The notes below the pieces were generated by a model. That model was not told the origin of the DNA and did not search any database. It was given only the letters and a program-made list of their open reading frames with translations. A DNA stretch of 64,000 nucleotides from Phenylobacterium sp. J426 (GTDB taxonomy: Bacteria; Pseudomonadota; Alphaproteobacteria; Caulobacterales; Caulobacteraceae): NCBI RefSeq assembly GCF_024699945.1, contig NZ_JAJOMY010000001.1:2418001-2482000 (forward strand), given 5' to 3'. A program made the position numbers and the translations under genes. Positions 1-64,000 of this stretch are shown piece by piece (position 1 is the stretch's first letter; each line of letters begins with the position of its first letter).

Positions 1-1
1 C

Positions 2-484
2 TGCGCCCTGGCCCGCACCACCGGCTGCGTCACCGCCTGGATCCTGCTTTCGGCCGAGACCACCCGGGGCGCCGCCGACGAAGGCGCGTTCCTTCGCCGC
101 TTCGCCAGCCGCGACGGCCGCATGCCGGCGGTGAACCTGCTGGTCGTCGGCGTGCTGATGACCATCGCCGCCGTCGCCACCGTCTCGCCGACGCTGGGCG
201 AGCAGTTCGGCATCCTGATCAATGTCGCGGCCCTGCTCAGTCTCTACGCCTACATCCTGGCCGGCGCCTCGCTGATCCGCCTGGCGCGCGGGCTGCCTGC
301 GAGCAGACGCCTCGCGGCGATGCTGACGGGCGGCCTCGCCATCGCCTGCGCGCTCGGGCTCGTCTCGACCGCCAAGCCGATCGAGTGGCTCTACAGCCTG
401 ATCCCGGTGGCCTTCGGCGTGGCCCTGTATCCTCGGCCTCCGGCGGCGCTAGAACCTGAGGCGAAGCGGAGGAGGGGCCGATGA
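2..484 (+). CDS. APC-family amino acid permease, C-terminal part (5' end outside window)
   Basis: The frame is open from base 2 and ends in TGA at 482-484, giving about 160 residues of a polytopic membrane protein. An early helix is followed by a stretch reading SAETTRGAADEGAF..., then a basic loop, which is the pattern of the arginine/agmatine-antiporter and basic amino-acid branch of the APC superfamily. Three further hydrophobic helices follow, and the tail is basic (AKRRRGR). The substrate cannot be told from this fragment. The stop overlaps the start of the Rieske oxygenase gene in an ATGA, so the two are translationally coupled and the permease may import that enzyme's substrate or a related amine (inference). 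Confidence 0.8.
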   Translation, partial: CALARTTGCVTAWILLSAETTRGAADEGAFLRRFASRDGRMPAVNLLVVGVLMTIAAVATVSPTLGEQFGILINVAALLSLYAYILAGASLIRLARGLPASRRLAAMLTGGLAIACALGLVSTAKPIEWLYSLIPVAFGVALYPRPPAALEPEAKRRRGR

Positions 485-1512
485 CCATGCTGCCCGTCGA
501 GTTCTATCGTGGCGAGGACGCGCTGAAGGCCGACCGCGCCCACATCCTGCGCCGCACCTGGCAGTTCGTCGGCCACGTCTCGCAGGTCGCCGCCAAGGGC
601 GACTACATCGCCGACGTCGTCGGCGGCGCGCCGGTGGTCGTGGTCCGCGACGAGGCCGACGGTCACGGGGCCCTCAAGGCCTTCCACAACGTCTGCCGCC
701 ATCGCGCCGGCGGCCTGGTGCAGGACGGGACCGGCAACTGCGGCGACCAGTTCGTCTGCCGCTACCACGGCTGGCGCTACAGGCTGGACGGCCGGCTGCG
801 CAGCGCAACCGACTTCGGCCCGGCGCCGGGGTTCGACCCCCGCAACTTCAGCCTCTATCCGATCCGCGTGGACACCTGGCGCGGCATGGTCTTCGTCAAC
901 CTCGACCTGGCCGCCGCCCCGCTCGCCGACATGTTGGCCCCGCTCGACCGCCGCTGGGCGGCCGACCTGCCGGAATATGGCCTCACCGAGCAGCGCACGC
1001 ACCACATCGCCTGCAACTGGAAGACCTACGTCGAGAACTACCTCGAGGGCTATCACCTGCCGATGGTCCATCCGGAGTTCGACGAGGACATCGTGGTCTC
1101 GGACTACAGCGTCGAGATCGAGGGCGACCTCTGCTTCCACGCCGCGCCCGCCCGGGACGGTTCCGTCAACGCGGGCCTCTGGGCCTGGATGTGGCCGAAC
1201 CTCGCCATCAACACCTATCGGCACGGCTACATGGTCGAGCGGATGACCGCGACCGGCCCCGAGAGCACCCGCCTCGACTACTTCTACTTCTTCGACCCCT
1301 CGAAGCTGACCGAACTCGCCGAGATGTTCGTGGTCTCCGACCGCGTCACCGCCCAGGACAAGGACATCTGCGAGATGGTCCAGCGCAACCTCGACGCCGG
1401 CGTCTATCTCCCGGGCGTGCTGTCGCCCAAGCACGAGGCCGGCATCGCCTGGTTCCAGTCCCGCGTGGCCCAGCACCACGACGGCCCCACCCCTCTCGCC
1501 GCGGTTTCTTGA
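481..1512 (+). CDS. Rieske non-heme iron ring-hydroxylating oxygenase, alpha subunit
   Basis: This 343-residue protein has a Rieske [2Fe-2S] site in two halves, Cys72-x-His74 and Cys93-x2-His96, the latter inside CRYHGW. A catalytic domain follows with the mononuclear iron motif around Glu189, His192 and His197 (NYLEGYHLPMVH), and a carboxylate ligand is probably in the DKDICE stretch near residue 300. Length and motif spacing fit the branch that contains choline, glycine-betaine and carnitine monooxygenases, rather than classical aromatic dioxygenases with a beta subunit. No reductase or beta subunit lies next to it. It overlaps the upstream amino-acid permease by 4 nt (ATGA). The family call is firm; the substrate is unknown, with a quaternary amine as one possibility. 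Confidence 0.88.
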   Translation: MTMLPVEFYRGEDALKADRAHILRRTWQFVGHVSQVAAKGDYIADVVGGAPVVVVRDEADGHGALKAFHNVCRHRAGGLVQDGTGNCGDQFVCRYHGWRYRLDGRLRSATDFGPAPGFDPRNFSLYPIRVDTWRGMVFVNLDLAAAPLADMLAPLDRRWAADLPEYGLTEQRTHHIACNWKTYVENYLEGYHLPMVHPEFDEDIVVSDYSVEIEGDLCFHAAPARDGSVNAGLWAWMWPNLAINTYRHGYMVERMTATGPESTRLDYFYFFDPSKLTELAEMFVVSDRVTAQDKDICEMVQRNLDAGVYLPGVLSPKHEAGIAWFQSRVAQHHDGPTPLAAVS

Positions 1513-1520
1513 GTACCCGA

Positions 1521-2591
1521 ATGAAGCTTTCCGCCGTTCTCGCCGGCCTGGCGCTCGCCGTCTCCGCCGTCACCTCCGCGCTGGCCGCGCCCCAGCTCAC
1601 GACCCAGGACTACCTGATCAAGGACTTCGGGTTCGCGACCGGCGAGCGCCTGCCGGAGCTGCGCCTGCGCTACCACACGCTGGGGACGCCGCACCGCAAC
1701 GCCAAGGGCGAGATCGACAACGCCGTCCTTATCCTCCACGGCACAGGCGGCTCGGGGAAACAGTTCCTCAGCCCCCAGTTCGCCGACGTCCTGTTCGCTC
1801 CCGGCGGCCAGCTCGATCCCGCGAAGTACTTCATCATCCTGCCCGACAACATCGGTCACGGCGGCTCGTCCAAGCCTTCGGACGGCCTGCGGGCGAAGTT
1901 CCCCCGTTACGACTACGCCGACATGGTCGAGGCCCAGCACCGCCTCGTGACGGAGAAGCTCGGCGTGAAGCAGCTGCGCCTGATCATGGGCACCTCGATG
2001 GGCTGCATGCACGGCTTCATGTGGGCCACCCAATGGCCCGCCGGCGCCAAGGCGCTGATGCCGATGGCCTGCCAGCCCGTGGAGATCGCCGGCCGCAACC
2101 GCGTCTGGCGCCAGATGGCCATGACCGCCATCACCTCCGACCCGGCCTATATGGGCGGCGACTACAAGACCCAGCCCGAGCAGGGCCTGAAAGCCGCCGC
2201 CATGCTGCTGGTCCTCGCCGGCTCTTCGCCGATCCCCTGGCAGGAGCAGATGCCCACGGGCGCCGCCGCCGACGCCTGGGTGGCCCAGGAGCTGCCGCGC
2301 CGCGTGGCGACCATGGACGCTAACGACTTCGTCTGGCAGGTCGCCAGCTCCCGCACCTACGATCCCTCGAAGGACCTCGAGAAGATCACCGCGCCGATGA
2401 CCTGGGTGAACTCGGCCGACGACTTCATCAACCCGCCCGAGCTGGGCCTTGCCGAGGCCGCCGCCAAGCGGCTGCCGACCACCCGCTTCATCCTGCTGCC
2501 CGCGACCGACAAGACCCGCGGCCACGGCAGCCACACCTGGGCCGTCCTCTGGCAGGACGAGCTCGCCGACCTGCTGAAGCGCTCGCAGTAG
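1521..2591 (+). CDS. Secreted alpha/beta hydrolase of the MetX (homoserine O-acetyltransferase)-like group
   Basis: The ATG at 1521 is chosen because it is followed by a clean signal peptide ending in an Ala-rich AxA site near residue 23; the frame is open further upstream but only as a shadow of the oxygenase. The 356-residue product has an oxyanion-loop motif HGTGGSG, a nucleophile elbow GTSMGCMHG and a late His in GHGSHT, the catalytic layout of the MetX alpha/beta fold. A signal peptide argues against a biosynthetic methionine role. A periplasmic esterase or acyltransferase is more likely (inference). It follows the Rieske gene by 8 bp and is probably co-transcribed. Confidence 0.8.
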   Translation: MKLSAVLAGLALAVSAVTSALAAPQLTTQDYLIKDFGFATGERLPELRLRYHTLGTPHRNAKGEIDNAVLILHGTGGSGKQFLSPQFADVLFAPGGQLDPAKYFIILPDNIGHGGSSKPSDGLRAKFPRYDYADMVEAQHRLVTEKLGVKQLRLIMGTSMGCMHGFMWATQWPAGAKALMPMACQPVEIAGRNRVWRQMAMTAITSDPAYMGGDYKTQPEQGLKAAAMLLVLAGSSPIPWQEQMPTGAAADAWVAQELPRRVATMDANDFVWQVASSRTYDPSKDLEKITAPMTWVNSADDFINPPELGLAEAAAKRLPTTRFILLPATDKTRGHGSHTWAVLWQDELADLLKRSQ

Positions 2592-2601
2592 CGGGCGCTC
2601 T

Positions 2602-2832
2602 GTGAGCTCCGCACCGCGCTACACGCTCGCCTTCCTCACCAACGAGTGGGAGTGGAAGGAAGATCTCGACGTCGACGACTTCGATGCCGCCAAGGCCGCC
2701 ACGCGCGCGGCCCTGGAGCGCGTCGTTCGCGAGGAGGCCCCCGAACTCGCCTGCGTCACCCTCATGGAAGGCGACGTACGGATCGGCGTCTGGGACTGGG
2801 TCCTGGACCGCCCCTACTGGACGCCGCTTTAG
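2602..2832 (+). CDS. Small hypothetical protein, 76 aa
   Basis: It begins at GTG 2602, 10 bp after the hydrolase stop. The product is acidic and alternates aromatic and charged residues (NEWEWKEDLDVDDFDAAK), followed by an amphipathic helix and a closing strand ending in WDWVLDRPYWTPL. The pattern of a strand, then an acidic D/E segment, then an Ala-rich helix recalls the DUF6894 type of small alphaproteobacterial proteins, but I cannot confirm membership. No strong ribosome binding site is visible, so expression may depend on coupling to the upstream gene. Confidence 0.55.
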   Translation: MSSAPRYTLAFLTNEWEWKEDLDVDDFDAAKAATRAALERVVREEAPELACVTLMEGDVRIGVWDWVLDRPYWTPL

Positions 2833-2845
2833 GCGCGGCGTCGGC

Positions 2846-3058
2846 TCACTCGCCCCCGTCGGCGGGCTCGGGCGGCCGCAGCACGCCGTCTTCGTCCTGC
2901 ACATGCAGCACGGCGGCCAGTCCGCCGGACGAGGCCGCCAGCCGGCGGGCCGCACGTATTGCGCTCTCGCGTCGCCGGTAGCGTCCGACGTTCAGGTTCT
3001 GGCCGATGATCCGCCACCGACCGCTCTGCTTGACGACGCCATAGTGGACTTGGGGCAT
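2846..3058 (-). CDS. Small hypothetical protein, 70 aa, DUF2188-like
   Basis: The start is set at the second of two in-frame ATGs (3058), because a GAGGAG sits about 7 nt upstream of it, whereas the first ATG abuts that sequence. The protein starts with a strand containing VHYGVVKQSGRWRI, then a basic helix (RRRESAIRAARRLA), then LHVQDEDG. This order of strand, helix with basic residues, and strand with an HVQ/DG motif resembles DUF2188-type stress or regulatory mini-proteins. It is convergent with the preceding plus-strand gene. Confidence 0.6.
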   Translation of the reverse strand: MPQVHYGVVKQSGRWRIIGQNLNVGRYRRRESAIRAARRLAASSGGLAAVLHVQDEDGVLRPPEPADGGE

Positions 3059-3192
3059 CCGCATCTCCTCTGGCTCGGGCTCAGCAGACTCGGTCGATGT
3101 GGCCAGACTGCGGCGGGAGGCGGGTCGCCCGTCGGTGAGCGATTTGCCGGGCTGGCGTGTTATCCTCGCGCCAATCAGGGAGGCCCTGCTCG

Positions 3193-3408
3193 ATGAAGCT
3201 CTCCGACGAAGACCGCGACCGTCTCGCGCTGCACTCCGCTTTCGCCGTCCACCAGATCGCCCGCTGGATCGCCACGCGCCAGGACGTCCCCGCCGACATC
3301 CGTGAGCGCCTGCGCGGCCATATCTCGGCCCTCGAGGGCGTGCTGGTGACCAACGGTCACGACTGGATCAAGGACGAGATCGAGGCGACCGAGCAGGCGC
3401 TGAGCTAG
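3193..3408 (+). CDS. Small helical hypothetical protein, 71 aa
   Basis: The ATG at 3193 is preceded by GGGAGG at about 3177-3182, a good spacing, so this start is preferred over the upstream ATG at 3157. The product looks wholly alpha-helical and charged: MKLSDEDRDRLALHS at the start, then HQIARWIATRQ and a Glu-rich C-terminus (EIEATEQALS). No known domain is recognised. It ends three bases before the stop of the convergent SDR gene. Confidence 0.6.
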   Translation: MKLSDEDRDRLALHSAFAVHQIARWIATRQDVPADIRERLRGHISALEGVLVTNGHDWIKDEIEATEQALS

Positions 3409-3411
3409 TCC

Positions 3412-4122
3412 CTAGCGGACGAAGCTGGCCCCGTTCGCGTCCAGCACTGCGCCGGTCATAGACGCCGGCGCCTCCAGCGCCAGGTAGGCGGCGATGCTGG
3501 CGATCTCGTCGGGCGCGGCCACCCGGCCCAGCGGGATGTCGGCCAGCAGCTTGTCGCCGCCGCGGCTCGCCAGATAGTCGTCGGCCATGCCGGTCATGAC
3601 GAAGCCCGGGCACACCGCGAACCCCAGGATCTCCTCGCGCGCATAGCCCCGGGCGATCGACTTGGTCATGCCGACCATGCCGGCCTTCGACGCCGCATAG
3701 TGCCAGTGCGCGGGGCTGTCGCCGCGATAGGCCGCACGGCTGGCGATGTTGATGATCCGGCCGCCGCCCCCGCGCTCGCGGAAGTGCAGGATCGCACGGC
3801 GGCAGAGGTCGGCCGAGGCCTGCAGGTTGATCTGGATCGTCCGCCCCCAGGCGGTCTGCCATTCGTCGGCCGGCGCCGCCACGTCCACGCCCTCGAACAC
3901 GCCGGCGTTGTTCACCAGCACGTCGATCCGCCCGTTCAGCGCCTCCAGCGCCCGGTCCCACAGTCCGTCCGCTGCGCCGGCCTGGCTGAGATCGGCGCCG
4001 ATCACGCCCGCTCCATCGCCGCGCCCATGCCCCACCACCTTCGCGCCCTTGGCCTCCAGCGCCGGCACGATGGCCGCCCCGATGCCCCGCGTGGAGCCGG
4101 TGACGAGGATGTGGGCGGGCAT
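3412..4122 (-). CDS. Short-chain dehydrogenase/reductase (SDR), FabG-like
   Basis: This 236-residue classical SDR has the cofactor motif TGSTRGIG at residues 8-15, the NNAG motif near 92, and the catalytic tetrad positions including a Ser in NIASRAAYRG and YAASK (Tyr-x3-Lys) near 155. After YAASK it has a PGFVMTGM loop and ends with the usual substrate-lid and C-terminal strand. The cofactor loop carries HGRG, hinting at NADP(H), but this is not decisive. Its length is standard for the family. No pathway neighbour identifies the substrate. Confidence 0.85.
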   Translation of the reverse strand: MPAHILVTGSTRGIGAAIVPALEAKGAKVVGHGRGDGAGVIGADLSQAGAADGLWDRALEALNGRIDVLVNNAGVFEGVDVAAPADEWQTAWGRTIQINLQASADLCRRAILHFRERGGGGRIINIASRAAYRGDSPAHWHYAASKAGMVGMTKSIARGYAREEILGFAVCPGFVMTGMADDYLASRGGDKLLADIPLGRVAAPDEIASIAAYLALEAPASMTGAVLDANGASFVR

Positions 4123-4145
4123 GTAGCGACTCCGAAAATGGAACT

Positions 4146-4279
4146 GTCATCCCGGCCGTAGCGCAGCCCCCCGGGTCCGGCCAACGGCCGGCCCGAGGAT
4201 AAACTCCGCGCCGGGACCCAGGGGGTTTCTGCGTTGCGTCCGCCCTGGGTCCCGGATCGCCTGCGGCGTCCGGGATGAC
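4146..4279. repeat. Intergenic palindromic repeat, GTCATCCCGG family (full copy)
   Basis: The segment is bounded by GTCATCCCGG at 4146-4155 and its exact reverse complement CCGGGATGAC at 4270-4279, with internal nested palindromes (CCGGCC/GGCCGG, GGGACCCAGGG/CCCTGGGTCCC). Related copies occur at 8817, 10297, 34179 and 61823 in this window, always between genes. It resembles the REP or mobile intergenic palindromes common in Caulobacterales. Confidence 0.8.
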
Positions 4280-4292
4280 GACGAAGGGTGGA

Positions 4293-5027
4293 CTACACCG
4301 TCGTCGAGGTCGGCCGCACGATCACTTCGTTGACGTCCACATCGGCGGGCTGGGCGATGGCGAACCGCACGGCCCGGGCGATGGCCTCGGCCGGCAGCGC
4401 CTTCTGGCGGTAGTCGTCGATGAACGCCGCGGTCTCGGCATGGGTGATCGTGTGCGCCAGCTCCGACGTCGTGACACCCGGCGACACCACCGTCACCCGC
4501 ACCTTGTCGGTCTCCTGGCGCAGCGCTTCCGAGATCACGCGGACGGCATACTTGGTCGCGCAATAGACCGCCGCCGTCGGCAGGATCTGGTGGCCGGCCG
4601 TGGACGCGATGTTGACGATCTGGCCGTGGCCCTGCGCCTCCATCACCGGCAGCGCCGCGGCGATGCCGTGCAGGACGCCGCGGATGTTGACGTCGATCAT
4701 CTGGTCCCAATCGTCGACCTTCAGGGCCGCGAGCGGCGACAGCGGCATGACGCCGGCGTTGTTGACGATCACGTCGATGCGGCCGAACCGCTGGCGCGCC
4801 GCGTCGACGAACGCCTGCACGCTCTCTCTCGACGTGACGTCCAGGCCAAGGGCCATCGCCGTGCCGCCCGCCGCCTCGATCTCGGCCTTCAGGGCCTCCA
4901 GCCGCTCCACGCGCCGGGCGCCGATCACCACCGTGGCGCCATGCGCCGCTAGGTCCCGGGCCACCGCCTCGCCGATGCCGCTCGACGCGCCGGTCACCAG
5001 CACCACCTTGTTCGCAACTTCAGTCAT
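4293..5027 (-). CDS. SDR family oxidoreductase divergent from an AraC regulator
   Basis: The start at 5027 is chosen because AAGGAGACGG lies 3-12 nt upstream; the longer frame has no such site. The 244-residue product has TGASSGIG near residue 12, an NNAG motif, a catalytic Ser in NIASTAGHQ, and Tyr-x3-Lys in YCATKYAV. ARRVERL after strand 2 suggests NADP(H) preference. It belongs to the large YdfG-like SDR group whose members are often upregulated by a divergent AraC protein, as here. The substrate is unknown. Confidence 0.87.
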   Translation of the reverse strand: MTEVANKVVLVTGASSGIGEAVARDLAAHGATVVIGARRVERLEALKAEIEAAGGTAMALGLDVTSRESVQAFVDAARQRFGRIDVIVNNAGVMPLSPLAALKVDDWDQMIDVNIRGVLHGIAAALPVMEAQGHGQIVNIASTAGHQILPTAAVYCATKYAVRVISEALRQETDKVRVTVVSPGVTTSELAHTITHAETAAFIDDYRQKALPAEAIARAVRFAIAQPADVDVNEVIVRPTSTTV

Positions 5028-5071
5028 CGCCGTCTCCTTGCTCGTTTGGCGAAGCAAGGGATGCCAGGGCT

Positions 5072-5099
5072 GGAGGATCGGGCGTTAGAACGCTCCTCC
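5072..5099. promoter_or_regulatory. Candidate operator dyad in the SDR/AraC intergenic region
   Basis: GGAGG at 5072-5076 and CCTCC at 5095-5099 flank a perfect inner dyad GCGTT-AG-AACGC at 5082-5093. It lies between the two divergent start codons (5027 and 5175), where a regulator of both genes would bind. That it is an AraC-protein or other operator is inference from position and symmetry. Confidence 0.4.
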
Positions 5100-5174
5100 G
5101 CGGTTCTTGCACGATCCTCTGAGAAGCGGCCCGCCGGGGTTGCGCGCCCTGAGCCCGCGTGGGAGGCGTGGGTC

Positions 5175-6056
5175 ATGGAAAAGCTCGCGGAACTGATCGC
5201 CCGCCACGCGCCCGACGAGGGCATGCACGACATGCCTATTCCTGGGCTGGCGCTGTTCAAGCTCTCGGCTCCGACCGAGGGCGTCCCGGTGCTGCACCAG
5301 CCGGCCGTCTGCATTATCGCGCAAGGCGCCAAGGACGTGCTGCTGGCCGACGAGCTCCACCACTACGACGCCGACTGCCACCTGGTGGTCTCGGTCGACC
5401 TGCCGCTCACCGGGCGGGTGGTGCAGGCCAGCGCGGAGAAGCCCTACCTCTGCGTCCGCGTCGACCTCGAGCCCGCTCTGATCAGCGAGCTGATGCTGCA
5501 GCAGCCGCCGCCGCCGGGCGGGGAGGGCGCCCGCGGCCTGCACATCAGCCGCACCACGCCCGAGCTTGCCGACGCCGCGGCCCGCCTCGTCGCCCTGGCG
5601 GATCGGCCGCAGGACGCCGCGGTCCTGGCCCCGCTGATCCGCCGCGAAATCCACTACCGGCTGCTGACGGGCGACCAGGCCGGCATGGTCCGCCAGATCG
5701 GGGCGCCCGACAGTCGCCTGGCCCAGGTCAGCCGCGCCATCGCCTGGATCCGCGAGACCTTCGACCGCCCCTTCAGCATCGAGGCCGTGGCCCGCGCCGC
5801 CGGCATGAGCCCGTCTGCCCTGCACCAGCACTTCAAGGCGGTCACCGCCATGAGCCCGCTGCAGTACCAGAAGCAGCTCCGCCTGCAGGAGGCTCGCCGG
5901 CTGATGATCGGCGAGGCCCGCGACGCCCAGGCGGCCGGCTTCGAGGTCGGCTACGAGAGCCCCTCCCAGTTCAGCCGCGAATACGCTCGCCTGTTCGGCG
6001 CGCCGCCCGCGCGAGACGCCGCCCGCCTGCGGGCCGAGGCGCCGGCGTACGTCTAG
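5175..6056 (+). CDS. AraC family transcriptional regulator with AraC_N domain
   Basis: The ATG at 5175 follows GGAGG at 5162-5166, so it is preferred to the upstream in-frame ATG at 5046, which lies within the probable promoter. The 293-residue protein has an N-terminal cupin-like sensor of the AraC_N type (VLHQPAVCIIAQGAKDVLL..., with the Y/D pattern used by SDR-linked regulators). At its C-terminus are two helix-turn-helix units, SIEAVARAAGMSPSALHQHFKAVTAMSP and the VGYESPSQFSREYARLFG signature. It is transcribed away from the SDR gene and probably controls it in response to a small aldehyde or ketone (inference). Confidence 0.85.
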   Translation: MEKLAELIARHAPDEGMHDMPIPGLALFKLSAPTEGVPVLHQPAVCIIAQGAKDVLLADELHHYDADCHLVVSVDLPLTGRVVQASAEKPYLCVRVDLEPALISELMLQQPPPPGGEGARGLHISRTTPELADAAARLVALADRPQDAAVLAPLIRREIHYRLLTGDQAGMVRQIGAPDSRLAQVSRAIAWIRETFDRPFSIEAVARAAGMSPSALHQHFKAVTAMSPLQYQKQLRLQEARRLMIGEARDAQAAGFEVGYESPSQFSREYARLFGAPPARDAARLRAEAPAYV

Positions 6057-7999
6057 TCCGCGACCCCCAGCACCTTCTTCAGGAACTGCACCTCGACCGT
6101 CCGAACGGCCTCCTGGTTGGCCTTCTTGTAGATGCCGTGGCCCTCGTCCCTGGCCAGCACGTACCAGACCTCGGTGCCCTGGGCGCGCAGCTTGGCGACC
6201 ATCTGCTCGCTCTCGCTCTGCGGCACGCGCGGGTCGTTGGCGCCCTGGAAGACCATCATCGGCTTCTTCATCTTCGGGCTCATCTTGATCGGCGCGATGC
6301 GCTCGAACACCGCCCGCATCTTCGGGTCCCGCTCGTCGCCGTACTCGGCCCGGCGCAGGTCGCGCCGATAGCCCTCGGTGTTCTCCAGGAAGGTGATGAA
6401 GTCCGAGATGCCGTAGAGGTCGATCACCCCCGCCAGCCGGTCGTTGTAGTGGCCGGCCACCGCCAGCACCATGTACCCGCCGTAGGACTGGCCCACCACC
6501 GCCACGCGGCTCGCGTCCAGGTCCGGCTGCCTGGCCACCCAGTCCAGCAGGGCGCCGATGTCCTTCACCGAGTCCTCGCGCTTCTCGGCGTTGTCGAGGG
6601 AGAGGTAGGTCTTGCCGTAGCCGCTGGAGCCGCGGACGTTGGGGATGATCACCGCCGCGCCCAGCTCGTTCACCCACGACTGCCGGCGCGGGTTGAAGCT
6701 GGGCTGCTCCTGGCCTTCCGGCCCGCCGTGGATCTGGATGACGACGGGCAGCTTCTTGCCGGCCAAGGTCTTCTGGGCCGCGCCCTTAGGCCGGTAGATG
6801 AACGCCGGGATCGTGCGCTTGTCGAAGGTCGGATAGCGGAACAGGGTCGGCTCGACGAGGCGCTCGGCGTCCAGCCCGCCCAGCTCGCTCTCCGTCCACC
6901 GCACCAGCTGGCCGCTCGCCAGCTCATAGCTCCAGACGTCGCCCGAGCTCGTCGAGGTCGACAGCGACAGCCCCAGCTTCGTCCCGTCCGGCGAGAACTT
7001 CATCGCCGTCAGCACGCCCATCGGCAGCTTCGGCCCCGGCAGCTCGCGCCCGGTGGCCACATCGCGCAGCACGACCTTGGAGTAGCCCTCCTCGTTCACC
7101 GCCACCGCGATCGTCCGGCCGTCGGGCGAGACGTCCAGGTCCTCCGCGCCCCACTTGGCGCCCGGCGCCAGGTCCCGCACCCGTCCCGTGGCCACGTCGA
7201 TCACCACCGGCCGCGTCACCTCCGAGCCGTCGTCCGACAGGATCACCACGCTGCGGCCGCCGTCCAGGAACGCCCCGCCCTGGTAGGCGATCTTGCGGCC
7301 CTGCGGCCCCAGCGCCGCCAGGTCGCCGGTCGTCGCGTCCAGCACGAAGATCTCGCTCTGCGCCGCCGAGACGTAGCGCGAGACCAGCAGCCGCTTGCCG
7401 TCGGCCGAGATGTCCAGCGGCGAGATCGCGCCCACGCCCTCGTGCGCCACCCGCCGGCTCGTCGGATCGGCCGGATCGGCGACCATGATGTCGTAGTTGG
7501 GATCGCCCGGCGTCACCTGGCTCCAGGCGACCAGCCTGCCGTCCTTCGAGAACTTGAAGCCCTGGTTGCGGGTCTTCGGCGCCGTGAGCTGCGCCTCGCG
7601 CCCCGCCAGGTCGCGGATGTAGGCCTGGTAGTATTCCGCCCCGCCCACGTCGATCGGATAGAGGAACCGCGCCGCCCCCGGTTGGGCGATCGCCTGGCTG
7701 ATCGGCTCGCGCGCGAAGGTGAGCTGCGTCCGCGCCGCCCCCGGCGCCTTCACATGGTGGATCTGCTGCACGTCGCCGAACCGGGTGGCGATCAGCATCG
7801 AGCCGTCCGGCAGCCAGTCCTCGAACACCGCCGAGCGGGCGTTGTAGTACGGCGCGATCGCCGCCTTCAGCTCGGGCGGCGTCGCCGGCACGCCCTGATA
7901 GACGATCTGGCCCTCCTCGCGCGTCGCCACCTGGGCCGACGCCCCGGCCGCCACCATCAGAGCCACGGCCGCACCGGCCAGCCACGCACGCGTCGACAT
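6053..7999 (-). CDS. Secreted prolyl oligopeptidase family (S9) serine peptidase
   Basis: The ATG at 7999 precedes a typical signal peptide ending in ASA; the longer frame upstream runs into the next gene. The 648-residue protein has an N-terminal beta-propeller with WD/PD40-like repeats (SPDGRTIAVAV, SPDGTKLGLS). The C-terminal alpha/beta hydrolase has the nucleophile in GQSYGGYM near residue 505, the Asp in GANDPRVP, and the His in DEGHGIY. It is predicted to degrade short peptides in the periplasm. The stop overlaps the convergent AraC gene end by 4 nt. Confidence 0.9.
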   Translation of the reverse strand: MSTRAWLAGAAVALMVAAGASAQVATREEGQIVYQGVPATPPELKAAIAPYYNARSAVFEDWLPDGSMLIATRFGDVQQIHHVKAPGAARTQLTFAREPISQAIAQPGAARFLYPIDVGGAEYYQAYIRDLAGREAQLTAPKTRNQGFKFSKDGRLVAWSQVTPGDPNYDIMVADPADPTSRRVAHEGVGAISPLDISADGKRLLVSRYVSAAQSEIFVLDATTGDLAALGPQGRKIAYQGGAFLDGGRSVVILSDDGSEVTRPVVIDVATGRVRDLAPGAKWGAEDLDVSPDGRTIAVAVNEEGYSKVVLRDVATGRELPGPKLPMGVLTAMKFSPDGTKLGLSLSTSTSSGDVWSYELASGQLVRWTESELGGLDAERLVEPTLFRYPTFDKRTIPAFIYRPKGAAQKTLAGKKLPVVIQIHGGPEGQEQPSFNPRRQSWVNELGAAVIIPNVRGSSGYGKTYLSLDNAEKREDSVKDIGALLDWVARQPDLDASRVAVVGQSYGGYMVLAVAGHYNDRLAGVIDLYGISDFITFLENTEGYRRDLRRAEYGDERDPKMRAVFERIAPIKMSPKMKKPMMVFQGANDPRVPQSESEQMVAKLRAQGTEVWYVLARDEGHGIYKKANQEAVRTVEVQFLKKVLGVAD

Positions 8000-8126
8000 T
8001 CTCGAACACCCCCAACAGGACACAGGCCGGCGACCGAAGCGCGGCCGGCGCCTGCCGTCAATCCATCGGCGTGCTACCTGTTTCGCAGAACAGGAGTCGG
8101 GCCGAAGGGCCGGGGAGGGCTCGAAC

Positions 8127-8795
8127 ATGAAACCGCAGGACATCCTGCCCAGGCTGGCGCTGGCCGCCGCCATCGTCGGCGCGATCGCCTACGTCTTCAC
8201 CTGGGACGGCGCCGCGCCCGAGAACATCGCCACCGCGGTGAAGGGAACCGGCGTCGGCTTCCTCGCCCTCTACTGCGCCATGCTGGCCCGCGAGCTCGAC
8301 GGCTGGCTGATCGCCGTCGTCATGCTGCTGGGCATGCTGGGCGACGTGCTCCTGAACGCCGTCGGCCTCACCACGGGCGCGCTCGCCTTCCTGGCCGGTC
8401 ACGTCGTGGCCATCGTCCTCTACCGCCGGAACGCCCGATCCAAGGCCGGGGGCCCTCTGACGCCCGCGACCATCCTCGGCGTCGTCCTCTTCACCGCCGC
8501 CGTCGCCGCCTTCGCCGCCTGGCTGCCGGGCGACCCCGCCCAGGCGCCGGGCGTCGGCCTCTATTCCGCCGGCCTCGCCCTGATGGCCGCCACCGCCTGG
8601 ATCAGCCGCTTCCCCCGCGCGCTCACCGGCCTGGGCGCGCTGCTCTTCCTGGCCTCCGACCTGCTGATCTTCGCCCAGATCGGCCCGCTCGCCGGCCAGC
8701 CCTGGACCGGCTACGGCGTCTGGGGCCTCTATTTCGCAGGCCAGCTCCTCATCGCCCTCGGCGTCACCCGCACGCTGGCCGGGCGCTCCACCTGA
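8127..8795 (+). CDS. YhhN/TMEM86 family membrane protein, lysoplasmalogenase-like
   Basis: This 222-residue protein has about eight hydrophobic helices with the two conserved acidic motifs of the family, GMLGDVLLN near residue 70 and FLASDLLIF near 175, plus an intervening FLAGHVVAIVLY helix. Family members hydrolyse the vinyl-ether bond of lysoplasmalogen in animals; bacterial members are integral membrane proteins of mostly untested function. It is divergent from the S9 peptidase, with 127 bp between starts. Codon use matches its neighbours. Confidence 0.8.
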   Translation: MKPQDILPRLALAAAIVGAIAYVFTWDGAAPENIATAVKGTGVGFLALYCAMLARELDGWLIAVVMLLGMLGDVLLNAVGLTTGALAFLAGHVVAIVLYRRNARSKAGGPLTPATILGVVLFTAAVAAFAAWLPGDPAQAPGVGLYSAGLALMAATAWISRFPRALTGLGALLFLASDLLIFAQIGPLAGQPWTGYGVWGLYFAGQLLIALGVTRTLAGRST

Positions 8796-8816
8796 ACGCC
8801 TCCCACGAAAGGAGCT

Positions 8817-8916
8817 GTCATCTCGGAGGCCGCGCCGCGGCTATCCGGGACCCGGAAGGTTCTGCAGCGCGGCGGCCTTGGGGCCCGGCGCTCCGCGGCG
8901 TTCCGGCCGGGATGAC
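8817..8916. repeat. Intergenic palindromic repeat, GTCATCCCGG family
   Basis: This copy starts GTCATCTCGG and ends CCGGGATGAC at about 8907-8916, with a central GGCTATCCGGGACCC block shared with the copy at 10297. It lies in the 375-bp gap between the YhhN gene and recA. Apart from this repeat and the LexA boxes, nothing else is seen in the gap. Confidence 0.75.
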
Positions 8917-9064
8917 GATCTGAGGGTGGTGCGAACACCCACGTCCGAATCCGACGCACCCCGCCCCTACACCTCGCAACATCGATGCGGACGGCCACAC
9001 CGCCGTCCCCGCCGAACCGCACCACCCGCCGCCATCGCCCTCACGCCACACGGCCCGGGCGACG

Positions 9065-9090
9065 GAACATCTTGCGAACCTGGAACGAAC
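9065..9090. promoter_or_regulatory. Tandem LexA (SOS) boxes upstream of recA
   Basis: GAAC occurs at 9065-9068, 9076-9079 and 9087-9090, each separated by exactly 7 nt. This makes two abutting copies of the alphaproteobacterial LexA site GAAC-N7-GAAC (the complement of GTTC-N7-GTTC), sharing the middle half-site. The array ends 80 bp upstream of the recA ATG, where SOS control is expected. A further GAAC at 9083 is out of register. Confidence 0.85.
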
Positions 9091-9170
9091 CAGGTACGCA
9101 TGAGTCCTCGGCTCTGGTTCGAGTTCGACGGCCGGGTTGGCGGAATCGTGGGATAGATGAGGGCTCGGAA

Positions 9171-10259
<1,089 letters not shown>

Positions 10260-10296
10260 GGCGGCCTCCTCCGCTCCCCCCACCCAACCCTCGGAT

Positions 10297-10345
10297 GTCA
10301 TCCCGGACGCCGCAAAGCGGCTATCCGGGACCCCAAAGGGCGAAA
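10297..10345. repeat. Intergenic palindromic repeat, short copy of GTCATCCCGG family
   Basis: GTCATCCCGGACGCCGC is followed closely by GCGGCTATCCGGGACCCC, so only the left half and core of the longer copies remain. It is located 37 bp after the recA stop. Confidence 0.7.
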
Positions 10346-10494
10346 GGGGGGAAGGGCAGGGCGCCAACCACTTAGCTCACCCCCGCGCAATCGGGGACGA
10401 AGTTCCTCTGAAGCCAACCCGCGCCGGCGTCGGGCCTCCCCGCCAACCCGGCCCGCCGCCACCCACCCTGCGCGCGAGCGCGGCCTCAGAGGAC

Positions 10495-10529
10495 AGGACG
10501 CCCAGGGGACGCCCCGGGCGTCCTTTTTG
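10495..10529 (+). terminator. Rho-independent terminator downstream of recA
   Basis: AGGACGCCC at 10495-10503 pairs with GGGCGTCCT at 10516-10524 across a 12-nt loop, followed by a T run ending at about 10529. It lies 236 bp after the recA stop and 37 bp before the IS1182 left end. The 10260-10565 gap holds only this and the short repeat. Confidence 0.8.
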
Positions 10530-10565
10530 TTGGGGAGACCTGGGCCCGGACGGCTGTTCATGACT

Positions 10566-12129
10566 GAGGCTGTGTAAAAACGCGAAGCAGGGCAGACTCC
10601 TGACACACGGGTCGGGAGGCGCTGATGAGCCGCTTCGTCGAGGGTGAAGATCGCCGTCAGCCGGTGCTGCTTCCCAGCTGTCTGGACGACTACGTCAGCG
10701 ACGAGAACCCGGCTCGGCTGATCGACGTCTTCGTTGATGAGCTGGATCTCGGCGGCCTGGGTTTCGAGATCGTCCCGGCTGCGACGGGCCGGCCGGCGTA
10801 TCACCCGGCGATGCTGCTGAAGCTATACATCTATGGCTACCTCAACCGGGTGCAGTCGAGCCGGCGGCTGGAGCGCGAAGCACAGCGCAACGTCGAGCTG
10901 ATGTGGCTGACGGGGAAGCTCGCGCCGGACCACAAGACCATCGCCAACTTCCGGAAGGACAACGGCGCAGCGATCCAGGCGGCCTGCGCCCACTTCATTG
11001 TGCTGTGCCGTCAGATCGGCCTGTTCACTCAGGCGGTGGCTGCGGTGGACGGCAGCAAATTCAAGGCGGTGAACACCCGCGACAAGAACTTCACGCCGGC
11101 CAAGCTGAAGAAGCGGATCGAGCAGGTCGCGGAGCACATCGCCGGCTATCTCCAGGAGCTGGACACCGCCGACCGTCTCGAGGGCGAGGCGGTCGAAGCC
11201 CGCACCGTGAAGCTCAAGGACAAGATCGCCACGCTGCGGGCGCAGATGCAGGCGCTGAAGGCGATGGAGGCGCAGGTGGAGGCGTCCCCTGACGGCCAGG
11301 TATCGCTGACCGATCCGGACGCGCGATCCATGGCCACGAGCGGCCGCGGCAGCGGCATCGTCGGCTACAACGTCCAGAGCGTCGTCGACGCCGAGCACCA
11401 CCTGATCGTCGCCCATGACGTGATCACCACGGGCAGCGATCGCCAGCAGCTCGCCGAGATGAGCGGCAAGGCCAAGGACGCCATGGGCGTGGAGCGGCTC
11501 GAGATGCTGGCCGACCGAGGCTACTTCTCCGGCGAGGAGATCCTGGCCTGCGAGCAGATCGGCGTGACGCCGTACGTGCCCAAGCCGCTCACCTCAGGTG
11601 CCAAGGCCGATGGACGCTTCGGCAAGCAGGACTTTGCTTACGTGCCCGAGCAGGACGCCTATCGCTGTCCCGGCGGGAGCCTGCTCCGGCGGCGCATGAC
11701 GACCGTCGAGAAGGGGCTCACCCTGCATCGCTACTGGGATCGGGCGAGCTGCCAGGCCTGCGCGCTGAAGCCCCAGTGCACGCCCAGCGTCGAGCGCCGG
11801 ATCACCCGCTGGGAGCATGAAGCCACGATCGAGGCGCTGCAGCGGCGGATGGATCTCGCGCCCTACGCCATGCGGGCCCGCCGGCGGATCGTCGAACACC
11901 CCTTCGGGACGATCAAAGCCTGGATGGGCCACACCCACTTCCTAATGAAGCGGCTCCCGAACGTGAAGACGGAGATCAGTCTCCACATCCTCGCCTACAA
12001 CATGAAGCGGGTGATGCAGATGCTCGGAACGGGGCCGCTGATCGCGGCGATCCGGACCTGAGGGAGCGGCGCGTCTAGCCCGCCTGCCATCAGCGGCTCA
12101 GCGCCGGCAGCGAGTTTTTACACGGCCTC
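10566..12129 (+). mobile_element. IS1182-family insertion sequence, copy 1 (1564 bp)
   Basis: The left end starts GAGGCTGTGTAAAAACGCG and the right end, read inward on the other strand, starts GAGGCCGTGTAAAAACTCG. These are imperfect terminal inverted repeats of about 19 bp with two mismatches. The element is flanked by a direct repeat GACT at 10562-10565 and 12130-12133, a 4-bp target duplication. It has one transposase ORF and the same length as the inverted copy at 13068. Confidence 0.92.
10625..12061 (+). CDS. IS1182-family transposase
   Basis: This 478-residue DDE transposase starts with a DUF772-type N-terminal region (LDDYVSDENPARLIDVFVD... and the YIYGYLNR segment). A catalytic Asp lies in AVDGSKFKAVN near residue 142, a second in the LADRGYFS motif near 295, and the terminal Glu in EHPFGTIKAWMG near 420. 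A Cys-rich segment (CQACALKPQC) sits before the last motif. The start is supported by GGGAGG just upstream. The reading frame is intact, and the protein is identical to that of copy 2, so transposition was recent. Confidence 0.95.
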   Translation: MSRFVEGEDRRQPVLLPSCLDDYVSDENPARLIDVFVDELDLGGLGFEIVPAATGRPAYHPAMLLKLYIYGYLNRVQSSRRLEREAQRNVELMWLTGKLAPDHKTIANFRKDNGAAIQAACAHFIVLCRQIGLFTQAVAAVDGSKFKAVNTRDKNFTPAKLKKRIEQVAEHIAGYLQELDTADRLEGEAVEARTVKLKDKIATLRAQMQALKAMEAQVEASPDGQVSLTDPDARSMATSGRGSGIVGYNVQSVVDAEHHLIVAHDVITTGSDRQQLAEMSGKAKDAMGVERLEMLADRGYFSGEEILACEQIGVTPYVPKPLTSGAKADGRFGKQDFAYVPEQDAYRCPGGSLLRRRMTTVEKGLTLHRYWDRASCQACALKPQCTPSVERRITRWEHEATIEALQRRMDLAPYAMRARRRIVEHPFGTIKAWMGHTHFLMKRLPNVKTEISLHILAYNMKRVMQMLGTGPLIAAIRT

Positions 12130-12310
12130 GACTCTCTAGCGGAACTTCGTAGAATCCGGTCTTAGGCGCGAAGGTGGGCAACGGGTCGGTTGCGGACGTT
12201 CGGGAGGTCTGCTCTGAACCCGCAGTCGAAGTCGCTTGGGCGCGGAGTTCGTTGGCCCTAGCTTCCTGAATATGGCTCTCGCTAACGCTGGCCAACGATC
12301 AAGCAGAGGT

Positions 12311-12871
12311 ATGAGACCTGCCGCGGCAGTCATACCACTGCGTCTGTTGGGCCAAGTCGCTTTAGTCGGCGCCCTCGGGCTCTCGGCTTGCGGTGAGACG
12401 TCAAGTGCGCCCGTGGTTCAGGACTTCGGGGCTTTCAAACTGAAGGTGCCACGTGACGACGAGATCTGCGGCTCCGCACAGGTCGTGCCTGACACTCTGG
12501 TCTTCTACCTGCCGCCCGACAGCGGCCGTTGCGACGCTCCCGCCATCTTGGTGCAGGTAATAGCCGATCGCGAAGGCCCGGCCGCTGTTGGAGTGCCGTT
12601 CCGCGCGCAAGTCAGCCTTGCGCAAGCCTTACTTCGGTCCACCCCCAACGAGCGCTACGTCTTGACGGACCCAGGGCTCGGCGGCTTCCAGCCAATGAAC
12701 TTTGAAGGAGCGATCGCCTGGTCCGCCTGCCGTAGCAGTTGCGTTGCGGTGTTTCGGCATCAGTCGGCAGTCGTGCGGGTGACGTGGAGTCGCGAGGCGA
12801 CAGCGCGCGCCCCTGGCGAGATCGCATCCGTAGTTCGCGGTCACCTTGTGCGTTGGACCTCGGGCCCCTGA
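12311..12871 (+). CDS. Predicted lipoprotein of unknown function, between two IS copies
   Basis: The start at 12311 is chosen over the longer frame because it puts a hydrophobic segment directly before a lipobox LSAC with Cys27, and AGAGGT precedes it. The mature 160-residue part has paired Cys residues (EICGSAQ..., SGRCDAP..., SACRSSC) that could form disulfides in the periplasm. A central stretch with VPFRAQVSLAQALLRSTPNERY follows. No family is recognised. The base composition is visibly more A+T rich than the core genes. It sits between inverted IS1182 copies, but their different target duplications argue that they landed separately. Confidence 0.65.
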   Translation: MRPAAAVIPLRLLGQVALVGALGLSACGETSSAPVVQDFGAFKLKVPRDDEICGSAQVVPDTLVFYLPPDSGRCDAPAILVQVIADREGPAAVGVPFRAQVSLAQALLRSTPNERYVLTDPGLGGFQPMNFEGAIAWSACRSSCVAVFRHQSAVVRVTWSREATARAPGEIASVVRGHLVRWTSGP

Positions 12872-12902
12872 AGCGGTTGGGGGCGAAGGTCCACTTCCGA
12901 CC

Positions 12903-13017
12903 GAGGCCGTGTAAAAAGCTCGCTGGCGGCCCTGAGCCGCTGATCTGCAGCGCGCGCGAGACGCGCCGCTCCCTCAGATCCGGATCGCCGCCGTCAGGGT
13001 CCCCATTCCGCAGAATG
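12903..13017 (-). mobile_element. Relic right end of a third IS1182-family copy
   Basis: The segment begins GAGGCCGTGTAAAAA like the IS terminus, and continues with recognisable but diverged matches (CTGAGCCGCTGAT, GACGCGCCGCTCCCTCAG, TCCGGATCGCCGCC). On the minus strand it still encodes a degraded transposase C-terminus ending GTLTAAIRI-stop, against LGTGPLIAAIRT-stop in the intact copies. GACC precedes it, as it does copy 2. Similarity fades after about 13017. Confidence 0.75.
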
Positions 13018-13067
13018 TGGGCCGCAGAGTCGGCGTTCCGGCCGTGACTCAGCGTCCGCTGTCGACC

Positions 13068-14631
13068 GAGGCCGTGTAAAAACTCGCTGCCGGCGCTGAG
13101 CCGCTGATGGCAGGCGGGCTAGACGCGCCGCTCCCTCAGGTCCGGATCGCCGCGATCAGCGGCCCCGTTCCGAGCATCTGCATCACCCGCTTCATGTTGT
13201 AGGCGAGGATGTGGAGACTGATCTCCGTCTTCACGTTCGGGAGCCGCTTCATTAGGAAGTGGGTGTGGCCCATCCAGGCTTTGATCGTCCCGAAGGGGTG
13301 TTCGACGATCCGCCGGCGGGCCCGCATGGCGTAGGGCGCGAGATCCATCCGCCGCTGCAGCGCCTCGATCGTGGCTTCATGCTCCCAGCGGGTGATCCGG
13401 CGCTCGACGCTGGGCGTGCACTGGGGCTTCAGCGCGCAGGCCTGGCAGCTCGCCCGATCCCAGTAGCGATGCAGGGTGAGCCCCTTCTCGACGGTCGTCA
13501 TGCGCCGCCGGAGCAGGCTCCCGCCGGGACAGCGATAGGCGTCCTGCTCGGGCACGTAAGCAAAGTCCTGCTTGCCGAAGCGTCCATCGGCCTTGGCACC
13601 TGAGGTGAGCGGCTTGGGCACGTACGGCGTCACGCCGATCTGCTCGCAGGCCAGGATCTCCTCGCCGGAGAAGTAGCCTCGGTCGGCCAGCATCTCGAGC
13701 CGCTCCACGCCCATGGCGTCCTTGGCCTTGCCGCTCATCTCGGCGAGCTGCTGGCGATCGCTGCCCGTGGTGATCACGTCATGGGCGACGATCAGGTGGT
13801 GCTCGGCGTCGACGACGCTCTGGACGTTGTAGCCGACGATGCCGCTGCCGCGGCCGCTCGTGGCCATGGATCGCGCGTCCGGATCGGTCAGCGATACCTG
13901 GCCGTCAGGGGACGCCTCCACCTGCGCCTCCATCGCCTTCAGCGCCTGCATCTGCGCCCGCAGCGTGGCGATCTTGTCCTTGAGCTTCACGGTGCGGGCT
14001 TCGACCGCCTCGCCCTCGAGACGGTCGGCGGTGTCCAGCTCCTGGAGATAGCCGGCGATGTGCTCCGCGACCTGCTCGATCCGCTTCTTCAGCTTGGCCG
14101 GCGTGAAGTTCTTGTCGCGGGTGTTCACCGCCTTGAATTTGCTGCCGTCCACCGCAGCCACCGCCTGAGTGAACAGGCCGATCTGACGGCACAGCACAAT
14201 GAAGTGGGCGCAGGCCGCCTGGATCGCTGCGCCGTTGTCCTTCCGGAAGTTGGCGATGGTCTTGTGGTCCGGCGCGAGCTTCCCCGTCAGCCACATCAGC
14301 TCGACGTTGCGCTGTGCTTCGCGCTCCAGCCGCCGGCTCGACTGCACCCGGTTGAGGTAGCCATAGATGTATAGCTTCAGCAGCATCGCCGGGTGATACG
14401 CCGGCCGGCCCGTCGCAGCCGGGACGATCTCGAAACCCAGGCCGCCGAGATCCAGCTCATCAACGAAGACGTCGATCAGCCGAGCCGGGTTCTCGTCGCT
14501 GACGTAGTCGTCCAGACAGCTGGGAAGCAGCACCGGCTGACGGCGATCTTCACCCTCGACGAAGCGGCTCATCAGCGCCTCCCGACCCGTGTGTCAGGAG
14601 TCTGCCCTGCTTCGCGTTTTTACACAGCCTC
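13068..14631 (-). mobile_element. IS1182-family insertion sequence, copy 2 (1564 bp, inverted)
   Basis: It has the same length and ends as copy 1 but the opposite orientation. The direct repeat GACC at 13064-13067 and 14632-14635 is its own 4-bp target duplication, distinct from the GACT of copy 1. Two inverted, apparently identical 1.56-kb copies about 940 bp apart are a substrate for homologous inversion of the segment between them. Confidence 0.92.
13136..14572 (-). CDS. IS1182-family transposase, second copy
   Basis: The 478-residue protein is identical in sequence to that of copy 1, with the same DDE motifs (AVDGSKFK, LADRGYFS, EHPFGTIKAW). It is intact and presumably functional. The identity between copies implies recent duplication or gene conversion. 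Confidence 0.95.
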   Translation of the reverse strand: MSRFVEGEDRRQPVLLPSCLDDYVSDENPARLIDVFVDELDLGGLGFEIVPAATGRPAYHPAMLLKLYIYGYLNRVQSSRRLEREAQRNVELMWLTGKLAPDHKTIANFRKDNGAAIQAACAHFIVLCRQIGLFTQAVAAVDGSKFKAVNTRDKNFTPAKLKKRIEQVAEHIAGYLQELDTADRLEGEAVEARTVKLKDKIATLRAQMQALKAMEAQVEASPDGQVSLTDPDARSMATSGRGSGIVGYNVQSVVDAEHHLIVAHDVITTGSDRQQLAEMSGKAKDAMGVERLEMLADRGYFSGEEILACEQIGVTPYVPKPLTSGAKADGRFGKQDFAYVPEQDAYRCPGGSLLRRRMTTVEKGLTLHRYWDRASCQACALKPQCTPSVERRITRWEHEATIEALQRRMDLAPYAMRARRRIVEHPFGTIKAWMGHTHFLMKRLPNVKTEISLHILAYNMKRVMQMLGTGPLIAAIRT

Positions 14632-14662
14632 GACCCATAGCGGACGCGAACGGACGGCACAC

Positions 14663-15058
14663 TTACTCTCGCGGCCAACGTCGCCTAGGCTCTTGAGCCG
14701 CTAGTTCGATGCTGAGGTCGGTGCGAGCTTTGGTGTCGATTATGTGCCGCGGACCGAATGGAAGCTCGGTACCGCTCCAGAGTTCTTCGTTCTGCTCGAT
14801 CGCGTCTGGATCGTTGTCCAGCACCCCCAAGTAGGCTTCTAGTGTGCGCTCTCGAACGATCACCCACATGCGCTCGACAGAGACGGGAGCATCTCCATCG
14901 TCGACAGCGATGCGGAAGATCAGCTTGGCGTAGTCGCCGGGCTGGAGTTGCTCCCGCCCCCCCGCCTCGGGAATCCAGAACGTCGACGGCGCTCCACGGT
15001 GACGCTCTTCGCCGTCATCTAAGCACCAGCCGTCTCGCTCAAGGTCAGGCTCTCGCAT
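14663..15058 (-). CDS. Hypothetical protein, 131 aa
   Basis: The protein reads as a compact, mostly beta domain: GDYAKLIFRIAVDD, then VERMWVIVRERT, then YLGVLDNDPDAIEQNEELWSGTELPFGPRHIID. The WVIVRER...GVLDNDP arrangement recalls DUF2314-type proteins, in which a strand pair is followed by a GxLxNxP turn, but I cannot assign it firmly. It has no signal peptide. It lies 27 bp beyond IS1182 copy 2 within the accessory island; function unknown. Confidence 0.65.
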   Translation of the reverse strand: MREPDLERDGWCLDDGEERHRGAPSTFWIPEAGGREQLQPGDYAKLIFRIAVDDGDAPVSVERMWVIVRERTLEAYLGVLDNDPDAIEQNEELWSGTELPFGPRHIIDTKARTDLSIELAAQEPRRRWPRE

Positions 15059-15200
15059 GCACTAGAGCTAAAGCACCCCGTCGACGTCGGCAAACCACCC
15101 ATAGCTGACGTTCAGCGCGGCAGCTGAGAGGAGCACCGTCGCGCAGCCACCCGAAGGTCCGCTTCCCGGCGCGTCGTCAATGTCCGTGTGTGGACGCCCC

Positions 15201-15442
15201 TTAGGAAGCAAGAGGTTTTCGGAGAGGTTCAGCGCCACGGGTTCAGGTGCTTCCGTGTGTCCGGCCTGTTGATGCGGCTCATCACGGCCGCTGGCCTGTA
15301 TGGAGATCGCGGATCGGGTCCATACCGCTCGCTGCGCGCTCGAGGCGCCAGGACATTGTCTGGTTCTCCCGACCCCGTCTCTGACCGTTGCGCCATAACT
15401 CTCTGCTGACCTTCCCGCCTCCCTGACGGCTCTGGCCGACGG
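15201..15442 (-). ncRNA. Candidate bridge/seek RNA region of the IS1111-type element
   Basis: This is the 242-nt segment between the transposase stop and the right subterminal repeat. It has no credible ORF, although a short plus-strand frame exists. IS1111-group elements encode their target-selecting guide RNA in this 3' non-coding segment. The call rests on element architecture; I did not fold it or identify the target- and donor-binding loops. Confidence 0.45.
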
Positions 15443-16468
15443 CTACATCGCCGCGGCCGGAGCTCTATAGGATCCGCCGTGGGCCATCAGCGCCCAGACG
15501 ATCCTCGCCATCTTGTTGGCCAGCGCCACCGTCACCAGCATGCGCGGCTTCCTGGCGAGCATCCCCATCAGCCACGGGCTCCCGCTCGAGCCCTCGCGGG
15601 CGGCGTGGCTGGCGGCGGAGCTGGCGCCGAGGATCAGCAGCCGCCTCAGACTGCGCTCGCCCATCTTCGAGGTCCGGCCGAGCCGCTCCTTGCCGCCGCT
15701 GGAGTGCTGTTTGGGCGTGAGCCCCAGCCAGGCGGCGAAGTCACGGCCTCGCCGGAAGGTCGAAGGCGGCGGCGCGAGCGCTACGAGCGCTGTAGCCACG
15801 ACAGGACCCACGCCGGGAATCGTCATCAGGCGCTTGGCGACGGGATCAGCCTTGGCCCGCGCTGCGATCTCGCGATCGAGCACGGCGATCTTCGCCTGGA
15901 CCGACTGCAGGCTCTCGGCGATCACCGCCAGCACGGGGCGCGCCTCGGCCGGCAGCTCCGACGCAGGATCCGCCACCAAGTCGATCAGCTTGGCGACGTG
16001 GCCCGGTCCCTGCCGCACGACGTAGCCGAACTCACCAAGGTGACCGCGCAGCGCATTGATCAGCTGCGTGCGCTGACGGACCAGCAGATCGCGGGTGCGG
16101 AAGACGACGGCCGCGCCCTGCGCCTCCGCGCTCTTGGCGCCGACGAACCGCATCGTCGGTCGCTGCGCCGCCTCGCAGATCGCCTCGGCATCGGCCATGT
16201 CGTTCTTCTGCCGCTTCACGAACGGCTTCACGTACGCCGGCGGGATCAGCCGGGTCTCATGACCCAGAGCGGCGATCTCGCGAGCCCAGTAGTGCGCGCT
16301 GGCGCAGGCTTCCATCGCCACCAGGCACCTCGGCTGAGCCGAGAAGAACGCCAGTACCTGGTCTCGCCGAAGCTTCTTGCGGAAAGCCACCGCGCCTGAC
16401 GCATCCGCGCCGTGCGCCTGGAAGATGCTCTTCGCCAGATCGAGCCCGATCGTAGTAACCTCGCACAC
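15443..16468 (-). CDS. IS110-family transposase (IS1111 group)
   Basis: The 341-residue DEDD recombinase starts with TIGLDLAKSIFQAHG, carrying the first catalytic Asp. The Glu is in MEACASAHYWARE near residue 53, with further Asp residues in RQKNDMADAEAICEA. The C-terminal Tnp_20 domain contains IPGVGPVVATALVA and the FAAWLGLTPKQHSSGGKERLG signature with its conserved Ser. MEACASAHYWA and KNDxxDAEAICEA are typical of the IS1111 branch. The ORF is intact. Confidence 0.93.
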   Translation of the reverse strand: MCEVTTIGLDLAKSIFQAHGADASGAVAFRKKLRRDQVLAFFSAQPRCLVAMEACASAHYWAREIAALGHETRLIPPAYVKPFVKRQKNDMADAEAICEAAQRPTMRFVGAKSAEAQGAAVVFRTRDLLVRQRTQLINALRGHLGEFGYVVRQGPGHVAKLIDLVADPASELPAEARPVLAVIAESLQSVQAKIAVLDREIAARAKADPVAKRLMTIPGVGPVVATALVALAPPPSTFRRGRDFAAWLGLTPKQHSSGGKERLGRTSKMGERSLRRLLILGASSAASHAAREGSSGSPWLMGMLARKPRMLVTVALANKMARIVWALMAHGGSYRAPAAAM

Positions 16469-16581
16469 GGACGCCTCCTTCGTAGTGGTGCTTCAACACC
16501 TCCACTCTGGCACTTCGATGCCGTCAGGGGGCGTCCACCCCATCGCTCCTGGCGCATCTCGGTAGTCACCCGGGGCGACGC

Positions 16582-17139
16582 CTACCTCCGGCAGGGACTG
16601 ACATAGGCCTCTCGGTATGGCCTGCCGAAGCAGGCGATCAGACCATCAACGACATCCAGATTTGGCGGCCAGCTGAATCGCACTCCGAACCGCGCTTCCG
16701 CGTCTGCGACTGTTTGCGCCCAGGTAGGCGGCGGCGTCGCGGCGATAAGCGTCTCGCGGGCAGCCAGCAGTCGCGGCTTGTCACCCTCAAGGAAGGCGAT
16801 TGTCGCGTCGACGTAAGGGTTCCAGGCCGCGGTGTCCGTGACCTTGCGAGACTTCGCGAGCAGAGGAGCAGCGCTGGGGGCGTCTCCGGCAAACGCACGC
16901 AGCTGACCCTCATGCCAATAGAGGATGCCCTCATTGGAACTTCGTGGATGGGCCAGCCGGTAATCGCGAAGGAGGTCGGCTGCAGCGGCTTCGCAGCCCG
17001 GGCGGTTAGCGATCGCGCGCCAGCCGCCTTTCGGATCTTGGTCGAATGCCTGCTGGTCGAGCGCAAGCAATGCCGACCGATCATAGCTGCAGTCAGGAGC
17101 AGTCGCGGCTAGTGCAGCGGCCAGGATTGCGCCGAGCAT
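16582..17139 (-). CDS. Hypothetical exported protein, 185 aa
   Basis: A short signal peptide (MLGAILAAALAATA) precedes a mature domain that looks all-helical, with paired helices resembling degenerate tetratricopeptide repeats (WRAIANRPGCEAAAADLLRDYRLAHP, then EGILYWHEGQLRAFAGD...). A C-terminal part with LIACFGRPYREAYVSPCRR follows. Three Cys residues may form disulfides. It starts 38 bp beyond the estimated IS1111 end. No family is recognised. Confidence 0.65.
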   Translation of the reverse strand: MLGAILAAALAATAPDCSYDRSALLALDQQAFDQDPKGGWRAIANRPGCEAAAADLLRDYRLAHPRSSNEGILYWHEGQLRAFAGDAPSAAPLLAKSRKVTDTAAWNPYVDATIAFLEGDKPRLLAARETLIAATPPPTWAQTVADAEARFGVRFSWPPNLDVVDGLIACFGRPYREAYVSPCRR

Positions 17140-17284
17140 GGGACGAGGGCCTCAACGTTGCCGCACCCGCGAAGCTTGCCCCAACACCTGCGCCTGGCAA
17201 GTCAGCTTTCGGGTCGAGGCTGAATGTCTGCTGCTGGCGCTGACCCGAACGTCCGCTAACGGCATCAGCGGGTGGTGTCGGAGC

Positions 17285-17737
17285 TTAGACTGTTTCCCGA
17301 CTACTCAGCAGCAAACTCTCCGCGACCTGCCTCGCAGCAGCAGGCGCCCAGGGAATATAGGCCGTGCGCGTCTTGCCGATGTTGCTTGTGATCCTCAGTG
17401 TCCCCCTGTCATTGCAGTCAACCTCACGAACGGAACCTAGGTTCAGGGCGACTGTTGTGACGCCATAGATTTTGACCTTCCCACCCACCATTTCTGCCAC
17501 CTTGCCCCCAATGGCGAAAAATCTTACGGCGGCGATGAGGGCCTGCAACACCATCGCTGGGACGAACAAAACAGCGCCGACTAGCCATGTAGTTCGTGCC
17601 GCATCTGGATTGTAACTCAGATGCCTGAAAATCGGCATGCAATAGAAGAAGAACGTAGCGAGCGCGATAACTGCGACGTACTTCGCCATGCCGCTCTTGT
17701 TTCCGTAGATGGTGTGCAAATCATCGCCCCCGCGCAT
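17285..17737 (-). CDS. Two-helix membrane protein of unknown function
   Basis: This 150-residue protein has two N-terminal transmembrane helices (YVAVIALATFFFYCMPIF and VGAVLFVPAMVLQALIAAV), then a soluble beta-rich part (KVKIYGVTTVALNLGSVREVDCNDRGTLRI) reminiscent of bacterial PH-like domains in small two-helix proteins. An internal ATG at 17689 (MAKYVAV) may be the true start because the first 16 residues are polar and neither site has a clear ribosome binding site. It belongs to the A+T-richer accessory island. Confidence 0.55.
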   Translation of the reverse strand: MRGGDDLHTIYGNKSGMAKYVAVIALATFFFYCMPIFRHLSYNPDAARTTWLVGAVLFVPAMVLQALIAAVRFFAIGGKVAEMVGGKVKIYGVTTVALNLGSVREVDCNDRGTLRITSNIGKTRTAYIPWAPAAARQVAESLLLSSRETV

Positions 17738-17902
17738 CTTGCAGGAAGGTATCTATCAGGTTCCGGCGCAGCTCGGCGATAGAGGCAACCAGTCCTTCGC
17801 CTAGCTGGTGATCCACGGCACTGAGGTTCAGCGGCAGGTCCGGCATCGCCGCACGCAACGAAAAGCTTGCATTTATGCCGCTTCCATGTTCTCTTTTTGT
17901 TC

Positions 17903-18470
17903 ATGTCCGATCCCGCGGAAATGGCCGAGCGGCACGCGCGCATCCTGGCGGAGCTCTCCGAGCTCGGCTTAGGCCTCGCGCGGGCGGCGGCGCGGGATGC
18001 TGAAAGCGCCGAGAGCCCTGAGGATCGGGCCCGGGCGGCGCTGGTGTTCCACCGGATCTCCGCTCCGTGCGCCAGAGCCTGGCGCTGGAGGCGAAGCTCG
18101 CCCGCGACGCCCAGCGCGAGGCGCGCGAAGCGGCCGCCCGCGCGGCGAGCGCGGAGCGCGAGCGGGTCCGCCATCGCGAGGCGCAGGTCCGCGACGGGGT
18201 CGAGGCGCTGATCTGGCGCGAGATCGAGGGCATGGACGCCGAGGAGCACGAGGCCTTCGAGGAGGACCTCATGGAGGCGACGTGGGCGGAGTCCGCGTCC
18301 GACACCTTCTTCACCGACGACCTCGCCGACCAGGTGGCCCGCGTGCTGGCCCGCCTGGGCTTCCAGGCCGGCGACGACGGCGTCGTGCGCCGCATCCCCG
18401 ACGACCAAAGGGCCCCCCACCAGCCTCCAGGCGCGCGCCCGCCTGGCAGGGCTCCGGCTGAGGTCCGCCG
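17903..18470 (+). CDS. Hypothetical helical protein, frameshifted at about 18061
   Basis: The first 52 residues (MSDPAEMAERHARILAELSELGLG...) run in one frame to HRIS. The continuation RSVRQSLALEAKLARDAQREAREA... lies in another frame. Adding one C after 18061 joins them, so a base appears to be missing from a short C run. The joined product is a charged helix with AERERVRHREAQVRDGVEALIWREIEGMDAEEHEAFEEDL, then a compact acidic end. The 3' end is uncertain, because the second frame stays open into the next small genes. No family name can be given. It lies upstream of alaS. Confidence 0.55.
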
Positions 18471-18613
18471 GCGGCTCGGCCTATTTCCCCCGCGCACCTG
18501 TCATCCGTACGGCGGCGTCCCCATATGCAAGGTCAGACGCCGTCGTCTCCTGTGCCGCGAGCCGCGCGGTCCGATCACGAGCCGACGTGGCGTCGCCTGG
18601 GACTGTCCCTGCC

Positions 18614-18709
18614 ATGTCCGTACTGTTCCTGCTCTCCGCGCTCGGCGTGGCGGCGGCGCTCGCCCTGCCCGCGGCGATGCGCGTCCTCGCGCCGGCCCGT
18701 CGCCGATGA
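18614..18709 (+). CDS. Tiny single-pass membrane protein, 31 aa
   Basis: The ORF encodes one hydrophobic helix (VLFLLSALGVAAALALPAAM) and a basic tail (APARRR), the pattern of an inside-positive membrane mini-protein. Its TGA overlaps the next ATG (ATGA at 18706-18709), which supports real translation. No ribosome binding site is obvious. Function unknown. Confidence 0.45.
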   Translation: MSVLFLLSALGVAAALALPAAMRVLAPARRR

Positions 18710-18912
18710 GCGGCGCCCCTCCCGTTTCCCCGCAAGCGCCCCCACCGCCGGACCTGGCCCGCGAGAACGCCTACCTCAAGCAGCGCGTGGCTCAGCTCGA
18801 GGGCGACGTGACCGACCTTTCCGCCGAGAACCAGCGGCTGCGCGAAGAGCGCGAGCGGCTGCACGCCCGACGCGCGGCCACGGCTCCGAACCCGCTGGGG
18901 GCCGGCCAATGA
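18706..18912 (+). CDS. Small coiled-coil protein, 68 aa
   Basis: A Pro-rich N-terminus (SPQAPPPPDL) precedes about 35 residues of heptad pattern (ENAYLKQRVAQLEGDVTDLS, then AENQRLREERERL), strongly predicting a coiled coil, and it ends in PNPLGAGQ. Both ends overlap neighbours by 4 nt (ATGA), so translation of the three tiny ORFs is coupled. It could act as an adaptor between membrane mini-proteins (speculative). Confidence 0.6.
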   Translation: MSGAPPVSPQAPPPPDLARENAYLKQRVAQLEGDVTDLSAENQRLREERERLHARRAATAPNPLGAGQ

Positions 18913-18998
18913 TGGGCGTTGTCGGCACGCTGCTGCTGATCCTGCCGATGGTCCTGCTGGCGCTCGGCCTGTTCTGGTTCCGCGGCCGTCGCGGCTGA
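18909..18998 (+). CDS. Tiny single-pass membrane protein, 29 aa
   Basis: The ORF begins at the ATG overlapping the preceding stop; an ATG three bases on is an alternative. It encodes one helix (LLLILPMVLLALGLFWF) ending in a basic RGRRG. Together with the 31- and 68-residue ORFs it forms a micro-operon directly before alaS. Function unknown. Confidence 0.5.
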   Translation: MMGVVGTLLLILPMVLLALGLFWFRGRRG

Positions 18999-19093
18999 CG
19001 GGCCAGGGAAGCGCCCCGCCTTCGCCCAGGGCGCGCTTCCCCTCAACCCCCGTCTTCGCGTAAACGGACCGCGCCCCCACATGTGGGGGCTGA

Positions 19094-21780
<2,687 letters not shown>

Positions 21781-21790
21781 ACGGCAAAAC

Positions 21791-21815
21791 GCCCGCCGCG
21801 GGGTCCGCGGCGGGC
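21791..21815. terminator. Hairpin between convergent alaS and icd
   Basis: GCCCGCCGCGG at 21791-21801 and CCGCGGCGGGC at 21805-21815 form a perfect 11-bp stem with a 3-nt loop. There is no T run on the plus strand, but the position between two convergent stops suggests a bidirectional transcription barrier. Confidence 0.55.
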
Positions 21816-21845
21816 GCTCTGAGTACCGCGTGAGGCGAGGGGGCC

Positions 21846-23060
21846 TTAAGCCGCCAGCGCCTTGTCCAGGTTCGCGGCCACCTTGTCGATGAAGCCCTCG
21901 GTGGTCAGCCACCCCTGGGTGTCGCCGACCAGCAGGGCCAGGTCCTTGGTCATCGAGCCGCTCTCGACGGTGTCGACGCAGACCTGCTCCAGGGTCTTGG
22001 CGAAGCGGGCCAGCTCCTCGTTGCCGTCCAGCTTGGCGCGGTGCTCCAGGCCCCGGGTCCAGGCGAAGATCGAGGCGATCGAGTTGGTCGAGGTGCTCTC
22101 GCCGCGCTGGTGCTGGCGGAAGTGGCGGGTGACGGTGCCGTGGGCGGCCTCGGCCTCCAGCGTCTTGCCGTCCGGCGTCACCAGGACCGAGGTCATCAGG
22201 CCCAGCGAGCCGAAGCCCTGGGCCACCTGGTCCGACTGCACGTCGCCGTCGTAGTTCTTGCACGCCCAGATGAAGGCGCCCGACCACTTCAGCGCCGAGG
22301 CGACCATGTCGTCGATCAGGCGGTGCTCGTAGACCAGGCCCGCGGCCTTGTACTGCTCGGCGTACTCGGCCTCGAAGATCTCGGCGAAGATGTCCTTGAA
22401 GCGCCCGTCATAGGCCTTGAGGATGGTGTTCTTCGTCGACAGATAGACCGGGTAGTTGCGGTTCAGGCCGTAGGCGAAGCAGGCGTGGGCGAACTCGCGG
22501 ATCGACGAGTCGAGGTTGTACATGCCCATGGCGACGCCGCCGCCCGGGAAGTCGAACACGTCGTGCTCGATCTTCTGGCCGTCCTCGCCTTCCCAGCTGA
22601 TCTTCAGCTTGCCCTTGCCGGGCACCACGAAGTCGGTGGCCTTGTACTGGTCGCCGAAGGCGTGACGGCCCACGATGATCGGCTGCGTCCAGCCGGGGAT
22701 CAGGCGCGGAACGTTCTTGCAGATGATCGGCTCGCGGAAGACGACGCCGCCCAGGATGTTGCGGATGGTGCCGTTCGGCGACTTCCACATCTTCTTGAGC
22801 TTGAACTCTTCGACACGGGCCTCGTCCGGCGTGATCGTCGCGCACTTGATGCCGACGCCGTACTTCTTGATCGCCTCGGCCGCCTCGATGGTGACCTTGT
22901 CCTCGGTGGCGTCGCGGTGCTCGACGCCCAGGTCGTAGTACTCGATCGGCAGGTCGAGGTACGGGAAGATCAGCTTGTCCTTGATCAGCTTCCAGATGAT
23001 GCGGGTCATCTCGTCCCCGTCGAGGTCGACGACAGGGTTGGCGACTTTGATCTTGGCCAT
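21846..23060 (-). CDS. icd: NADP-dependent isocitrate dehydrogenase, homodimeric eukaryotic-like type
   Basis: This 404-residue enzyme converts isocitrate to 2-oxoglutarate with NADPH formation in the TCA cycle. It begins [21 protein letters not shown], the signature start of the eukaryotic-type cytosolic/mitochondrial IDH group. Catalytic and metal-binding elements include [12 protein letters not shown], the Tyr/Lys region of [19 protein letters not shown], the Asp pair in RLIDDMVA, and the cofactor segment [15 protein letters not shown]. The start at 23060 follows GGGGGA-type ribosome binding sequence; the longer frame is rejected. It is convergent with alaS. Confidence 0.96.
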
Positions 23061-23145
23061 GAGGGGGAGGCGCTCCGGACGGTAATTCGAGTGTCGGGGC
23101 CGTATAGCCGCCTCACGCAGCGACCGCAAAGGCCGAAGCCGCGAC

Positions 23146-24168
23146 TTAACCGACGCTTGATCGAGCCAGCGCCGCGACGTCGGCCAGCAGTTTCGCCCGG
23201 GCCTGTTCGTCGAGCCTCAGCCCCGAGGCGAAGATCGTCAGCGCATAGGCGCGCCGCTCGGGCAGGGTGAACACGCCCACGTCCACCAGCGCCGGGGTGA
23301 TGCCCAGGTCCGGCCGGGCCGTCGAGATCAGGTGGGCCCGGCCCTCGCCCCGCCGGATCATCCGGATGAGCTCACGCCCGGCGGCCCGCGAGACGAGCTC
23401 GCCGCCACCCAGCTTGCCCAGGAACTCCAGCATGCCCACCGGCGTGGCGGTGTCGCGCGGATCGGCGACGTAGCGCTGCAGGGCCGCCAGCCGCGCCGGC
23501 TGCGGCGCCTTGGCCAGCGCCTGTTGGAAGACGGCCTCGGTCCGCCACTCCGGCCGGAACGACGGCAGGCCGTGCCGCTCCACCATCACCTCGCGGGCGT
23601 AGCGGTCGACCCGTACGCCCCGCGCGCGCTTGGCGTCCAGCCAGGCGGTGACCGCGCCGGGACCGCCGATCCGCTTCATCAGGACGTCGGCCGCGGTGCT
23701 GTCGCCCGCCACCGCGGCGGTCATCAGCTCGCCCAGGGTGAAATCGCGCCGCGCCGGCCAGGCCTCGGCGATCGCAGAAGGAGGCGGCGACAGCTGCTGC
23801 GCCTCCAGAACCGTCCGCTCGTCCAGCGACAGGCGCCCGGCCTCCGCCTCGGCGGTGACCGCCGCCGCCAGGGGCAGCACGAACGCGCCGGCCATCGGGA
23901 ACGGACGCTCGCCCTCGAAGCTGAAGTGCTCGCCGCTCTCCAGATTGGTCAGCCCGACGCCCAGCGCCCCGGGGGCGATCCGTTCGGCGATCTCCGCCAC
24001 GCCGGTGTTCAGCCGGTCCATGTCGAGCCTCGGCGTCCGCGAGGCCGTCAGCGGCTGGTCCTGGCAGCCGCCAGCCCCGAGGACGAGCCCCAGCGCGGCG
24101 CCCCCGGCCAGCACGGTGCGCCGGCTGAGGGTTGCGTTCGCGCGGGATGGCTTCTCTAAACGCGGCAT
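23146..24168 (-). CDS. Class A beta-lactamase-like lipoprotein with lost catalytic residues
   Basis: This 340-residue protein has a twin-arginine-like [13 protein letters not shown] leader and a lipobox ending GAGGC near residue 34. It keeps the class A beta-lactamase framework, including DPRDTATP and KRIGGPG, but aligned catalytic motifs are missing. The expected Ser-x-x-Lys reads G-A-F-V in [18 protein letters not shown] reads GDS in [12 protein letters not shown], and no Lys-Thr/Ser-Gly triad is found in [12 protein letters not shown]. It is therefore unlikely to hydrolyse beta-lactams and may bind peptidoglycan-derived ligands (inference). Its ATG overlaps that of the divergent methyltransferase in CATG. 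Confidence 0.8.
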
Positions 24169-24952
24169 GTCCGAAGCTTCGCCTACTGTTCCTGTCGTCA
24201 TCCTGAACGCGCCACAGCTCGCGGAGAACATCGGCAGCGTGGCGCGCGTCATGGCCAACTTCGGCCTCTCCGAGCTGCGGCTGGTGAATCCGCGCGACGG
24301 CTGGCCCCAGGAACGCGCCTGGGCTTCGGCCTCCGGCGCCGACTGGCCGCTGAACGGCGCGCGCGTGTTCGACAGCGTCGCAGACGCCATCGCCGACCTG
24401 ACGCTGGTGTTCGCAACGACCGCCCGCCCGCGCGAGCTGACCCTGCCGGTGATCACGCCCCGCCAGGGCGCGGCCGAGCTGCGCCAGGCCGCTGGCGAGG
24501 GCCAGCGCACAGGCCTGCTGTTTGGCGGCGAACGCGCCGGCCTCGAGACCCAGGACATCGCGCTGTGCCAGGCGGTGGTGACCATCCCGATCGACCCGCG
24601 CTTCCGGTCGCTGAACCTCGCCCAGGCCGTCGCCATCAACGCCTACGAGTGGCAGGCCAGCGCCGCCGATCGCCCGCCGACCAACTTCCGCCAAGGCCCA
24701 GGTCCGGCCACTGGCGAGGCGCTTCTTGGCCTTTACGAGCACCTCGAACGCGAGTTGGAGGCCTCGGGCTTCTTCCACCCTCCCGAGAAGACTCCCAACA
24801 TGATCCAGAACCTGCGCTCGGCGCTCGGGAAGGCGCGCTTCACCGACCAGGAGGTCCGCACGCTGCGCGGCGTCGTCACCGCGCTCAGTCGCGGCCGCGG
24901 CAAGGTGCTGGAGAAGATCGCCCGCAAGAAGGAGAACGACGGCGGCGACTAG
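24167..24952 (+). CDS. TrmJ/SpoU-type tRNA methyltransferase
   Basis: This 261-residue SPOUT methyltransferase has the three SpoU motifs: NAPQLAENIGSVARVMANFG (motif 1), LLFGGERAGLE (motif 2), and IPIDPRFRSLNLAQAVAINAYEW (motif 3, forming the trefoil knot that binds S-adenosylmethionine). A C-terminal helical extension (FFHPPEKTPNMIQNLRSALGKARFTDQEVRTLRGVVTAL) matches TrmJ, which methylates the 2'-O of position 32 in tRNA. The start is at the CATG shared with the divergent lipoprotein gene, and its TAG stop shares CTAG with the convergent FkbM gene. The exact target position is not proven. Confidence 0.85.
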   Translation: MSEASPTVPVVILNAPQLAENIGSVARVMANFGLSELRLVNPRDGWPQERAWASASGADWPLNGARVFDSVADAIADLTLVFATTARPRELTLPVITPRQGAAELRQAAGEGQRTGLLFGGERAGLETQDIALCQAVVTIPIDPRFRSLNLAQAVAINAYEWQASAADRPPTNFRQGPGPATGEALLGLYEHLERELEASGFFHPPEKTPNMIQNLRSALGKARFTDQEVRTLRGVVTALSRGRGKVLEKIARKKENDGGD

Positions 24953-25641
24953 CCTGCCTTCGGTCTCAGGATCACGTTCTGGGTCAGCGTGTACTGCCGG
25001 AAGGCGTGGGCCACTTCATAGCCGTGCTCTTCGATCCAGGCGAAGACCGCATCGCGGTTCGCCGTGTCGATCTCGAGGAAGATTGTCGGACGGTTGGCGG
25101 CCAGAGTCCGCTTGAGGCCGTTCAGCACGCCCAGCTCGTGGCCCTCGACGTCGATCTTGATGAAGTCGATCTTGCGGTCGGCGAACAGCTCGTCGCCGAC
25201 CACCAGGCGCAGCCGGCCGTCTTCCTGCTCCACCATCCGGGCGGCGCCCAGGTTGTTGCGCGGGAACTGGGCCACGACCTGGCGGGGCGCATCGGACAGG
25301 CCGACGCCCACGTGCTGGGTGTTCACGACGAGGTAGTTGAGCGCCAGATTGGCCCGGAGCAGCGGGATGGCCTCTGGGTTCGGCTCGACTACGATCACCT
25401 CGCCCGGCTGGCAGTACAGCGCCACGTAGATGGCATGGTTGCCGACGTTGGCGCCCACGTCCAGGAACACGTCGCCCGGCCTCAGATAGCCCTCGATGAC
25501 CGAGAGGGTGTCGGCCTCGTAGAAGTTGCCGTTCAGATGGAAGTTCTGCACGGCGTCGGCCATGTTCTTGACGAAGAACCGCACCTGTCGGCCGCGGTGG
25601 GAGAACTCGGTCAGGACGCCGGGAACGTGGGTGATCGACAT
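24949..25641 (-). CDS. FkbM family SAM-dependent methyltransferase
   Basis: This 230-residue protein carries the SAM-binding motif VFLDVGANVGNHAIYVA near residue 60, an acidic end of strand 2 in VIVVEPNPEAIPLLRAN, and the FkbM signature FIKIDVEGHELGVLNGLKRTL near 160, followed by FLEID. FkbM enzymes methylate hydroxyls of sugars or secondary metabolites. No glycosyltransferase cluster is adjacent, so the substrate is unknown. The start at 25641 is the only ATG that gives the conserved N-terminus. Confidence 0.85.
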   Translation of the reverse strand: MSITHVPGVLTEFSHRGRQVRFFVKNMADAVQNFHLNGNFYEADTLSVIEGYLRPGDVFLDVGANVGNHAIYVALYCQPGEVIVVEPNPEAIPLLRANLALNYLVVNTQHVGVGLSDAPRQVVAQFPRNNLGAARMVEQEDGRLRLVVGDELFADRKIDFIKIDVEGHELGVLNGLKRTLAANRPTIFLEIDTANRDAVFAWIEEHGYEVAHAFRQYTLTQNVILRPKAG

Positions 25642-25758
25642 GGCTCGCCTTTGCCATGAAATGCGCGGCCGTGAAACGCGGCGCGGGACGGCTTGCGAGA
25701 CACGGATGACAACGCCCGCGCCAGCAGGCTTGATGGCGGCAAGACAGGGGGAACGTCG

Positions 25759-27099
25759 ATGAACCGCAGACAGCTCGTGCTTGCCGCCGCGGCCATGGGG
25801 CTGGCGCCGGCCGCCGCCGCCCAGACGGTTGCAAGTCCGCTCCGCGCCGCTGCCCGCGAGGCCTGGCTCTACGGCCTGCCGCTGATCGAGATGGCCGGCA
25901 CACGGGCGCGGGCGTTCGCGACCCTCAACCCCGGCGCCAATCGTTTCGCCCATGCCCGCCGGCTGGCGGGCCCGGAGAGCCGCGCCGTCACGGCGCCCAA
26001 CAACGACACGCTCTATTCCAGCGCCTGGCTCGACCTCACCCAGGGGCCGGTGACGCTGACCATCCCGCCCACCGGCGACCGCTACATCTCGGTGGCGGCC
26101 ATGAACATGTTCACGGACAATGACGCGGTGATCGGTACGCGCACGACCGGCGGGAACGGCGGCCGTTTCATCCTGGTCGGACCGGGCCAGGCCGGCGGCG
26201 GCCCCGGCGTCGTGCGTATCGCCACGCCACACGCCTGGCTGCTGGCCCGGACGCTGGTCGACGGCGAGGCCGACCTGCCTGCGGTCCACAAGGTGCAGGA
26301 CGGGCTGATCCTCGAAGGTCCGACAGGCGCGGGGCTCATCGCCGCGTGGCCCAAAGTTCCCGGCCGCCAGGCCCCGGCGCTCGACTATCTCGAAGGCGTC
26401 GCCGCCATGCTCAAGGCCGACCCGCCGTCGGTCACGGACGGCGCCTTCTTCGCTCGGGTCGCCGCCTTGGGGCTCACCCCGCGGGGCGATTTCGACCGCG
26501 CGCGGTTCTCGGCCGCCGAGGTGGCCGAGATCGAAGCCGGCGTCGCCGACGCCAAGGCCGCCCTGCGCAGCGCGGGGCCCATCGGGGCGGGCGCCGGCCG
26601 GGTGGTCGACGGCTGGACCTATCCGCCCAACACCCTGGGCTTCTACAATCAGGCATACGCCTTCCGCGCCGCTGTGGCGCTCGGCGGCCTTGCCGCGCTT
26701 CCGCCCGCCGAGGCCATGTACATGCACCCCGAGGGCGACAGCGGCCGGATGTTCACCGGCGCTGGGCCCTATCGCCTCCACTTCCCTGCCGGCAAGCTGC
26801 CCCCGGTGGACGGCTTCTGGTCGCTGACGATGTACGAGGGTACGCCCGAGGGGCAGTTCTTCCTCGTGGAGAACGAGGCCAGGCGCTATGCCATCGGCGA
26901 CCGCACGCCGGGTCTCGCCCGGAACCGGGATGGCTCGCTCGACATCTGGATCGCCCGCGCCAACCCCGGGGGCGCTCGCGCAGCCAACTGGCTGCCGGCG
27001 CCGAAGTCCGGGCCCTTCACCATGAGTCTGCGCGCCTACCTCCCCCGACAGGAGCTGCTGGACGGCCGCTGGCGCGTGCCGCGGATTGTGAAGGCCTGA
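25759..27099 (+). CDS. Secreted DUF1254/DUF1214 domain protein
   Basis: The ATG at 25759 follows AGGGGGAA and opens a signal peptide ending AAAQT. The 446-residue product has an N-terminal DUF1254 region (REAWLYGLPLIEM, then APNNDTLYSSAWLDLTQGPVTLTIPPTGDRYISVAAMNMF) and a C-terminal DUF1214 region (GFYNQAYAFRAAVALGGL, GPYRLHFPAGKLPPVDGFWSLTMYE, then WLPAPKSGPFTMSLRAYLP). Such proteins are common in soil and aquatic proteobacteria and are exported; the biochemical role is unknown. The domain calls are firm. Confidence 0.85.
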   Translation: MNRRQLVLAAAAMGLAPAAAAQTVASPLRAAAREAWLYGLPLIEMAGTRARAFATLNPGANRFAHARRLAGPESRAVTAPNNDTLYSSAWLDLTQGPVTLTIPPTGDRYISVAAMNMFTDNDAVIGTRTTGGNGGRFILVGPGQAGGGPGVVRIATPHAWLLARTLVDGEADLPAVHKVQDGLILEGPTGAGLIAAWPKVPGRQAPALDYLEGVAAMLKADPPSVTDGAFFARVAALGLTPRGDFDRARFSAAEVAEIEAGVADAKAALRSAGPIGAGAGRVVDGWTYPPNTLGFYNQAYAFRAAVALGGLAALPPAEAMYMHPEGDSGRMFTGAGPYRLHFPAGKLPPVDGFWSLTMYEGTPEGQFFLVENEARRYAIGDRTPGLARNRDGSLDIWIARANPGGARAANWLPAPKSGPFTMSLRAYLPRQELLDGRWRVPRIVKA

Positions 27100-27126
27100 G
27101 GGCTGAGGACGCGGACGGGAGTTTTC

Positions 27127-27155
27127 TTGACTCTCCGCGCCTCGCTCGGCATATC
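27127..27155 (+). promoter_or_regulatory. Predicted sigma-70 promoter of rpsD
   Basis: TTGACT at 27127-27132 and CATATC at 27150-27155 are separated by exactly 17 bp, 127 bp upstream of the rpsD start codon. The leader between them and the gene contains GGAGGAG at about 27249, a possible alternative ribosome binding site. Confidence 0.5.
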
Positions 27156-27281
27156 CGCGCCTCTTCCGCCGCCGGGCCTGCCCGGACGGTCGGCAAGTCT
27201 ATGACGGATTGATGCGAAGCCGCCGTTGAGATCGCGCCTCCAATGAGGGAGGAGCCGGCCCGCGTCGACAGAGAGTGGAAT

Positions 27282-27899
27282 ATGTCCAAGCGCCATAGCG
27301 CCAAGTACAAACTCGACCGCCGGATGGGCGAAAACGTCTGGGGTCGTCCGAAGTCGCCGATCAACACCCGCGCCTACGGCCCCGGCCAGCACGGCCAGCG
27401 CCGCAAGAGCAAGGTCTCGGATTTCGGCCTGCAGCTGCGCGCCAAGCAGAAGCTGAAGGGCTACTACGGCAACATCACCGAGAAGCAGTTCGTCCGCATC
27501 TATACGGAAGCTGCGCGCCGCAAGGGCAACACCTCGGAGAACCTGATCGCGCTGCTGGAGTCGCGCCTGGATGCGGTCGTCTACCGCTCCAAGTTCGTCC
27601 CCACTCCGTTCGCCGCCCGTCAGTTCGTCAACCACGGCCACGTCCTGGTGAACGGCAAGCGCGTGAACATCGCCTCCTATCGCGTGAAGCCGGGCGACGT
27701 CGTCTCGGTCCGCGAGCGTTCGCGCAACATGGCCCTCGTGCTCGAGGCCCTGCAGTCGGGCGAGCGTGACACCCCCGACTACATCACCGTGGACGTGAAG
27801 GGCATGAGCGCCACCTTCGTCCGCGCGCCGGAACTGGCCGAAGTGCCGTACCCGGTGAAGATGGAGCCGAACCTGGTCGTCGAATTCTACGCGTCGTAA
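27282..27899 (+). CDS. rpsD: 30S ribosomal protein S4
   Basis: This 205-residue protein nucleates 30S assembly by binding 16S rRNA. It has the N-terminal [21 protein letters not shown] typical of alphaproteobacteria, the [16 protein letters not shown] region, and the S4 RNA-binding domain ([48 protein letters not shown]). It ends LVVEFYAS as usual. The start at 27282 gives the family N-terminus; the in-frame ATG at 27243 is rejected. It is monocistronic with a clear terminator, as often seen in Caulobacterales. Confidence 0.98.
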
Positions 27900-27927
27900 G
27901 ACGCTGACCCGTTCGGAAAAGCTTGCG

Positions 27928-27957
27928 AAGGCCCCGGAGCGATCCGGGGCCTTTTGC
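27928..27957 (+). terminator. Rho-independent terminator of rpsD
   Basis: AAGGCCCCGG at 27928-27937 and CCGGGGCCTT at 27944-27953 form a perfect 10-bp stem with loop AGCGAT, followed by TTTTGCT. It begins 29 bp after the rpsD stop. Confidence 0.92.
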
Positions 27958-27969
27958 TATGGTGGCCCG

Positions 27970-28587
27970 ATGAACCGACGATGGGTGCTGCTGGGACTGC
28001 TGGGCGTGGCGGCCTGCGCGACGACGCCAACTCGCCTGCCGCCGCCACGACTGCTCACCCCGGCCGGCGCCACGCTGCCGGAACTGGAGCCGCTGCATCT
28101 CGCCTGGCCCACGGAAGAGGGACTGATCATCCGGGTCGCCTCGAAGGGCTGCACGGCCAAGGCCGACATGCGCTTCTACCTGGAGCGGCCGACCGGCGGC
28201 GGGCCCGCCCGGCTGGCGTTCGGCCGCGCCAGGGTCGACGCGTGCCGCATTCCGCCCGGGTCTGCGGCCGGCCAGGTCGATCTCGCCTTCACCTGGAGCG
28301 AGCTCGGATTGCCGCCCGGGTCGCAGGTGGTGTTGCTCAATCCGCTCATGATTGCGCCGGGGGCCCGAGCCGCAACGCCTCGACAGGCTCGCCGTGGTCG
28401 GTATCGTGAGGACGATGCAACCCTGGGTGATCGTCTCCATGTTCTGGGCCGTTCGGCTGCGACTGATCTGCGGCGCGTTTCTGGCGGCGGGCTTCCTGGC
28501 CGCTGGCCCGGCCAAGGCCGACTGGTATCGGGCCGAGACCGACCGGTTCGTCGTCTATGGCGAGGGCCGCGAGGCGAAGGTCCGTGA
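27970..28587 (+). CDS. Small lipoprotein, C-terminal end uncertain
   Basis: The N-terminus MNRRWVLLGLLGVAACATTP carries a lipobox VAAC with Cys16. The credible domain runs to about residue 130 (ESKGCTAKADMRF-like strands, two further Cys, ending near GSQVVLLNPLMIAPG). After that the open frame continues to 28587 with a sequence that is a shadow of the next gene. One added G in the run at 28359-28363 would end the protein at about 28409 instead, so a frameshift is possible. Function unknown. Confidence 0.5.
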   Translation: MNRRWVLLGLLGVAACATTPTRLPPPRLLTPAGATLPELEPLHLAWPTEEGLIIRVASKGCTAKADMRFYLERPTGGGPARLAFGRARVDACRIPPGSAAGQVDLAFTWSELGLPPGSQVVLLNPLMIAPGARAATPRQARRGRYREDDATLGDRLHVLGRSAATDLRRVSGGGLPGRWPGQGRLVSGRDRPVRRLWRGPRGEGP

Positions 28588-30006
28588 TTTCGCGGTCAAG
28601 CTGCAGACCTTCGACAGCATGCTGAGGGTCTTCCATCCCGTCACCAAGACCAAGGCGACGGCGACCAAGGTGCATGTCTACCTGGTCGATGGCGTCCGCG
28701 ACCTGCGCCGGATCCGCCCTGGCCTGCCGAACCAGGTCGCCGGCTTCTACTCGGCTTCGAACGAAGGGATCGTCGCCGCCGCAGCCACCGCAGGCGGCAT
28801 GCAGGCCGACGACGTGCTGTTCCACGAGTACGCCCACCACTTCATGCTGGAGAACTTCCCCAGCGCCTATCCCGCCTGGTTCGTGGAGGGGTTCGCGGAG
28901 TACTTCATGACCGCCGAGATCACCGAGGGCGGGGTGAAGGTCGGCGGCTACAACCAGGACCGCGCCGAGGCGCTGTTCTTCGCCTCCTGGCTGCCGTGGG
29001 AGGACATCTTCGGCAAGACGACGGGCGAAACCCGCAAGCGTGACCGCTACGCCTACTATTCCCAGTCCTGGCTGCTCGCCCACTACATGTACAGTGATGA
29101 CGCCCGGACCAAGCAGCTGGAGAAGGCGCTGACGGCCATCGCCGCCGGCGCCCGCGCCGCTTCAGGCCTTTCATGACGCCACCGGGCTGGACGCCGCGGC
29201 GCTCGACCGTGAACTGCGCCGCTATCGCAAGCTGCGGCTGTTCATGGTGCGCGTCCCGCCCCCGGCGGCGGAGAGTGTGAAGACCGACCGGCTCGGGCCG
29301 GGCGAGGCCGAGTTCGTGCTGGACCACGCGCGCCTCATCCTGAGCCCGACGGGCGAGCTCGACCAGGCTTACCTGGATGGCGTCCGCGGCCGCGCGCAAC
29401 GTTATCCCGCCGATCCGTTCGCCCAGCGGACGCTGGCGCGGGCGGAGTTCGTCATGGGGGATGTGGCCAGAGGGGGAGGCCATTGTCCGGACGCTGCTGG
29501 CGGCCCGGCCGGACGACGTCGAGAACCTGCTGATGGCTGGGACGGGCCAGATCCTGGCCGGCATGCGCGAGCGGGAGCCTGAGGACCGCGTCGTCCGCTT
29601 CCGGGCGGCCCGGCCGCACCTGGGCAAGGCCTACGCGCTCGACAAGGAGGACTTTCGCCCGCTCTACGCCTATGCCCTGGCCCGGTCGGTGGAGCCCGAG
29701 TTCCCCACCGACAACGACATGACCGTGCTGCTGGAGGCTCGGGCCCTGGCCCCCTCGGTGCAGGAGAACGCACTGCGTGCGGGGCTTGCGCTGCTGAAGA
29801 AGGGCCGCCTGGAGGATGCGCGGCGCGTGCTGGCGCCGGTGATCAACAACCCTCACGCCGGCGCGTTCGCCGCCCAGGCGCGGGCCCTCCTGGCGGGGCG
29901 CTCCGAGGCCGAGGCGCAGGCCGCAGCCAAGGCCGCCGAGGCTGAGGAGGCCGCCGAGCCGGCGTCGCCGCCGAGGCCAGGCGCGCCCGCCCAGCCCGCG
30001 GCGTGA
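28415..30006 (+). CDS. Gluzincin-like metallopeptidase with TPR tail, twice frameshifted
   Basis: The first frame (28415 to about 29150) has a signal peptide ending AKA, then a domain with HEYAHHFMLENFPSAYPAWFVEGFAEYF. This is an HExxH zinc motif with a downstream Glu, as in DUF1570/peptidase-MA-like gluzincins. The frame breaks near 29140-29165 and resumes one base on as QAFHDATGLDAAALDRELRRYRKL. It breaks again at the G run 29472-29476, where one G too many separates EFVMGDVARG from EAIVRTLLAARPDDVENLL. The remainder is tetratricopeptide-like and ends in an Ala/Pro-rich tail. Corrected length is about 529 residues. A start at 28439 is an alternative. Confidence 0.75.
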
Positions 30007-30010
30007 GCGG

Positions 30011-31111
30011 TTACTGCAGCGCCCGGCGCTCGTGTTCCGGCGTTTCGGCGGGGTAGACCTCCAGCCGGTCGCGGGGCAGGGCGTGCGGATACCGGTCGTT
30101 GAGGAAGGCGATCAGCCCCTCGCGGACCGCGCAGCGCAGGTCGAAGGCGTCTCCGGCGTTCCGGGCGCCCACCAGGCAGCGCACCTCCATCGTGCGCTCA
30201 CGGGCGTCGGTGACCTGCAGCACGACAGTTTCCCGGTCCCAGAGCGGCGAGGCTTCGACGATCTCCTGCAGCTTGCGGCGCAGAGGCTCGAGGGGCGTGG
30301 AATAGTCCAGGTACAGCAGGACGACGCCGATCAGGTCGGCGGTCGTGCGGGTCCAGTTCTGGAACGGCTTCTCCAGGAAGTACTTCAGCGGCACGACCAG
30401 CCGTCGCTTGTCCCAGATGCGGATCACCACATAGGCCGAGGTGATCTCCTCCACCACGCCCCATTCGCCCTCGACGATGAGCGCGTCGTCGATGCGGATC
30501 GGCTGGGTCAGCGCGATCTGGACGCCGGCCATGATGTTGGCCAGCAGCGGCTGCAGGGCGAAGCCCACGATGATGCCGGCGGCCCCGCCCGCCGCCAGCA
30601 GGCTGACGCCGACCTGCCGCACGCCGGGCACGGTCATCAGGGCGAAGGCGCAGGTCAGGACGATCACCAGGATGGCGCTGGCCTGGCGCAGGATCCGCAC
30701 CTGGGTGAAGTGCTTGCGGGCGATCAGGTTGTCGGCCACGTCCACCCGAAAGCGCTTCATGTAGAGCGCCGAGCCGATGTCGAGGGCGGTCAGCGCCACC
30801 CAGCCGACCAGGACGATGAAGGCCACCAGCAGGCTGTGCTGGATGAAGGCGGCTTCGCGGCCCGAAACGGGGCTGACGCGGATCGCCCAGCTGGCCGCCA
30901 GCAGCATCAGCGCCAGCCGGCCGGGGCCGCGGGTCCGGACGACCAGTGAGCGGGTGAAATCGCTGCGGCGGCGCAACCCTCTGCGCACGGCGCGGACCAG
31001 CAGGCCGTGCAGGCCGATGGCGGCGACCAGCGCGAGAGCGATCAGGACCAGGCCTACGGCCCAGGGCGGCGCCCAGGGCGCGAGCCCGTGGATGAAGCTG
31101 TCGATCGGCAT
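30011..31111 (-). CDS. MscS family mechanosensitive channel
   Basis: This 366-residue protein has about five hydrophobic helices, then the MscS pore-lining helix (VGVSLLAAGGAAGIIVGFALQPLLANIMAG) near residues 165-195. The beta domain follows (IRIDDALIVEGEWGVVEEITSAYVVIRIWDKRRLVVPLKYFLEKPFQNW) and then the cytoplasmic alpha/beta domain. Such channels release solutes on membrane tension. It is convergent with the gluzincin gene, 4 bp apart. Confidence 0.9.
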   Translation of the reverse strand: MPIDSFIHGLAPWAPPWAVGLVLIALALVAAIGLHGLLVRAVRRGLRRRSDFTRSLVVRTRGPGRLALMLLAASWAIRVSPVSGREAAFIQHSLLVAFIVLVGWVALTALDIGSALYMKRFRVDVADNLIARKHFTQVRILRQASAILVIVLTCAFALMTVPGVRQVGVSLLAAGGAAGIIVGFALQPLLANIMAGVQIALTQPIRIDDALIVEGEWGVVEEITSAYVVIRIWDKRRLVVPLKYFLEKPFQNWTRTTADLIGVVLLYLDYSTPLEPLRRKLQEIVEASPLWDRETVVLQVTDARERTMEVRCLVGARNAGDAFDLRCAVREGLIAFLNDRYPHALPRDRLEVYPAETPEHERRALQ

Positions 31112-31147
31112 CGGAGTCCAACCCCCGAACGCCGGTCGGGTTCAACC

Positions 31148-31567
31148 CTAGGTGAAGAGCTCCACCATCCACGGCGGCACCCGTCGCGGCTTGCCGGTGG
31201 CCTGCTCGATCAGCACCCAGGTGGTGCGCACCTGGGCGCACATCTGGCCATCAGGGCCGTCAATGCGGATGAAGCGGTCGAACCGCGGCCCCTCGGCCAC
31301 GTCGGACACCCAGGTGCGGCCCTGGGCGGTCTCGCCTGGCATCAGGGCGCGGCGGTAATCGATCTCATGGCGCAGCGCGATCCAAGCCCAGGTGGCCTGG
31401 GCGTCGGCCGGCGCGAGGCTCCGCCAGTGGCTGGTGCCCATGTCCTGGGCCCAGCGCAGATAGACAACGTTGTTCACATGGCCGTTGTCGTCGATGTCGT
31501 CGGGCGTCGGCTCGAACGTCAGACGGAAGACCTGCCGGCCCTCCGGCGGCTCGAGCAGTTTCGTCAC
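31148..31567 (-). CDS. Acyl-CoA thioesterase, hotdog fold (4-hydroxybenzoyl-CoA thioesterase family)
   Basis: The GTG at 31567 is preferred because GGGAGG lies about 9 nt upstream; an ATG at 31597 gives an atypical polar extension. The 139-residue product has the hotdog signature DIDDNGHVNNVVYLRWAQDMGTSHW, with the catalytic-type Asp/Asn and His pair, followed by RHEIDYRRALMPGE and CAQVRTTWVLIEQATGKPRRVP. It probably hydrolyses acyl-CoA thioesters in the cytoplasm; chain specificity is unknown. Confidence 0.85.
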   Translation of the reverse strand: MTKLLEPPEGRQVFRLTFEPTPDDIDDNGHVNNVVYLRWAQDMGTSHWRSLAPADAQATWAWIALRHEIDYRRALMPGETAQGRTWVSDVAEGPRFDRFIRIDGPDGQMCAQVRTTWVLIEQATGKPRRVPPWMVELFT

Positions 31568-31665
31568 GCGAGAGCCTCCCCGATCTGGACAGTCCAAATC
31601 GGAACAGGAGGCTCGATTCTTGGAGTGCGGACGCGTCGAGCGGCGAAACCGGCTTCCACTTTCGC

Positions 31666-32016
31666 CTACGCGTCCGCCAGGAGGCCCTGTTCGGCGAAGA
31701 GCGTCTTCAGCTCGCCCGACTGGAACATCTCGCGGACGATGTCGCTGCCGCCCACGAACTCGCCCTTCACATAGAGCTGCGGGATGGTCGGCCAGTCCGA
31801 GAACGTCTTGATGCCTTCGCGCAGCTGCTCGTTCTGCAGCACGTCGACGCCGGTGAATTCGACGCCCAGGTGATCGAGGATCTGCACCACCACGGCGGAG
31901 AAGCCGCAGCGGGGCTGTTCGGGCACGCCCTTCATGAACAGGATCACGGGGTGGTCGGCCACCGCCTTGGCGATCCAGTCGTGCACGGCGGGGTTGGCGG
32001 TCGCGGCGTCGGTCAT
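31666..32016 (-). CDS. grxD: Monothiol glutaredoxin, Grx4 type
   Basis: This 116-residue protein has the monothiol active site CGFS (PEQPRCGFSAVVVQIL), the cis-Pro motif WPTIPQLYVKGEFVGGSDI and the GSH-binding residues typical of CGFS glutaredoxins, which carry and deliver [2Fe-2S] clusters. It lies 82 bp downstream of bolA in the same direction. BolA and Grx4 form a cluster-bridged heterodimer, so the pairing is functionally sensible. Confidence 0.95.
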   Translation of the reverse strand: MTDAATANPAVHDWIAKAVADHPVILFMKGVPEQPRCGFSAVVVQILDHLGVEFTGVDVLQNEQLREGIKTFSDWPTIPQLYVKGEFVGGSDIVREMFQSGELKTLFAEQGLLADA

Positions 32017-32098
32017 CTCGGTCGCCCTTTCGGCGGGAAATCGTCTGGCCCAGAGCTAGGGACGGCGACCCTCAGGGTCAAGCGCGCCCTGTGGTCCC

Positions 32099-32332
32099 TC
32101 AAGCCGGCGCCGACGTCTCCAGCGCCAGGGCGTGCAGCTCGCCGCCCATCTTCCCCTTCAGCGCCGCATAGACGAGCTGGTGCTGGCGCACGCGCGGCAG
32201 GCCGGCGAAAGCCTTCGACACGATACGCGCGCGATAGTGGTCGCCGTCGCCGGCCAGGTCCTGGATCTGGATGTCGGCGTCCGGAAAGCCCTCCTTGAGG
32301 GCGGCTTCCAAGTCTTCGAGGGCCATGGGCAT
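32099..32332 (-). CDS. BolA family protein
   Basis: This 77-residue protein has the BolA/IbaG fold: a helix (LEDLEAALKEGFPDADIQIQDLAGDGDHYRARIVSKAF) and the conserved RVRQHQLVYAALKGKMGGELHALALET, with the invariant His in RVRQHQ. It partners with GrxD, encoded just downstream, for [2Fe-2S] transfer. Two ATGs at the start (MPM) are equally possible. A perfect hairpin lies directly upstream of the start codon. Confidence 0.9.
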   Translation of the reverse strand: MPMALEDLEAALKEGFPDADIQIQDLAGDGDHYRARIVSKAFAGLPRVRQHQLVYAALKGKMGGELHALALETSAPA

Positions 32333-32352
32333 GGCGGGGTTCTAACCCCGCC
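32333..32352 (-). promoter_or_regulatory. Perfect 9-bp hairpin abutting the bolA start codon
   Basis: GGCGGGGTT-CT-AACCCCGCC (32333-32352) forms a 9-bp stem with a 2-nt loop whose last base directly precedes the ATG. In the bolA mRNA the only purine-rich candidate ribosome binding sequence (GCGGGG) is inside the stem. Translational control is inference. Confidence 0.5.
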
Positions 32353-32373
32353 GCCCCGCCTCAGTCGATGCCC

Positions 32374-33606
32374 TCAATCGAGGATGGCCGAATAGATGAT
32401 GTTCTTCAGCTGGCCGCGGAAGTTGAACGTCGCCGACGGCATCAGCTGGGTCATGAAGACGACGGAGAGGTCCTCCCTCGGGTCCACCCAGAAGATGGTC
32501 GAGGCCGCGCCGCCCCAGTAGTAGTCGCCCAGGCCGTAGCCGCCGCTCTCCACCTGACCCTGTGTGGACGCGAAGCCCAGGCCGAAGCCGACGCCGTCGT
32601 AGGCCGTCTCGGAGAACGCGCCGATGGCCAGCTCGGTCAGGCTCTTGCCCCCCGGCAGATGGTTCATGTGCATCATCTCGATGGTGCGCGGACCCAGCAC
32701 GCGATGGCCGTCCAGCTCGCCGCCCCGGCGCAGCATCTCGCAGAACCGCAGGTAGTCGGCGCTGGTGCCGGTCAGGCCGCCGCCGCCCGACTGGAAGCCC
32801 GGCGGCTGGAGGAAGATCGAGGTCTCCGGGTCGTCGATCAGCTTGAGCTGCTTGTCCGCCCCGCGTTCGTAGTTGGCCGCGAACCGCTCGCGCTTCTCCG
32901 GCGCCACGTGGAAGGCCGTGTCCTTCATGCCCAGCGGCTCGAAGATGGTCTCGCGCAGGTACTGCTCCAGCGGCTTGCCCGAGATGATCTCCACCAGCGC
33001 GCCGACCACGTCGGTCGCCAGCGAGTACATCCAGGCGGTCCCGGGCTGATAGCGCAGCGGCACCTGGCCCATCTTGTCCATGAAGGCGGCCATGGAATCC
33101 TGGCCGCCGATCGAGCGGATCTTCAGGCTGCGGTACACCTTGTCGATCGGATGCTGCAGGCCCACGCCCGGCAGCCCGCCGCCGTACGTGAAGCCGGCCG
33201 TGTGGCTCAGGACGTCGCGGAAGCTGACCGGACGCGCCAGCGGCTCCGTCACCATGTCCTCGCCCTCGCCGGACACCCAGACGCGATGGTTCCGCCACGA
33301 CGGCGCGTAGCGGTGCACCGGGTCGTTCAGCTGGAAGTGGCCCTGCTCATACAAGGTCATCAGCGCCACCGAGGCGATGGGCTTGGTCATCGAATAGATG
33401 CGGTAGATCGTGTCATCCCGCGTCGGCTTGTTCCGCTCGCGGTCCATCAGGCCGAAGGACTTGAAGTAGGCGAGGTGGCCGTGGCGGGCGACGCTCACCT
33501 GGCAGCCGGTGATCTTGCCGGGCTCGATATAGTTCCGCTCCAGATGCTCGGTGATCCGCTCGAGGCGGCCAGCGTCCAGCCCGGTCCACTGCGAATGGGC
33601 GTCCAT
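32374..33606 (-). CDS. Serine hydrolase of the class C beta-lactamase/EstB esterase family
   Basis: This 410-residue protein has the Ser-x-x-Lys nucleophile motif in IYSMTKPIASVALM near residue 72, a Tyr motif YSLATDVVG near 190, and a WGGA triad near 360 in place of the Lys-Thr-Gly of lactamases, which is typical of EstB-type esterases. There is no signal peptide, so it is probably cytoplasmic. It likely hydrolyses short-chain esters; lactamase activity is doubtful. Confidence 0.87.
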   Translation of the reverse strand: MDAHSQWTGLDAGRLERITEHLERNYIEPGKITGCQVSVARHGHLAYFKSFGLMDRERNKPTRDDTIYRIYSMTKPIASVALMTLYEQGHFQLNDPVHRYAPSWRNHRVWVSGEGEDMVTEPLARPVSFRDVLSHTAGFTYGGGLPGVGLQHPIDKVYRSLKIRSIGGQDSMAAFMDKMGQVPLRYQPGTAWMYSLATDVVGALVEIISGKPLEQYLRETIFEPLGMKDTAFHVAPEKRERFAANYERGADKQLKLIDDPETSIFLQPPGFQSGGGGLTGTSADYLRFCEMLRRGGELDGHRVLGPRTIEMMHMNHLPGGKSLTELAIGAFSETAYDGVGFGLGFASTQGQVESGGYGLGDYYWGGAASTIFWVDPREDLSVVFMTQLMPSATFNFRGQLKNIIYSAILD

Positions 33607-33677
33607 CGAAATCTTCCTCCGGCTATGCTTCTCGTTCTAATGGTCGGCATCATGGGCGCCGAAGCGGGAGAGCGGCA

Positions 33678-34160
33678 ATGCAGGAATTGGAGGCGCTTGG
33701 CGCGGAGGTCGGCGAGCGGCTGAAGGAGCTGGGCCATACGGTGGCGGTGGCCGAGAGCTCGTCCGGCGGCCTGATCTCGGCGGCGCTCCTCGCCGTGCCC
33801 GGGGCCTCGAAGTACTATCTGGGCGGCGCGGTGGTCTACACGCCCAAGGCCCGCGTCCTGTTCATGGACATCCCGCGCGAGGCGCTGGAGGGCATGCGTT
33901 CGGCCAGCGAGCCCTACGCCCTGCTGCTGGCCCGCACCGCCCGCGAACGCTTCGGCGCCACCTGGGCGGTGTCGGAAACCGGCGCCGCCGGCCCCACCGG
34001 CAATCCCTACGGCGACGCCGCCGGTCACACCTGCCTGGCGGTGGCAGGACCCGTCGAGGCGGTCGTCACCCTCGAGACCGGCGAAGCCGACCGGTCCGCC
34101 AACATGCACGCCTTCGCCGCCGCCGCGCTCCAGCTGCTGAAGCGGGCGCTGGACGCCTGA
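33678..34160 (+). CDS. CinA C-terminal domain protein, nicotinamide-nucleotide amidohydrolase (PncC-like)
   Basis: The 160-residue product is a stand-alone CinA C-terminal domain. Motifs are TVAVAESSSGGLISAALLAVPGASKYYLGGAVVY, with the catalytic Ser in the AESxxGG loop, and WAVSETGAAGPTGNPYGDAAGHTCLAVAGP. PncC deamidates NMN to nicotinate mononucleotide in NAD recycling. It is divergent from the EstB-like gene. The lone domain has the usual length. Confidence 0.88.
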   Translation: MQELEALGAEVGERLKELGHTVAVAESSSGGLISAALLAVPGASKYYLGGAVVYTPKARVLFMDIPREALEGMRSASEPYALLLARTARERFGATWAVSETGAAGPTGNPYGDAAGHTCLAVAGPVEAVVTLETGEADRSANMHAFAAAALQLLKRALDA

Positions 34161-34178
34161 GCTTCCCCACAACGCCAC

Positions 34179-34240
34179 GTCATCCGGGCCGCAGTCCCCC
34201 GGCCCGGCCGGATGGCCGGCCCGAGGGTTTCCCGGATGCC
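34179..34240. repeat. Intergenic palindromic repeat, GTCATCCCGG family (variant)
   Basis: It begins GTCATCCGGG and ends CCCGGATGCC, with the core GGCCGGATGGCCGGCCCGAGG shared with the copy at 4146. It lies between the stops of the convergent PncC-like and TonB-receptor genes. Confidence 0.7.
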
Positions 34241-34254
34241 AGGTTTTGTGGAAC

Positions 34255-36903
34255 CTAGAACTGCACGTTCGCCCCGACGAACACCGTCCGGCCGCTGGAG
34301 GTCTCGTTCCACAGGCGCTTGGCCTGCAGCCCGTTGTACTGGATCTCCCGCTCGTCGGTCAGGTTGATGCCGTCCACCGTCAGCCGGATCTTGTCGGTCA
34401 GCTGGTAGAAGGCCGCGGCGTCGACATAGGTCGTCGAGCGGAAGCCCCCCTGGTCGATCGGATAGTCCGAGCGGTAGTTCGACGACACCCGCACGCCCCA
34501 CTTCGAGGTCTCGTAGTAGAGGGTGACGTTGTAGGTGGTGTCGCTCATCCCCCAGATCGGCCCCGTCTGGCCGTTGGGGTAGGTGGTCTTCGAGTCGATG
34601 AACGTGGCGTTGGCCACAACGCCCATGTCGCTCATGAAGCCCGGCAGGAAGAAGAAGTCGGTCTGGAGGCTCAGCTCGACGCCCGTCAGCTCCGCGTCGT
34701 TCAGGTTCACCGGCCGGGTGAACTCGTTGACGTTGGTCGAGCCGGTGACGCCGGCGATCAGGTTGTCTGGCAGGCCGGTGGTCGAATAGGGCACGTTCGT
34801 CACCCGCTCGCTCACCACGAAGCCGTCGATCTTCTTGTGGAAGACGCCGGCCGCCAGCATGCCCACGCCGCCGAAATACCACTCGGCCGCCGCGTCGAAC
34901 TCATCCGAGGTGTAGGGGTCGAGCTCGGGGTTGCCGACGTTGACGGTGACGAAGCCGGAGTTGGCGTCCCGGCTCACCGTGCCGTTCATGGCGTAGGCCG
35001 TCAGCGACGGCCGGTTGATGTTCTGGGCGGCGGCGACCCGCACCTGCAGCTCCGGCGTCACCTCCAGCACCGCGTTGAACGCCGGCAGCACGCCGGAATA
35101 GGTGTTGCTCACCGTCACCGGCCCCGCGCTCACGACCCCGGACGAGGTCAGCTCGGTCTCGTAGGCCCGCGCGCCCACATTGCCGCGCAGGGTCATCCCG
35201 CCGACCTCGGCCCGCCAGTCCAGCTGGGCGTAGCCGGCGGTGGTGTCCTCCTCGACCGAGTAGATCGAGCGCGGCGCGCCCAGGAAACGGGTCACCCCGT
35301 ACTTGGCCAGCGCCTTGTCCCAGTCGACGGTCACCCACGACTGGTCGTCGTGCTTGTCGAAGATCGTGTAGTAGTCGTTCACGCGGTCATCGAGCGTGCC
35401 GCGTTCCCACGGCGTCTTCAGCAGGTCGTCCGTGGCCTGCGAATAGCCCGAGTTGCGGAAGCCGCGGAACGAGCCGCCGGCCTTCAGCGTCAGCGCCTCG
35501 CTGAACGCATAGGCGACGTTCAGTTCGGCATTGTCCAGCCGGGTCTTCTGGTAGGTGGCCGAGAAGTCGATCTCGTGCGCGCGATAGCTGTTCGGATCGG
35601 CGGTGTTCCACTTGTAGGTGTTGCGCGCGCTGCGCCCGTCGGCCGCATAGTCGGTGACCAGTCCTCCGAAGGCCTCGGTGTAGAACTTGTCCGAGATCGG
35701 GATGTCGTAGTCCGACTGTTCGTGGCCCAGGTGCCCCTGGACCTTCAGGCGCTCCAGGTCCCATTCGCCGGTCAGCACCACCTGCTGGAAGGTGTTCTTG
35801 GCCTCCTGGCGCCGGGTCTCCGTCGCAAAGACCGTGTTGTCGACATCGGCGTACAGCACCGAGTTGTACGCGTCCCAACGCACCGCGAGCAGCCGCGGCG
35901 GCGGGCTGGTGACGCCCGAGTGCGGGACGCTGCCGCCCAGGATCGTCGAGTTCTGCGAGGCCCGCGTCGCCAGATGCCGTTCGTCGCGGTCGTTGGTGAA
36001 CTCGCCGTAGAGGCCATCCAACGTGAAGGTCAGGGTCTCGACCGGGCGCCACTGCACGGCGGCGGTCAGGCCCAGCCGCTCCTGGTCCGAGCCCCAGACC
36101 GACAGGCGGTTCCCGCGCTGGAAGACCAGCGTGCCCGACTGCACCTTGGCGCGATCCTCGGCCGACAGCGCCGACAGGTCGGTCGCGCCCGACCCGATCG
36201 GGCTCGCCGCATAGGTGTTGTAGCCCTGCTCCTCGGTCTCCCGTTTCGACCAGGCGGCCGAGACCAGGATGCCGAACTTGTCGTCCCAGTTGTGGCTCAG
36301 CATCCCGGCCAGGCGCGGCTGGAAGTCCTCGGTGGCCGAGTTGGTGCCGCCCTGGATCGACAGCGCCGCGCGCGTGCCGCCGTAGTTGAACGGCTTGGCG
36401 GTGAACAGGCCGACGGTGCCGGCCATGCCGCCCTCGTCCTGCTCGGCCGAGAACGACTTGCGCACCTCGACCTTGGTGAAGAGCTCGGAGGCGAAGACGT
36501 TGAAGTCGAAGGCGCGGTCGCGCGAGGTCTGGCCGCGGCTGTCCATGGGGCTGTCGACGTTGCCCAGCACCTCCATGCCGTTCAGCTGCACGCGGGTGAA
36601 GTCGGGGCCCAGGCCCCGAAGGCTGACGCGCCGGCCTTCGCCGCCCTCGCGGTTGATGGCCACGCCCGGCAGGCGCTGCAGCGATTCCGCCAGGTTCAGG
36701 TCGGGGAACTTCGCCATGTCCTCGGCGACGATCACGTCCGAGGCGATCTCGGCCTCGCGCTTGGCCTCGCGCGCGGCGACCAATGAGCCGCGGAAGCCGG
36801 TGACGACCACCTCGTCGACGTCCTGGGCCTGGGCCCCGGCGGCGAACGCGGACAAGACGGCGGCGGCGGCGCCCGCGAAGAGCGCCTTCCTCGAACGATA
36901 CAT
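34255..36903 (-). CDS. TonB-dependent receptor, large Caulobacter/Xanthomonas type
   Basis: This 882-residue outer-membrane receptor has a signal peptide ending AQAQ, a TonB-box-like DVDEVVVTGFRGSL, and a plug domain with NLAESLQRLPGVAINREGGEGRRVSLRGLGPDFTRVQLNGMEV. A long 22-strand barrel follows, ending in an aromatic-terminated strand (TVFVGANVQF). The VSLRGLGPDFTRV block marks the TIGR01782 subgroup, whose members often import oligosaccharides in Caulobacter and Xanthomonas. No carbohydrate enzymes lie nearby, so the substrate is unknown. Confidence 0.92.
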   Translation of the reverse strand: MYRSRKALFAGAAAAVLSAFAAGAQAQDVDEVVVTGFRGSLVAAREAKREAEIASDVIVAEDMAKFPDLNLAESLQRLPGVAINREGGEGRRVSLRGLGPDFTRVQLNGMEVLGNVDSPMDSRGQTSRDRAFDFNVFASELFTKVEVRKSFSAEQDEGGMAGTVGLFTAKPFNYGGTRAALSIQGGTNSATEDFQPRLAGMLSHNWDDKFGILVSAAWSKRETEEQGYNTYAASPIGSGATDLSALSAEDRAKVQSGTLVFQRGNRLSVWGSDQERLGLTAAVQWRPVETLTFTLDGLYGEFTNDRDERHLATRASQNSTILGGSVPHSGVTSPPPRLLAVRWDAYNSVLYADVDNTVFATETRRQEAKNTFQQVVLTGEWDLERLKVQGHLGHEQSDYDIPISDKFYTEAFGGLVTDYAADGRSARNTYKWNTADPNSYRAHEIDFSATYQKTRLDNAELNVAYAFSEALTLKAGGSFRGFRNSGYSQATDDLLKTPWERGTLDDRVNDYYTIFDKHDDQSWVTVDWDKALAKYGVTRFLGAPRSIYSVEEDTTAGYAQLDWRAEVGGMTLRGNVGARAYETELTSSGVVSAGPVTVSNTYSGVLPAFNAVLEVTPELQVRVAAAQNINRPSLTAYAMNGTVSRDANSGFVTVNVGNPELDPYTSDEFDAAAEWYFGGVGMLAAGVFHKKIDGFVVSERVTNVPYSTTGLPDNLIAGVTGSTNVNEFTRPVNLNDAELTGVELSLQTDFFFLPGFMSDMGVVANATFIDSKTTYPNGQTGPIWGMSDTTYNVTLYYETSKWGVRVSSNYRSDYPIDQGGFRSTTYVDAAAFYQLTDKIRLTVDGINLTDEREIQYNGLQAKRLWNETSSGRTVFVGANVQF

Positions 36904-37031
36904 GCTGTCAGCTCTCCAAATCAGCCGGGGATCCCCCGTTTGGTCCGGCGGTTGGAGGCGCGGTTAAGCGGGCCGCATGACGGCCCCTTGACGGTTATGG
37001 CAAAGCTTCGTGACCCGGCGGCACGGGGCGC

Positions 37032-37265
37032 CTAGCCCTCGCGCAGGTCCGCCCGCACCTTGGACAGGATCAGGCTCACGTGGTCGTCCACCTCGGCGAC
37101 GAAGGCCTGGAGCGCCTCGTCCGGACGCTGGGCCGTCTCGTAGGGCCCGGCCAGGTTGTCGATCGTCCCCGGCAGCTCGATCTCCAGCTCTCCGATCAGC
37201 CGCCGCAACAGCACCTCGTGGGCGGCTAGGCGGACACGGAGATCACGATCGGGGTCGCTGCTCAT
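37032..37265 (-). CDS. Small hypothetical helical protein, 77 aa
   Basis: The ATG at 37265 gives MSSDPDRDLRVRLAAHEVLLRRLIGELE, continuous with a second helix (QAFVAEVDDHVSLILSKVRADLREG). The longer frame adds an unlikely Cys-rich N-terminus. The product looks like a two-helix hairpin. No family is recognised. Confidence 0.55.
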   Translation of the reverse strand: MSSDPDRDLRVRLAAHEVLLRRLIGELEIELPGTIDNLAGPYETAQRPDEALQAFVAEVDDHVSLILSKVRADLREG

Positions 37266-37372
37266 GCGAAGAAGGGAAGCCGCCCGCCAGAGTCGGTCAA
37301 GGCATATGCAACGCACGCCGATGGACTCGAAGGCCTTTCCCGTCAAGGATCGAACGGCGCCGGGGAGCCGTC

Positions 37373-37963
37373 ATGAGCTTTGCTATTGCTGCCGCCGCGA
37401 CCTTGCAGGCAGCCGCCTTCGTCAACGCCGGCGAGCTGCCGTCGGGGTTCGCTGCGGCGGCGGTCCCCGCGGACGGGATAGTTGTCTGTCAGGCGGACGC
37501 GGGCGGCGTCCTCACAGGATGCCGGTCGGCGCGAGAGCCGCCTGAGCGCGCGGATGAAGTCGCCGCCGGAGTGCTCGAAGGCCGTAAGACGCCCGCGCCC
37601 GCTGGTCCGCTAACCCTGCAGATCCATTTGAATGGCGCGCGCTGGATGCGGGTGGTCACCAATCCGCCGTTTGATCGCCCGGCCGGTCTCGCAATGCTCG
37701 AAGCTCAGCGCCGTGCCGGCGTGAAGATCCGGGCGGACGGCGCCGCCACCCTTCACTGCATCATCACCGACAAGGGGCGGCTCTCCGACTGTCAGGTCGC
37801 GCGCGAAGCGCCGGAGGGCGGCGGCTCGGCGGCGCTCGCGCTCAAGATCGCCAAGGAGATTCGGCTGCTTCCAGTCGGCCCGGACGGGCTGCCGACGGCG
37901 GGCGCGCTGGTCCGCATGCCATTCCAGTTCCGCATGCCCTTCGAAATCCGGCCCGCGAAATGA
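37373..37963 (+). CDS. Exported protein with two TonB_C-like half repeats
   Basis: The ATG at 37373 follows GGGGAG at good spacing. The 196-residue product begins with a short hydrophobic leader and contains two similar units. Near residue 38 is VCQADAGGVLTGCRSAREPP; near residue 124 is HCIITDKGRLSDCQVAREAP. They share the pattern Cys, G-x-L-x-x-Cys, AREPP/AREAP. Each is like the core of a TonB C-terminal domain (the CIITDKGRLSDCQV style). There is no proline-rich spacer or clear membrane anchor, so it is not a canonical TonB. Confidence 0.65.
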   Translation: MSFAIAAAATLQAAAFVNAGELPSGFAAAAVPADGIVVCQADAGGVLTGCRSAREPPERADEVAAGVLEGRKTPAPAGPLTLQIHLNGARWMRVVTNPPFDRPAGLAMLEAQRRAGVKIRADGAATLHCIITDKGRLSDCQVAREAPEGGGSAALALKIAKEIRLLPVGPDGLPTAGALVRMPFQFRMPFEIRPAK

Positions 37964-37999
37964 CGAGCACCTGACCGCTACGTGCTGACCGCCGTGCGT

Positions 38000-39138
38000 C
38001 TACTGTGACGCCCCCCCGCGCCTCGATCGGGACGACGGCTTCCAGCACGTCGCCCCGGACGAGGTGCAGCACGTCGTACCGGTCCAACGTCGGATCGATG
38101 TGGCCAGGAGCAAAGGCGATGCGTTCGCCGCGGCGCACCTCCGCCTCGGGCCGCATTACCCGCCCATGCTCGTCGCCGAAGAAGCGGTAGCTGCAGCCCT
38201 CGAATTTCGCGGTCAGCGGCTGGGGCAGGGGGGCCGTCGGTGGAGAAGGCCTTGAGCCCCGCGTCCACCGTCACCCACTGGGGATGGTTGGCGCTGATCA
38301 CCGCAGCCTCGATCGACAGGCTCTGGGCGAACGCGCCGTCCGGGTCCTCACCCAGCGCCTCGCGGTACTCGCGGTCCATGAAGGCGTAGGATCCGGGCTG
38401 CACCTCGGTCAGCACGCCAAGCGCCGCGTCGGTGGAGAACGTGCCGGTGCCGCCGCCGGTGACGACCTCGATGTCGAACCCGGCCTCCGACAGGGCGGCG
38501 CGGCAGGCCTTCAGCCGTTCCATGCCCTCCGCGACGGCGACGGCCCGCGCGCCGGCGCCGGGCATGTGCTGCCAGTGGCCGCCGTAGCCCTGCAGCCCGA
38601 CCAGGCTCAGCTTCGGCTGGGCGGCGACGGCGTTGGCGGTCGCCAGCGCCTGGCTCGGTCCCGACACCCCGGTGCGCCCGAGCCCCACGTCCACGTCGAT
38701 CAGCACCTGGATCGGCGAGGTCGCCGCCGCCCCCAGTTCGGCCGCCGCATCGGGATGGTCGAGCACGATGCGGAAGTCGGAGAGCCGCGCCGCCAGCGCC
38801 GCCGCCCGCGCAGCCGGGCCTGGGCCGGCGATGGGGGAGGTGATCAGGATGCCGTCGATCCCGGCCGCCGCCAGCGCCTCGGCCTCCGCCAGCTTCGCGC
38901 AGCAGACGCCCACCGCGCCCGCCGCGATCTGCCGGCGCGCCACCCACGCGCACTTGTGCGACTTCGAGTGCGGCCGAAGCGCCAGGCCGGCCCCCTTCGC
39001 CCGCTCCGCCATCAGCGCCACATTGGCCTCGAAGGCGTCGAGGTCGAGGACGGCGGCCGGCGTGGCGATCGCCTGCCGCGAGCCAGGCCGGCCGAGCAGG
39101 GCCAGGGCGGCTTTCAGGTGGGGCCGTTCGGAATCCAT
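38000..39138 (-). CDS. D-threonine aldolase/D-serine dehydratase-like PLP enzyme, frameshifted
   Basis: An alanine-racemase-fold N-terminal domain has the PLP Lys in RPHSKSHKC near residue 59, QGYGGHWQHM, and a phosphate loop TGGGTGTFSTD. The frame breaks at the G runs 38222-38233, where one base is extra. The continuation LTAKFEGCSYRFFGDEHG...RVMRPEAEVRRGERIAFAPGHIDPTLDRYDVLH lies in the next frame and carries the metal-binding GHIDPT motif of D-threonine aldolases. A second extra base in the C run 38011-38017 hides a natural stop at 38000-38002. The corrected length is about 378 residues. It cleaves or dehydrates D-beta-hydroxy amino acids. Confidence 0.78.
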
Positions 39139-40339
39139 GAGACCATGGGATGGACGCACAATCGGAAGCCGTCTAGTCGCCAGCCCGTGAAGGCCACCGA
39201 TCGAAACGACGCCGCCCTCCAGCTGTTGGAGGAGATCGCGCGCGACCCGCGCCCGGCCGATGCGGTGATCTCGGGCTTCTTCCGGAGCCGTCGTGACCTC
39301 AGCGACGCCGACCGCGGCGAGGTCGCCGAGCTGGCCTATGACGTGCTCCGTCACCACGCCCGCCTGACCTGGCTGCTGGATCGCCGTGGGCGCCCGGCCA
39401 CCGCGCGCGACCGCCTCCAGCTCTTCCTGGCCGGCGGCGCCATCGACCATCCCGACATGCCCGACGACGTGCGCGGCGAGTGCCCTCCCTGGGCGGTCGC
39501 GCCGCTCCGCGCCCGCTTCGGCGACGCCTTCGCCGCCGAGATGGCGGCCATGCTCATGCCCCCGCCGCTCGACCTGCGGGTCAATCCGCTGAAGGCCACC
39601 CGCGAGGCGGTGCTCGCCGACCTCCGCCGCCTGCGCCTGCCCGCCGAGCCGGCGGCACGCGCACCCTACGGTGTCCGCATCCTCGAACGCATGTCGCTGG
39701 CCCGCCTGCCGATGCTGAAGAACGGTGCGGCCGAGATCCAGGATGAAGGCTCCCAACTGGTGGCGGGCCTGGTCGACGCCCAGCCCGGCGAGCGCGTCGT
39801 CGACTTCTGCGCCGGGGCCGGCGGTAAGACCCTGGCGCTCGCCAGCCAGATGCAGAACAAGGGCCTGGTGGTCGCCTGCGACGTCTCCGAGGGCCGCCTC
39901 AAGCGCGCCGCCCAGCGGTTCCGAAACGCCGGGCTCCACAACATCCAGACGCGCCTGCTCTCCAGCGAGCGCGACAAGTGGGTGAAGCGCCACAAGGGCG
40001 GCTTCGATCGCGTCCTCGTCGACGCCCCCTGCAGCGGCACGGGCACGTGGCGGCGCAATCCCGACGCCCGCTGGCGTTCAGACGGGTTTGAGACCCTGCC
40101 GCCGCTCCAGCGCGAGATCCTCGACAGCGCCGCCCGCCTGGTGAAGCCCGGCGGCCGCCTGGTCTACGCCACCTGCTCTCTGATCCCGGAAGAGAACGAG
40201 GCTCAGGTCGAGACCTTCCTCAGCCTCCACCCCGACTTCCAGCTTATGCCGCAGCAAGCCGTCGCGGACAGCGCGCACGACGCCTACCTGTCCCTCACCC
40301 CCGCCCGCCACGGGACGGACGGCTTCTTCGCCGCGGTGC

Positions 40340-42376
<2,037 letters not shown>

Positions 42377-42453
42377 GGCGCCTCAGGGAATAGGCGCGCG
42401 CGGCCCAAACTTCAACCGAACCCCGCGCCGCAGGGCCTTGTCGAACGGCGATT

Positions 42454-42481
42454 GCGAGTGTGGCCTCCGGCGCACACTCGC
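42454..42481. promoter_or_regulatory. 9-bp dyad in divergent ygiQ/DUF2147 intergenic region
   Basis: GCGAGTGTG at 42454-42462 and CACACTCGC at 42473-42481 are perfect inverted repeats separated by 10 nt. The site is 78 bp upstream of ygiQ and 57 bp upstream of the DUF2147 gene, so it may be an operator for either (inference). Confidence 0.4.
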
Positions 42482-42537
42482 GAGGATGCGGCGCCGCAGC
42501 ATCTTGCGCGGCGCACGGCTTGGCCTAGATCGGTTCC

Positions 42538-42972
42538 ATGCATCGTCGAGTTGTCACCGCCGCCGCGGCCGCAGCGGCGTTCTTCATGGCGGCCGCGTCC
42601 GCGCCACAGGTCGCCCAGGCTCAGCCGGAGACGGGCGACGCCTTCGGCGTCTGGCGCAATCCCAAGGACAACGTGCGCGTCGAGATCCGGCCGTGCGGCG
42701 CCGCAGCGTGCGGCACCGTCGTCTGGGCCTCGGCCAAGGCCCAGGCCAAGGCGCGCGAGGCCGGCACCGACAGCCTGGTGGGCACCCAGGTGCTCAAGAA
42801 CCTCGAGCTGGACGAGCGCCGCGGCGTCTGGCGCGGCCGGGTCTTCGTACCGGAACTGAACCGAAACTTCACCGGCATCGCCGAGCCGGTGGACGACAGG
42901 CGCCTCCGCGCCAAGGGCTGCGTGATCGGCGGCCTGCTCTGCAAGAGCCAGATCTGGACCAAGATCACCTGA
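42538..42972 (+). CDS. Exported DUF2147 domain protein
   Basis: This 144-residue protein has a signal peptide ending AQAQ and the DUF2147 pattern: GVWRNPKDNVRVEIRPCGAAACGTVVWAS, then GTQVLKNLELDERRGVWRGRVFVPELNRNFTGIAEPVDDRRLRAKGCVIGGLLCKSQIWTKI. Conserved Cys residues likely pair in the periplasm. DUF2147 proteins form a lipocalin-like barrel of unknown ligand. Confidence 0.85.
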   Translation: MHRRVVTAAAAAAAFFMAAASAPQVAQAQPETGDAFGVWRNPKDNVRVEIRPCGAAACGTVVWASAKAQAKAREAGTDSLVGTQVLKNLELDERRGVWRGRVFVPELNRNFTGIAEPVDDRRLRAKGCVIGGLLCKSQIWTKIT

Positions 42973-43041
42973 TCGGGCGGCGTTGGCCTGGTCACATCCT
43001 CCGAGACCTCCGTCGCCGGACCTGCTAGATGCCGCGGCCTC

Positions 43042-43341
43042 ATGCCGCTCAGCGATAGACCCGCCTACTGCACCGTCGACCGGGACCTGCGCTTTCTCTC
43101 GATCAACGAGACGATGCTGACGGTGCTGAAGAAGACGCGGGACGACCTGATCGGTCGCACCTATCTCGAGGTCTATCCCGAGGCCGAGGGCGCGCCGCTC
43201 CACCGGATGCTGCAGCAGGCGCTTCAGTCCCTGACGCCGCAGAAGGGGCGTCTCTGGTCCGTACCGCTGGCCCGCGAGCTCGAGGTCGAGATCTTTCCGG
43301 TCGGCGGGACCCTCCAGGTCGCCTTCTCACTCGCCGATTAG
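43042..43341 (+). CDS. Stand-alone PAS domain protein, 99 aa
   Basis: The product is one PAS/PAS_4 fold: YCTVDRDLRFLSINETMLTVLKKTRDDLIGRTYLEVYPEAEGAPLHRMLQQALQS, then strands RLWSVPLARELEVEIFPVGGTLQVAFSLAD. No output domain is present. It ends inside the last four bases of the convergent hybrid kinase gene. It may be a soluble sensor or partner protein for that kinase, but only position suggests this. Confidence 0.75.
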   Translation: MPLSDRPAYCTVDRDLRFLSINETMLTVLKKTRDDLIGRTYLEVYPEAEGAPLHRMLQQALQSLTPQKGRLWSVPLARELEVEIFPVGGTLQVAFSLAD

Positions 43342-45158
43342 GGCGTCTCCGGACCGGCCTGCGCCGGAGACGGGCGGTCCAGGATCCGGCGCACCTTCTC
43401 CGCCAGCTGCTCGAACGTGAACGGCTTGGTGATGAGGTCCACGCCGGGGTCGAGGCGTCCGTTGTGCACGATGGCGTTGCGCGTGTACCCGGTGGTGAAC
43501 AGCACCGGGACTGCGATGCCGCGCGCGGCGACGGCCTCGGCGATCTGTCGGCCGTTGTAGCCGCCCGGAAGCACCACGTCCGTGAACAGCAGATCGGGGC
43601 GGAAGCCTTTGTCCAGGCAGGCGAGGGCGGCTTCCCCGTCGCGGGCTTCGCAGACCTCGTAGCCGAGCTCCCGCAGGATGCCGGCGGAATAGCTTCGCAG
43701 GTCGTCGTGGTCCTCGACCAGCAGGATGCGTTCGTCGCCCACCAGGAGATCGACGCCGACCGCCCGGGACGGCTCCGGCTCGGCCTCCTCGCCCACGTGG
43801 CGGGGCAGGTAGATCTTGATGGTCGTCCCGACGCCGACCTCGCTGTAGATCGCCACGTGCCCGTGCGACTGGCGCACGAAACCGTAGACCTGGCTTAGGC
43901 CGAGGCCGGTGCCCTTGCCCACCTCCTTGGTGGTGAAGAAGGGCTCGAACACCTGCTTGAGGATCTCGCGCGGCATGCCGGCCCCCGTGTCGGTGACGGC
44001 GATCATCACGTACTGGCCGGGCGCGAGCCCTTCCGGCACCGAGTCCGCATAGGCCTCGTCCAGCGCCGTATTCGCCGTTTCGATGGTCAGCCGGCCCCCC
44101 TCGGGCATCGCGTCGCGCGCGTTCACCGCCAGGTTCAGCATGGCGTTCTCCAGCTGCACGGCGTCGGCCTGGATCCGCCACACGCCGGCGCTCAGCACCG
44201 TCTCCAGGTCGATGGTCTCGCCCAGGCTGCGGCGCAGCAGCTCGCCCAGCCCCTGCACCAGCCGGTTGGGGTCGAGGGTCTGCGGCTGCAGCGGCTGGCG
44301 GCGCGAGAAGGCCAGCAGGCGCTGGGTGAGGGTGGCGGCGCGCTCGGCGCCGTGCAGGGCCATGTCGCGCGCGCGCAGCACGCGGGCGCTCTCGGCGCCG
44401 CCGGGCAGCTTGGAGAGCTGCCGGCCGATGGTCTCCAGCCCGCCCATGATGACGGTGAGCAGATTGTTGAAATCGTGCGCCACGCCGCCGGTCAGCTGGC
44501 CCAGCGCCTCCATCTTCTGGCTCTGCCGCAGCGCCTCCTCGGCGCGCGCCCGCTGGGCCATCTCCTCGCGCAGCCGAGCGTTCGCCGCCTCGAGCTGCCC
44601 TGCGCGCTGCTCCAGCCGGATCGCCATCCGGCTGGCGAACCACAGCAGCAAGGCCGCGATGAGGGTCATCAGCCCGAGAGCCAGGTAGCGACCGAGGATT
44701 TCCGGCAGCGGATCGCGGGTCGTGACCAGCCGCACCCAGCCGAACGGCACGCCCTCCTCGACCACGGGTCGGGTGACCACCAGGCGGCCATCCTGCCGTA
44801 GAGTCCCGGCCTCGCTCGGCGGAACCAGGTGCTGGGAATCGCCCCGGAGCGCGATCGCTTGGCCGCGCATGTCGAAGACGATGGCCTCGGCGATGTCGGG
44901 ATTGCGCTGGAAGGCGCGCAGCGCCTGGACCAGCGTCGTCCGGTCCTCGAACGCCAGCGGCGCCGAGATCGCGCCGGCCAGGATGTCGGCCTGCACCTCC
45001 GCCGCCTCCGCCGCCTGGAGGCGGTACGCGGCTTCCCGGCCGATGCCCAGCAGCAGGCCCAAAAGCAGCAGCACCACGGCGCTGACCCGCACCAGCTGGA
45101 ACTGCCGGCGCTCGGTGCGGCGGAGGCGGCCGAGGTCTTCGGATTCCATCATCGTCAT
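43338..45158 (-). CDS. CHASE8-domain hybrid histidine kinase with C-terminal receiver
   Basis: This 606-residue protein has TM1 at about residues 22-40 and a periplasmic CHASE8 domain at about 45-150 (ILAGAISAPLAFEDRTTLVQALRAFQRNPDIAEAIVFDMRGQAIA). TM2 is at about 158-180, followed by a coiled coil and a HisKA-type box with His228 in GGVAHDFNNLLTVIMGG. An HATPase domain (NLAVNARDAMPEGG, DTGAGMPREIL, GKGTGLGLSQVYG) precedes a receiver domain with DLLFTDVVLPGGYNGRQ. CHASE8 is best known from the diguanylate cyclase YfiN/TpbB. The start overlaps the YfiR-like stop (ATGA). Confidence 0.92.
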   Translation of the reverse strand: MTMMESEDLGRLRRTERRQFQLVRVSAVVLLLLGLLLGIGREAAYRLQAAEAAEVQADILAGAISAPLAFEDRTTLVQALRAFQRNPDIAEAIVFDMRGQAIALRGDSQHLVPPSEAGTLRQDGRLVVTRPVVEEGVPFGWVRLVTTRDPLPEILGRYLALGLMTLIAALLLWFASRMAIRLEQRAGQLEAANARLREEMAQRARAEEALRQSQKMEALGQLTGGVAHDFNNLLTVIMGGLETIGRQLSKLPGGAESARVLRARDMALHGAERAATLTQRLLAFSRRQPLQPQTLDPNRLVQGLGELLRRSLGETIDLETVLSAGVWRIQADAVQLENAMLNLAVNARDAMPEGGRLTIETANTALDEAYADSVPEGLAPGQYVMIAVTDTGAGMPREILKQVFEPFFTTKEVGKGTGLGLSQVYGFVRQSHGHVAIYSEVGVGTTIKIYLPRHVGEEAEPEPSRAVGVDLLVGDERILLVEDHDDLRSYSAGILRELGYEVCEARDGEAALACLDKGFRPDLLFTDVVLPGGYNGRQIAEAVAARGIAVPVLFTTGYTRNAIVHNGRLDPGVDLITKPFTFEQLAEKVRRILDRPSPAQAGPETP

Positions 45159-45657
45159 CGGCGCACCGAGAGGGCCAGAGCCAGGAGTTTCGAGCTGAGC
45201 TGCAGCCGGCTGCGCTCGGCCTGGATCGTGTCGACGTGGAAGCGCACCCGCTCGCCCGCCACCACGAAGTGGATCATCCCGCGCGTGCCGCCCGCGCCGG
45301 CGTCGGTGATGGTCAGCACCGGATGCCCGGCGACCGCCGCCAGGGCCTCGCGCACCGACTGCCGGGCGCTGCCGGTGACATAGGCCACGTGGCAGCCCGA
45401 GGCGGGCGTCACAGCCGGCAGGCGGCGCACCACCACCCGCGTCGCCGCCGCCCGCTCGATGGCGGCGCCGAAGTCGTCCTGGCCCACGATGCAGACGTTC
45501 AGCACGCCGCCGTCCGGCAGGCCCTGGGCGAAGGCCGGGAACTTGGTGATGAAGGCCGCCTTCACCGCCGTGTCCATCGGCTGGGCGCGCGCAGGCCCCC
45601 CACGCTCCAGACGAGCGCCAGGCCGGCCAGCAGGATGCGCGCCGCGCGGGAGGCCAT
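45155..45657 (-). CDS. YfiR-like periplasmic protein (DUF4154), one-base frameshift in leader
   Basis: The mature domain MDTAVKAAFITKFPAFAQGLPDGGVLNVCIVGQDDFGAAIERAA...GCHVAYVT...VLTITDAGAGGTRGMIHFVVAGERVRFHVDTIQAERSRLQLSSKLLALA has the YfiR/DUF4154 pattern. Its signal peptide (MASRAARILLAGLALVWSVGG) is in the adjacent frame. Adding one base to the C run at 45596-45601 joins them as ...GGPARAQPMDTAV, with an ARA cleavage site. The start ATG at 45657 overlaps the upstream receptor stop. In Pseudomonas YfiR represses the CHASE8 protein YfiN, matching the CHASE8 kinase encoded next. Confidence 0.82.
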
Positions 45658-47624
45658 CAGTGGGTCCAGCGCAGGCTCAGGAAGACGCTGCGCGGGATCT
45701 CCGAGCGGCGGGTCTCCGTGGCCTCGGCATGCCGCGCGTGCAGCAGGTCGCGGCCGACCACCGCGAACTCCAGGCCGTCCGTCACCCGCCAGGCCAGCCG
45801 CACATTGGCCTCGGCATAGCCCTCGACGCCCAGATAACCCGAGGCCGTCAGCCGCGGCGCGTCGTCGTACAGCCGACCGCCGACCGTCAGGTCCACCCTT
45901 TCGCCCAGCCGGAAGGTCGAGCTGGCCTTCAGCCACCAGCCGGGGTCCGCCCCGGCCGCCTCGAACCGCGCCACGTCGCGGCTGCCGGGCTTCAGCTCGA
46001 AGTCCTTCCGCAGCACCGCCCCGCCCAGGCTCGCCCGCCACCAGGGCGCGATCTCCACGTCGGTCCAGGCCTCCAGCCCCCAGGTCCGGCCCTGCATGGT
46101 GTTGCCCACGAAGATCGGCGGGTTGCGTCCGGGCACCAGCTCGTTGGTCCGCAGTTCGTCGTAGTCGTGCAGGTAGCCGGTCACCGACAGCGTGGCCGCC
46201 TCGGTGAGCCGTCCGCGATAGCCGGCCTCGTAGGCGATCAGCTTCTCCGAGCCCATCTGGCCCGGCTCCACCAGGCCCGCGATGGTGAAGTCCCGCTCGA
46301 TCCGCGAGGGGTTGCGGATCGCCCGCGACACCGCCGCCCACAGGAACTGCCGGTCCGACACCCGCCAGCCCAGGCGCGCGCTCGGCATCCACTCGGCCCG
46401 GGTGTAGTCGTTGGTCTCCAGCTTGACGCCCACCGTGAGGTCCACGGCGTCGCCCAGCGCGATATGGTCCTGGATGAAGACGTTGCCGATATCGACGCGG
46501 CGGCGCGGCGGCGACAGGAGCTGCGGCTCGGCCAGGGTGCGGAACTCGTCCTTGGTGATCCGGTAGCCCGCGCCCACGACGATGGCGTGCGCCCCCAGGC
46601 TGAAGGCGTGCTGCGCCTCCACGTCCCATACCCGGAGCTCGTCGTGGAGGCCGCGCGCCTGACGCTCGATCTGGTCGTAGTAGGCCTGGACCTCGAACTC
46701 CCCGCCCAGCGCCGGCCCCCGCCAGCGGCCCAGCACATTGCCGCCCCGCACATAGCCGCCGTCGAAGCCCAGGCTCTGGTCGATGGTCGCGTCCTGCACG
46801 TCGCCCTGCAGGGTCAGGCTCTGGTCGCCCAGCAGCCAGTCGGTGCGGAACCCCGCCTGCCAGCCGTCCCAGCCGTCCTGCGCGTCGGATCCGTCCGCGA
46901 GCTCCAGGTCGCCCCGCTTGAAGGCGGTGGCGTAGATCCGCCCGGCGCCGGCCTCGCCAAGCGCGCCGCCGAGCCGCACCCGCACGTCGCTGTCCAGCGT
47001 GCCCACCGTGCCCGCCGCCAGCAGGCCGCGGGTCTCGAAGGCGCTGCGGGTGGTCACGCTGACCACCCCGTTCACGGCGTTCGCGCCCCACAGCGTCCCG
47101 GCCGGCCCGCTGATCACCTCGATCCGCTCCAGGTCGTCCAGCACCAGGTGGTGCTGGTCCCAGTCGACCCCCGAGAACAGCGGCGTGTAGAGGCTGCGGC
47201 CGTCCATCAGCACCAGCAGCTTGTTGGCCGACTCGAACCCCGCAAAGCCGCGCGCCGTGATCGAATAGTCCAGCGCGTCGATGCGCATCACTTCCAGGTT
47301 GGGAGCCAGCCGCAGCGCCTCGGGCAGCGTCTGGGCCCCGGCCTGCCTGACGGCGTCGGGCGTGATGACATAGATGGACGAGGCGGCGGTGTTCAGCCCC
47401 TCCGCCCGCCGCGACACCGACGTCACCCGGATCTGCGCCAGTTCGTCGAGGCTCAGCTCCGCCAGGTCGCTCGCCTGCCGCGCCGTGGCTGCGTCTTCCG
47501 CCTCGCCGGCGGCCGCCGATCCTGCCACGCAAACCGCCATGACGGCGCCGAGCGCCAGGGCGGCGCGGACAGACACGGCGAGGCCAGGGGCCGCGTCGCG
47601 CGCGGCCAGACCAGGAGAGCCCAT
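45657..47624 (-). CDS. TonB-dependent receptor, first gene of receptor-YfiR-kinase operon
   Basis: The product is about 655 residues; a second ATG one codon in (47624) is preferred, though 47627 is possible. A long leader with a hydrophobic AALALGAVMAVCVAGSAAAG precedes DLAELSLDELAQIRVTSVSRRAEGLNTAASSIYVIT. The plug domain follows (TLPEALRLAPNLEVMRID, SITARGFAGFESANKLLVLMDGRSLYTPLFSGVDWD, ERIEVISGPAGTLWGANAVNGVVSVTTR), then a barrel ending SVFLSLRWTH. It resembles BtuB/heme-type receptors in size. The TGA shares bases with the YfiR-like start, implying coupled translation. Confidence 0.92.
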   Translation of the reverse strand: MGSPGLAARDAAPGLAVSVRAALALGAVMAVCVAGSAAAGEAEDAATARQASDLAELSLDELAQIRVTSVSRRAEGLNTAASSIYVITPDAVRQAGAQTLPEALRLAPNLEVMRIDALDYSITARGFAGFESANKLLVLMDGRSLYTPLFSGVDWDQHHLVLDDLERIEVISGPAGTLWGANAVNGVVSVTTRSAFETRGLLAAGTVGTLDSDVRVRLGGALGEAGAGRIYATAFKRGDLELADGSDAQDGWDGWQAGFRTDWLLGDQSLTLQGDVQDATIDQSLGFDGGYVRGGNVLGRWRGPALGGEFEVQAYYDQIERQARGLHDELRVWDVEAQHAFSLGAHAIVVGAGYRITKDEFRTLAEPQLLSPPRRRVDIGNVFIQDHIALGDAVDLTVGVKLETNDYTRAEWMPSARLGWRVSDRQFLWAAVSRAIRNPSRIERDFTIAGLVEPGQMGSEKLIAYEAGYRGRLTEAATLSVTGYLHDYDELRTNELVPGRNPPIFVGNTMQGRTWGLEAWTDVEIAPWWRASLGGAVLRKDFELKPGSRDVARFEAAGADPGWWLKASSTFRLGERVDLTVGGRLYDDAPRLTASGYLGVEGYAEANVRLAWRVTDGLEFAVVGRDLLHARHAEATETRRSEIPRSVFLSLRWTH

Positions 47625-47723
47625 CAACCCCTCGTTCCAAGCCCCCCGGCTCGAAGGCTGCGCTTAGCACATCCGGTCATCATGTCGGATCCCCCGGCTT
47701 TTCCCGCGCGGGTGGGGCGCCGC

Positions 47724-48608
47724 TCAGCCGCTCCATCCCTCCGGCATCACCATGCCCACCGGGTAGGCCGGGCTGTCGCTCGACACCACGATGCCCCGCC
47801 GGATCGCCTGCGCCGCCTCGGGCGTCTCGTCCTGCGGGTCGGTGAACCGCCGGGTGATCACCACGAAGGGGCGCGTCTTCTCCTCCATCTCCTCGACCAT
47901 GTTCTGCGCCACCAGCCGCTCGCAATACTTGGTGGGCGCGCCCCGCGCCGCCTGCCAGCGGATGACGTCGAAGTGCAGGCGCCTGGCCCAAACATTGTCC
48001 CGGTCGGCCGACAGCGCCACCTCGCGAGCTTCGTCGAACAGGTAGTCCGCATGGAACTGGCGCGCCTGCGCATAGTCGTCGGCGAAGTCCGGCTCCTGCC
48101 GCAGCCACTTGTACACCGTCGCCGGCGCCGGCATCCCCGGATCGCGCAGGATCGAGATCAGGCTTTCGCCGTTCGCCAGCCCGAAGCAGATCTGCGCCCG
48201 CACCTCGGGCCCATAGCCGCCGCCCGTCTCCGTCTCCGCTTCCCGCGCCGCCGAATAGCGCCGCGGCCGGATCATCCGCTCGGCGGCGAGCGCGTGGGCG
48301 CGCGCCACGTCCAGCCGCCGCCGGGCGAGCCGCGCCCGCCGCTGCGCCGCCGTCAGCGCCGCCCCGAACTCGGGATGCGCATAGCGCCATACCCGGATCG
48401 ACGGCCCGCTCGGCATCCCGGGCGTCCGGCTCAGCGCGCTCAAGGTCTCCCCCGCCGCCACCCGGGCCACGATCTCGCGCCCCAGCTCGTCCGAGAAGAA
48501 CACGCTCTCCCGCCGCGGCGCAGCCTCGCCCGGGAGCGAGCCCTCGGAAGACCCGAGAGCCGCGCCCAAGGCGGCGCCCCGCGCCGGCCTGTCGCCGCCG
48601 CCATCCAT
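47724..48608 (-). CDS. Terminase small subunit-like protein, orphan
   Basis: This 294-residue protein contains two similar helix-turn-helix units: VARVAAGETLSALSRTPGMPSGPSIRVWRYAHPEFGAALTAAQRRARLARR, and CFGLANGESLISILRDPGMPAPATVYKWLRQEPDFADDYAQARQFHADYLFDEA. This LSxxxGMPSxxTVxxWxxxxPEFxxxYxxAR pattern is that of phage terminase small subunits of the Sf6/gp6 type. After it comes DNVWARRLHFDVIRWQAARGAPTKY, typical of the group. No other phage genes are visible within the window. Confidence 0.75.
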   Translation of the reverse strand: MDGGGDRPARGAALGAALGSSEGSLPGEAAPRRESVFFSDELGREIVARVAAGETLSALSRTPGMPSGPSIRVWRYAHPEFGAALTAAQRRARLARRRLDVARAHALAAERMIRPRRYSAAREAETETGGGYGPEVRAQICFGLANGESLISILRDPGMPAPATVYKWLRQEPDFADDYAQARQFHADYLFDEAREVALSADRDNVWARRLHFDVIRWQAARGAPTKYCERLVAQNMVEEMEEKTRPFVVITRRFTDPQDETPEAAQAIRRGIVVSSDSPAYPVGMVMPEGWSG

Positions 48609-48808
48609 GGCCGAAAGATCCAGAAATCAGGCGCAGTCCGCCCAGTCGTAGAGTGGCTCAGGCGAGGCGGAATGTCAAGAACAAACAAAGAACATTCTGG
48701 CCTCACGCAACCTCCAAGCCTCACCGTCGATTAGCGCGCCCACGTCGGACGGCAGCCGGCGCCGCCCTCCGGCGGACCTTCGGCCGCCGCCGTCGCGGAG
48801 CGCCGCTG

Positions 48809-49434
48809 ATGAAGATCCTGCACGTCCTGGTCATGGCCGGGACTCTGAGCCTCGGCCTGCTGGCGGCTACGGCCGCCGCCGCCGACCCCTGCCGCGCTGT
48901 GACTGACGAAGGCTGGCGTCCGGCCGGCCTCGGCGCGGGCGCCGCCTTCGAAGGTCCCGTCGTCCACGTCATCGACGGCGACTCCTTCTGTGTCGCGGTG
49001 GCCGAGGGGGGAGGAGGGCTGGGTGGAGGTGCGGCTGGCGGACTTCTTCGCACCGGAACTGCGGGCGGGAGGCGCTGCGGCGAAGTCGACCCTCGAGGGC
49101 CTGGCGATGGGGCGCCGCGCCACCTGTGTCGCCGGCCCCACCAGCTACGACCGGATCGTCGCCCGCTGTCGGGTCGACGGCCGCTCTCTGGGCGACGCCA
49201 TGCGCGCCGCCGGCGTCAGGGAGGGGCGGCGACGGCGCGGGCTGGCGGGACGATCCGGAGCCTCGGCGCGTCCGTCCCGTCTCACGGCCCGTCCGCCCCG
49301 CCACGGGGGACGGGATGACCTGCGCACAGCTTCGCGCCCTCGGCGGCGCCCGCCGCGGCCAACCCGGCTACCGGCCCGAGTGGGACGGCGACAACGACGG
49401 CATCGCCTGCGAACCCTACCGCCGTCGCCGCTAG
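48809..49434 (+). CDS. Secreted thermonuclease-like protein with excalibur domain, twice frameshifted
   Basis: Frame one gives a signal peptide (MKILHVLVMAGTLSLGLL... AAAA) and VVHVIDGDSFCVAVAEG, the start of a staphylococcal-nuclease-like fold with its metal Asp. An extra G in 49006-49011 hides EEGWVEVRLADFFAPEL...STLEGLAMGRRATCVAGPTSYDRIVARCRVDGRSLGDAMRAAGV in the next frame. A second extra G near 49223-49226 leads to GWRDDPEPRR and a C-terminal excalibur motif (MTCAQLRALGG, GYRPEWDGDNDGIACEP). The corrected product is about 207 residues. The conserved nuclease Arg/Glu set is only partly visible, so activity is uncertain. Confidence 0.75.
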
Positions 49435-49762
49435 GGCGGCGCGGGTTCGACGTTCCCACGTCAGTCCAGCAGCCGTCAGCGCGGCCTTGTCTTCCGCAGC
49501 CTGCTCCTCATCGCGTCGCGTCGTTTCCCCCGAGCTAGAGCGCGATTGGAACGGCAGCAACGTAACGGTGACGATTGGGCGCCTCATCGTGCCGTGTTGA
49601 ACCTGCGGGTGCGCGAACCCGACAACTTCCTCGCGGTCCTGAGGTCGGCGAGCCCTCATCGCTGGCCAGCAAGACTTTCCCGGCGCGAGGACCGCAATGG
49701 GTCGGAAGCGGACGTTGGCGTCGGGGTGGGGAGCGGACCTTCCGACGTGCTACCGAGAAGGC
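49435..49762. other. Gene-free 328-bp gap
   Basis: Nothing is recognised here. Short frames exist on both strands but lack ribosome binding sites and look like chance. The base composition is more A+T rich than the flanking core genes, as in the next two genes, so the stretch may be part of a small acquired segment. Confidence 0.5.
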
Positions 49763-50527
49763 TCATCTCTTCGCATCCTCGAGTGAGTTCAGTGTGATCT
49801 TTGCGCGCGTGAAGTCCTGATCGGCGCTCCGGCGCAGCCAGCGCTTGGCCTCATCCATGTCGACGGGACAGCCCACGTCGGGCAGGTGACATTCGCCGAC
49901 GAGGAACTGCGCCTCTGCCAAGCCGCGGCCGCATCCGAAAAACGCGCGCGCGGCCCGCGGAAGACCGCCGATGCACGGGCGTCCCGTGGCAGCCGCTCGG
50001 AGGTGAGGTTGGGCGGCGACGAGCCTCGGCAATCGTTCAGGATCATCCATGCGGTAGGTGTTTGTGGCGCCGATCAGGCGCGCAGCCCGAAGGTATTCGG
50101 CGAGAGGGTCGCCCCTATCAGCCCAGCAAATAAGATCATCATCGCTGTAGAGCGCGAGGGTGCGATCAGGATCGAGCTGGCGTTCGGCGTCCAGCCCGAT
50201 CAGGTTGTCCAGGTCCGCGGGCGTATTGGCTATGAGATCAGGTTGGCGTTCCTTGCGCCAATAGACCAAGGCCGGCGATGACCCGGCGCAATGACTCTTC
50301 GGTGTGCTGCTTTGTGCGCAACCTCGCCCTGAGAGGTCTACCTGTCCCACGCTGCTGCGGGCGCTGGGGATGTAGACGTACGCCACGTCGCATACCTTCG
50401 CTGCCTGCGCTTCCAACACGGGGACGGGAGTAGCGCACGCCCCGAGCACGAGGGCCATCAAGCCGGTGACGCTCGTGAGAAGTCGGATGAGTCTCGGTCG
50501 TGGATTTGGCTCACCCAGTCTGCGCAT
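49763..50527 (-). CDS. Lipoprotein with Sel1-like repeat region
   Basis: The 254-residue product has an N-terminal hydrophobic segment and lipobox LGAC (LMALVLGACATP, Cys near 31). A long variable domain follows with several Cys residues. The C-terminal part has the pattern GLAEAQFLVGECHLPDVGCPVDMDEAKRWLRRSADQDFTRAKITLNSL, a Sel1/TPR-like unit (AQxxLGxxY..G.GVxxDxxEAxxWxxxAAxQ). The role may be periplasmic scaffolding (inference). Base composition differs from the core genes. Confidence 0.65.
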   Translation of the reverse strand: MRRLGEPNPRPRLIRLLTSVTGLMALVLGACATPVPVLEAQAAKVCDVAYVYIPSARSSVGQVDLSGRGCAQSSTPKSHCAGSSPALVYWRKERQPDLIANTPADLDNLIGLDAERQLDPDRTLALYSDDDLICWADRGDPLAEYLRAARLIGATNTYRMDDPERLPRLVAAQPHLRAAATGRPCIGGLPRAARAFFGCGRGLAEAQFLVGECHLPDVGCPVDMDEAKRWLRRSADQDFTRAKITLNSLEDAKR

Positions 50528-50655
50528 GTCGATCCCCTGAGCTCCATGCCAGGATGCCCGATCGACGCGATCTCACCAGCAGACTTTCCGAGAGTCTCAT
50601 ACCGACCCGTCGCCGACGCTTCGAAGGTCCGCTATGGGCGGTTAGCGGACGCCTA

Positions 50656-50817
50656 TTACCGGCGCCTTCTTGCGGCGCGGCTCGCTGAATATGCGACCCA
50701 CATCGTTGTCGCTCCTATGACGAACATCACACCGACCCCAGCAACGAACTGAGCGAGAACGAACGCAATCTCAGCAGTCGCAAGCGCGACGGCGACATAC
50801 ACCCAGGTCGGGAACAT
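50656..50817 (-). CDS. Small two-helix membrane protein, 53 aa
   Basis: The ORF runs from ATG at 50817 to TAA at 50656-50658. It encodes two hydrophobic helices (WVYVAVALATAEIAFVLAQF and FVAGVGVMFVIGATTMWVAY) and a strongly basic tail (ASRAARRRR). GGAGGAG lies about 9 nt upstream of the start codon, the strongest evidence that it is expressed. It lies between the Sel1-type lipoprotein and a TonB receptor. Function unknown. Confidence 0.65.
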   Translation of the reverse strand: MFPTWVYVAVALATAEIAFVLAQFVAGVGVMFVIGATTMWVAYSASRAARRRR

Positions 50818-50924
50818 CGGCGCGGCTCCTCCGAAATTTGAGCGGCCAAGCTACGCCCCCCGGTTGCCCTGAGCAACTTGCGATAGGGGTCGAAAGCGGA
50901 CCCTCGGAGCGTCTGCTCAGCGGC

Positions 50925-52853
50925 TTAGAAGTCGAGGGTCAGGAACAGGGCGGCTGTCCGCGGGGCGTTCACCTCGAAGGTCCCGCTGCTCACGACCTTC
51001 CAGTCGAACGCGTTCGTGACGTTGGTGACCTGCAGACGCAGCAACGCCGGCGTCTCGCCGATGTCGAAACGATAGCGGAAGCCTGCGTCGTAGATCGTGG
51101 CCGCGGGGACATAGGCGCGGTTCAACTGATCGGCGACGCGGCGGCCATGATGGTTGGCGGCGAAGGTGAGCGACAGCCCCTCGAGGGGGAGCGCCCAGGT
51201 TCCGCTGAGGGTCAGCACCCGCTCCGTTTGCCCGACGGGCTCGCGCCCGATGCGGCCCTGCGCCACCGGATCCCCGGTGACCCGCGGCTGCATCAGGACG
51301 GCGCCGGCGACCAGCGTCAGGCCCGCGACGGGGGAGCCGGTCAGGCTCGTCTCGACCCCTCGGTGGCGCACGGAGCCCATCTCGCGGAAGACATTGAGCT
51401 CATCGGGCGCGAAGTACGGTTTTTTCACCTGGAAGGCGCCGGCGACGAGACGCAGGTTGTGCGGCAGGATCCAGCGGACGCCGGCGTCCCACTGGTCGGT
51501 GATGATGGCGGGCAAGGCCTGGGTCCGGTTCGCCGCGCTGTCGGGGGCGACGCCGCTCTCCTCAAGGCCGCGCGCGAGGCTGCCGTAGAGTGCGAGCCGG
51601 GGCGTGGCGGTCCAGGACGCGGCGGCGTTGTAGAGCCACGCCGGATCGTGGACCCTGGCCTCAGCGGCGCCGGGCCGGCGGACGGTCTTGCGATAGTCCG
51701 TGCGCTGCAAGCCCAGCAGGAGCGAGGCGCGGCCGCGCCAGCGGACATCGTAGGCCACCCCGCCGGTCCACTGCTCGACGACGTCGCGGGTCCGGGCGCC
51801 CAGGACATAAGGTGGCTCCGGGGCGGCCATCACAGCGGCCACATTGGTGGAGCCGAAGTCGACAGCGGCGCCGCCCCCATAGAGGCTGTCACGCTCGCGG
51901 CCGCGCACCGAGGCGTGGAACGCGTGCGCCCACTCGCCGCCCGTGAAGGCGCGGCTGAGTCTGATTTCGCCGCTGGTGGACGCCAGCTCCTGTCGCGGAT
52001 CGCGGCTGATGCGGCGGAAGGCCGATCCGTCCGGCTGCACGCCGGTCAGCAGGTGAGCGTGGTTCTCGCGCGTGTCGTTCACCGAGCGGAACAGGCCTGC
52101 CGCCAGGTCGAAGCCCCCCGGCAGCGGCGCGCGGCCGAGTACGCCGTAGTTGGTGGCGATGTTGCGGTAGTCGGCCCAGTCCGGTCCCGTGTAGCGGCGG
52201 CGCGCGACCTTGGGCGGCACGGTCCCAGGCGCCGCGACATAGAGCGGCGTCGCCTCGCGGTCCCAGGCGTCGACTCGACTCCAGAACGGCAGGACCAAGA
52301 CGTCGTCCGCGGGGCGCCAGCGGGCGGCGATGGCATAGGAGCCGAACACCGCGTCGGAGCCGCTGGCGTACTCGTCGTCGAAGCCCGCTATTCCGGCCGC
52401 CACGCTGAGCGCCTCGCCGACCGGAAATTGGCCGTCCACCTCGATCCGGCCTCCGCCCATGGGGCCGTAGCCGGCCACCACGCTGAGAACGCGCCGCTCG
52501 CCCGCGGGTCGGATGCGGAAGTCGACCACGCCTGTGGGCGCCGTGAACAGGTAGTTCTGCGCGGCGAGGCCGACCCGCACCACGTTGCTCTCCACCAGCC
52601 GGTCGGTGAACGAGGCCGGCCGGTCGACGTAGAGACCTTCCAGCCGAATGTTGCCGGCCATGATCGGCGAGAACCCCCGCACCTCATTGCTGCTGTACAG
52701 ACCGACGCGCTCATTGCCGATGCTGGCGCCGAAGGCGTCCTCGGCGCCGGCCACGGCGTTGTCGTTGACCCGCTGCGCCAGCGCTTCCGCGGGCAGACCG
52801 CATAGCCAGGCGAGGACTAGGCCCGCGAGGGGCCGACGCGATACGCTGGGCAT
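50925..52853 (-). CDS. TonB-dependent receptor of the ABC-linked operon
   Basis: The start at 52853 begins a signal peptide ending ALAQ. The frame is open much further upstream only as a shadow of the permease. The 642-residue protein has a plug with GLYSSNEVRGFSPIMAGNIRLEGLYVDRPASFTDRLVESNVVRVGLAAQNYLFTAPTGVVDFRIR, lacking a canonical long TonB box, and a barrel ending APRTAALFLTLDF. It starts 5 bp after the second permease stop, so it belongs to that operon. By context it probably imports a zinc or metal chelate (inference). Receptors in Caulobacter zinc regulons are called ZnuK/ZnuL. Confidence 0.88.
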   Translation of the reverse strand: MPSVSRRPLAGLVLAWLCGLPAEALAQRVNDNAVAGAEDAFGASIGNERVGLYSSNEVRGFSPIMAGNIRLEGLYVDRPASFTDRLVESNVVRVGLAAQNYLFTAPTGVVDFRIRPAGERRVLSVVAGYGPMGGGRIEVDGQFPVGEALSVAAGIAGFDDEYASGSDAVFGSYAIAARWRPADDVLVLPFWSRVDAWDREATPLYVAAPGTVPPKVARRRYTGPDWADYRNIATNYGVLGRAPLPGGFDLAAGLFRSVNDTRENHAHLLTGVQPDGSAFRRISRDPRQELASTSGEIRLSRAFTGGEWAHAFHASVRGRERDSLYGGGAAVDFGSTNVAAVMAAPEPPYVLGARTRDVVEQWTGGVAYDVRWRGRASLLLGLQRTDYRKTVRRPGAAEARVHDPAWLYNAAASWTATPRLALYGSLARGLEESGVAPDSAANRTQALPAIITDQWDAGVRWILPHNLRLVAGAFQVKKPYFAPDELNVFREMGSVRHRGVETSLTGSPVAGLTLVAGAVLMQPRVTGDPVAQGRIGREPVGQTERVLTLSGTWALPLEGLSLTFAANHHGRRVADQLNRAYVPAATIYDAGFRYRFDIGETPALLRLQVTNVTNAFDWKVVSSGTFEVNAPRTAALFLTLDF

Positions 52854-52858
52854 GCGGG

Positions 52859-54233
52859 TCAGGCCGTGGCGAGATGCCGGGCCGGCCGCCGGCGCGGCCG
52901 CAGCAGGCCTGCCAAGCCCAGCAGCAGCGTCACAAGCACGACGCCGGCGAGCAGCGAGCCCGGCCAGGTGGCCCCTTCGACGCGCAGTGCGAAGGCCGGC
53001 GCGCGGGCGAAGTCGGCGCGGTCGAACGGACGCTCGTCGAACAGGTACGGATAGTAGAAGCGGCGGAGCTCGCCGTGGAACCCGCGGATGCGGTCGAGAT
53101 AGGCCATCTGCGCCTGTGGATCGGTGTCGGCCAGGCGGTGCAGGGCCACCTGCACGCCCACGCCCGGCAGTACGTGACCAACCCGCTCGCTGAGTTCGGC
53201 GCGACGCAGCACGCCGGCTTTGTAGGCCCGGGCCAGTTCGGCGACGGACTGATCGCCCACCTGATGGAAGGCGAAGTACCATTTCCAGTGGAAGGGGGTG
53301 GTCACGGGCGGCGTGGCGGCCCACTCCGGGTGGGTCCGGAAGAAGGCGTCCATCGTCTCGGACTTCGGGATGTCCCAGGCGCGGTGGACGGCGGTCCGCT
53401 GGAGCAGGCTGAGCTCCATGCCTTGGCGCAGCGGAACCGCCGCGTTGATGGCCACATGCCCGGACGGCCGGGGCGATCAGGGTGAGCACGAGCCACGCCG
53501 CAGCCAGCGTCATGGCGTTGGCCAGCGAGCTTCGCGTCGCCCGCGCGACCACCAGGCAGACCACGGTCCAGAAGGCGAGATAGGCAAGGATCAGCGCGAG
53601 CACCGACGCGGTCTTCCAGGCCGCCGTCCCGGCCAACAGCGCGCCGACCAGGAACGGGAGCGAGAGCGCGCCGAACAGCGCCGCTTCGCGGACGGCGATG
53701 CGCATGGCCCACAGCCTGCGCGCCGAGCCTGCCGAGGTCTCCAGCGACCGCAGGCGTCCCGCTTCGCGCTCGCCTGAGCGCAGGTCGTGAAAGAGCAGGA
53801 TCACGAACAGCGGCGCCAAGTAGACCAGCACGAAGGCGAAGTCGAAACGGCCCGGCAGGGCCGCCTCGGGATTGCCGATCTCGCCCTCATAAAGCTGCGC
53901 CTCGAGGCCCAGCGCCCGCACGCGGAGCACATAGGGCGCGACGTCGCGCGTGCCGAGCGCCGCAAACGCGAGGTCCGACGGCGCATCCCAGGTGGAGTGG
54001 AAGGTGTAGTAGGCGGCGTTCCCGGGATCCTTGTCGCGCGACACCCAGTCGGCGACGGCCTGAACGTCCTGCGCCTGCTGGGGACCGATCCGGGCGATCA
54101 CCGTCTGCTGGCGCACGACCTCGGCGAGGCCCGCGCCAACGCCGGCGGCGGCCAGCAGGAACAGGCCCAGGATCGTGAGAACAGCCGAGCGCAGGCTGAA
54201 GAACAGCCGCGCTTCACGAAGGAAATCGGTCAT
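52859..54233 (-). CDS. ABC-2 type permease with large periplasmic loop (DUF3526-like), frameshifted
   Basis: The N-terminal half (MTDFLREARLFFSLRSAVLTILGLFLLAAA... to WLVLTLIAPAV) and the C-terminal half (AINAAVPLRQGMELSLLQRTAVHRAWDIPKSETMDAFFRTHPEWA... to a final helix and RPRRRPARHL) are in different frames. One extra base in the C run at about 53459-53461 explains the break. The corrected product is about 457 residues with roughly six membrane helices and a large external loop after TM1, as in NosY/DUF3526 permeases. The start overlaps the upstream permease stop (ATGA). Confidence 0.82.
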
Positions 54234-55678
54234 GCAGCGCTCCGGGTAAGGCGGCGGGCCGCGACGCCAGCCAGGAGGCCGGCGGCGGCGAACCAAAGAA
54301 CGAGCACCACGAGCGCCGGCAGGGCGCTGCGGGTCACCTCCGCCGGCTTCGGGCGATCGGGGTTGAAGTGAGGCAGGTTGCGCCAGTGATCGGCGGACAC
54401 CCGGCTGCGCGCCTCGGCGGCGGCGTCGCTGCCCTTCGCCGCGTCGTCGCCGGCGTCCACCGCAGTGGCCTGCAGCCAGTTGAGCCGCTGGATGAGATCG
54501 TAGCGATAGGCCTCTGCCTGCCGGAGGAACCGCTGGTAGCCGCCGAGGTCGGTCTCGGCCGCGGTCATCGAGAGGCGGCGGATGGCGACGGTCGGGCTGA
54601 TGACGGCCAGGCCGTCCATGATCTGGCTCTGGTCGCCCATGGCGGCGAAGGCCTGGTCGGCGTACCGGTTGAAGAGGCCGGATGTCAGCTTCTCGCCTTC
54701 CATGCCGAGCAGGCCGCGGTAGTTCAGCGGCAGGTCCTCGACGCGGCTGACGCCGTACTGCTGGAGGGTCTTCTGCTTGAAGGCGGCGAAGTAGGGGTCG
54801 TTCGGATCATGGCTGTCGCCCATCGCGCGCAGATCGCGGGCGATGGCGATGTCCGTCTCGATACGCGTCGGCAGCGGCCGGGCGGCGGCGGCCAGCTCGG
54901 GGGCGATGCGCGGGATCAGGATCACGGCGAAGGCCCACGCGCCGACCAGGGCCATCAAGGCCGTGCGGCTGCGGCCCGCCAGGGCCGAGACCGCGACGAT
55001 CAGCACGATCCAAAAGCCGAGGTAGACGCCGTAGCCGCCCGCCGCCAGCAGCACGGCCGAGGGTCGCGCCGGCCCCGAGACGGCGAGCCACACGAGCAGC
55101 AGGATCGCCGGCGCCGCGATCGCCAGGGTGGCGACGCCGAGCGCCAAGGCCTTGCCGGCCAGGATGCTGCGGCCGGGAACGCCCGCCAGCAGCGCCTGCC
55201 GCAGCGTGCCGCGCTCGCGCTCGCCCGCTATGGCTGCGGCCCCGACGAACACCAGGAGCAGCGGGACCACGACCTGCAACACCAGGGCGGGCGAAAGCTG
55301 GCCGAACCGGACGAGCAGCGAGGACTGGCGCGCGTCGCCGAAGTTGGCGCTGTTCTGCCGGTGGCCCTCCAGGAAGATCATGTTGCCGGTGAAGGCCTCG
55401 ACGCCGGGATCGAGGGCGGCCAGTCCGCTGGCCGGCCGGATCGCGAAGTGGCCGTAGTGCACCACGCGGTGCGGGTGCCGGTCCGGCTGGGATTCGAACT
55501 CGGTGTCGGCCGAGGCCTGCAGACGCGCGCGCAGGCCGGCCTGGTCCGCCTGGTATGCGCTGGAGGTCACGGCCGCGGCCAGGGTGAGGAGCGCGGTCAG
55601 CACCAGGCCGGTCAGGGCCACCCGGCTGCGCACGAGGTGGCGCAGCTCGTTGCGCGCGACGGAGACGATGGCGCTCAT
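54230..55678 (-). CDS. ABC-2 type permease with large periplasmic loop (DUF3526-like)
   Basis: This intact 482-residue protein has TM1 at about 19-40, then a soluble loop with HRVVHYGHFAIRPASGLAALDPGVEAFTGNMIFLEGHRQN. TMs then cluster in the middle (ALVLQVVVPLLLVFVGAAAIAGERERGTLRQALLAGVPGRSILAGKALALG), followed by a second large external region and a final TM. The GERERGTLRQ segment is the coupling element of ABC-2 permeases. It is overlapped by 4 nt at both ends by the ATPase and the second permease, so all three should form one transporter. Confidence 0.87.
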   Translation of the reverse strand: MSAIVSVARNELRHLVRSRVALTGLVLTALLTLAAAVTSSAYQADQAGLRARLQASADTEFESQPDRHPHRVVHYGHFAIRPASGLAALDPGVEAFTGNMIFLEGHRQNSANFGDARQSSLLVRFGQLSPALVLQVVVPLLLVFVGAAAIAGERERGTLRQALLAGVPGRSILAGKALALGVATLAIAAPAILLLVWLAVSGPARPSAVLLAAGGYGVYLGFWIVLIVAVSALAGRSRTALMALVGAWAFAVILIPRIAPELAAAARPLPTRIETDIAIARDLRAMGDSHDPNDPYFAAFKQKTLQQYGVSRVEDLPLNYRGLLGMEGEKLTSGLFNRYADQAFAAMGDQSQIMDGLAVISPTVAIRRLSMTAAETDLGGYQRFLRQAEAYRYDLIQRLNWLQATAVDAGDDAAKGSDAAAEARSRVSADHWRNLPHFNPDRPKPAEVTRSALPALVVLVLWFAAAGLLAGVAARRLTRSAA

Positions 55679-56414
55679 GCCGCCTTGCCCGCGGCCGGCG
55701 CCCGCTGGAAGCGGGCATGCAGAGCCCGAATGTCGAAGCGCTCGGGGCCTGAGGCCGCCATCTCCTCGACGATGCGGCCTTGGTCCAGAAAGCCGATCCG
55801 GTCGGCCACGTCGGCGGCGCCGAACAGGTCGTGAGTGACCACCAGGATCGCCGCGCCCTCGGTCCGAAGTCGGGAGACCAGATCGTTGAAGTCGGCCGAC
55901 GCGCCGGGGTCGAGCCCCGAGGTGGGTTCGTCCAGCAGGAGGATCGAGGCCTGACGCAGCATCGCCAACGCGATGGCGGTCTTCTGCCGCATGCCCTTGG
56001 AGAAGCCGGAAACTCGGCGCTCCCAGGCCTCCTTCGGAAGACCCACGCTCGCGAACGCGGCCTCGACGTCGGCCGCCGTCCGGCGCGCGCCGGCCAGTTT
56101 CAGAAAGTAGTGGACGTTCTCCCGGGCGGAGAGGTGCTCGTAAAGCGCGACGTTCTCGGGGATGTAGGCGATGGCGCGGCGCACGGCCTCAGGTTCGGCG
56201 GCGGGATCGCGGCCCGCCACCTGGACGACTCCCGACTGCGGCTTCAGGAAGCCGAGCAGCGCCTGCAGGGTGGTCGACTTGCCAGCCCCGTTGCCCCCAG
56301 CAGGGCGTAGACCTCGCCTGCCGCCACCGAGAGCGAAAGGCGGTCCAGGACCCGCCGCTCGCCGTACCTCACGACCAGATCCCGCACGACAATACGCGCC
56401 GCGTCCGCAGCCAT
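55675..56414 (-). CDS. ABC transporter ATP-binding protein, one-base frameshift in Walker A
   Basis: The start at 56414 gives MAADAARIVVRDLVVRYGERRVLDRLSLSVAAGEVYALLG in one frame and GNGAGKSTTLQALLGFLKPQSG in the next. Restoring one base to the C run 56294-56298 rejoins the Walker A sequence. Other motifs are the signature RVSGFSKGMRQKTAIALAML, Walker B ASILLLDEPTSGLD, and a His switch in VVTHDLFGAADVADR. The corrected length is about 246 residues. It heads the operon and is the energy-coupling subunit for the two permeases. Confidence 0.88.
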
Positions 56415-56460
56415 TCCGCTCTCCCTGGACACCCATCCCAGCCGCCGCAGCGGCGATGTG

Positions 56461-56477
56461 ATGTTATATCGTAACAT
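56461..56477. promoter_or_regulatory. Zur-like box between the ABC operon and divergent TonB receptor
   Basis: ATGTTA-TATCG-TAACAT is a perfect 6-bp dyad with a 5-nt spacer, close to the Zur consensus TGTTATA-N-TATAACA. It lies 47 bp from the ATPase start and 82 bp from the TonB receptor start, a good place to repress both. Zur identity is inferred from sequence and gene content. Confidence 0.6.
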
Positions 56478-56558
56478 TCTGATTGACCGGCGATCAAGGC
56501 GCCGCTTATCCGTAGCGCCATCGGCGGACGACCGGCGTTACGCGGTTCGGGGATTGGG

Positions 56559-58634
56559 ATGTTCAAGCAGTTCGTGTCGGCGCTTCTCGCCGGAACCTCG
56601 GCGGCGGCCGCCGCTTCGGCCGCGTGCGCTCAAGCGACGGCGAGCGACCTGGAGGCCGTCGTTGTCACCGGCTCCCGGGCGGCCAGCGCCAGCATCAACG
56701 GCATGGACATAGAGCCCTTGAAGCTGCCGCAGAGCGTGCGGGTGCTCGACGAGGCGCTGATCGTGAACACCGGCATCGCGAACCTGTCGGACATCTTCGA
56801 CTACGCGGGCGGCATGGCCCGGCAGAACAGCTTCGGCGGCGCCTGGGACGCCTACGCGATCCGCGGCTTCTCGGGCGACATCAACCAGGGACCCGACCTG
56901 CTGGTGAACCGGTTCACGGCCAATCGGGGCTTCAACGCACGACGCGACGTCGCGACCGTGGAGCTGTTCCAGGTGCTCAAGGGCCCCGCCTCGGCGCTCT
57001 CCGGCAAAGGCGAGCCCGGCGGGTCGATCAACATCGTCACCAAGGCTCCTCGGAACCGGCCGCACGCCTCGGCCGAGCTCGCCTACGGCAGCTTCGACAC
57101 CCGGCGGGCGATGGGCGACGTCGGGGGCCCGTTAGGGGGCGGCGTCTCGGCGCGGATGATCGCCGTCCATCAGGACACCGACGGCTGGCGCGACTTCGTG
57201 GGCAGCGACCGGCTGCTGCTGGCGCCCTCGTTGGCCTGGGAGCCCTCGGACGACCTGCGCCTGCTCTATCAGCTCGAGGCGAACGAGGTGCATTTCGTGC
57301 ACGACCGCGGCCTGGTGGCGTTCGCCGGCGATGGCAAGGCGCTGCCCCGCGACCGCTTCCTGGGGGAGCCGAACGACGGCGAGATCGAGCAGAAGACGCT
57401 GCAGCACCAGCTCACCGCCACCTACAACTTCAGCCCGTCCGTGGCGGTCGAGGCGGGCGTGCAGTATCGGGACGGAAGTTTCGAGGGCCAGTCGACCCAC
57501 AACGCGGCGCTGGTGGGTACGCAACTCCGCCGGCAGCTCCGCATCCACGCCTACGACTGGGAGGATCTGTCCGGCCGCATCGAGCTCAGCTTCGACGGCG
57601 CGTTGGGCGGCCTGGAGCACCAGTTGCGCGTGGGCGCCGACGCCTTCACCTACGACCAGCGTCGGATCTTCTGGCGCTTCAGTCCGTCGGCGGCGAACCC
57701 CTACGCCGTCGACATCTTCAACCCAACCTATGGACAGCCCAAGCCCACCGCACCGCTGAACCAGGACCTGCTGGAGGAGCTGCGCGGCGAGAGCCTCTAT
57801 CTGCAGGACCTCGTCACTCTCGGCGAACAGTTCACCCTGCTGCTCGGCGTCCGCCAGGACTGGGTCCGGCAGACCAACACCAACTACCGCAATGGCCAGG
57901 TCACGCGGCAGTCGCCCTCCCAGGCCTCGCCGCGCGCCGCCCTGACCTGGTCGCCGACCGAGAGCTTCTCGGCCTACGCCAGCTGGGGCCGTTCGTTCCG
58001 TTACAACCAGGGCGCGGATGCGGCCGGCGGCGCCTTCCCGCCCGAGAAGGGCGAGGCGTGGGAAGCGGGCGTGAAATGGGATCTCGGGGACCTCACCGGG
58101 ACGGCATCCTTGTTCCGGATCGAGAAGGACAACATCCTCGTCAACGATCCGGCCAACAGCGGCTTCTTCGTGCCCGTCGGCGGCGCGCGCAGCCAGGGTC
58201 TTGAGGTGGAGGCGAACCTCGCCCTGCCGGCCGGCGTCACGGCCACCGCCGTCTACGCCTACACCGACACCAAGATCACCCGCGACACCCGACCCGGCCT
58301 CGTCGGCAGCCGGCTGAGCAACGTTCCGCTGCATTCCGGCGCGGTTTACGCCAACTGGCGCTCGAACGGCGAAGCGCCCGGCTCGCTCAGCCTGGGCGGC
58401 GGCCTCATCTATGTCGGCAAGCGGCCAGGCGACGACGTCAACAGCGGCTTTCGGCTGCCGGACTACGTCACCGTCCGCGCCAACGTCGCCTACCAGCTGA
58501 CCGACAGGCTCTCGCTTCACCTCGACGTCGAGAACCTGTTCGACGCCTACTACCTGGAGAGCTCCTACAGCGACGTCTGGATCACGCCGGGCGCGCCACG
58601 CACGATCACCGGGCGGCTGCGGGTGGCGTTCTAG
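56559..58634 (+). CDS. TonB-dependent siderophore-type receptor, divergent from the ABC operon
   Basis: This 691-residue receptor has a signal peptide ending CAQA, a TonB-box-like EAVVVTGSRA, and a plug with LKLPQSVRVLDEALIVNTGIANLSDIFDYAGGMARQNSFGGAWDAYAIRGFSG, then LFQVLKGPASALSGKGEPGGSINIVTKAP. These are the signatures of FhuA/FecA-like siderophore receptors. The barrel ends ITGRLRVAF. A Zur-like box in the shared upstream region suggests zinc (zincophore) rather than iron, but a siderophore role cannot be excluded. Confidence 0.9.
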   Translation: MFKQFVSALLAGTSAAAAASAACAQATASDLEAVVVTGSRAASASINGMDIEPLKLPQSVRVLDEALIVNTGIANLSDIFDYAGGMARQNSFGGAWDAYAIRGFSGDINQGPDLLVNRFTANRGFNARRDVATVELFQVLKGPASALSGKGEPGGSINIVTKAPRNRPHASAELAYGSFDTRRAMGDVGGPLGGGVSARMIAVHQDTDGWRDFVGSDRLLLAPSLAWEPSDDLRLLYQLEANEVHFVHDRGLVAFAGDGKALPRDRFLGEPNDGEIEQKTLQHQLTATYNFSPSVAVEAGVQYRDGSFEGQSTHNAALVGTQLRRQLRIHAYDWEDLSGRIELSFDGALGGLEHQLRVGADAFTYDQRRIFWRFSPSAANPYAVDIFNPTYGQPKPTAPLNQDLLEELRGESLYLQDLVTLGEQFTLLLGVRQDWVRQTNTNYRNGQVTRQSPSQASPRAALTWSPTESFSAYASWGRSFRYNQGADAAGGAFPPEKGEAWEAGVKWDLGDLTGTASLFRIEKDNILVNDPANSGFFVPVGGARSQGLEVEANLALPAGVTATAVYAYTDTKITRDTRPGLVGSRLSNVPLHSGAVYANWRSNGEAPGSLSLGGGLIYVGKRPGDDVNSGFRLPDYVTVRANVAYQLTDRLSLHLDVENLFDAYYLESSYSDVWITPGAPRTITGRLRVAF

Positions 58635-58697
58635 CGCCTCTCCCGCCGCCTCCGCGATGGCGTCCACGCCAGCCCCGGCGGCTGGTCGCCGGAGTCG

Positions 58698-60287
58698 TCA
58701 GGGGCCGCCCGGCAGCGCGTAGGACACCGGCGCGCCCGGGCCGAGGGGGACGCCGAGCGCCACCCAGACCACCGCCAGCGCCATGCCCGAGATCAGCAGC
58801 CAGATCGAATAGGGCGTCATCGTCGCCGCCAGGCTGCCGATGCCGAAGTCCGCTTGCCAGCGCTGGCAGAACACAAGGATCAGCGGGAAGTAGACCATCA
58901 GCGGGGTGATGATGTTGGTCGCCCCGTCGCCCACCCGGTAGGCCGCCGTGGTCGCCTCGGGGCTGATCCCCAGCAGCATCAGCATCGGCACCAGCACCGG
59001 CGCCAGCAGCGCCCACTTGGCGCTGGCCGAGCCGACGAACAGGTTCAGGCCCGCGGTGAAGAGCACGATGATCGCCAGCAGCGCCGGGGCGGGCAGGGAC
59101 AGCTGCTGCAGGCCGGCGGCGCCGTGGACGGCGGTGATCAGGCCCAGGTTCGACCAGTTGAACATCGCCACGAAGTGCGCCGCGGCGAACGCCAGCACGA
59201 GGTAATAGGCCATGTCGCCCATCGACCCGGCCATCATCTTCACCAGGTCCCGGTGCGTCTTCACCGTCCCGGCCGCCCGCCCGTAGGCCCAGCCGGTGGC
59301 CAGGAACAGGATGAAGAAGCCCGCCACCAGCGACTGGTAGAAGGGCGTCAGCCGCCCCGTCGCCGCCGCCGTCTCGTCGATCAGCGGCGTGCCCGGGCCC
59401 AGGGTGAAGAACAGCCAGAGCGCCGCCACGCCCGCCGCGGCGAGCCCCGCGCCCCGCAGGCCGCGCTTCTGTTCGGCCGTCAGCGGCGCGTCGGCCACCG
59501 TCTCAGCCGAGCTCTCCGCCGCCGCCTCGGCGGCCGAGGCGGGGCTGTATCGGCCCAGCCGCGGCTCCACCACCCGGTCGGTCACATACCAGATGACCGG
59601 CAGGAACACCGCCGTCATCGCCGAGATGAAGAACCAGTTGCCGGCGATGTTCGCGTCCCAGGCCGGCGCCAGGGTCTCGGCCGCCGCCTCGGTGATCCCG
59701 AACAGCAGGGCGTCCAGCTGGCCGGGCAGCAGGTTGGCCGAGAACCCGCCCGAGACGCCGGCGAACGCCGCCGCGATGCCCGCCACGGGATGCCGGCCCG
59801 CCGCGGCGTAGAGCGCGCCGGCCAGCGGGATCAGCACCACATAGGCCGCATCCGCCGCCAGGTTGCCCAGCATGGCCACCAGCGCCACCAGCGGGGTCAG
59901 CAGGACCCTCGGCGCGCCCCGCACGGCGGCGCTCATCGCCGTGCCGAACAGCCCCGAGCGCTCGGCCACGCCCGCGCCCAGCATCACCACCAGCACATAG
60001 CCCAGCGGGTGGAAGTGGGTGAACGTCGTGGGCATCTCCACCCACAGCCGGCGGATGTTGTCGGCCGAGACCAGGCTCTGGGCCGCCACCACGGCCAGCG
60101 CCCCGGTCTCCGGATCCCGCTGCGTCGGGTGGACCGCCGACACCCCCAGCGCGCTGGCCACGACGCTGATCAGGATGAGTCCGCCGATCAGATAGACGAA
60201 GAGGAAGACGGGATCGGGCAGCCGATTACCGGTCCGCTCGATCCAGCGCAGGATCCCGCCGGCCTGTTCCTTCGCCTCAGCACTCAT
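58698..60287 (-). CDS. AbgT family transporter
   Basis: This 529-residue membrane protein begins cytoplasmically (MSAEAKEQAGGILRWIERTGNRLPDPVFLFVYLIGGLILISVVASALGVS) and has about 12 hydrophobic segments with two hairpin-like re-entrant elements. Family motifs include HFHPLGYVLVVMLGAGVAERSGLFG and SASAKWALLAPVLVPMLMLLGISPEATTAAYRVGDGATNIITPLMVYFPL. AbgT members take up p-aminobenzoyl-glutamate or export sulfonamides. No folate gene is adjacent, so the direction and substrate are open. Confidence 0.9.
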   Translation of the reverse strand: MSAEAKEQAGGILRWIERTGNRLPDPVFLFVYLIGGLILISVVASALGVSAVHPTQRDPETGALAVVAAQSLVSADNIRRLWVEMPTTFTHFHPLGYVLVVMLGAGVAERSGLFGTAMSAAVRGAPRVLLTPLVALVAMLGNLAADAAYVVLIPLAGALYAAAGRHPVAGIAAAFAGVSGGFSANLLPGQLDALLFGITEAAAETLAPAWDANIAGNWFFISAMTAVFLPVIWYVTDRVVEPRLGRYSPASAAEAAAESSAETVADAPLTAEQKRGLRGAGLAAAGVAALWLFFTLGPGTPLIDETAAATGRLTPFYQSLVAGFFILFLATGWAYGRAAGTVKTHRDLVKMMAGSMGDMAYYLVLAFAAAHFVAMFNWSNLGLITAVHGAAGLQQLSLPAPALLAIIVLFTAGLNLFVGSASAKWALLAPVLVPMLMLLGISPEATTAAYRVGDGATNIITPLMVYFPLILVFCQRWQADFGIGSLAATMTPYSIWLLISGMALAVVWVALGVPLGPGAPVSYALPGGP

Positions 60288-60423
60288 CCGTTGAAGCCCT
60301 CCGCCGAACCTGGACCGCCGCTCGCGGCGGCGGCCATCTAAGCGCAGCCGCGCGCCGCTTGCATCAGGAACATGGCGCGATGGACGACGGACGGCCGGCG
60401 TTCGGCCGGCGGCGAAGCGTTCG

Positions 60424-60884
60424 CTAGTCGAGCTTGCCCGGGTGCGCCGCCGCGTCGACCGGTCCCTCGAAGGCGATGAACAGGGTGCAGGCCGCGCCCG
60501 CCTGGCAGTCCGCCTCGTGCGGCCGGCCCGCCGGCCCGAATGCGTACATGCCCGGCGTCAGGGTCACTGCCGGTGCGCCCTGGTACTTCACCCGCAGCGC
60601 GCCGCTGACCAAGATCATCCGCTCGGCCGAGGTGTGGGTGTGCGCCGGCAGCCGCTGACCGCCGGCCACCCGCAGGAAGACGTCGGCGTTGGGCTTGGCC
60701 GGGTCCCCGTGCAGCACCGCGATCTGGCATCCCGCCGGGAAGATCGGGGGCAGGGCCCCCAGGTCAGCCCGGGGTCGGCGGCCCCGAGCGCGATGGGAGC
60801 CTCGCCCGCGGGGGCGGCCCATCCGGCTGCGGCGGGCGCCGCCAGCGCCGCGGCCGCCGCCATTGCGGGAAGCATGGAGTTCAT
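60424..60884 (-). CDS. Exported cupin-domain protein, one-base frameshift
   Basis: The leader MNSMLPAMAAAAALAAPAAAGWA and GAADPGLTWGP are in one frame. The cupin core LPPIFPAGCQIAVLHGDPAKPNADVFLRVAGGQRLPAHTHTSAERMILVSGALRVKYQG...YAFGPAGRPHEADC is in the next. Restoring one G in 60753-60755 joins them (LTWGPLPPIF). The HTHTSAER and later His in RPHEA are the metal-ligand pattern of the first and second cupin motifs. The corrected product is about 153 residues, small and probably periplasmic; the substrate is unknown. Confidence 0.78.
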
Positions 60885-61000
60885 GAGAGCGCCTCCTTCA
60901 AAGCGCCCCCCGACCGGCGTTCACTGTACCACCCGCCCGCCGCGCGCTCCCGCCCATTATCTGAACCGGGTGCGGCCGCCCGGCGACCTCCGCGCCTGCG

Positions 61001-61627
61001 CTAGGCGGCCGGCCCCTCGTGCGACCGCGCAAGCGCCCGCTTGTACGCCTCGCGCTCCGTCGTGCGCGCCAGATACGCCTGCTCGGCGTCGCCCAGCGCG
61101 AACCCCGCGTGGTTCGCCCCCAGCCGCAGCGCATAGCTCACCGAGATGTCGGCGGCGGTGAACCGTTCGCCCGCCATGTAGGGCGCGCGCTCCAGTTGCC
61201 GCCGCACCAGCAACAGCCGCCGCTCGACGCAGTCCCGCGCCCAGCGGGCGCCCCAGTTGTCCCGATCCGCCTCGGGCGCCAGGAAGCCGCTCACCAGCGG
61301 AACCATCATCAGCGTCGCCAGCCCCGCTTCGCCCAGGTGCAGGAACTGCTGATAGGCGGCGAACGCCGAATCCATCGGCGCCGGCTGCAAGGGCGTCGGC
61401 CCATAGCGGCCCATCAGGTATTCCAGGATCGCCACCGACTCGACCATGGTGACGTCGCCGTCCTGGATCGCCGGCAGGAAGTCGCCCGGGTTCACCGCCA
61501 GCCAGGCGGGGTCCTTCGCCGGCGCCAGCATGTCCACCTGCCGCACCCGATAGGGCAGCCCCATCTCCTCCAGCAGCCACACCACCCGCAGCGACCGCGA
61601 GGTGCTCCCGCCCCAGACCGTGATCAT
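61001..61627 (-). CDS. Glutathione S-transferase family protein
   Basis: The start at 61627 follows GGAGG-type sequence and gives a 208-residue protein. The thioredoxin-like N-terminal domain reads MITVWGGSTSRSLRVVWLLEEMGLPY (catalytic Ser candidate in the SxS/R loop), DFLPAIQDGDVTMVESVAILEYLMGRYG, with the glutathione-binding Glu-Ser. The C-terminal all-helical domain includes ERAPYMAGERFTAADISVSYALRL. The substrate is not predictable. Confidence 0.9.
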   Translation of the reverse strand: MITVWGGSTSRSLRVVWLLEEMGLPYRVRQVDMLAPAKDPAWLAVNPGDFLPAIQDGDVTMVESVAILEYLMGRYGPTPLQPAPMDSAFAAYQQFLHLGEAGLATLMMVPLVSGFLAPEADRDNWGARWARDCVERRLLLVRRQLERAPYMAGERFTAADISVSYALRLGANHAGFALGDAEQAYLARTTEREAYKRALARSHEGPAA

Positions 61628-61719
61628 GCCCTTGCGCCTCCGTACGTCCTGACGAGCTACACCACGCCCGGCGCCCCGCCCATCCCGACGGCCCACGCGC
61701 CCATCCGTTCAGGCTCTGC

Positions 61720-61865
61720 CTCCCCGCGAAGCGGCGGGAGGGGGACCGTCGGCCGAGGCCGCAGAGCCGATGGCGGAGGGGGCAGGCGGCTTCCGCGGCC
61801 CGCCCGCGCCACACCTTCAGCTGTCGTCCCCGTTTCGCCGCAGGCGAAGACCGGGACCCGTCAGC
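61720..61865. repeat. Intergenic repeats, including a GTCATCCCGG-family variant
   Basis: A segment at about 61723-61782 (CCCCGCGAAGCGGCGGG, then GGGGGACCGTCGGCCGAGG) resembles a GC-rich hairpin repeat. It is followed at 61823-61860 by GTCGTCCCCG...CGCCGCAGGCG...CCGGGACCC, a diverged relative of the GTCATCCCGG family. They fill most of the 272-bp gap between the glutathione transferase and DUF1993 genes. Confidence 0.5.
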
Positions 61866-61899
61866 CCCTTAGGGTCGGCCGTGTACGAGACTGCCGACG

Positions 61900-62424
61900 T
61901 TACGCAGACGTCGCGGGCAGATCGCCGAGGAAGTCGCGCTTGCCCAGCTGCAGCCCGCGGGCCCGCAACAGGTCGTAGGCGGTCACGGCGTGGAAGTAGA
62001 AGTTCGGCAGCGCGTAGCCGATGAGGAAGTTCTCGGCGGTGAAGTCGCGCTTCATGCCCTTGAACTCGAAGCGCACGGGCTTGCCGACGAAGCTGTCGAT
62101 CTCGGCAGGCTCGAGCGCCGCCAGGTCTGTGCGGGCGGCGGCGACCTTGTCGCGAAGTTCGGCGAACGTCGCCGGCGGCATCGCCAGGCTCGGCGTCGCG
62201 AACCCTTCACGGACGCTCTGGACGGCGCCGATGGAATGCTCGGCGGTGGATTTCACCTGATAGGTGAAGGGCAGCATGTCGGCGATCAGGCGCGCGTTGA
62301 TGATCTCTTCGGCCGGCGTATTGGTCTCCGCGCACCACGCCTCGGCGCGGTCCACGAGGCGAGCGACCGAGCCGAGGATCTGCAGGTAGGGCGGGATGGT
62401 CGCCGCATGCAACGAGAAGCTCAT
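61900..62424 (-). CDS. DUF1993 domain protein
   Basis: The start at 62424 gives a 174-residue protein typical of DUF1993: MSFSLHAATIPPYLQILGSVARLVDRAEAW, then LIADMLPFTYQVKSTAEHSIGAVQSVREG, RFEFKGMKRDFTAENFLIGYALPNFYFHAVTAYDLLRARGL and a short C-terminus ending GDLPATSA. The family has a DinB-like helical bundle with conserved His residues (AEHSI, FHAVTAYD). Its function is unknown. Confidence 0.88.
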   Translation of the reverse strand: MSFSLHAATIPPYLQILGSVARLVDRAEAWCAETNTPAEEIINARLIADMLPFTYQVKSTAEHSIGAVQSVREGFATPSLAMPPATFAELRDKVAAARTDLAALEPAEIDSFVGKPVRFEFKGMKRDFTAENFLIGYALPNFYFHAVTAYDLLRARGLQLGKRDFLGDLPATSA

Positions 62425-62653
62425 CTGGTTTCCTGTTCTCTGGCGCGCGGCGAGCCCGAGCGCGCTGACGCCGGGGCCAACGGCCGGGACTGCGCCGAGC
62501 CTTACCAAATCGGTCCGCGAGACGACACCCAGCTCTCGGGTTCCGCCAGGACCGGCCGGCGCCTCTTGATCGTGCGGGCCGCAGCCTGGAGGGATCGCGC
62601 GCCTAGCGCTTCGAGTGGCTTTGCGGCAGATAGCCGAACTTCTGCGCTGACCT

Positions 62654-63516
62654 ATGTGGAGCCCCTCGTTGGAACGCCTCAAGGCGGTGGTTAAGTCGCC
62701 CAGGACGGAGTGGGCCATAACCATCCTGATCATCGTCAATGCAGTGACGCTGGGGCTGGAGACCAGCCCCTGGGCCATGGCCAATTTCGGCCCGGCTCTG
62801 CTGGTGATCGATCAGGCCATCCTCGCCGTCTTCGTGCTCGAGATCGCGGCTCGGATCGCCGTGCATCGCTCGGCCTTCTTCAGGGACCCGTGGAGCCTGT
62901 TCGATCTCGTCATCGTCGGGATCGCCCTCGTTCCCGCCGCGGGGCCTTCGCGGTGCTGCGCGCCCTGCGGGTGCTTCGCGTTCTGCGGATGATCACCGTG
63001 GTGCCGTCGTTGCGCCGCGTCGTTGGGGCGCTCATCAGCGCCCTTCCGGGGATGGGGTCGATCGTCCTGCTGCTGGGCCTGATCTTCTATGTGGCCTCGG
63101 TGATGGCCACGAAGCTGTTCGGCGCAAGCTTCCCCCAGTGGTTCGGCTCGATCCCGCTATCCGCCTACTCGCTGTTCCAGATCATGACCCTGGAAAGCTG
63201 GTCGATGGGCATCGTGCGCCCTGTGATGGAGGTCTATCCCTACGCCTGGGTCTTCTTCGTGCCCTTCATCCTTTGCACGACGTTCACCATGCTGAACCTC
63301 TTCATCGGCATCGTCGTCAACGCCATGCAGAGCGAGCATGAGGAAGCGGCCAAGGGGGAGCGCCACCACATCGAGGTCGAACTCCTCCGCGCGAGCGAGG
63401 AGCGCAGGCGCGTCCATGAGCTGGAGGCCGCCGATATGGCCGCCTTGAGCGCAGACGTGTCCTCGCTGCGTCAGGAGATCGCCCAGCTCCGCGCCGCCCT
63501 TGCGGGACGAGGTTGA
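62654..63516 (+). CDS. BacNav-type voltage-gated sodium channel, one-base frameshift in S3-S4
   Basis: The first frame encodes S1-S3 ([63 protein letters not shown]). One G missing from 62941-62944 puts S4 in the next frame: [27 protein letters not shown], with an Arg every third residue. S5-S6 follow, with the pore [18 protein letters not shown] near residue 178; TLESW is the selectivity filter of NaChBac-like sodium channels. A C-terminal coiled coil ([26 protein letters not shown]) would form the tetramer bundle. The corrected length is about 287 residues. Confidence 0.88.
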
Positions 63517-63677
63517 GCTCCGTCGGACTTCGCCCAGCATGGCGGCTTCCAGCCGCGCCGGCCTTGCCGGTCCCGAGGCCGTGACGCCGCAGGGCGGCGA
63601 GCTCGCGTCGGACAGATACCAGGCGACCCGAAGTGATAAGTCCGTCCGCGCGCCGGGGCGTCGCGCGCGGCTGCCGC

Positions 63678-64000
63678 CTAGAGGGCGGTCGTTGGGACGA
63701 GAGCGCTGACCTGGCGCTGGAAGGCGTCCTGTTCGCCGCGGATCATCGCCCGGAAGTCCTCCTGCTGCATCCACGCGAGCGTCGGCTCGGCCAGCACGGC
63801 CTCCACCCGACGTGCAAGCTCGCCGGATTGCAGGTCCTCCTCTGAAAACTTGAAGGCGTCGGGGAGGGGGAAGTCCTCCTGCACGGCGGCCGCGCCCTTC
63901 CGGTGCAGGAAGACAACCGCGCCGCAGATCGCGGCCTCTCGCGGCATGCGGTCCTGACCGGGGAAGTGACCGAAGTCGATGTAGACCCGGGTCTGGGAGA
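63678..64000 (-). CDS. Hypothetical protein, glycosyltransferase-like C-terminal part (5' end outside window)
   Basis: The frame is open from the window edge. It reads TRVYIDFGHFPGQDRMPREAAICGAVVFLHRKGAA..., then DFPLPDAFKF and a helical tail ending LVPTTAL. The YIDFGxxPGxDRxPREAAxxGxxV block resembles the donor-binding end of a family of GT-B-like proteins, in which Glu follows PREAA. About 107 residues are visible, so the full function cannot be assigned. Its actual start is beyond 64000. Confidence 0.65.
   Translation of the reverse strand, partial: SQTRVYIDFGHFPGQDRMPREAAICGAVVFLHRKGAAAVQEDFPLPDAFKFSEEDLQSGELARRVEAVLAEPTLAWMQQEDFRAMIRGEQDAFQRQVSALVPTTAL

Follow-up and report, generated by a model that had tools for sequence, protein, structure and literature searches.

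Does the TonB-dependent receptor (TBDR) gene that stands ahead of a YfiR-like gene and a CHASE8 hybrid histidine kinase gene in Phenylobacterium sp. J426 belong to a signalling module that spans the envelope? The sequence-only reading of the 64,000-nucleotide stretch analysed here (the window) had proposed that ligand uptake at the outer membrane relieves inhibition of the kinase by YfiR. The gene set is a real and widely conserved variant of the YfiBNR kind, with a TonB receptor as its outer-membrane partner. The reading of compounds beyond the outer membrane without an STN domain and an anti-sigma factor is a poorly known field, and a TBDR-YfiR-CHASE8 locus spread over ten or more phyla, by record titles, would assign a sensory function to many TonB receptors that are now orphans.

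Domain composition of the locus

All three genes lie on the reverse strand. NCBIfam 20.0 already names a family for each: NF053590 (TOL_0244 TBDR), NF053591 (TOL_0243 YfiR-like) and NF053592 (YfiR-associated kinase). The TBDR (45657-47627) contains a Plug domain (59.8 bits) and a barrel (70.6 bits), both above the curated Pfam cut-offs, and passes NF053590 with 647.1 bits against a cut-off of 645. The DUF4154/YfiR domain lies in an open reading frame of 140 amino acids, counted from its first in-frame ATG (45155-45577); Pfam gives the domain 102.5 bits (cut-off 24.9), and with 95.1 bits the 140-residue product falls below the NF053591 cut-off of 125. The hybrid histidine kinase (43338-45158) consists of CHASE8 (residues 48-145; 41.7 bits, cut-off 27), HisKA (219-288; 28.8 bits, cut-off 26.9), HATPase (332-453; 69.9 bits) and REC (478-590; 61.8 bits) domains. 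All four exceed their Pfam cut-offs, so that the CHASE8 match, on which the sequence-only reading depended, was recovered by profile search, and a histidine kinase-receiver output does take the place of GGDEF. NF053592 (cut-off 194) was absent from the 25 families listed, out of 123, for this kinase. No STN domain was found in the window TBDR, where Plug and two barrel families were all that Pfam returned at E values up to 1, and no sigma/anti-sigma pair was found among the window neighbours scanned with Pfam. Directly upstream of the TBDR gene, at 47724-48608, lies a gene for a protein similar to the Sf6 terminase small subunit (PF20901, 135.3 bits). Another hybrid kinase of the same genome (L078) matches CHASE8 only marginally (27 bits in one search and 24.8 in another) and has no YfiR or TBDR neighbour in its gene map.

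The window copy of yfiR

The locus had been read as three overlapping genes, and the overlaps do exist. The TBDR stop codon (TGA, 45659-45657) shares one nucleotide with an ATG at 45657, and the YfiR stop codon overlaps the kinase start by four nucleotides (ATGA), an overlap length that recurs in 18 of 35 YfiR-sensor junctions of same-order loci (our own gene calls). The ATG at the TBDR stop, however, misses the frame of the YfiR domain: it opens a signal-peptide-like frame of 31 codons (45562-45657, reverse strand, read from the sequence) that stops at 45562, and the YfiR domain is encoded in a different one, with its first in-frame ATG at 45577 and no in-frame signal peptide. The two frames diverge at a run of six G (45596-45601, reverse strand). 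Of 215 YfiR genes (those above 60 bits in our own profile, two weaker ones being dropped and at least three genomes counted twice), 209 encode a hydrophobic segment in the same frame as the domain and at most 60 residues before it. With a hydrophobic-leader score of 0.17 against a cut-off of 1.8, the window yfiR is the single clear exception among them, four others scoring 1.72-1.78 and one being cut by a contig end. Since the start frame and the domain frame do not connect, it was counted as frameshifted, and it appears to be so through either assembly error or decay.

Strain-specific decay, which would make yfiR a pseudogene and leave the kinase unregulated, has in our estimate somewhat less than an even chance; it would be compatible with the mechanism that we prefer for the family. 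The signal-peptide-like start and the YfiR domain occupy different frames, and the window protein has lost a W-P pair whose W is kept in 170 and P in 173 of 187 aligned YfiR sequences, both of which speak for decay. Against it stand the intact TBDR and kinase frames; moreover, because the frames part at the G-run and assembly completeness is 93.92%, compared with 99-100% in eleven listed same-genus genomes, an assembly error is equally likely. As yfiR is frameshifted, the module may be non-functional in this genome, and the window copy is probably compromised. Elsewhere in the window, an Ala_racemase_N gene at 37842-39100 (domain 38350-39093), which we take to be D-threonine-aldolase-like, seems to switch frame near its end; the 104-residue piece behind it in the next frame has no Pfam match, so that this frame change is unconfirmed. 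A frame-switch scan of the loci mixes true gene boundaries with frameshifts, and no count was drawn from it.

Conservation of the gene set

Among 299 same-order genomes, DUF4154 was found in 42 and CHASE8 in 99. CHASE8 lies within 500 nt downstream of DUF4154 on the same strand in 117 of 147 DUF4154 loci, comprising 47 from the order and 100 phylum-level matches; the remaining phylum-level matches, many of them low-scoring or from genera already sampled, were left out. The order and phylum samples have a few genomes in common, and the pooled sets of 187 and 215 sequences include at least three genomes twice (L228/L068, L234/L073 and L259/L095). The same association was recovered from the receptor side, with an alignment of 14 YfiR-linked receptors as query: yfiR stands beside 70 of the best 80 of 568 TBDR relatives; in 65 it follows the receptor gene immediately, in the same orientation and no more than 400 nt away, and in 68 CHASE8 is present as well. 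In four of the ten relatives without yfiR the sequence ends 0-220 nt past the receptor gene and in one 999 nt past it; the other five have ample sequence. Because the query was built from YfiR-linked receptors and the best 80 of 568 were taken, these counts hold for this subfamily and not for TBDRs at large. The record titles of the relatives that carry yfiR span ten or more phyla (Pseudomonadota, Bacteroidota, Verrucomicrobia, Gemmatimonadetes, Nitrospira, Nitrospinaceae, Planctomycetota, Acidobacteria, Armatimonadetes and others); the Bacteroidota include the isolate Reichenbachiella faecimaris, and most non-proteobacterial records are metagenome-assembled genomes. Within the 299 same-order genomes, with at most four candidates scored per genome, DUF4154 lies within 3 kb of 32 of the 34 NF053590 matches above 400 bits (two on the opposite strand); one of the two matches lacking it is at a contig start, and in that genome DUF4154 is found at the end of a different contig.

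Some variant arrangements were also observed. In L048-L051, a CHASE8 kinase, a receiver, a receiver-kinase, a TBDR and YfiR form one run, a reordered and enlarged module, and in L048, L049 and L050 a FeeM/autoinducer-synthase-like acyltransferase gene follows straight after yfiR, which hints at an acyl signal there. There is also a second TBDR subfamily (L046, L047 and L190-L197), whose mature proteins begin with a sequence resembling SIDYGxxEQLFNEPVTTSATGS. In each of the 10 loci examined, its receptor gene is immediately preceded by a degenerate gene of the DUF4154 kind; the E values run from 7e-6 to 0.034, in a search that was unfiltered and returned a chance match at 0.041 as well. An MCP gene adjoins the locus in L047, and MCP-motif open reading frames flank both sides in L195.

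Outer-membrane partner and output type

The outer-membrane partner depends on the output type. Among loci whose upstream sequence extends for 800 nt or more, a same-strand TBDR lies within 3.5 kb in 64 of 87 kinase-type loci (32 from the order, window included, and 55 from the phylum) versus 0 of 14 GGDEF-only loci (Fisher p=1.2e-7), while a same-strand gene with an OmpA motif, defined by a pattern of our own, lies within 4.5 kb in 0 of 87 versus 12 of 14. The GGDEF-EAL loci have a TBDR in five of eight cases and an OmpA-motif gene in none, and a same-genus locus carries a GGDEF-EAL protein behind TBDR-YfiR. The sequence-only reading had also required the TBDR in homologous loci, and it is indeed there in the 64 kinase-type loci, the other 23 lacking it. 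Two loci that have no TBDR in range (L060 and L065) contain a tonB gene (PF03544), which is separated from yfiR by roughly 775 and 550 nt. Both also have two more upstream genes that match exbD and exbB in size alone, and the gene map of L062 is similar. Because loci have either a YfiB-like protein or a TBDR according to their output, the part that this outer-membrane partner plays can be tested directly by removing its gene.

The cysteines of YfiR were compared in P. aeruginosa numbering. An alignment to the PDB sequence shows that both members of the C71-C110 pair are kept in the window YfiR; the pair is not universal, Cys being found at the two positions in 123 and 137 of 187 sequences. The second pair (C145-C152) is absent from the window protein. 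Two or more Cys are found in this part of the protein in all 11 GGDEF-type proteins, in 0 of 87 of the kinase type, in 0 of 8 of the GGDEF-EAL type and in 4 of 66 receptor-first loci.

Co-variation of YfiR with the CHASE8 sensor

YfiR co-varies with the CHASE8 sensor and not with the attached kinase. In 58 kinase loci with all four parts full-length (largest distances capped), the YfiR-CHASE8 distance correlation is 0.754 and the partial correlation 0.638 (permutation maximum 0.119), against a partial of 0.078 between YfiR and the kinase core fused to that sensor. The sensor gives partials of 0.315 with the kinase core and 0.288 with the TBDR (permutation maximum 0.17). The Phe of the CHASE8 motif is present in all 187 aligned sensors, including that of the window, and the corresponding Phe of the YfiN 'AAVVF' site is a proposed YfiR contact (PMC3375315); co-variation and invariant Phe together thus support an action of YfiR on CHASE8. 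Direct-coupling analysis of 187 YfiR-CHASE8 pairs (effective number 169) gave a mean of 0.96 for the ten top inter-protein pairs versus 0.63-0.76 in eight re-pairings, the top pairs being scattered and the score still including relatedness.

AlphaFold2 models were made of natural read-through chains from other loci, YfiR-CHASE8 of L091 (pTM 0.51) and TBDR-YfiR of L056 (pTM 0.81), with no decisive docking in either. Since the YfiR-CHASE8 contact is supported by P. aeruginosa genetics (PMC3375315) and nevertheless reached a pTM of 0.51, the read-through test is too weak, and the 0.81 for TBDR-YfiR says little. The nearest solved folds to the AlphaFold2 model are Cir and BtuB.

Kinase output

The window kinase keeps its phosphorylation-site and ATP-binding motifs, as judged by inspection. 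Its output partner had been described as not encoded adjacently except for a lone PAS protein, and the first part of this stood: a Pfam scan of the window found no receiver, HisKA, GGDEF, EAL or cyclase gene adjoining the kinase. The PAS gene (43042-43341) was rejected as output partner, being convergent and not recurring beside the kinase where related loci were mapped. Among related loci, the gene next to the kinase has a Response_reg domain in 30 of 77 cases, HisKA in 10, GGDEF in 8, EAL in 3 and guanylate cyclase in 2 (77 of 130 next-gene open reading frames found were scanned; L259 and L095 are identical).

Proposed mechanism and alternatives

By analogy with YfiBNR, a YfiR-repressed kinase freed via an outer-membrane receptor, as the sequence-only reading had it, is the most economical interpretation. 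We consider it fairly probable that the module is a trans-envelope switch of this kind, in which the TBDR replaces YfiB and the kinase replaces the diguanylate cyclase. The TBDR would bind, and probably import with TonB, an extracellular compound. The periplasmic YfiR-like protein would, by homology, sit on CHASE8 and lock the kinase in one state until the occupied receptor or the imported ligand removes it, as YfiB does in YfiBNR. The hybrid kinase, whose domains are intact and whose activity is predicted, would then phosphorylate its own receiver and pass the signal to a partner encoded elsewhere, the next gene in related loci often having a receiver domain. Counting against this explanation are the partial correlation of 0.035 between the whole TBDR and YfiR once the others are removed (58 loci), the read-through models without decisive docking, the 23 of 87 kinase loci without a same-strand TBDR within 3.5 kb and the frameshift in the window yfiR.

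The removal of YfiR could take either of two forms. The TBDR may merely import the ligand, which YfiR would bind in the periplasm, freeing CHASE8 without any contact between TBDR and YfiR; we regard this as a serious possibility, although one that falls short of being probable. It is consistent with the low whole-protein TBDR-YfiR partial, with the resemblance of YfiR to a substrate-binding protein and with the vitamin B6 and L-Trp reported to bind P. aeruginosa YfiR in the pocket for F57 of YfiB (PMC4887326). Splitting the receptor gave a barrel-YfiR partial of 0.308 (permutation maximum 0.146) and a plug-YfiR partial of -0.277, as import would have it; however, plug and barrel distances are collinear, so that the opposite signs may be a suppressor effect, and TBDR and OmpA-motif genes never occur together in any output type, as if they had the same role. 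Alternatively, a short N-terminal segment of the TBDR could bind YfiR as the YfiB N-terminus does, which seems unlikely to us. The window TBDR has a conserved N-terminal segment followed by a TonB-box-like stretch at about residues 50-70. The segment is conserved in 58 linked TBDRs (L in 50 of 57, L or M in 50 of 57 and L in 55 of 57 at three columns), as taken from their alignment in place of a regular expression that was loose, unanchored in many receptors and applied to no genome-wide set of unlinked TBDRs. Sequence similarity to the colicin I receptor of E. coli starts past most of the segment, at query residue 17, and YfiB-like N-termini contain a superficially similar [LF][ST]xxQ stretch. 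That stretch, however, aligns to a helix mostly invisible in the YfiR-bound structure (numbering of PMC4887326), so that the N-terminal likeness may be due to chance; AlphaFold2 reached block pLDDT values of only 64 and 86 at the segment, in an output without contacts, and plug-side co-variation with YfiR is absent. The barrel/plug split and a YfiR that binds small molecules slightly favour import and sensing over docking.

It is rather improbable that the TBDR is simply a transport target of the kinase, sharing the operon for expression and having no input role. Such a role would agree with the lack of docking evidence and with the 23 kinase loci that have no TBDR in range, but 15 loci have no CHASE8 gene directly after yfiR and still carry a TBDR at most 500 nt upstream of it (CHASE8 is 2.8-5.7 kb upstream in six, one is cut by a contig end and the stretch of eight contains none), and the second TBDR subfamily has its degenerate DUF4154-like gene upstream in every locus examined, some of these matches being near chance. 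To extend the switch to a broad class, in which a TBDR gates a two-component kinase or a GGDEF-EAL protein by taking YfiR off CHASE8, possibly via a short N-terminal peptide and, in some hosts, in response to long-chain alkanes or similar hydrophobic compounds, would be a doubtful generalization.

Comparison with known systems

Transducing TBDRs of the FecA/FpvA-FecR type signal across the envelope, and the proposed module would likewise employ a TBDR in trans-envelope signalling. Unlike these receptors, the window TBDR has no STN domain, and its scanned neighbours include no sigma/anti-sigma pair.

YfiR-YfiN modules whose output is a sensor kinase, a hybrid kinase, a GGDEF-EAL protein or an MCP have been known since 2012 (Malone et al., PMC3375315), and HmsCDE in Yersinia is described as a YfiBNR relative. 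The kinase modules of the 2012 paper resemble that of the window: YfiR stands beside a kinase or hybrid kinase whose periplasmic domain is YfiN-like, and YfiB is mostly missing. The word TonB is absent from the main text of that paper. On the receptor side, TOL_0244 of Thalassolituus oleivorans, which gives its name to the family of the window TBDR, is induced 7-fold on n-C28 versus Tween 80 and is 40.3% similar to Alcanivorax OmpS, a TBDR described as an alkane sensor and chemotaxis trigger (PMC6304351, PMC5174103, PMC9788540). The earlier suggestion that the system had not been described therefore needs qualification, as kinase-output YfiR modules and the NCBIfam names exist; the part that holds is the link to a TBDR, no description of a TBDR-YfiR-kinase system having been found among the papers listed from the open-access literature, a scope outside which subscription papers mostly fall. 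The families are thus already named, and it is a mechanism that we propose from sequence comparison. An alkane ligand in this genome was considered and rejected, none of its three FA_desaturase-family matches having what we take to be the AlkB signature.

The window module is closest in plan to YfiBNR of P. aeruginosa, with which it has in common a YfiR-family periplasmic protein beside a CHASE8 inner-membrane sensor, the conserved Phe in the CHASE8 motif and an outer-membrane protein in the locus. It differs from YfiBNR in that its output is HisKA-HATPase-REC rather than GGDEF, its kinase-type YfiR is without the second Cys pair, and the place of the OmpA/Pal-like YfiB is taken by a TBDR.
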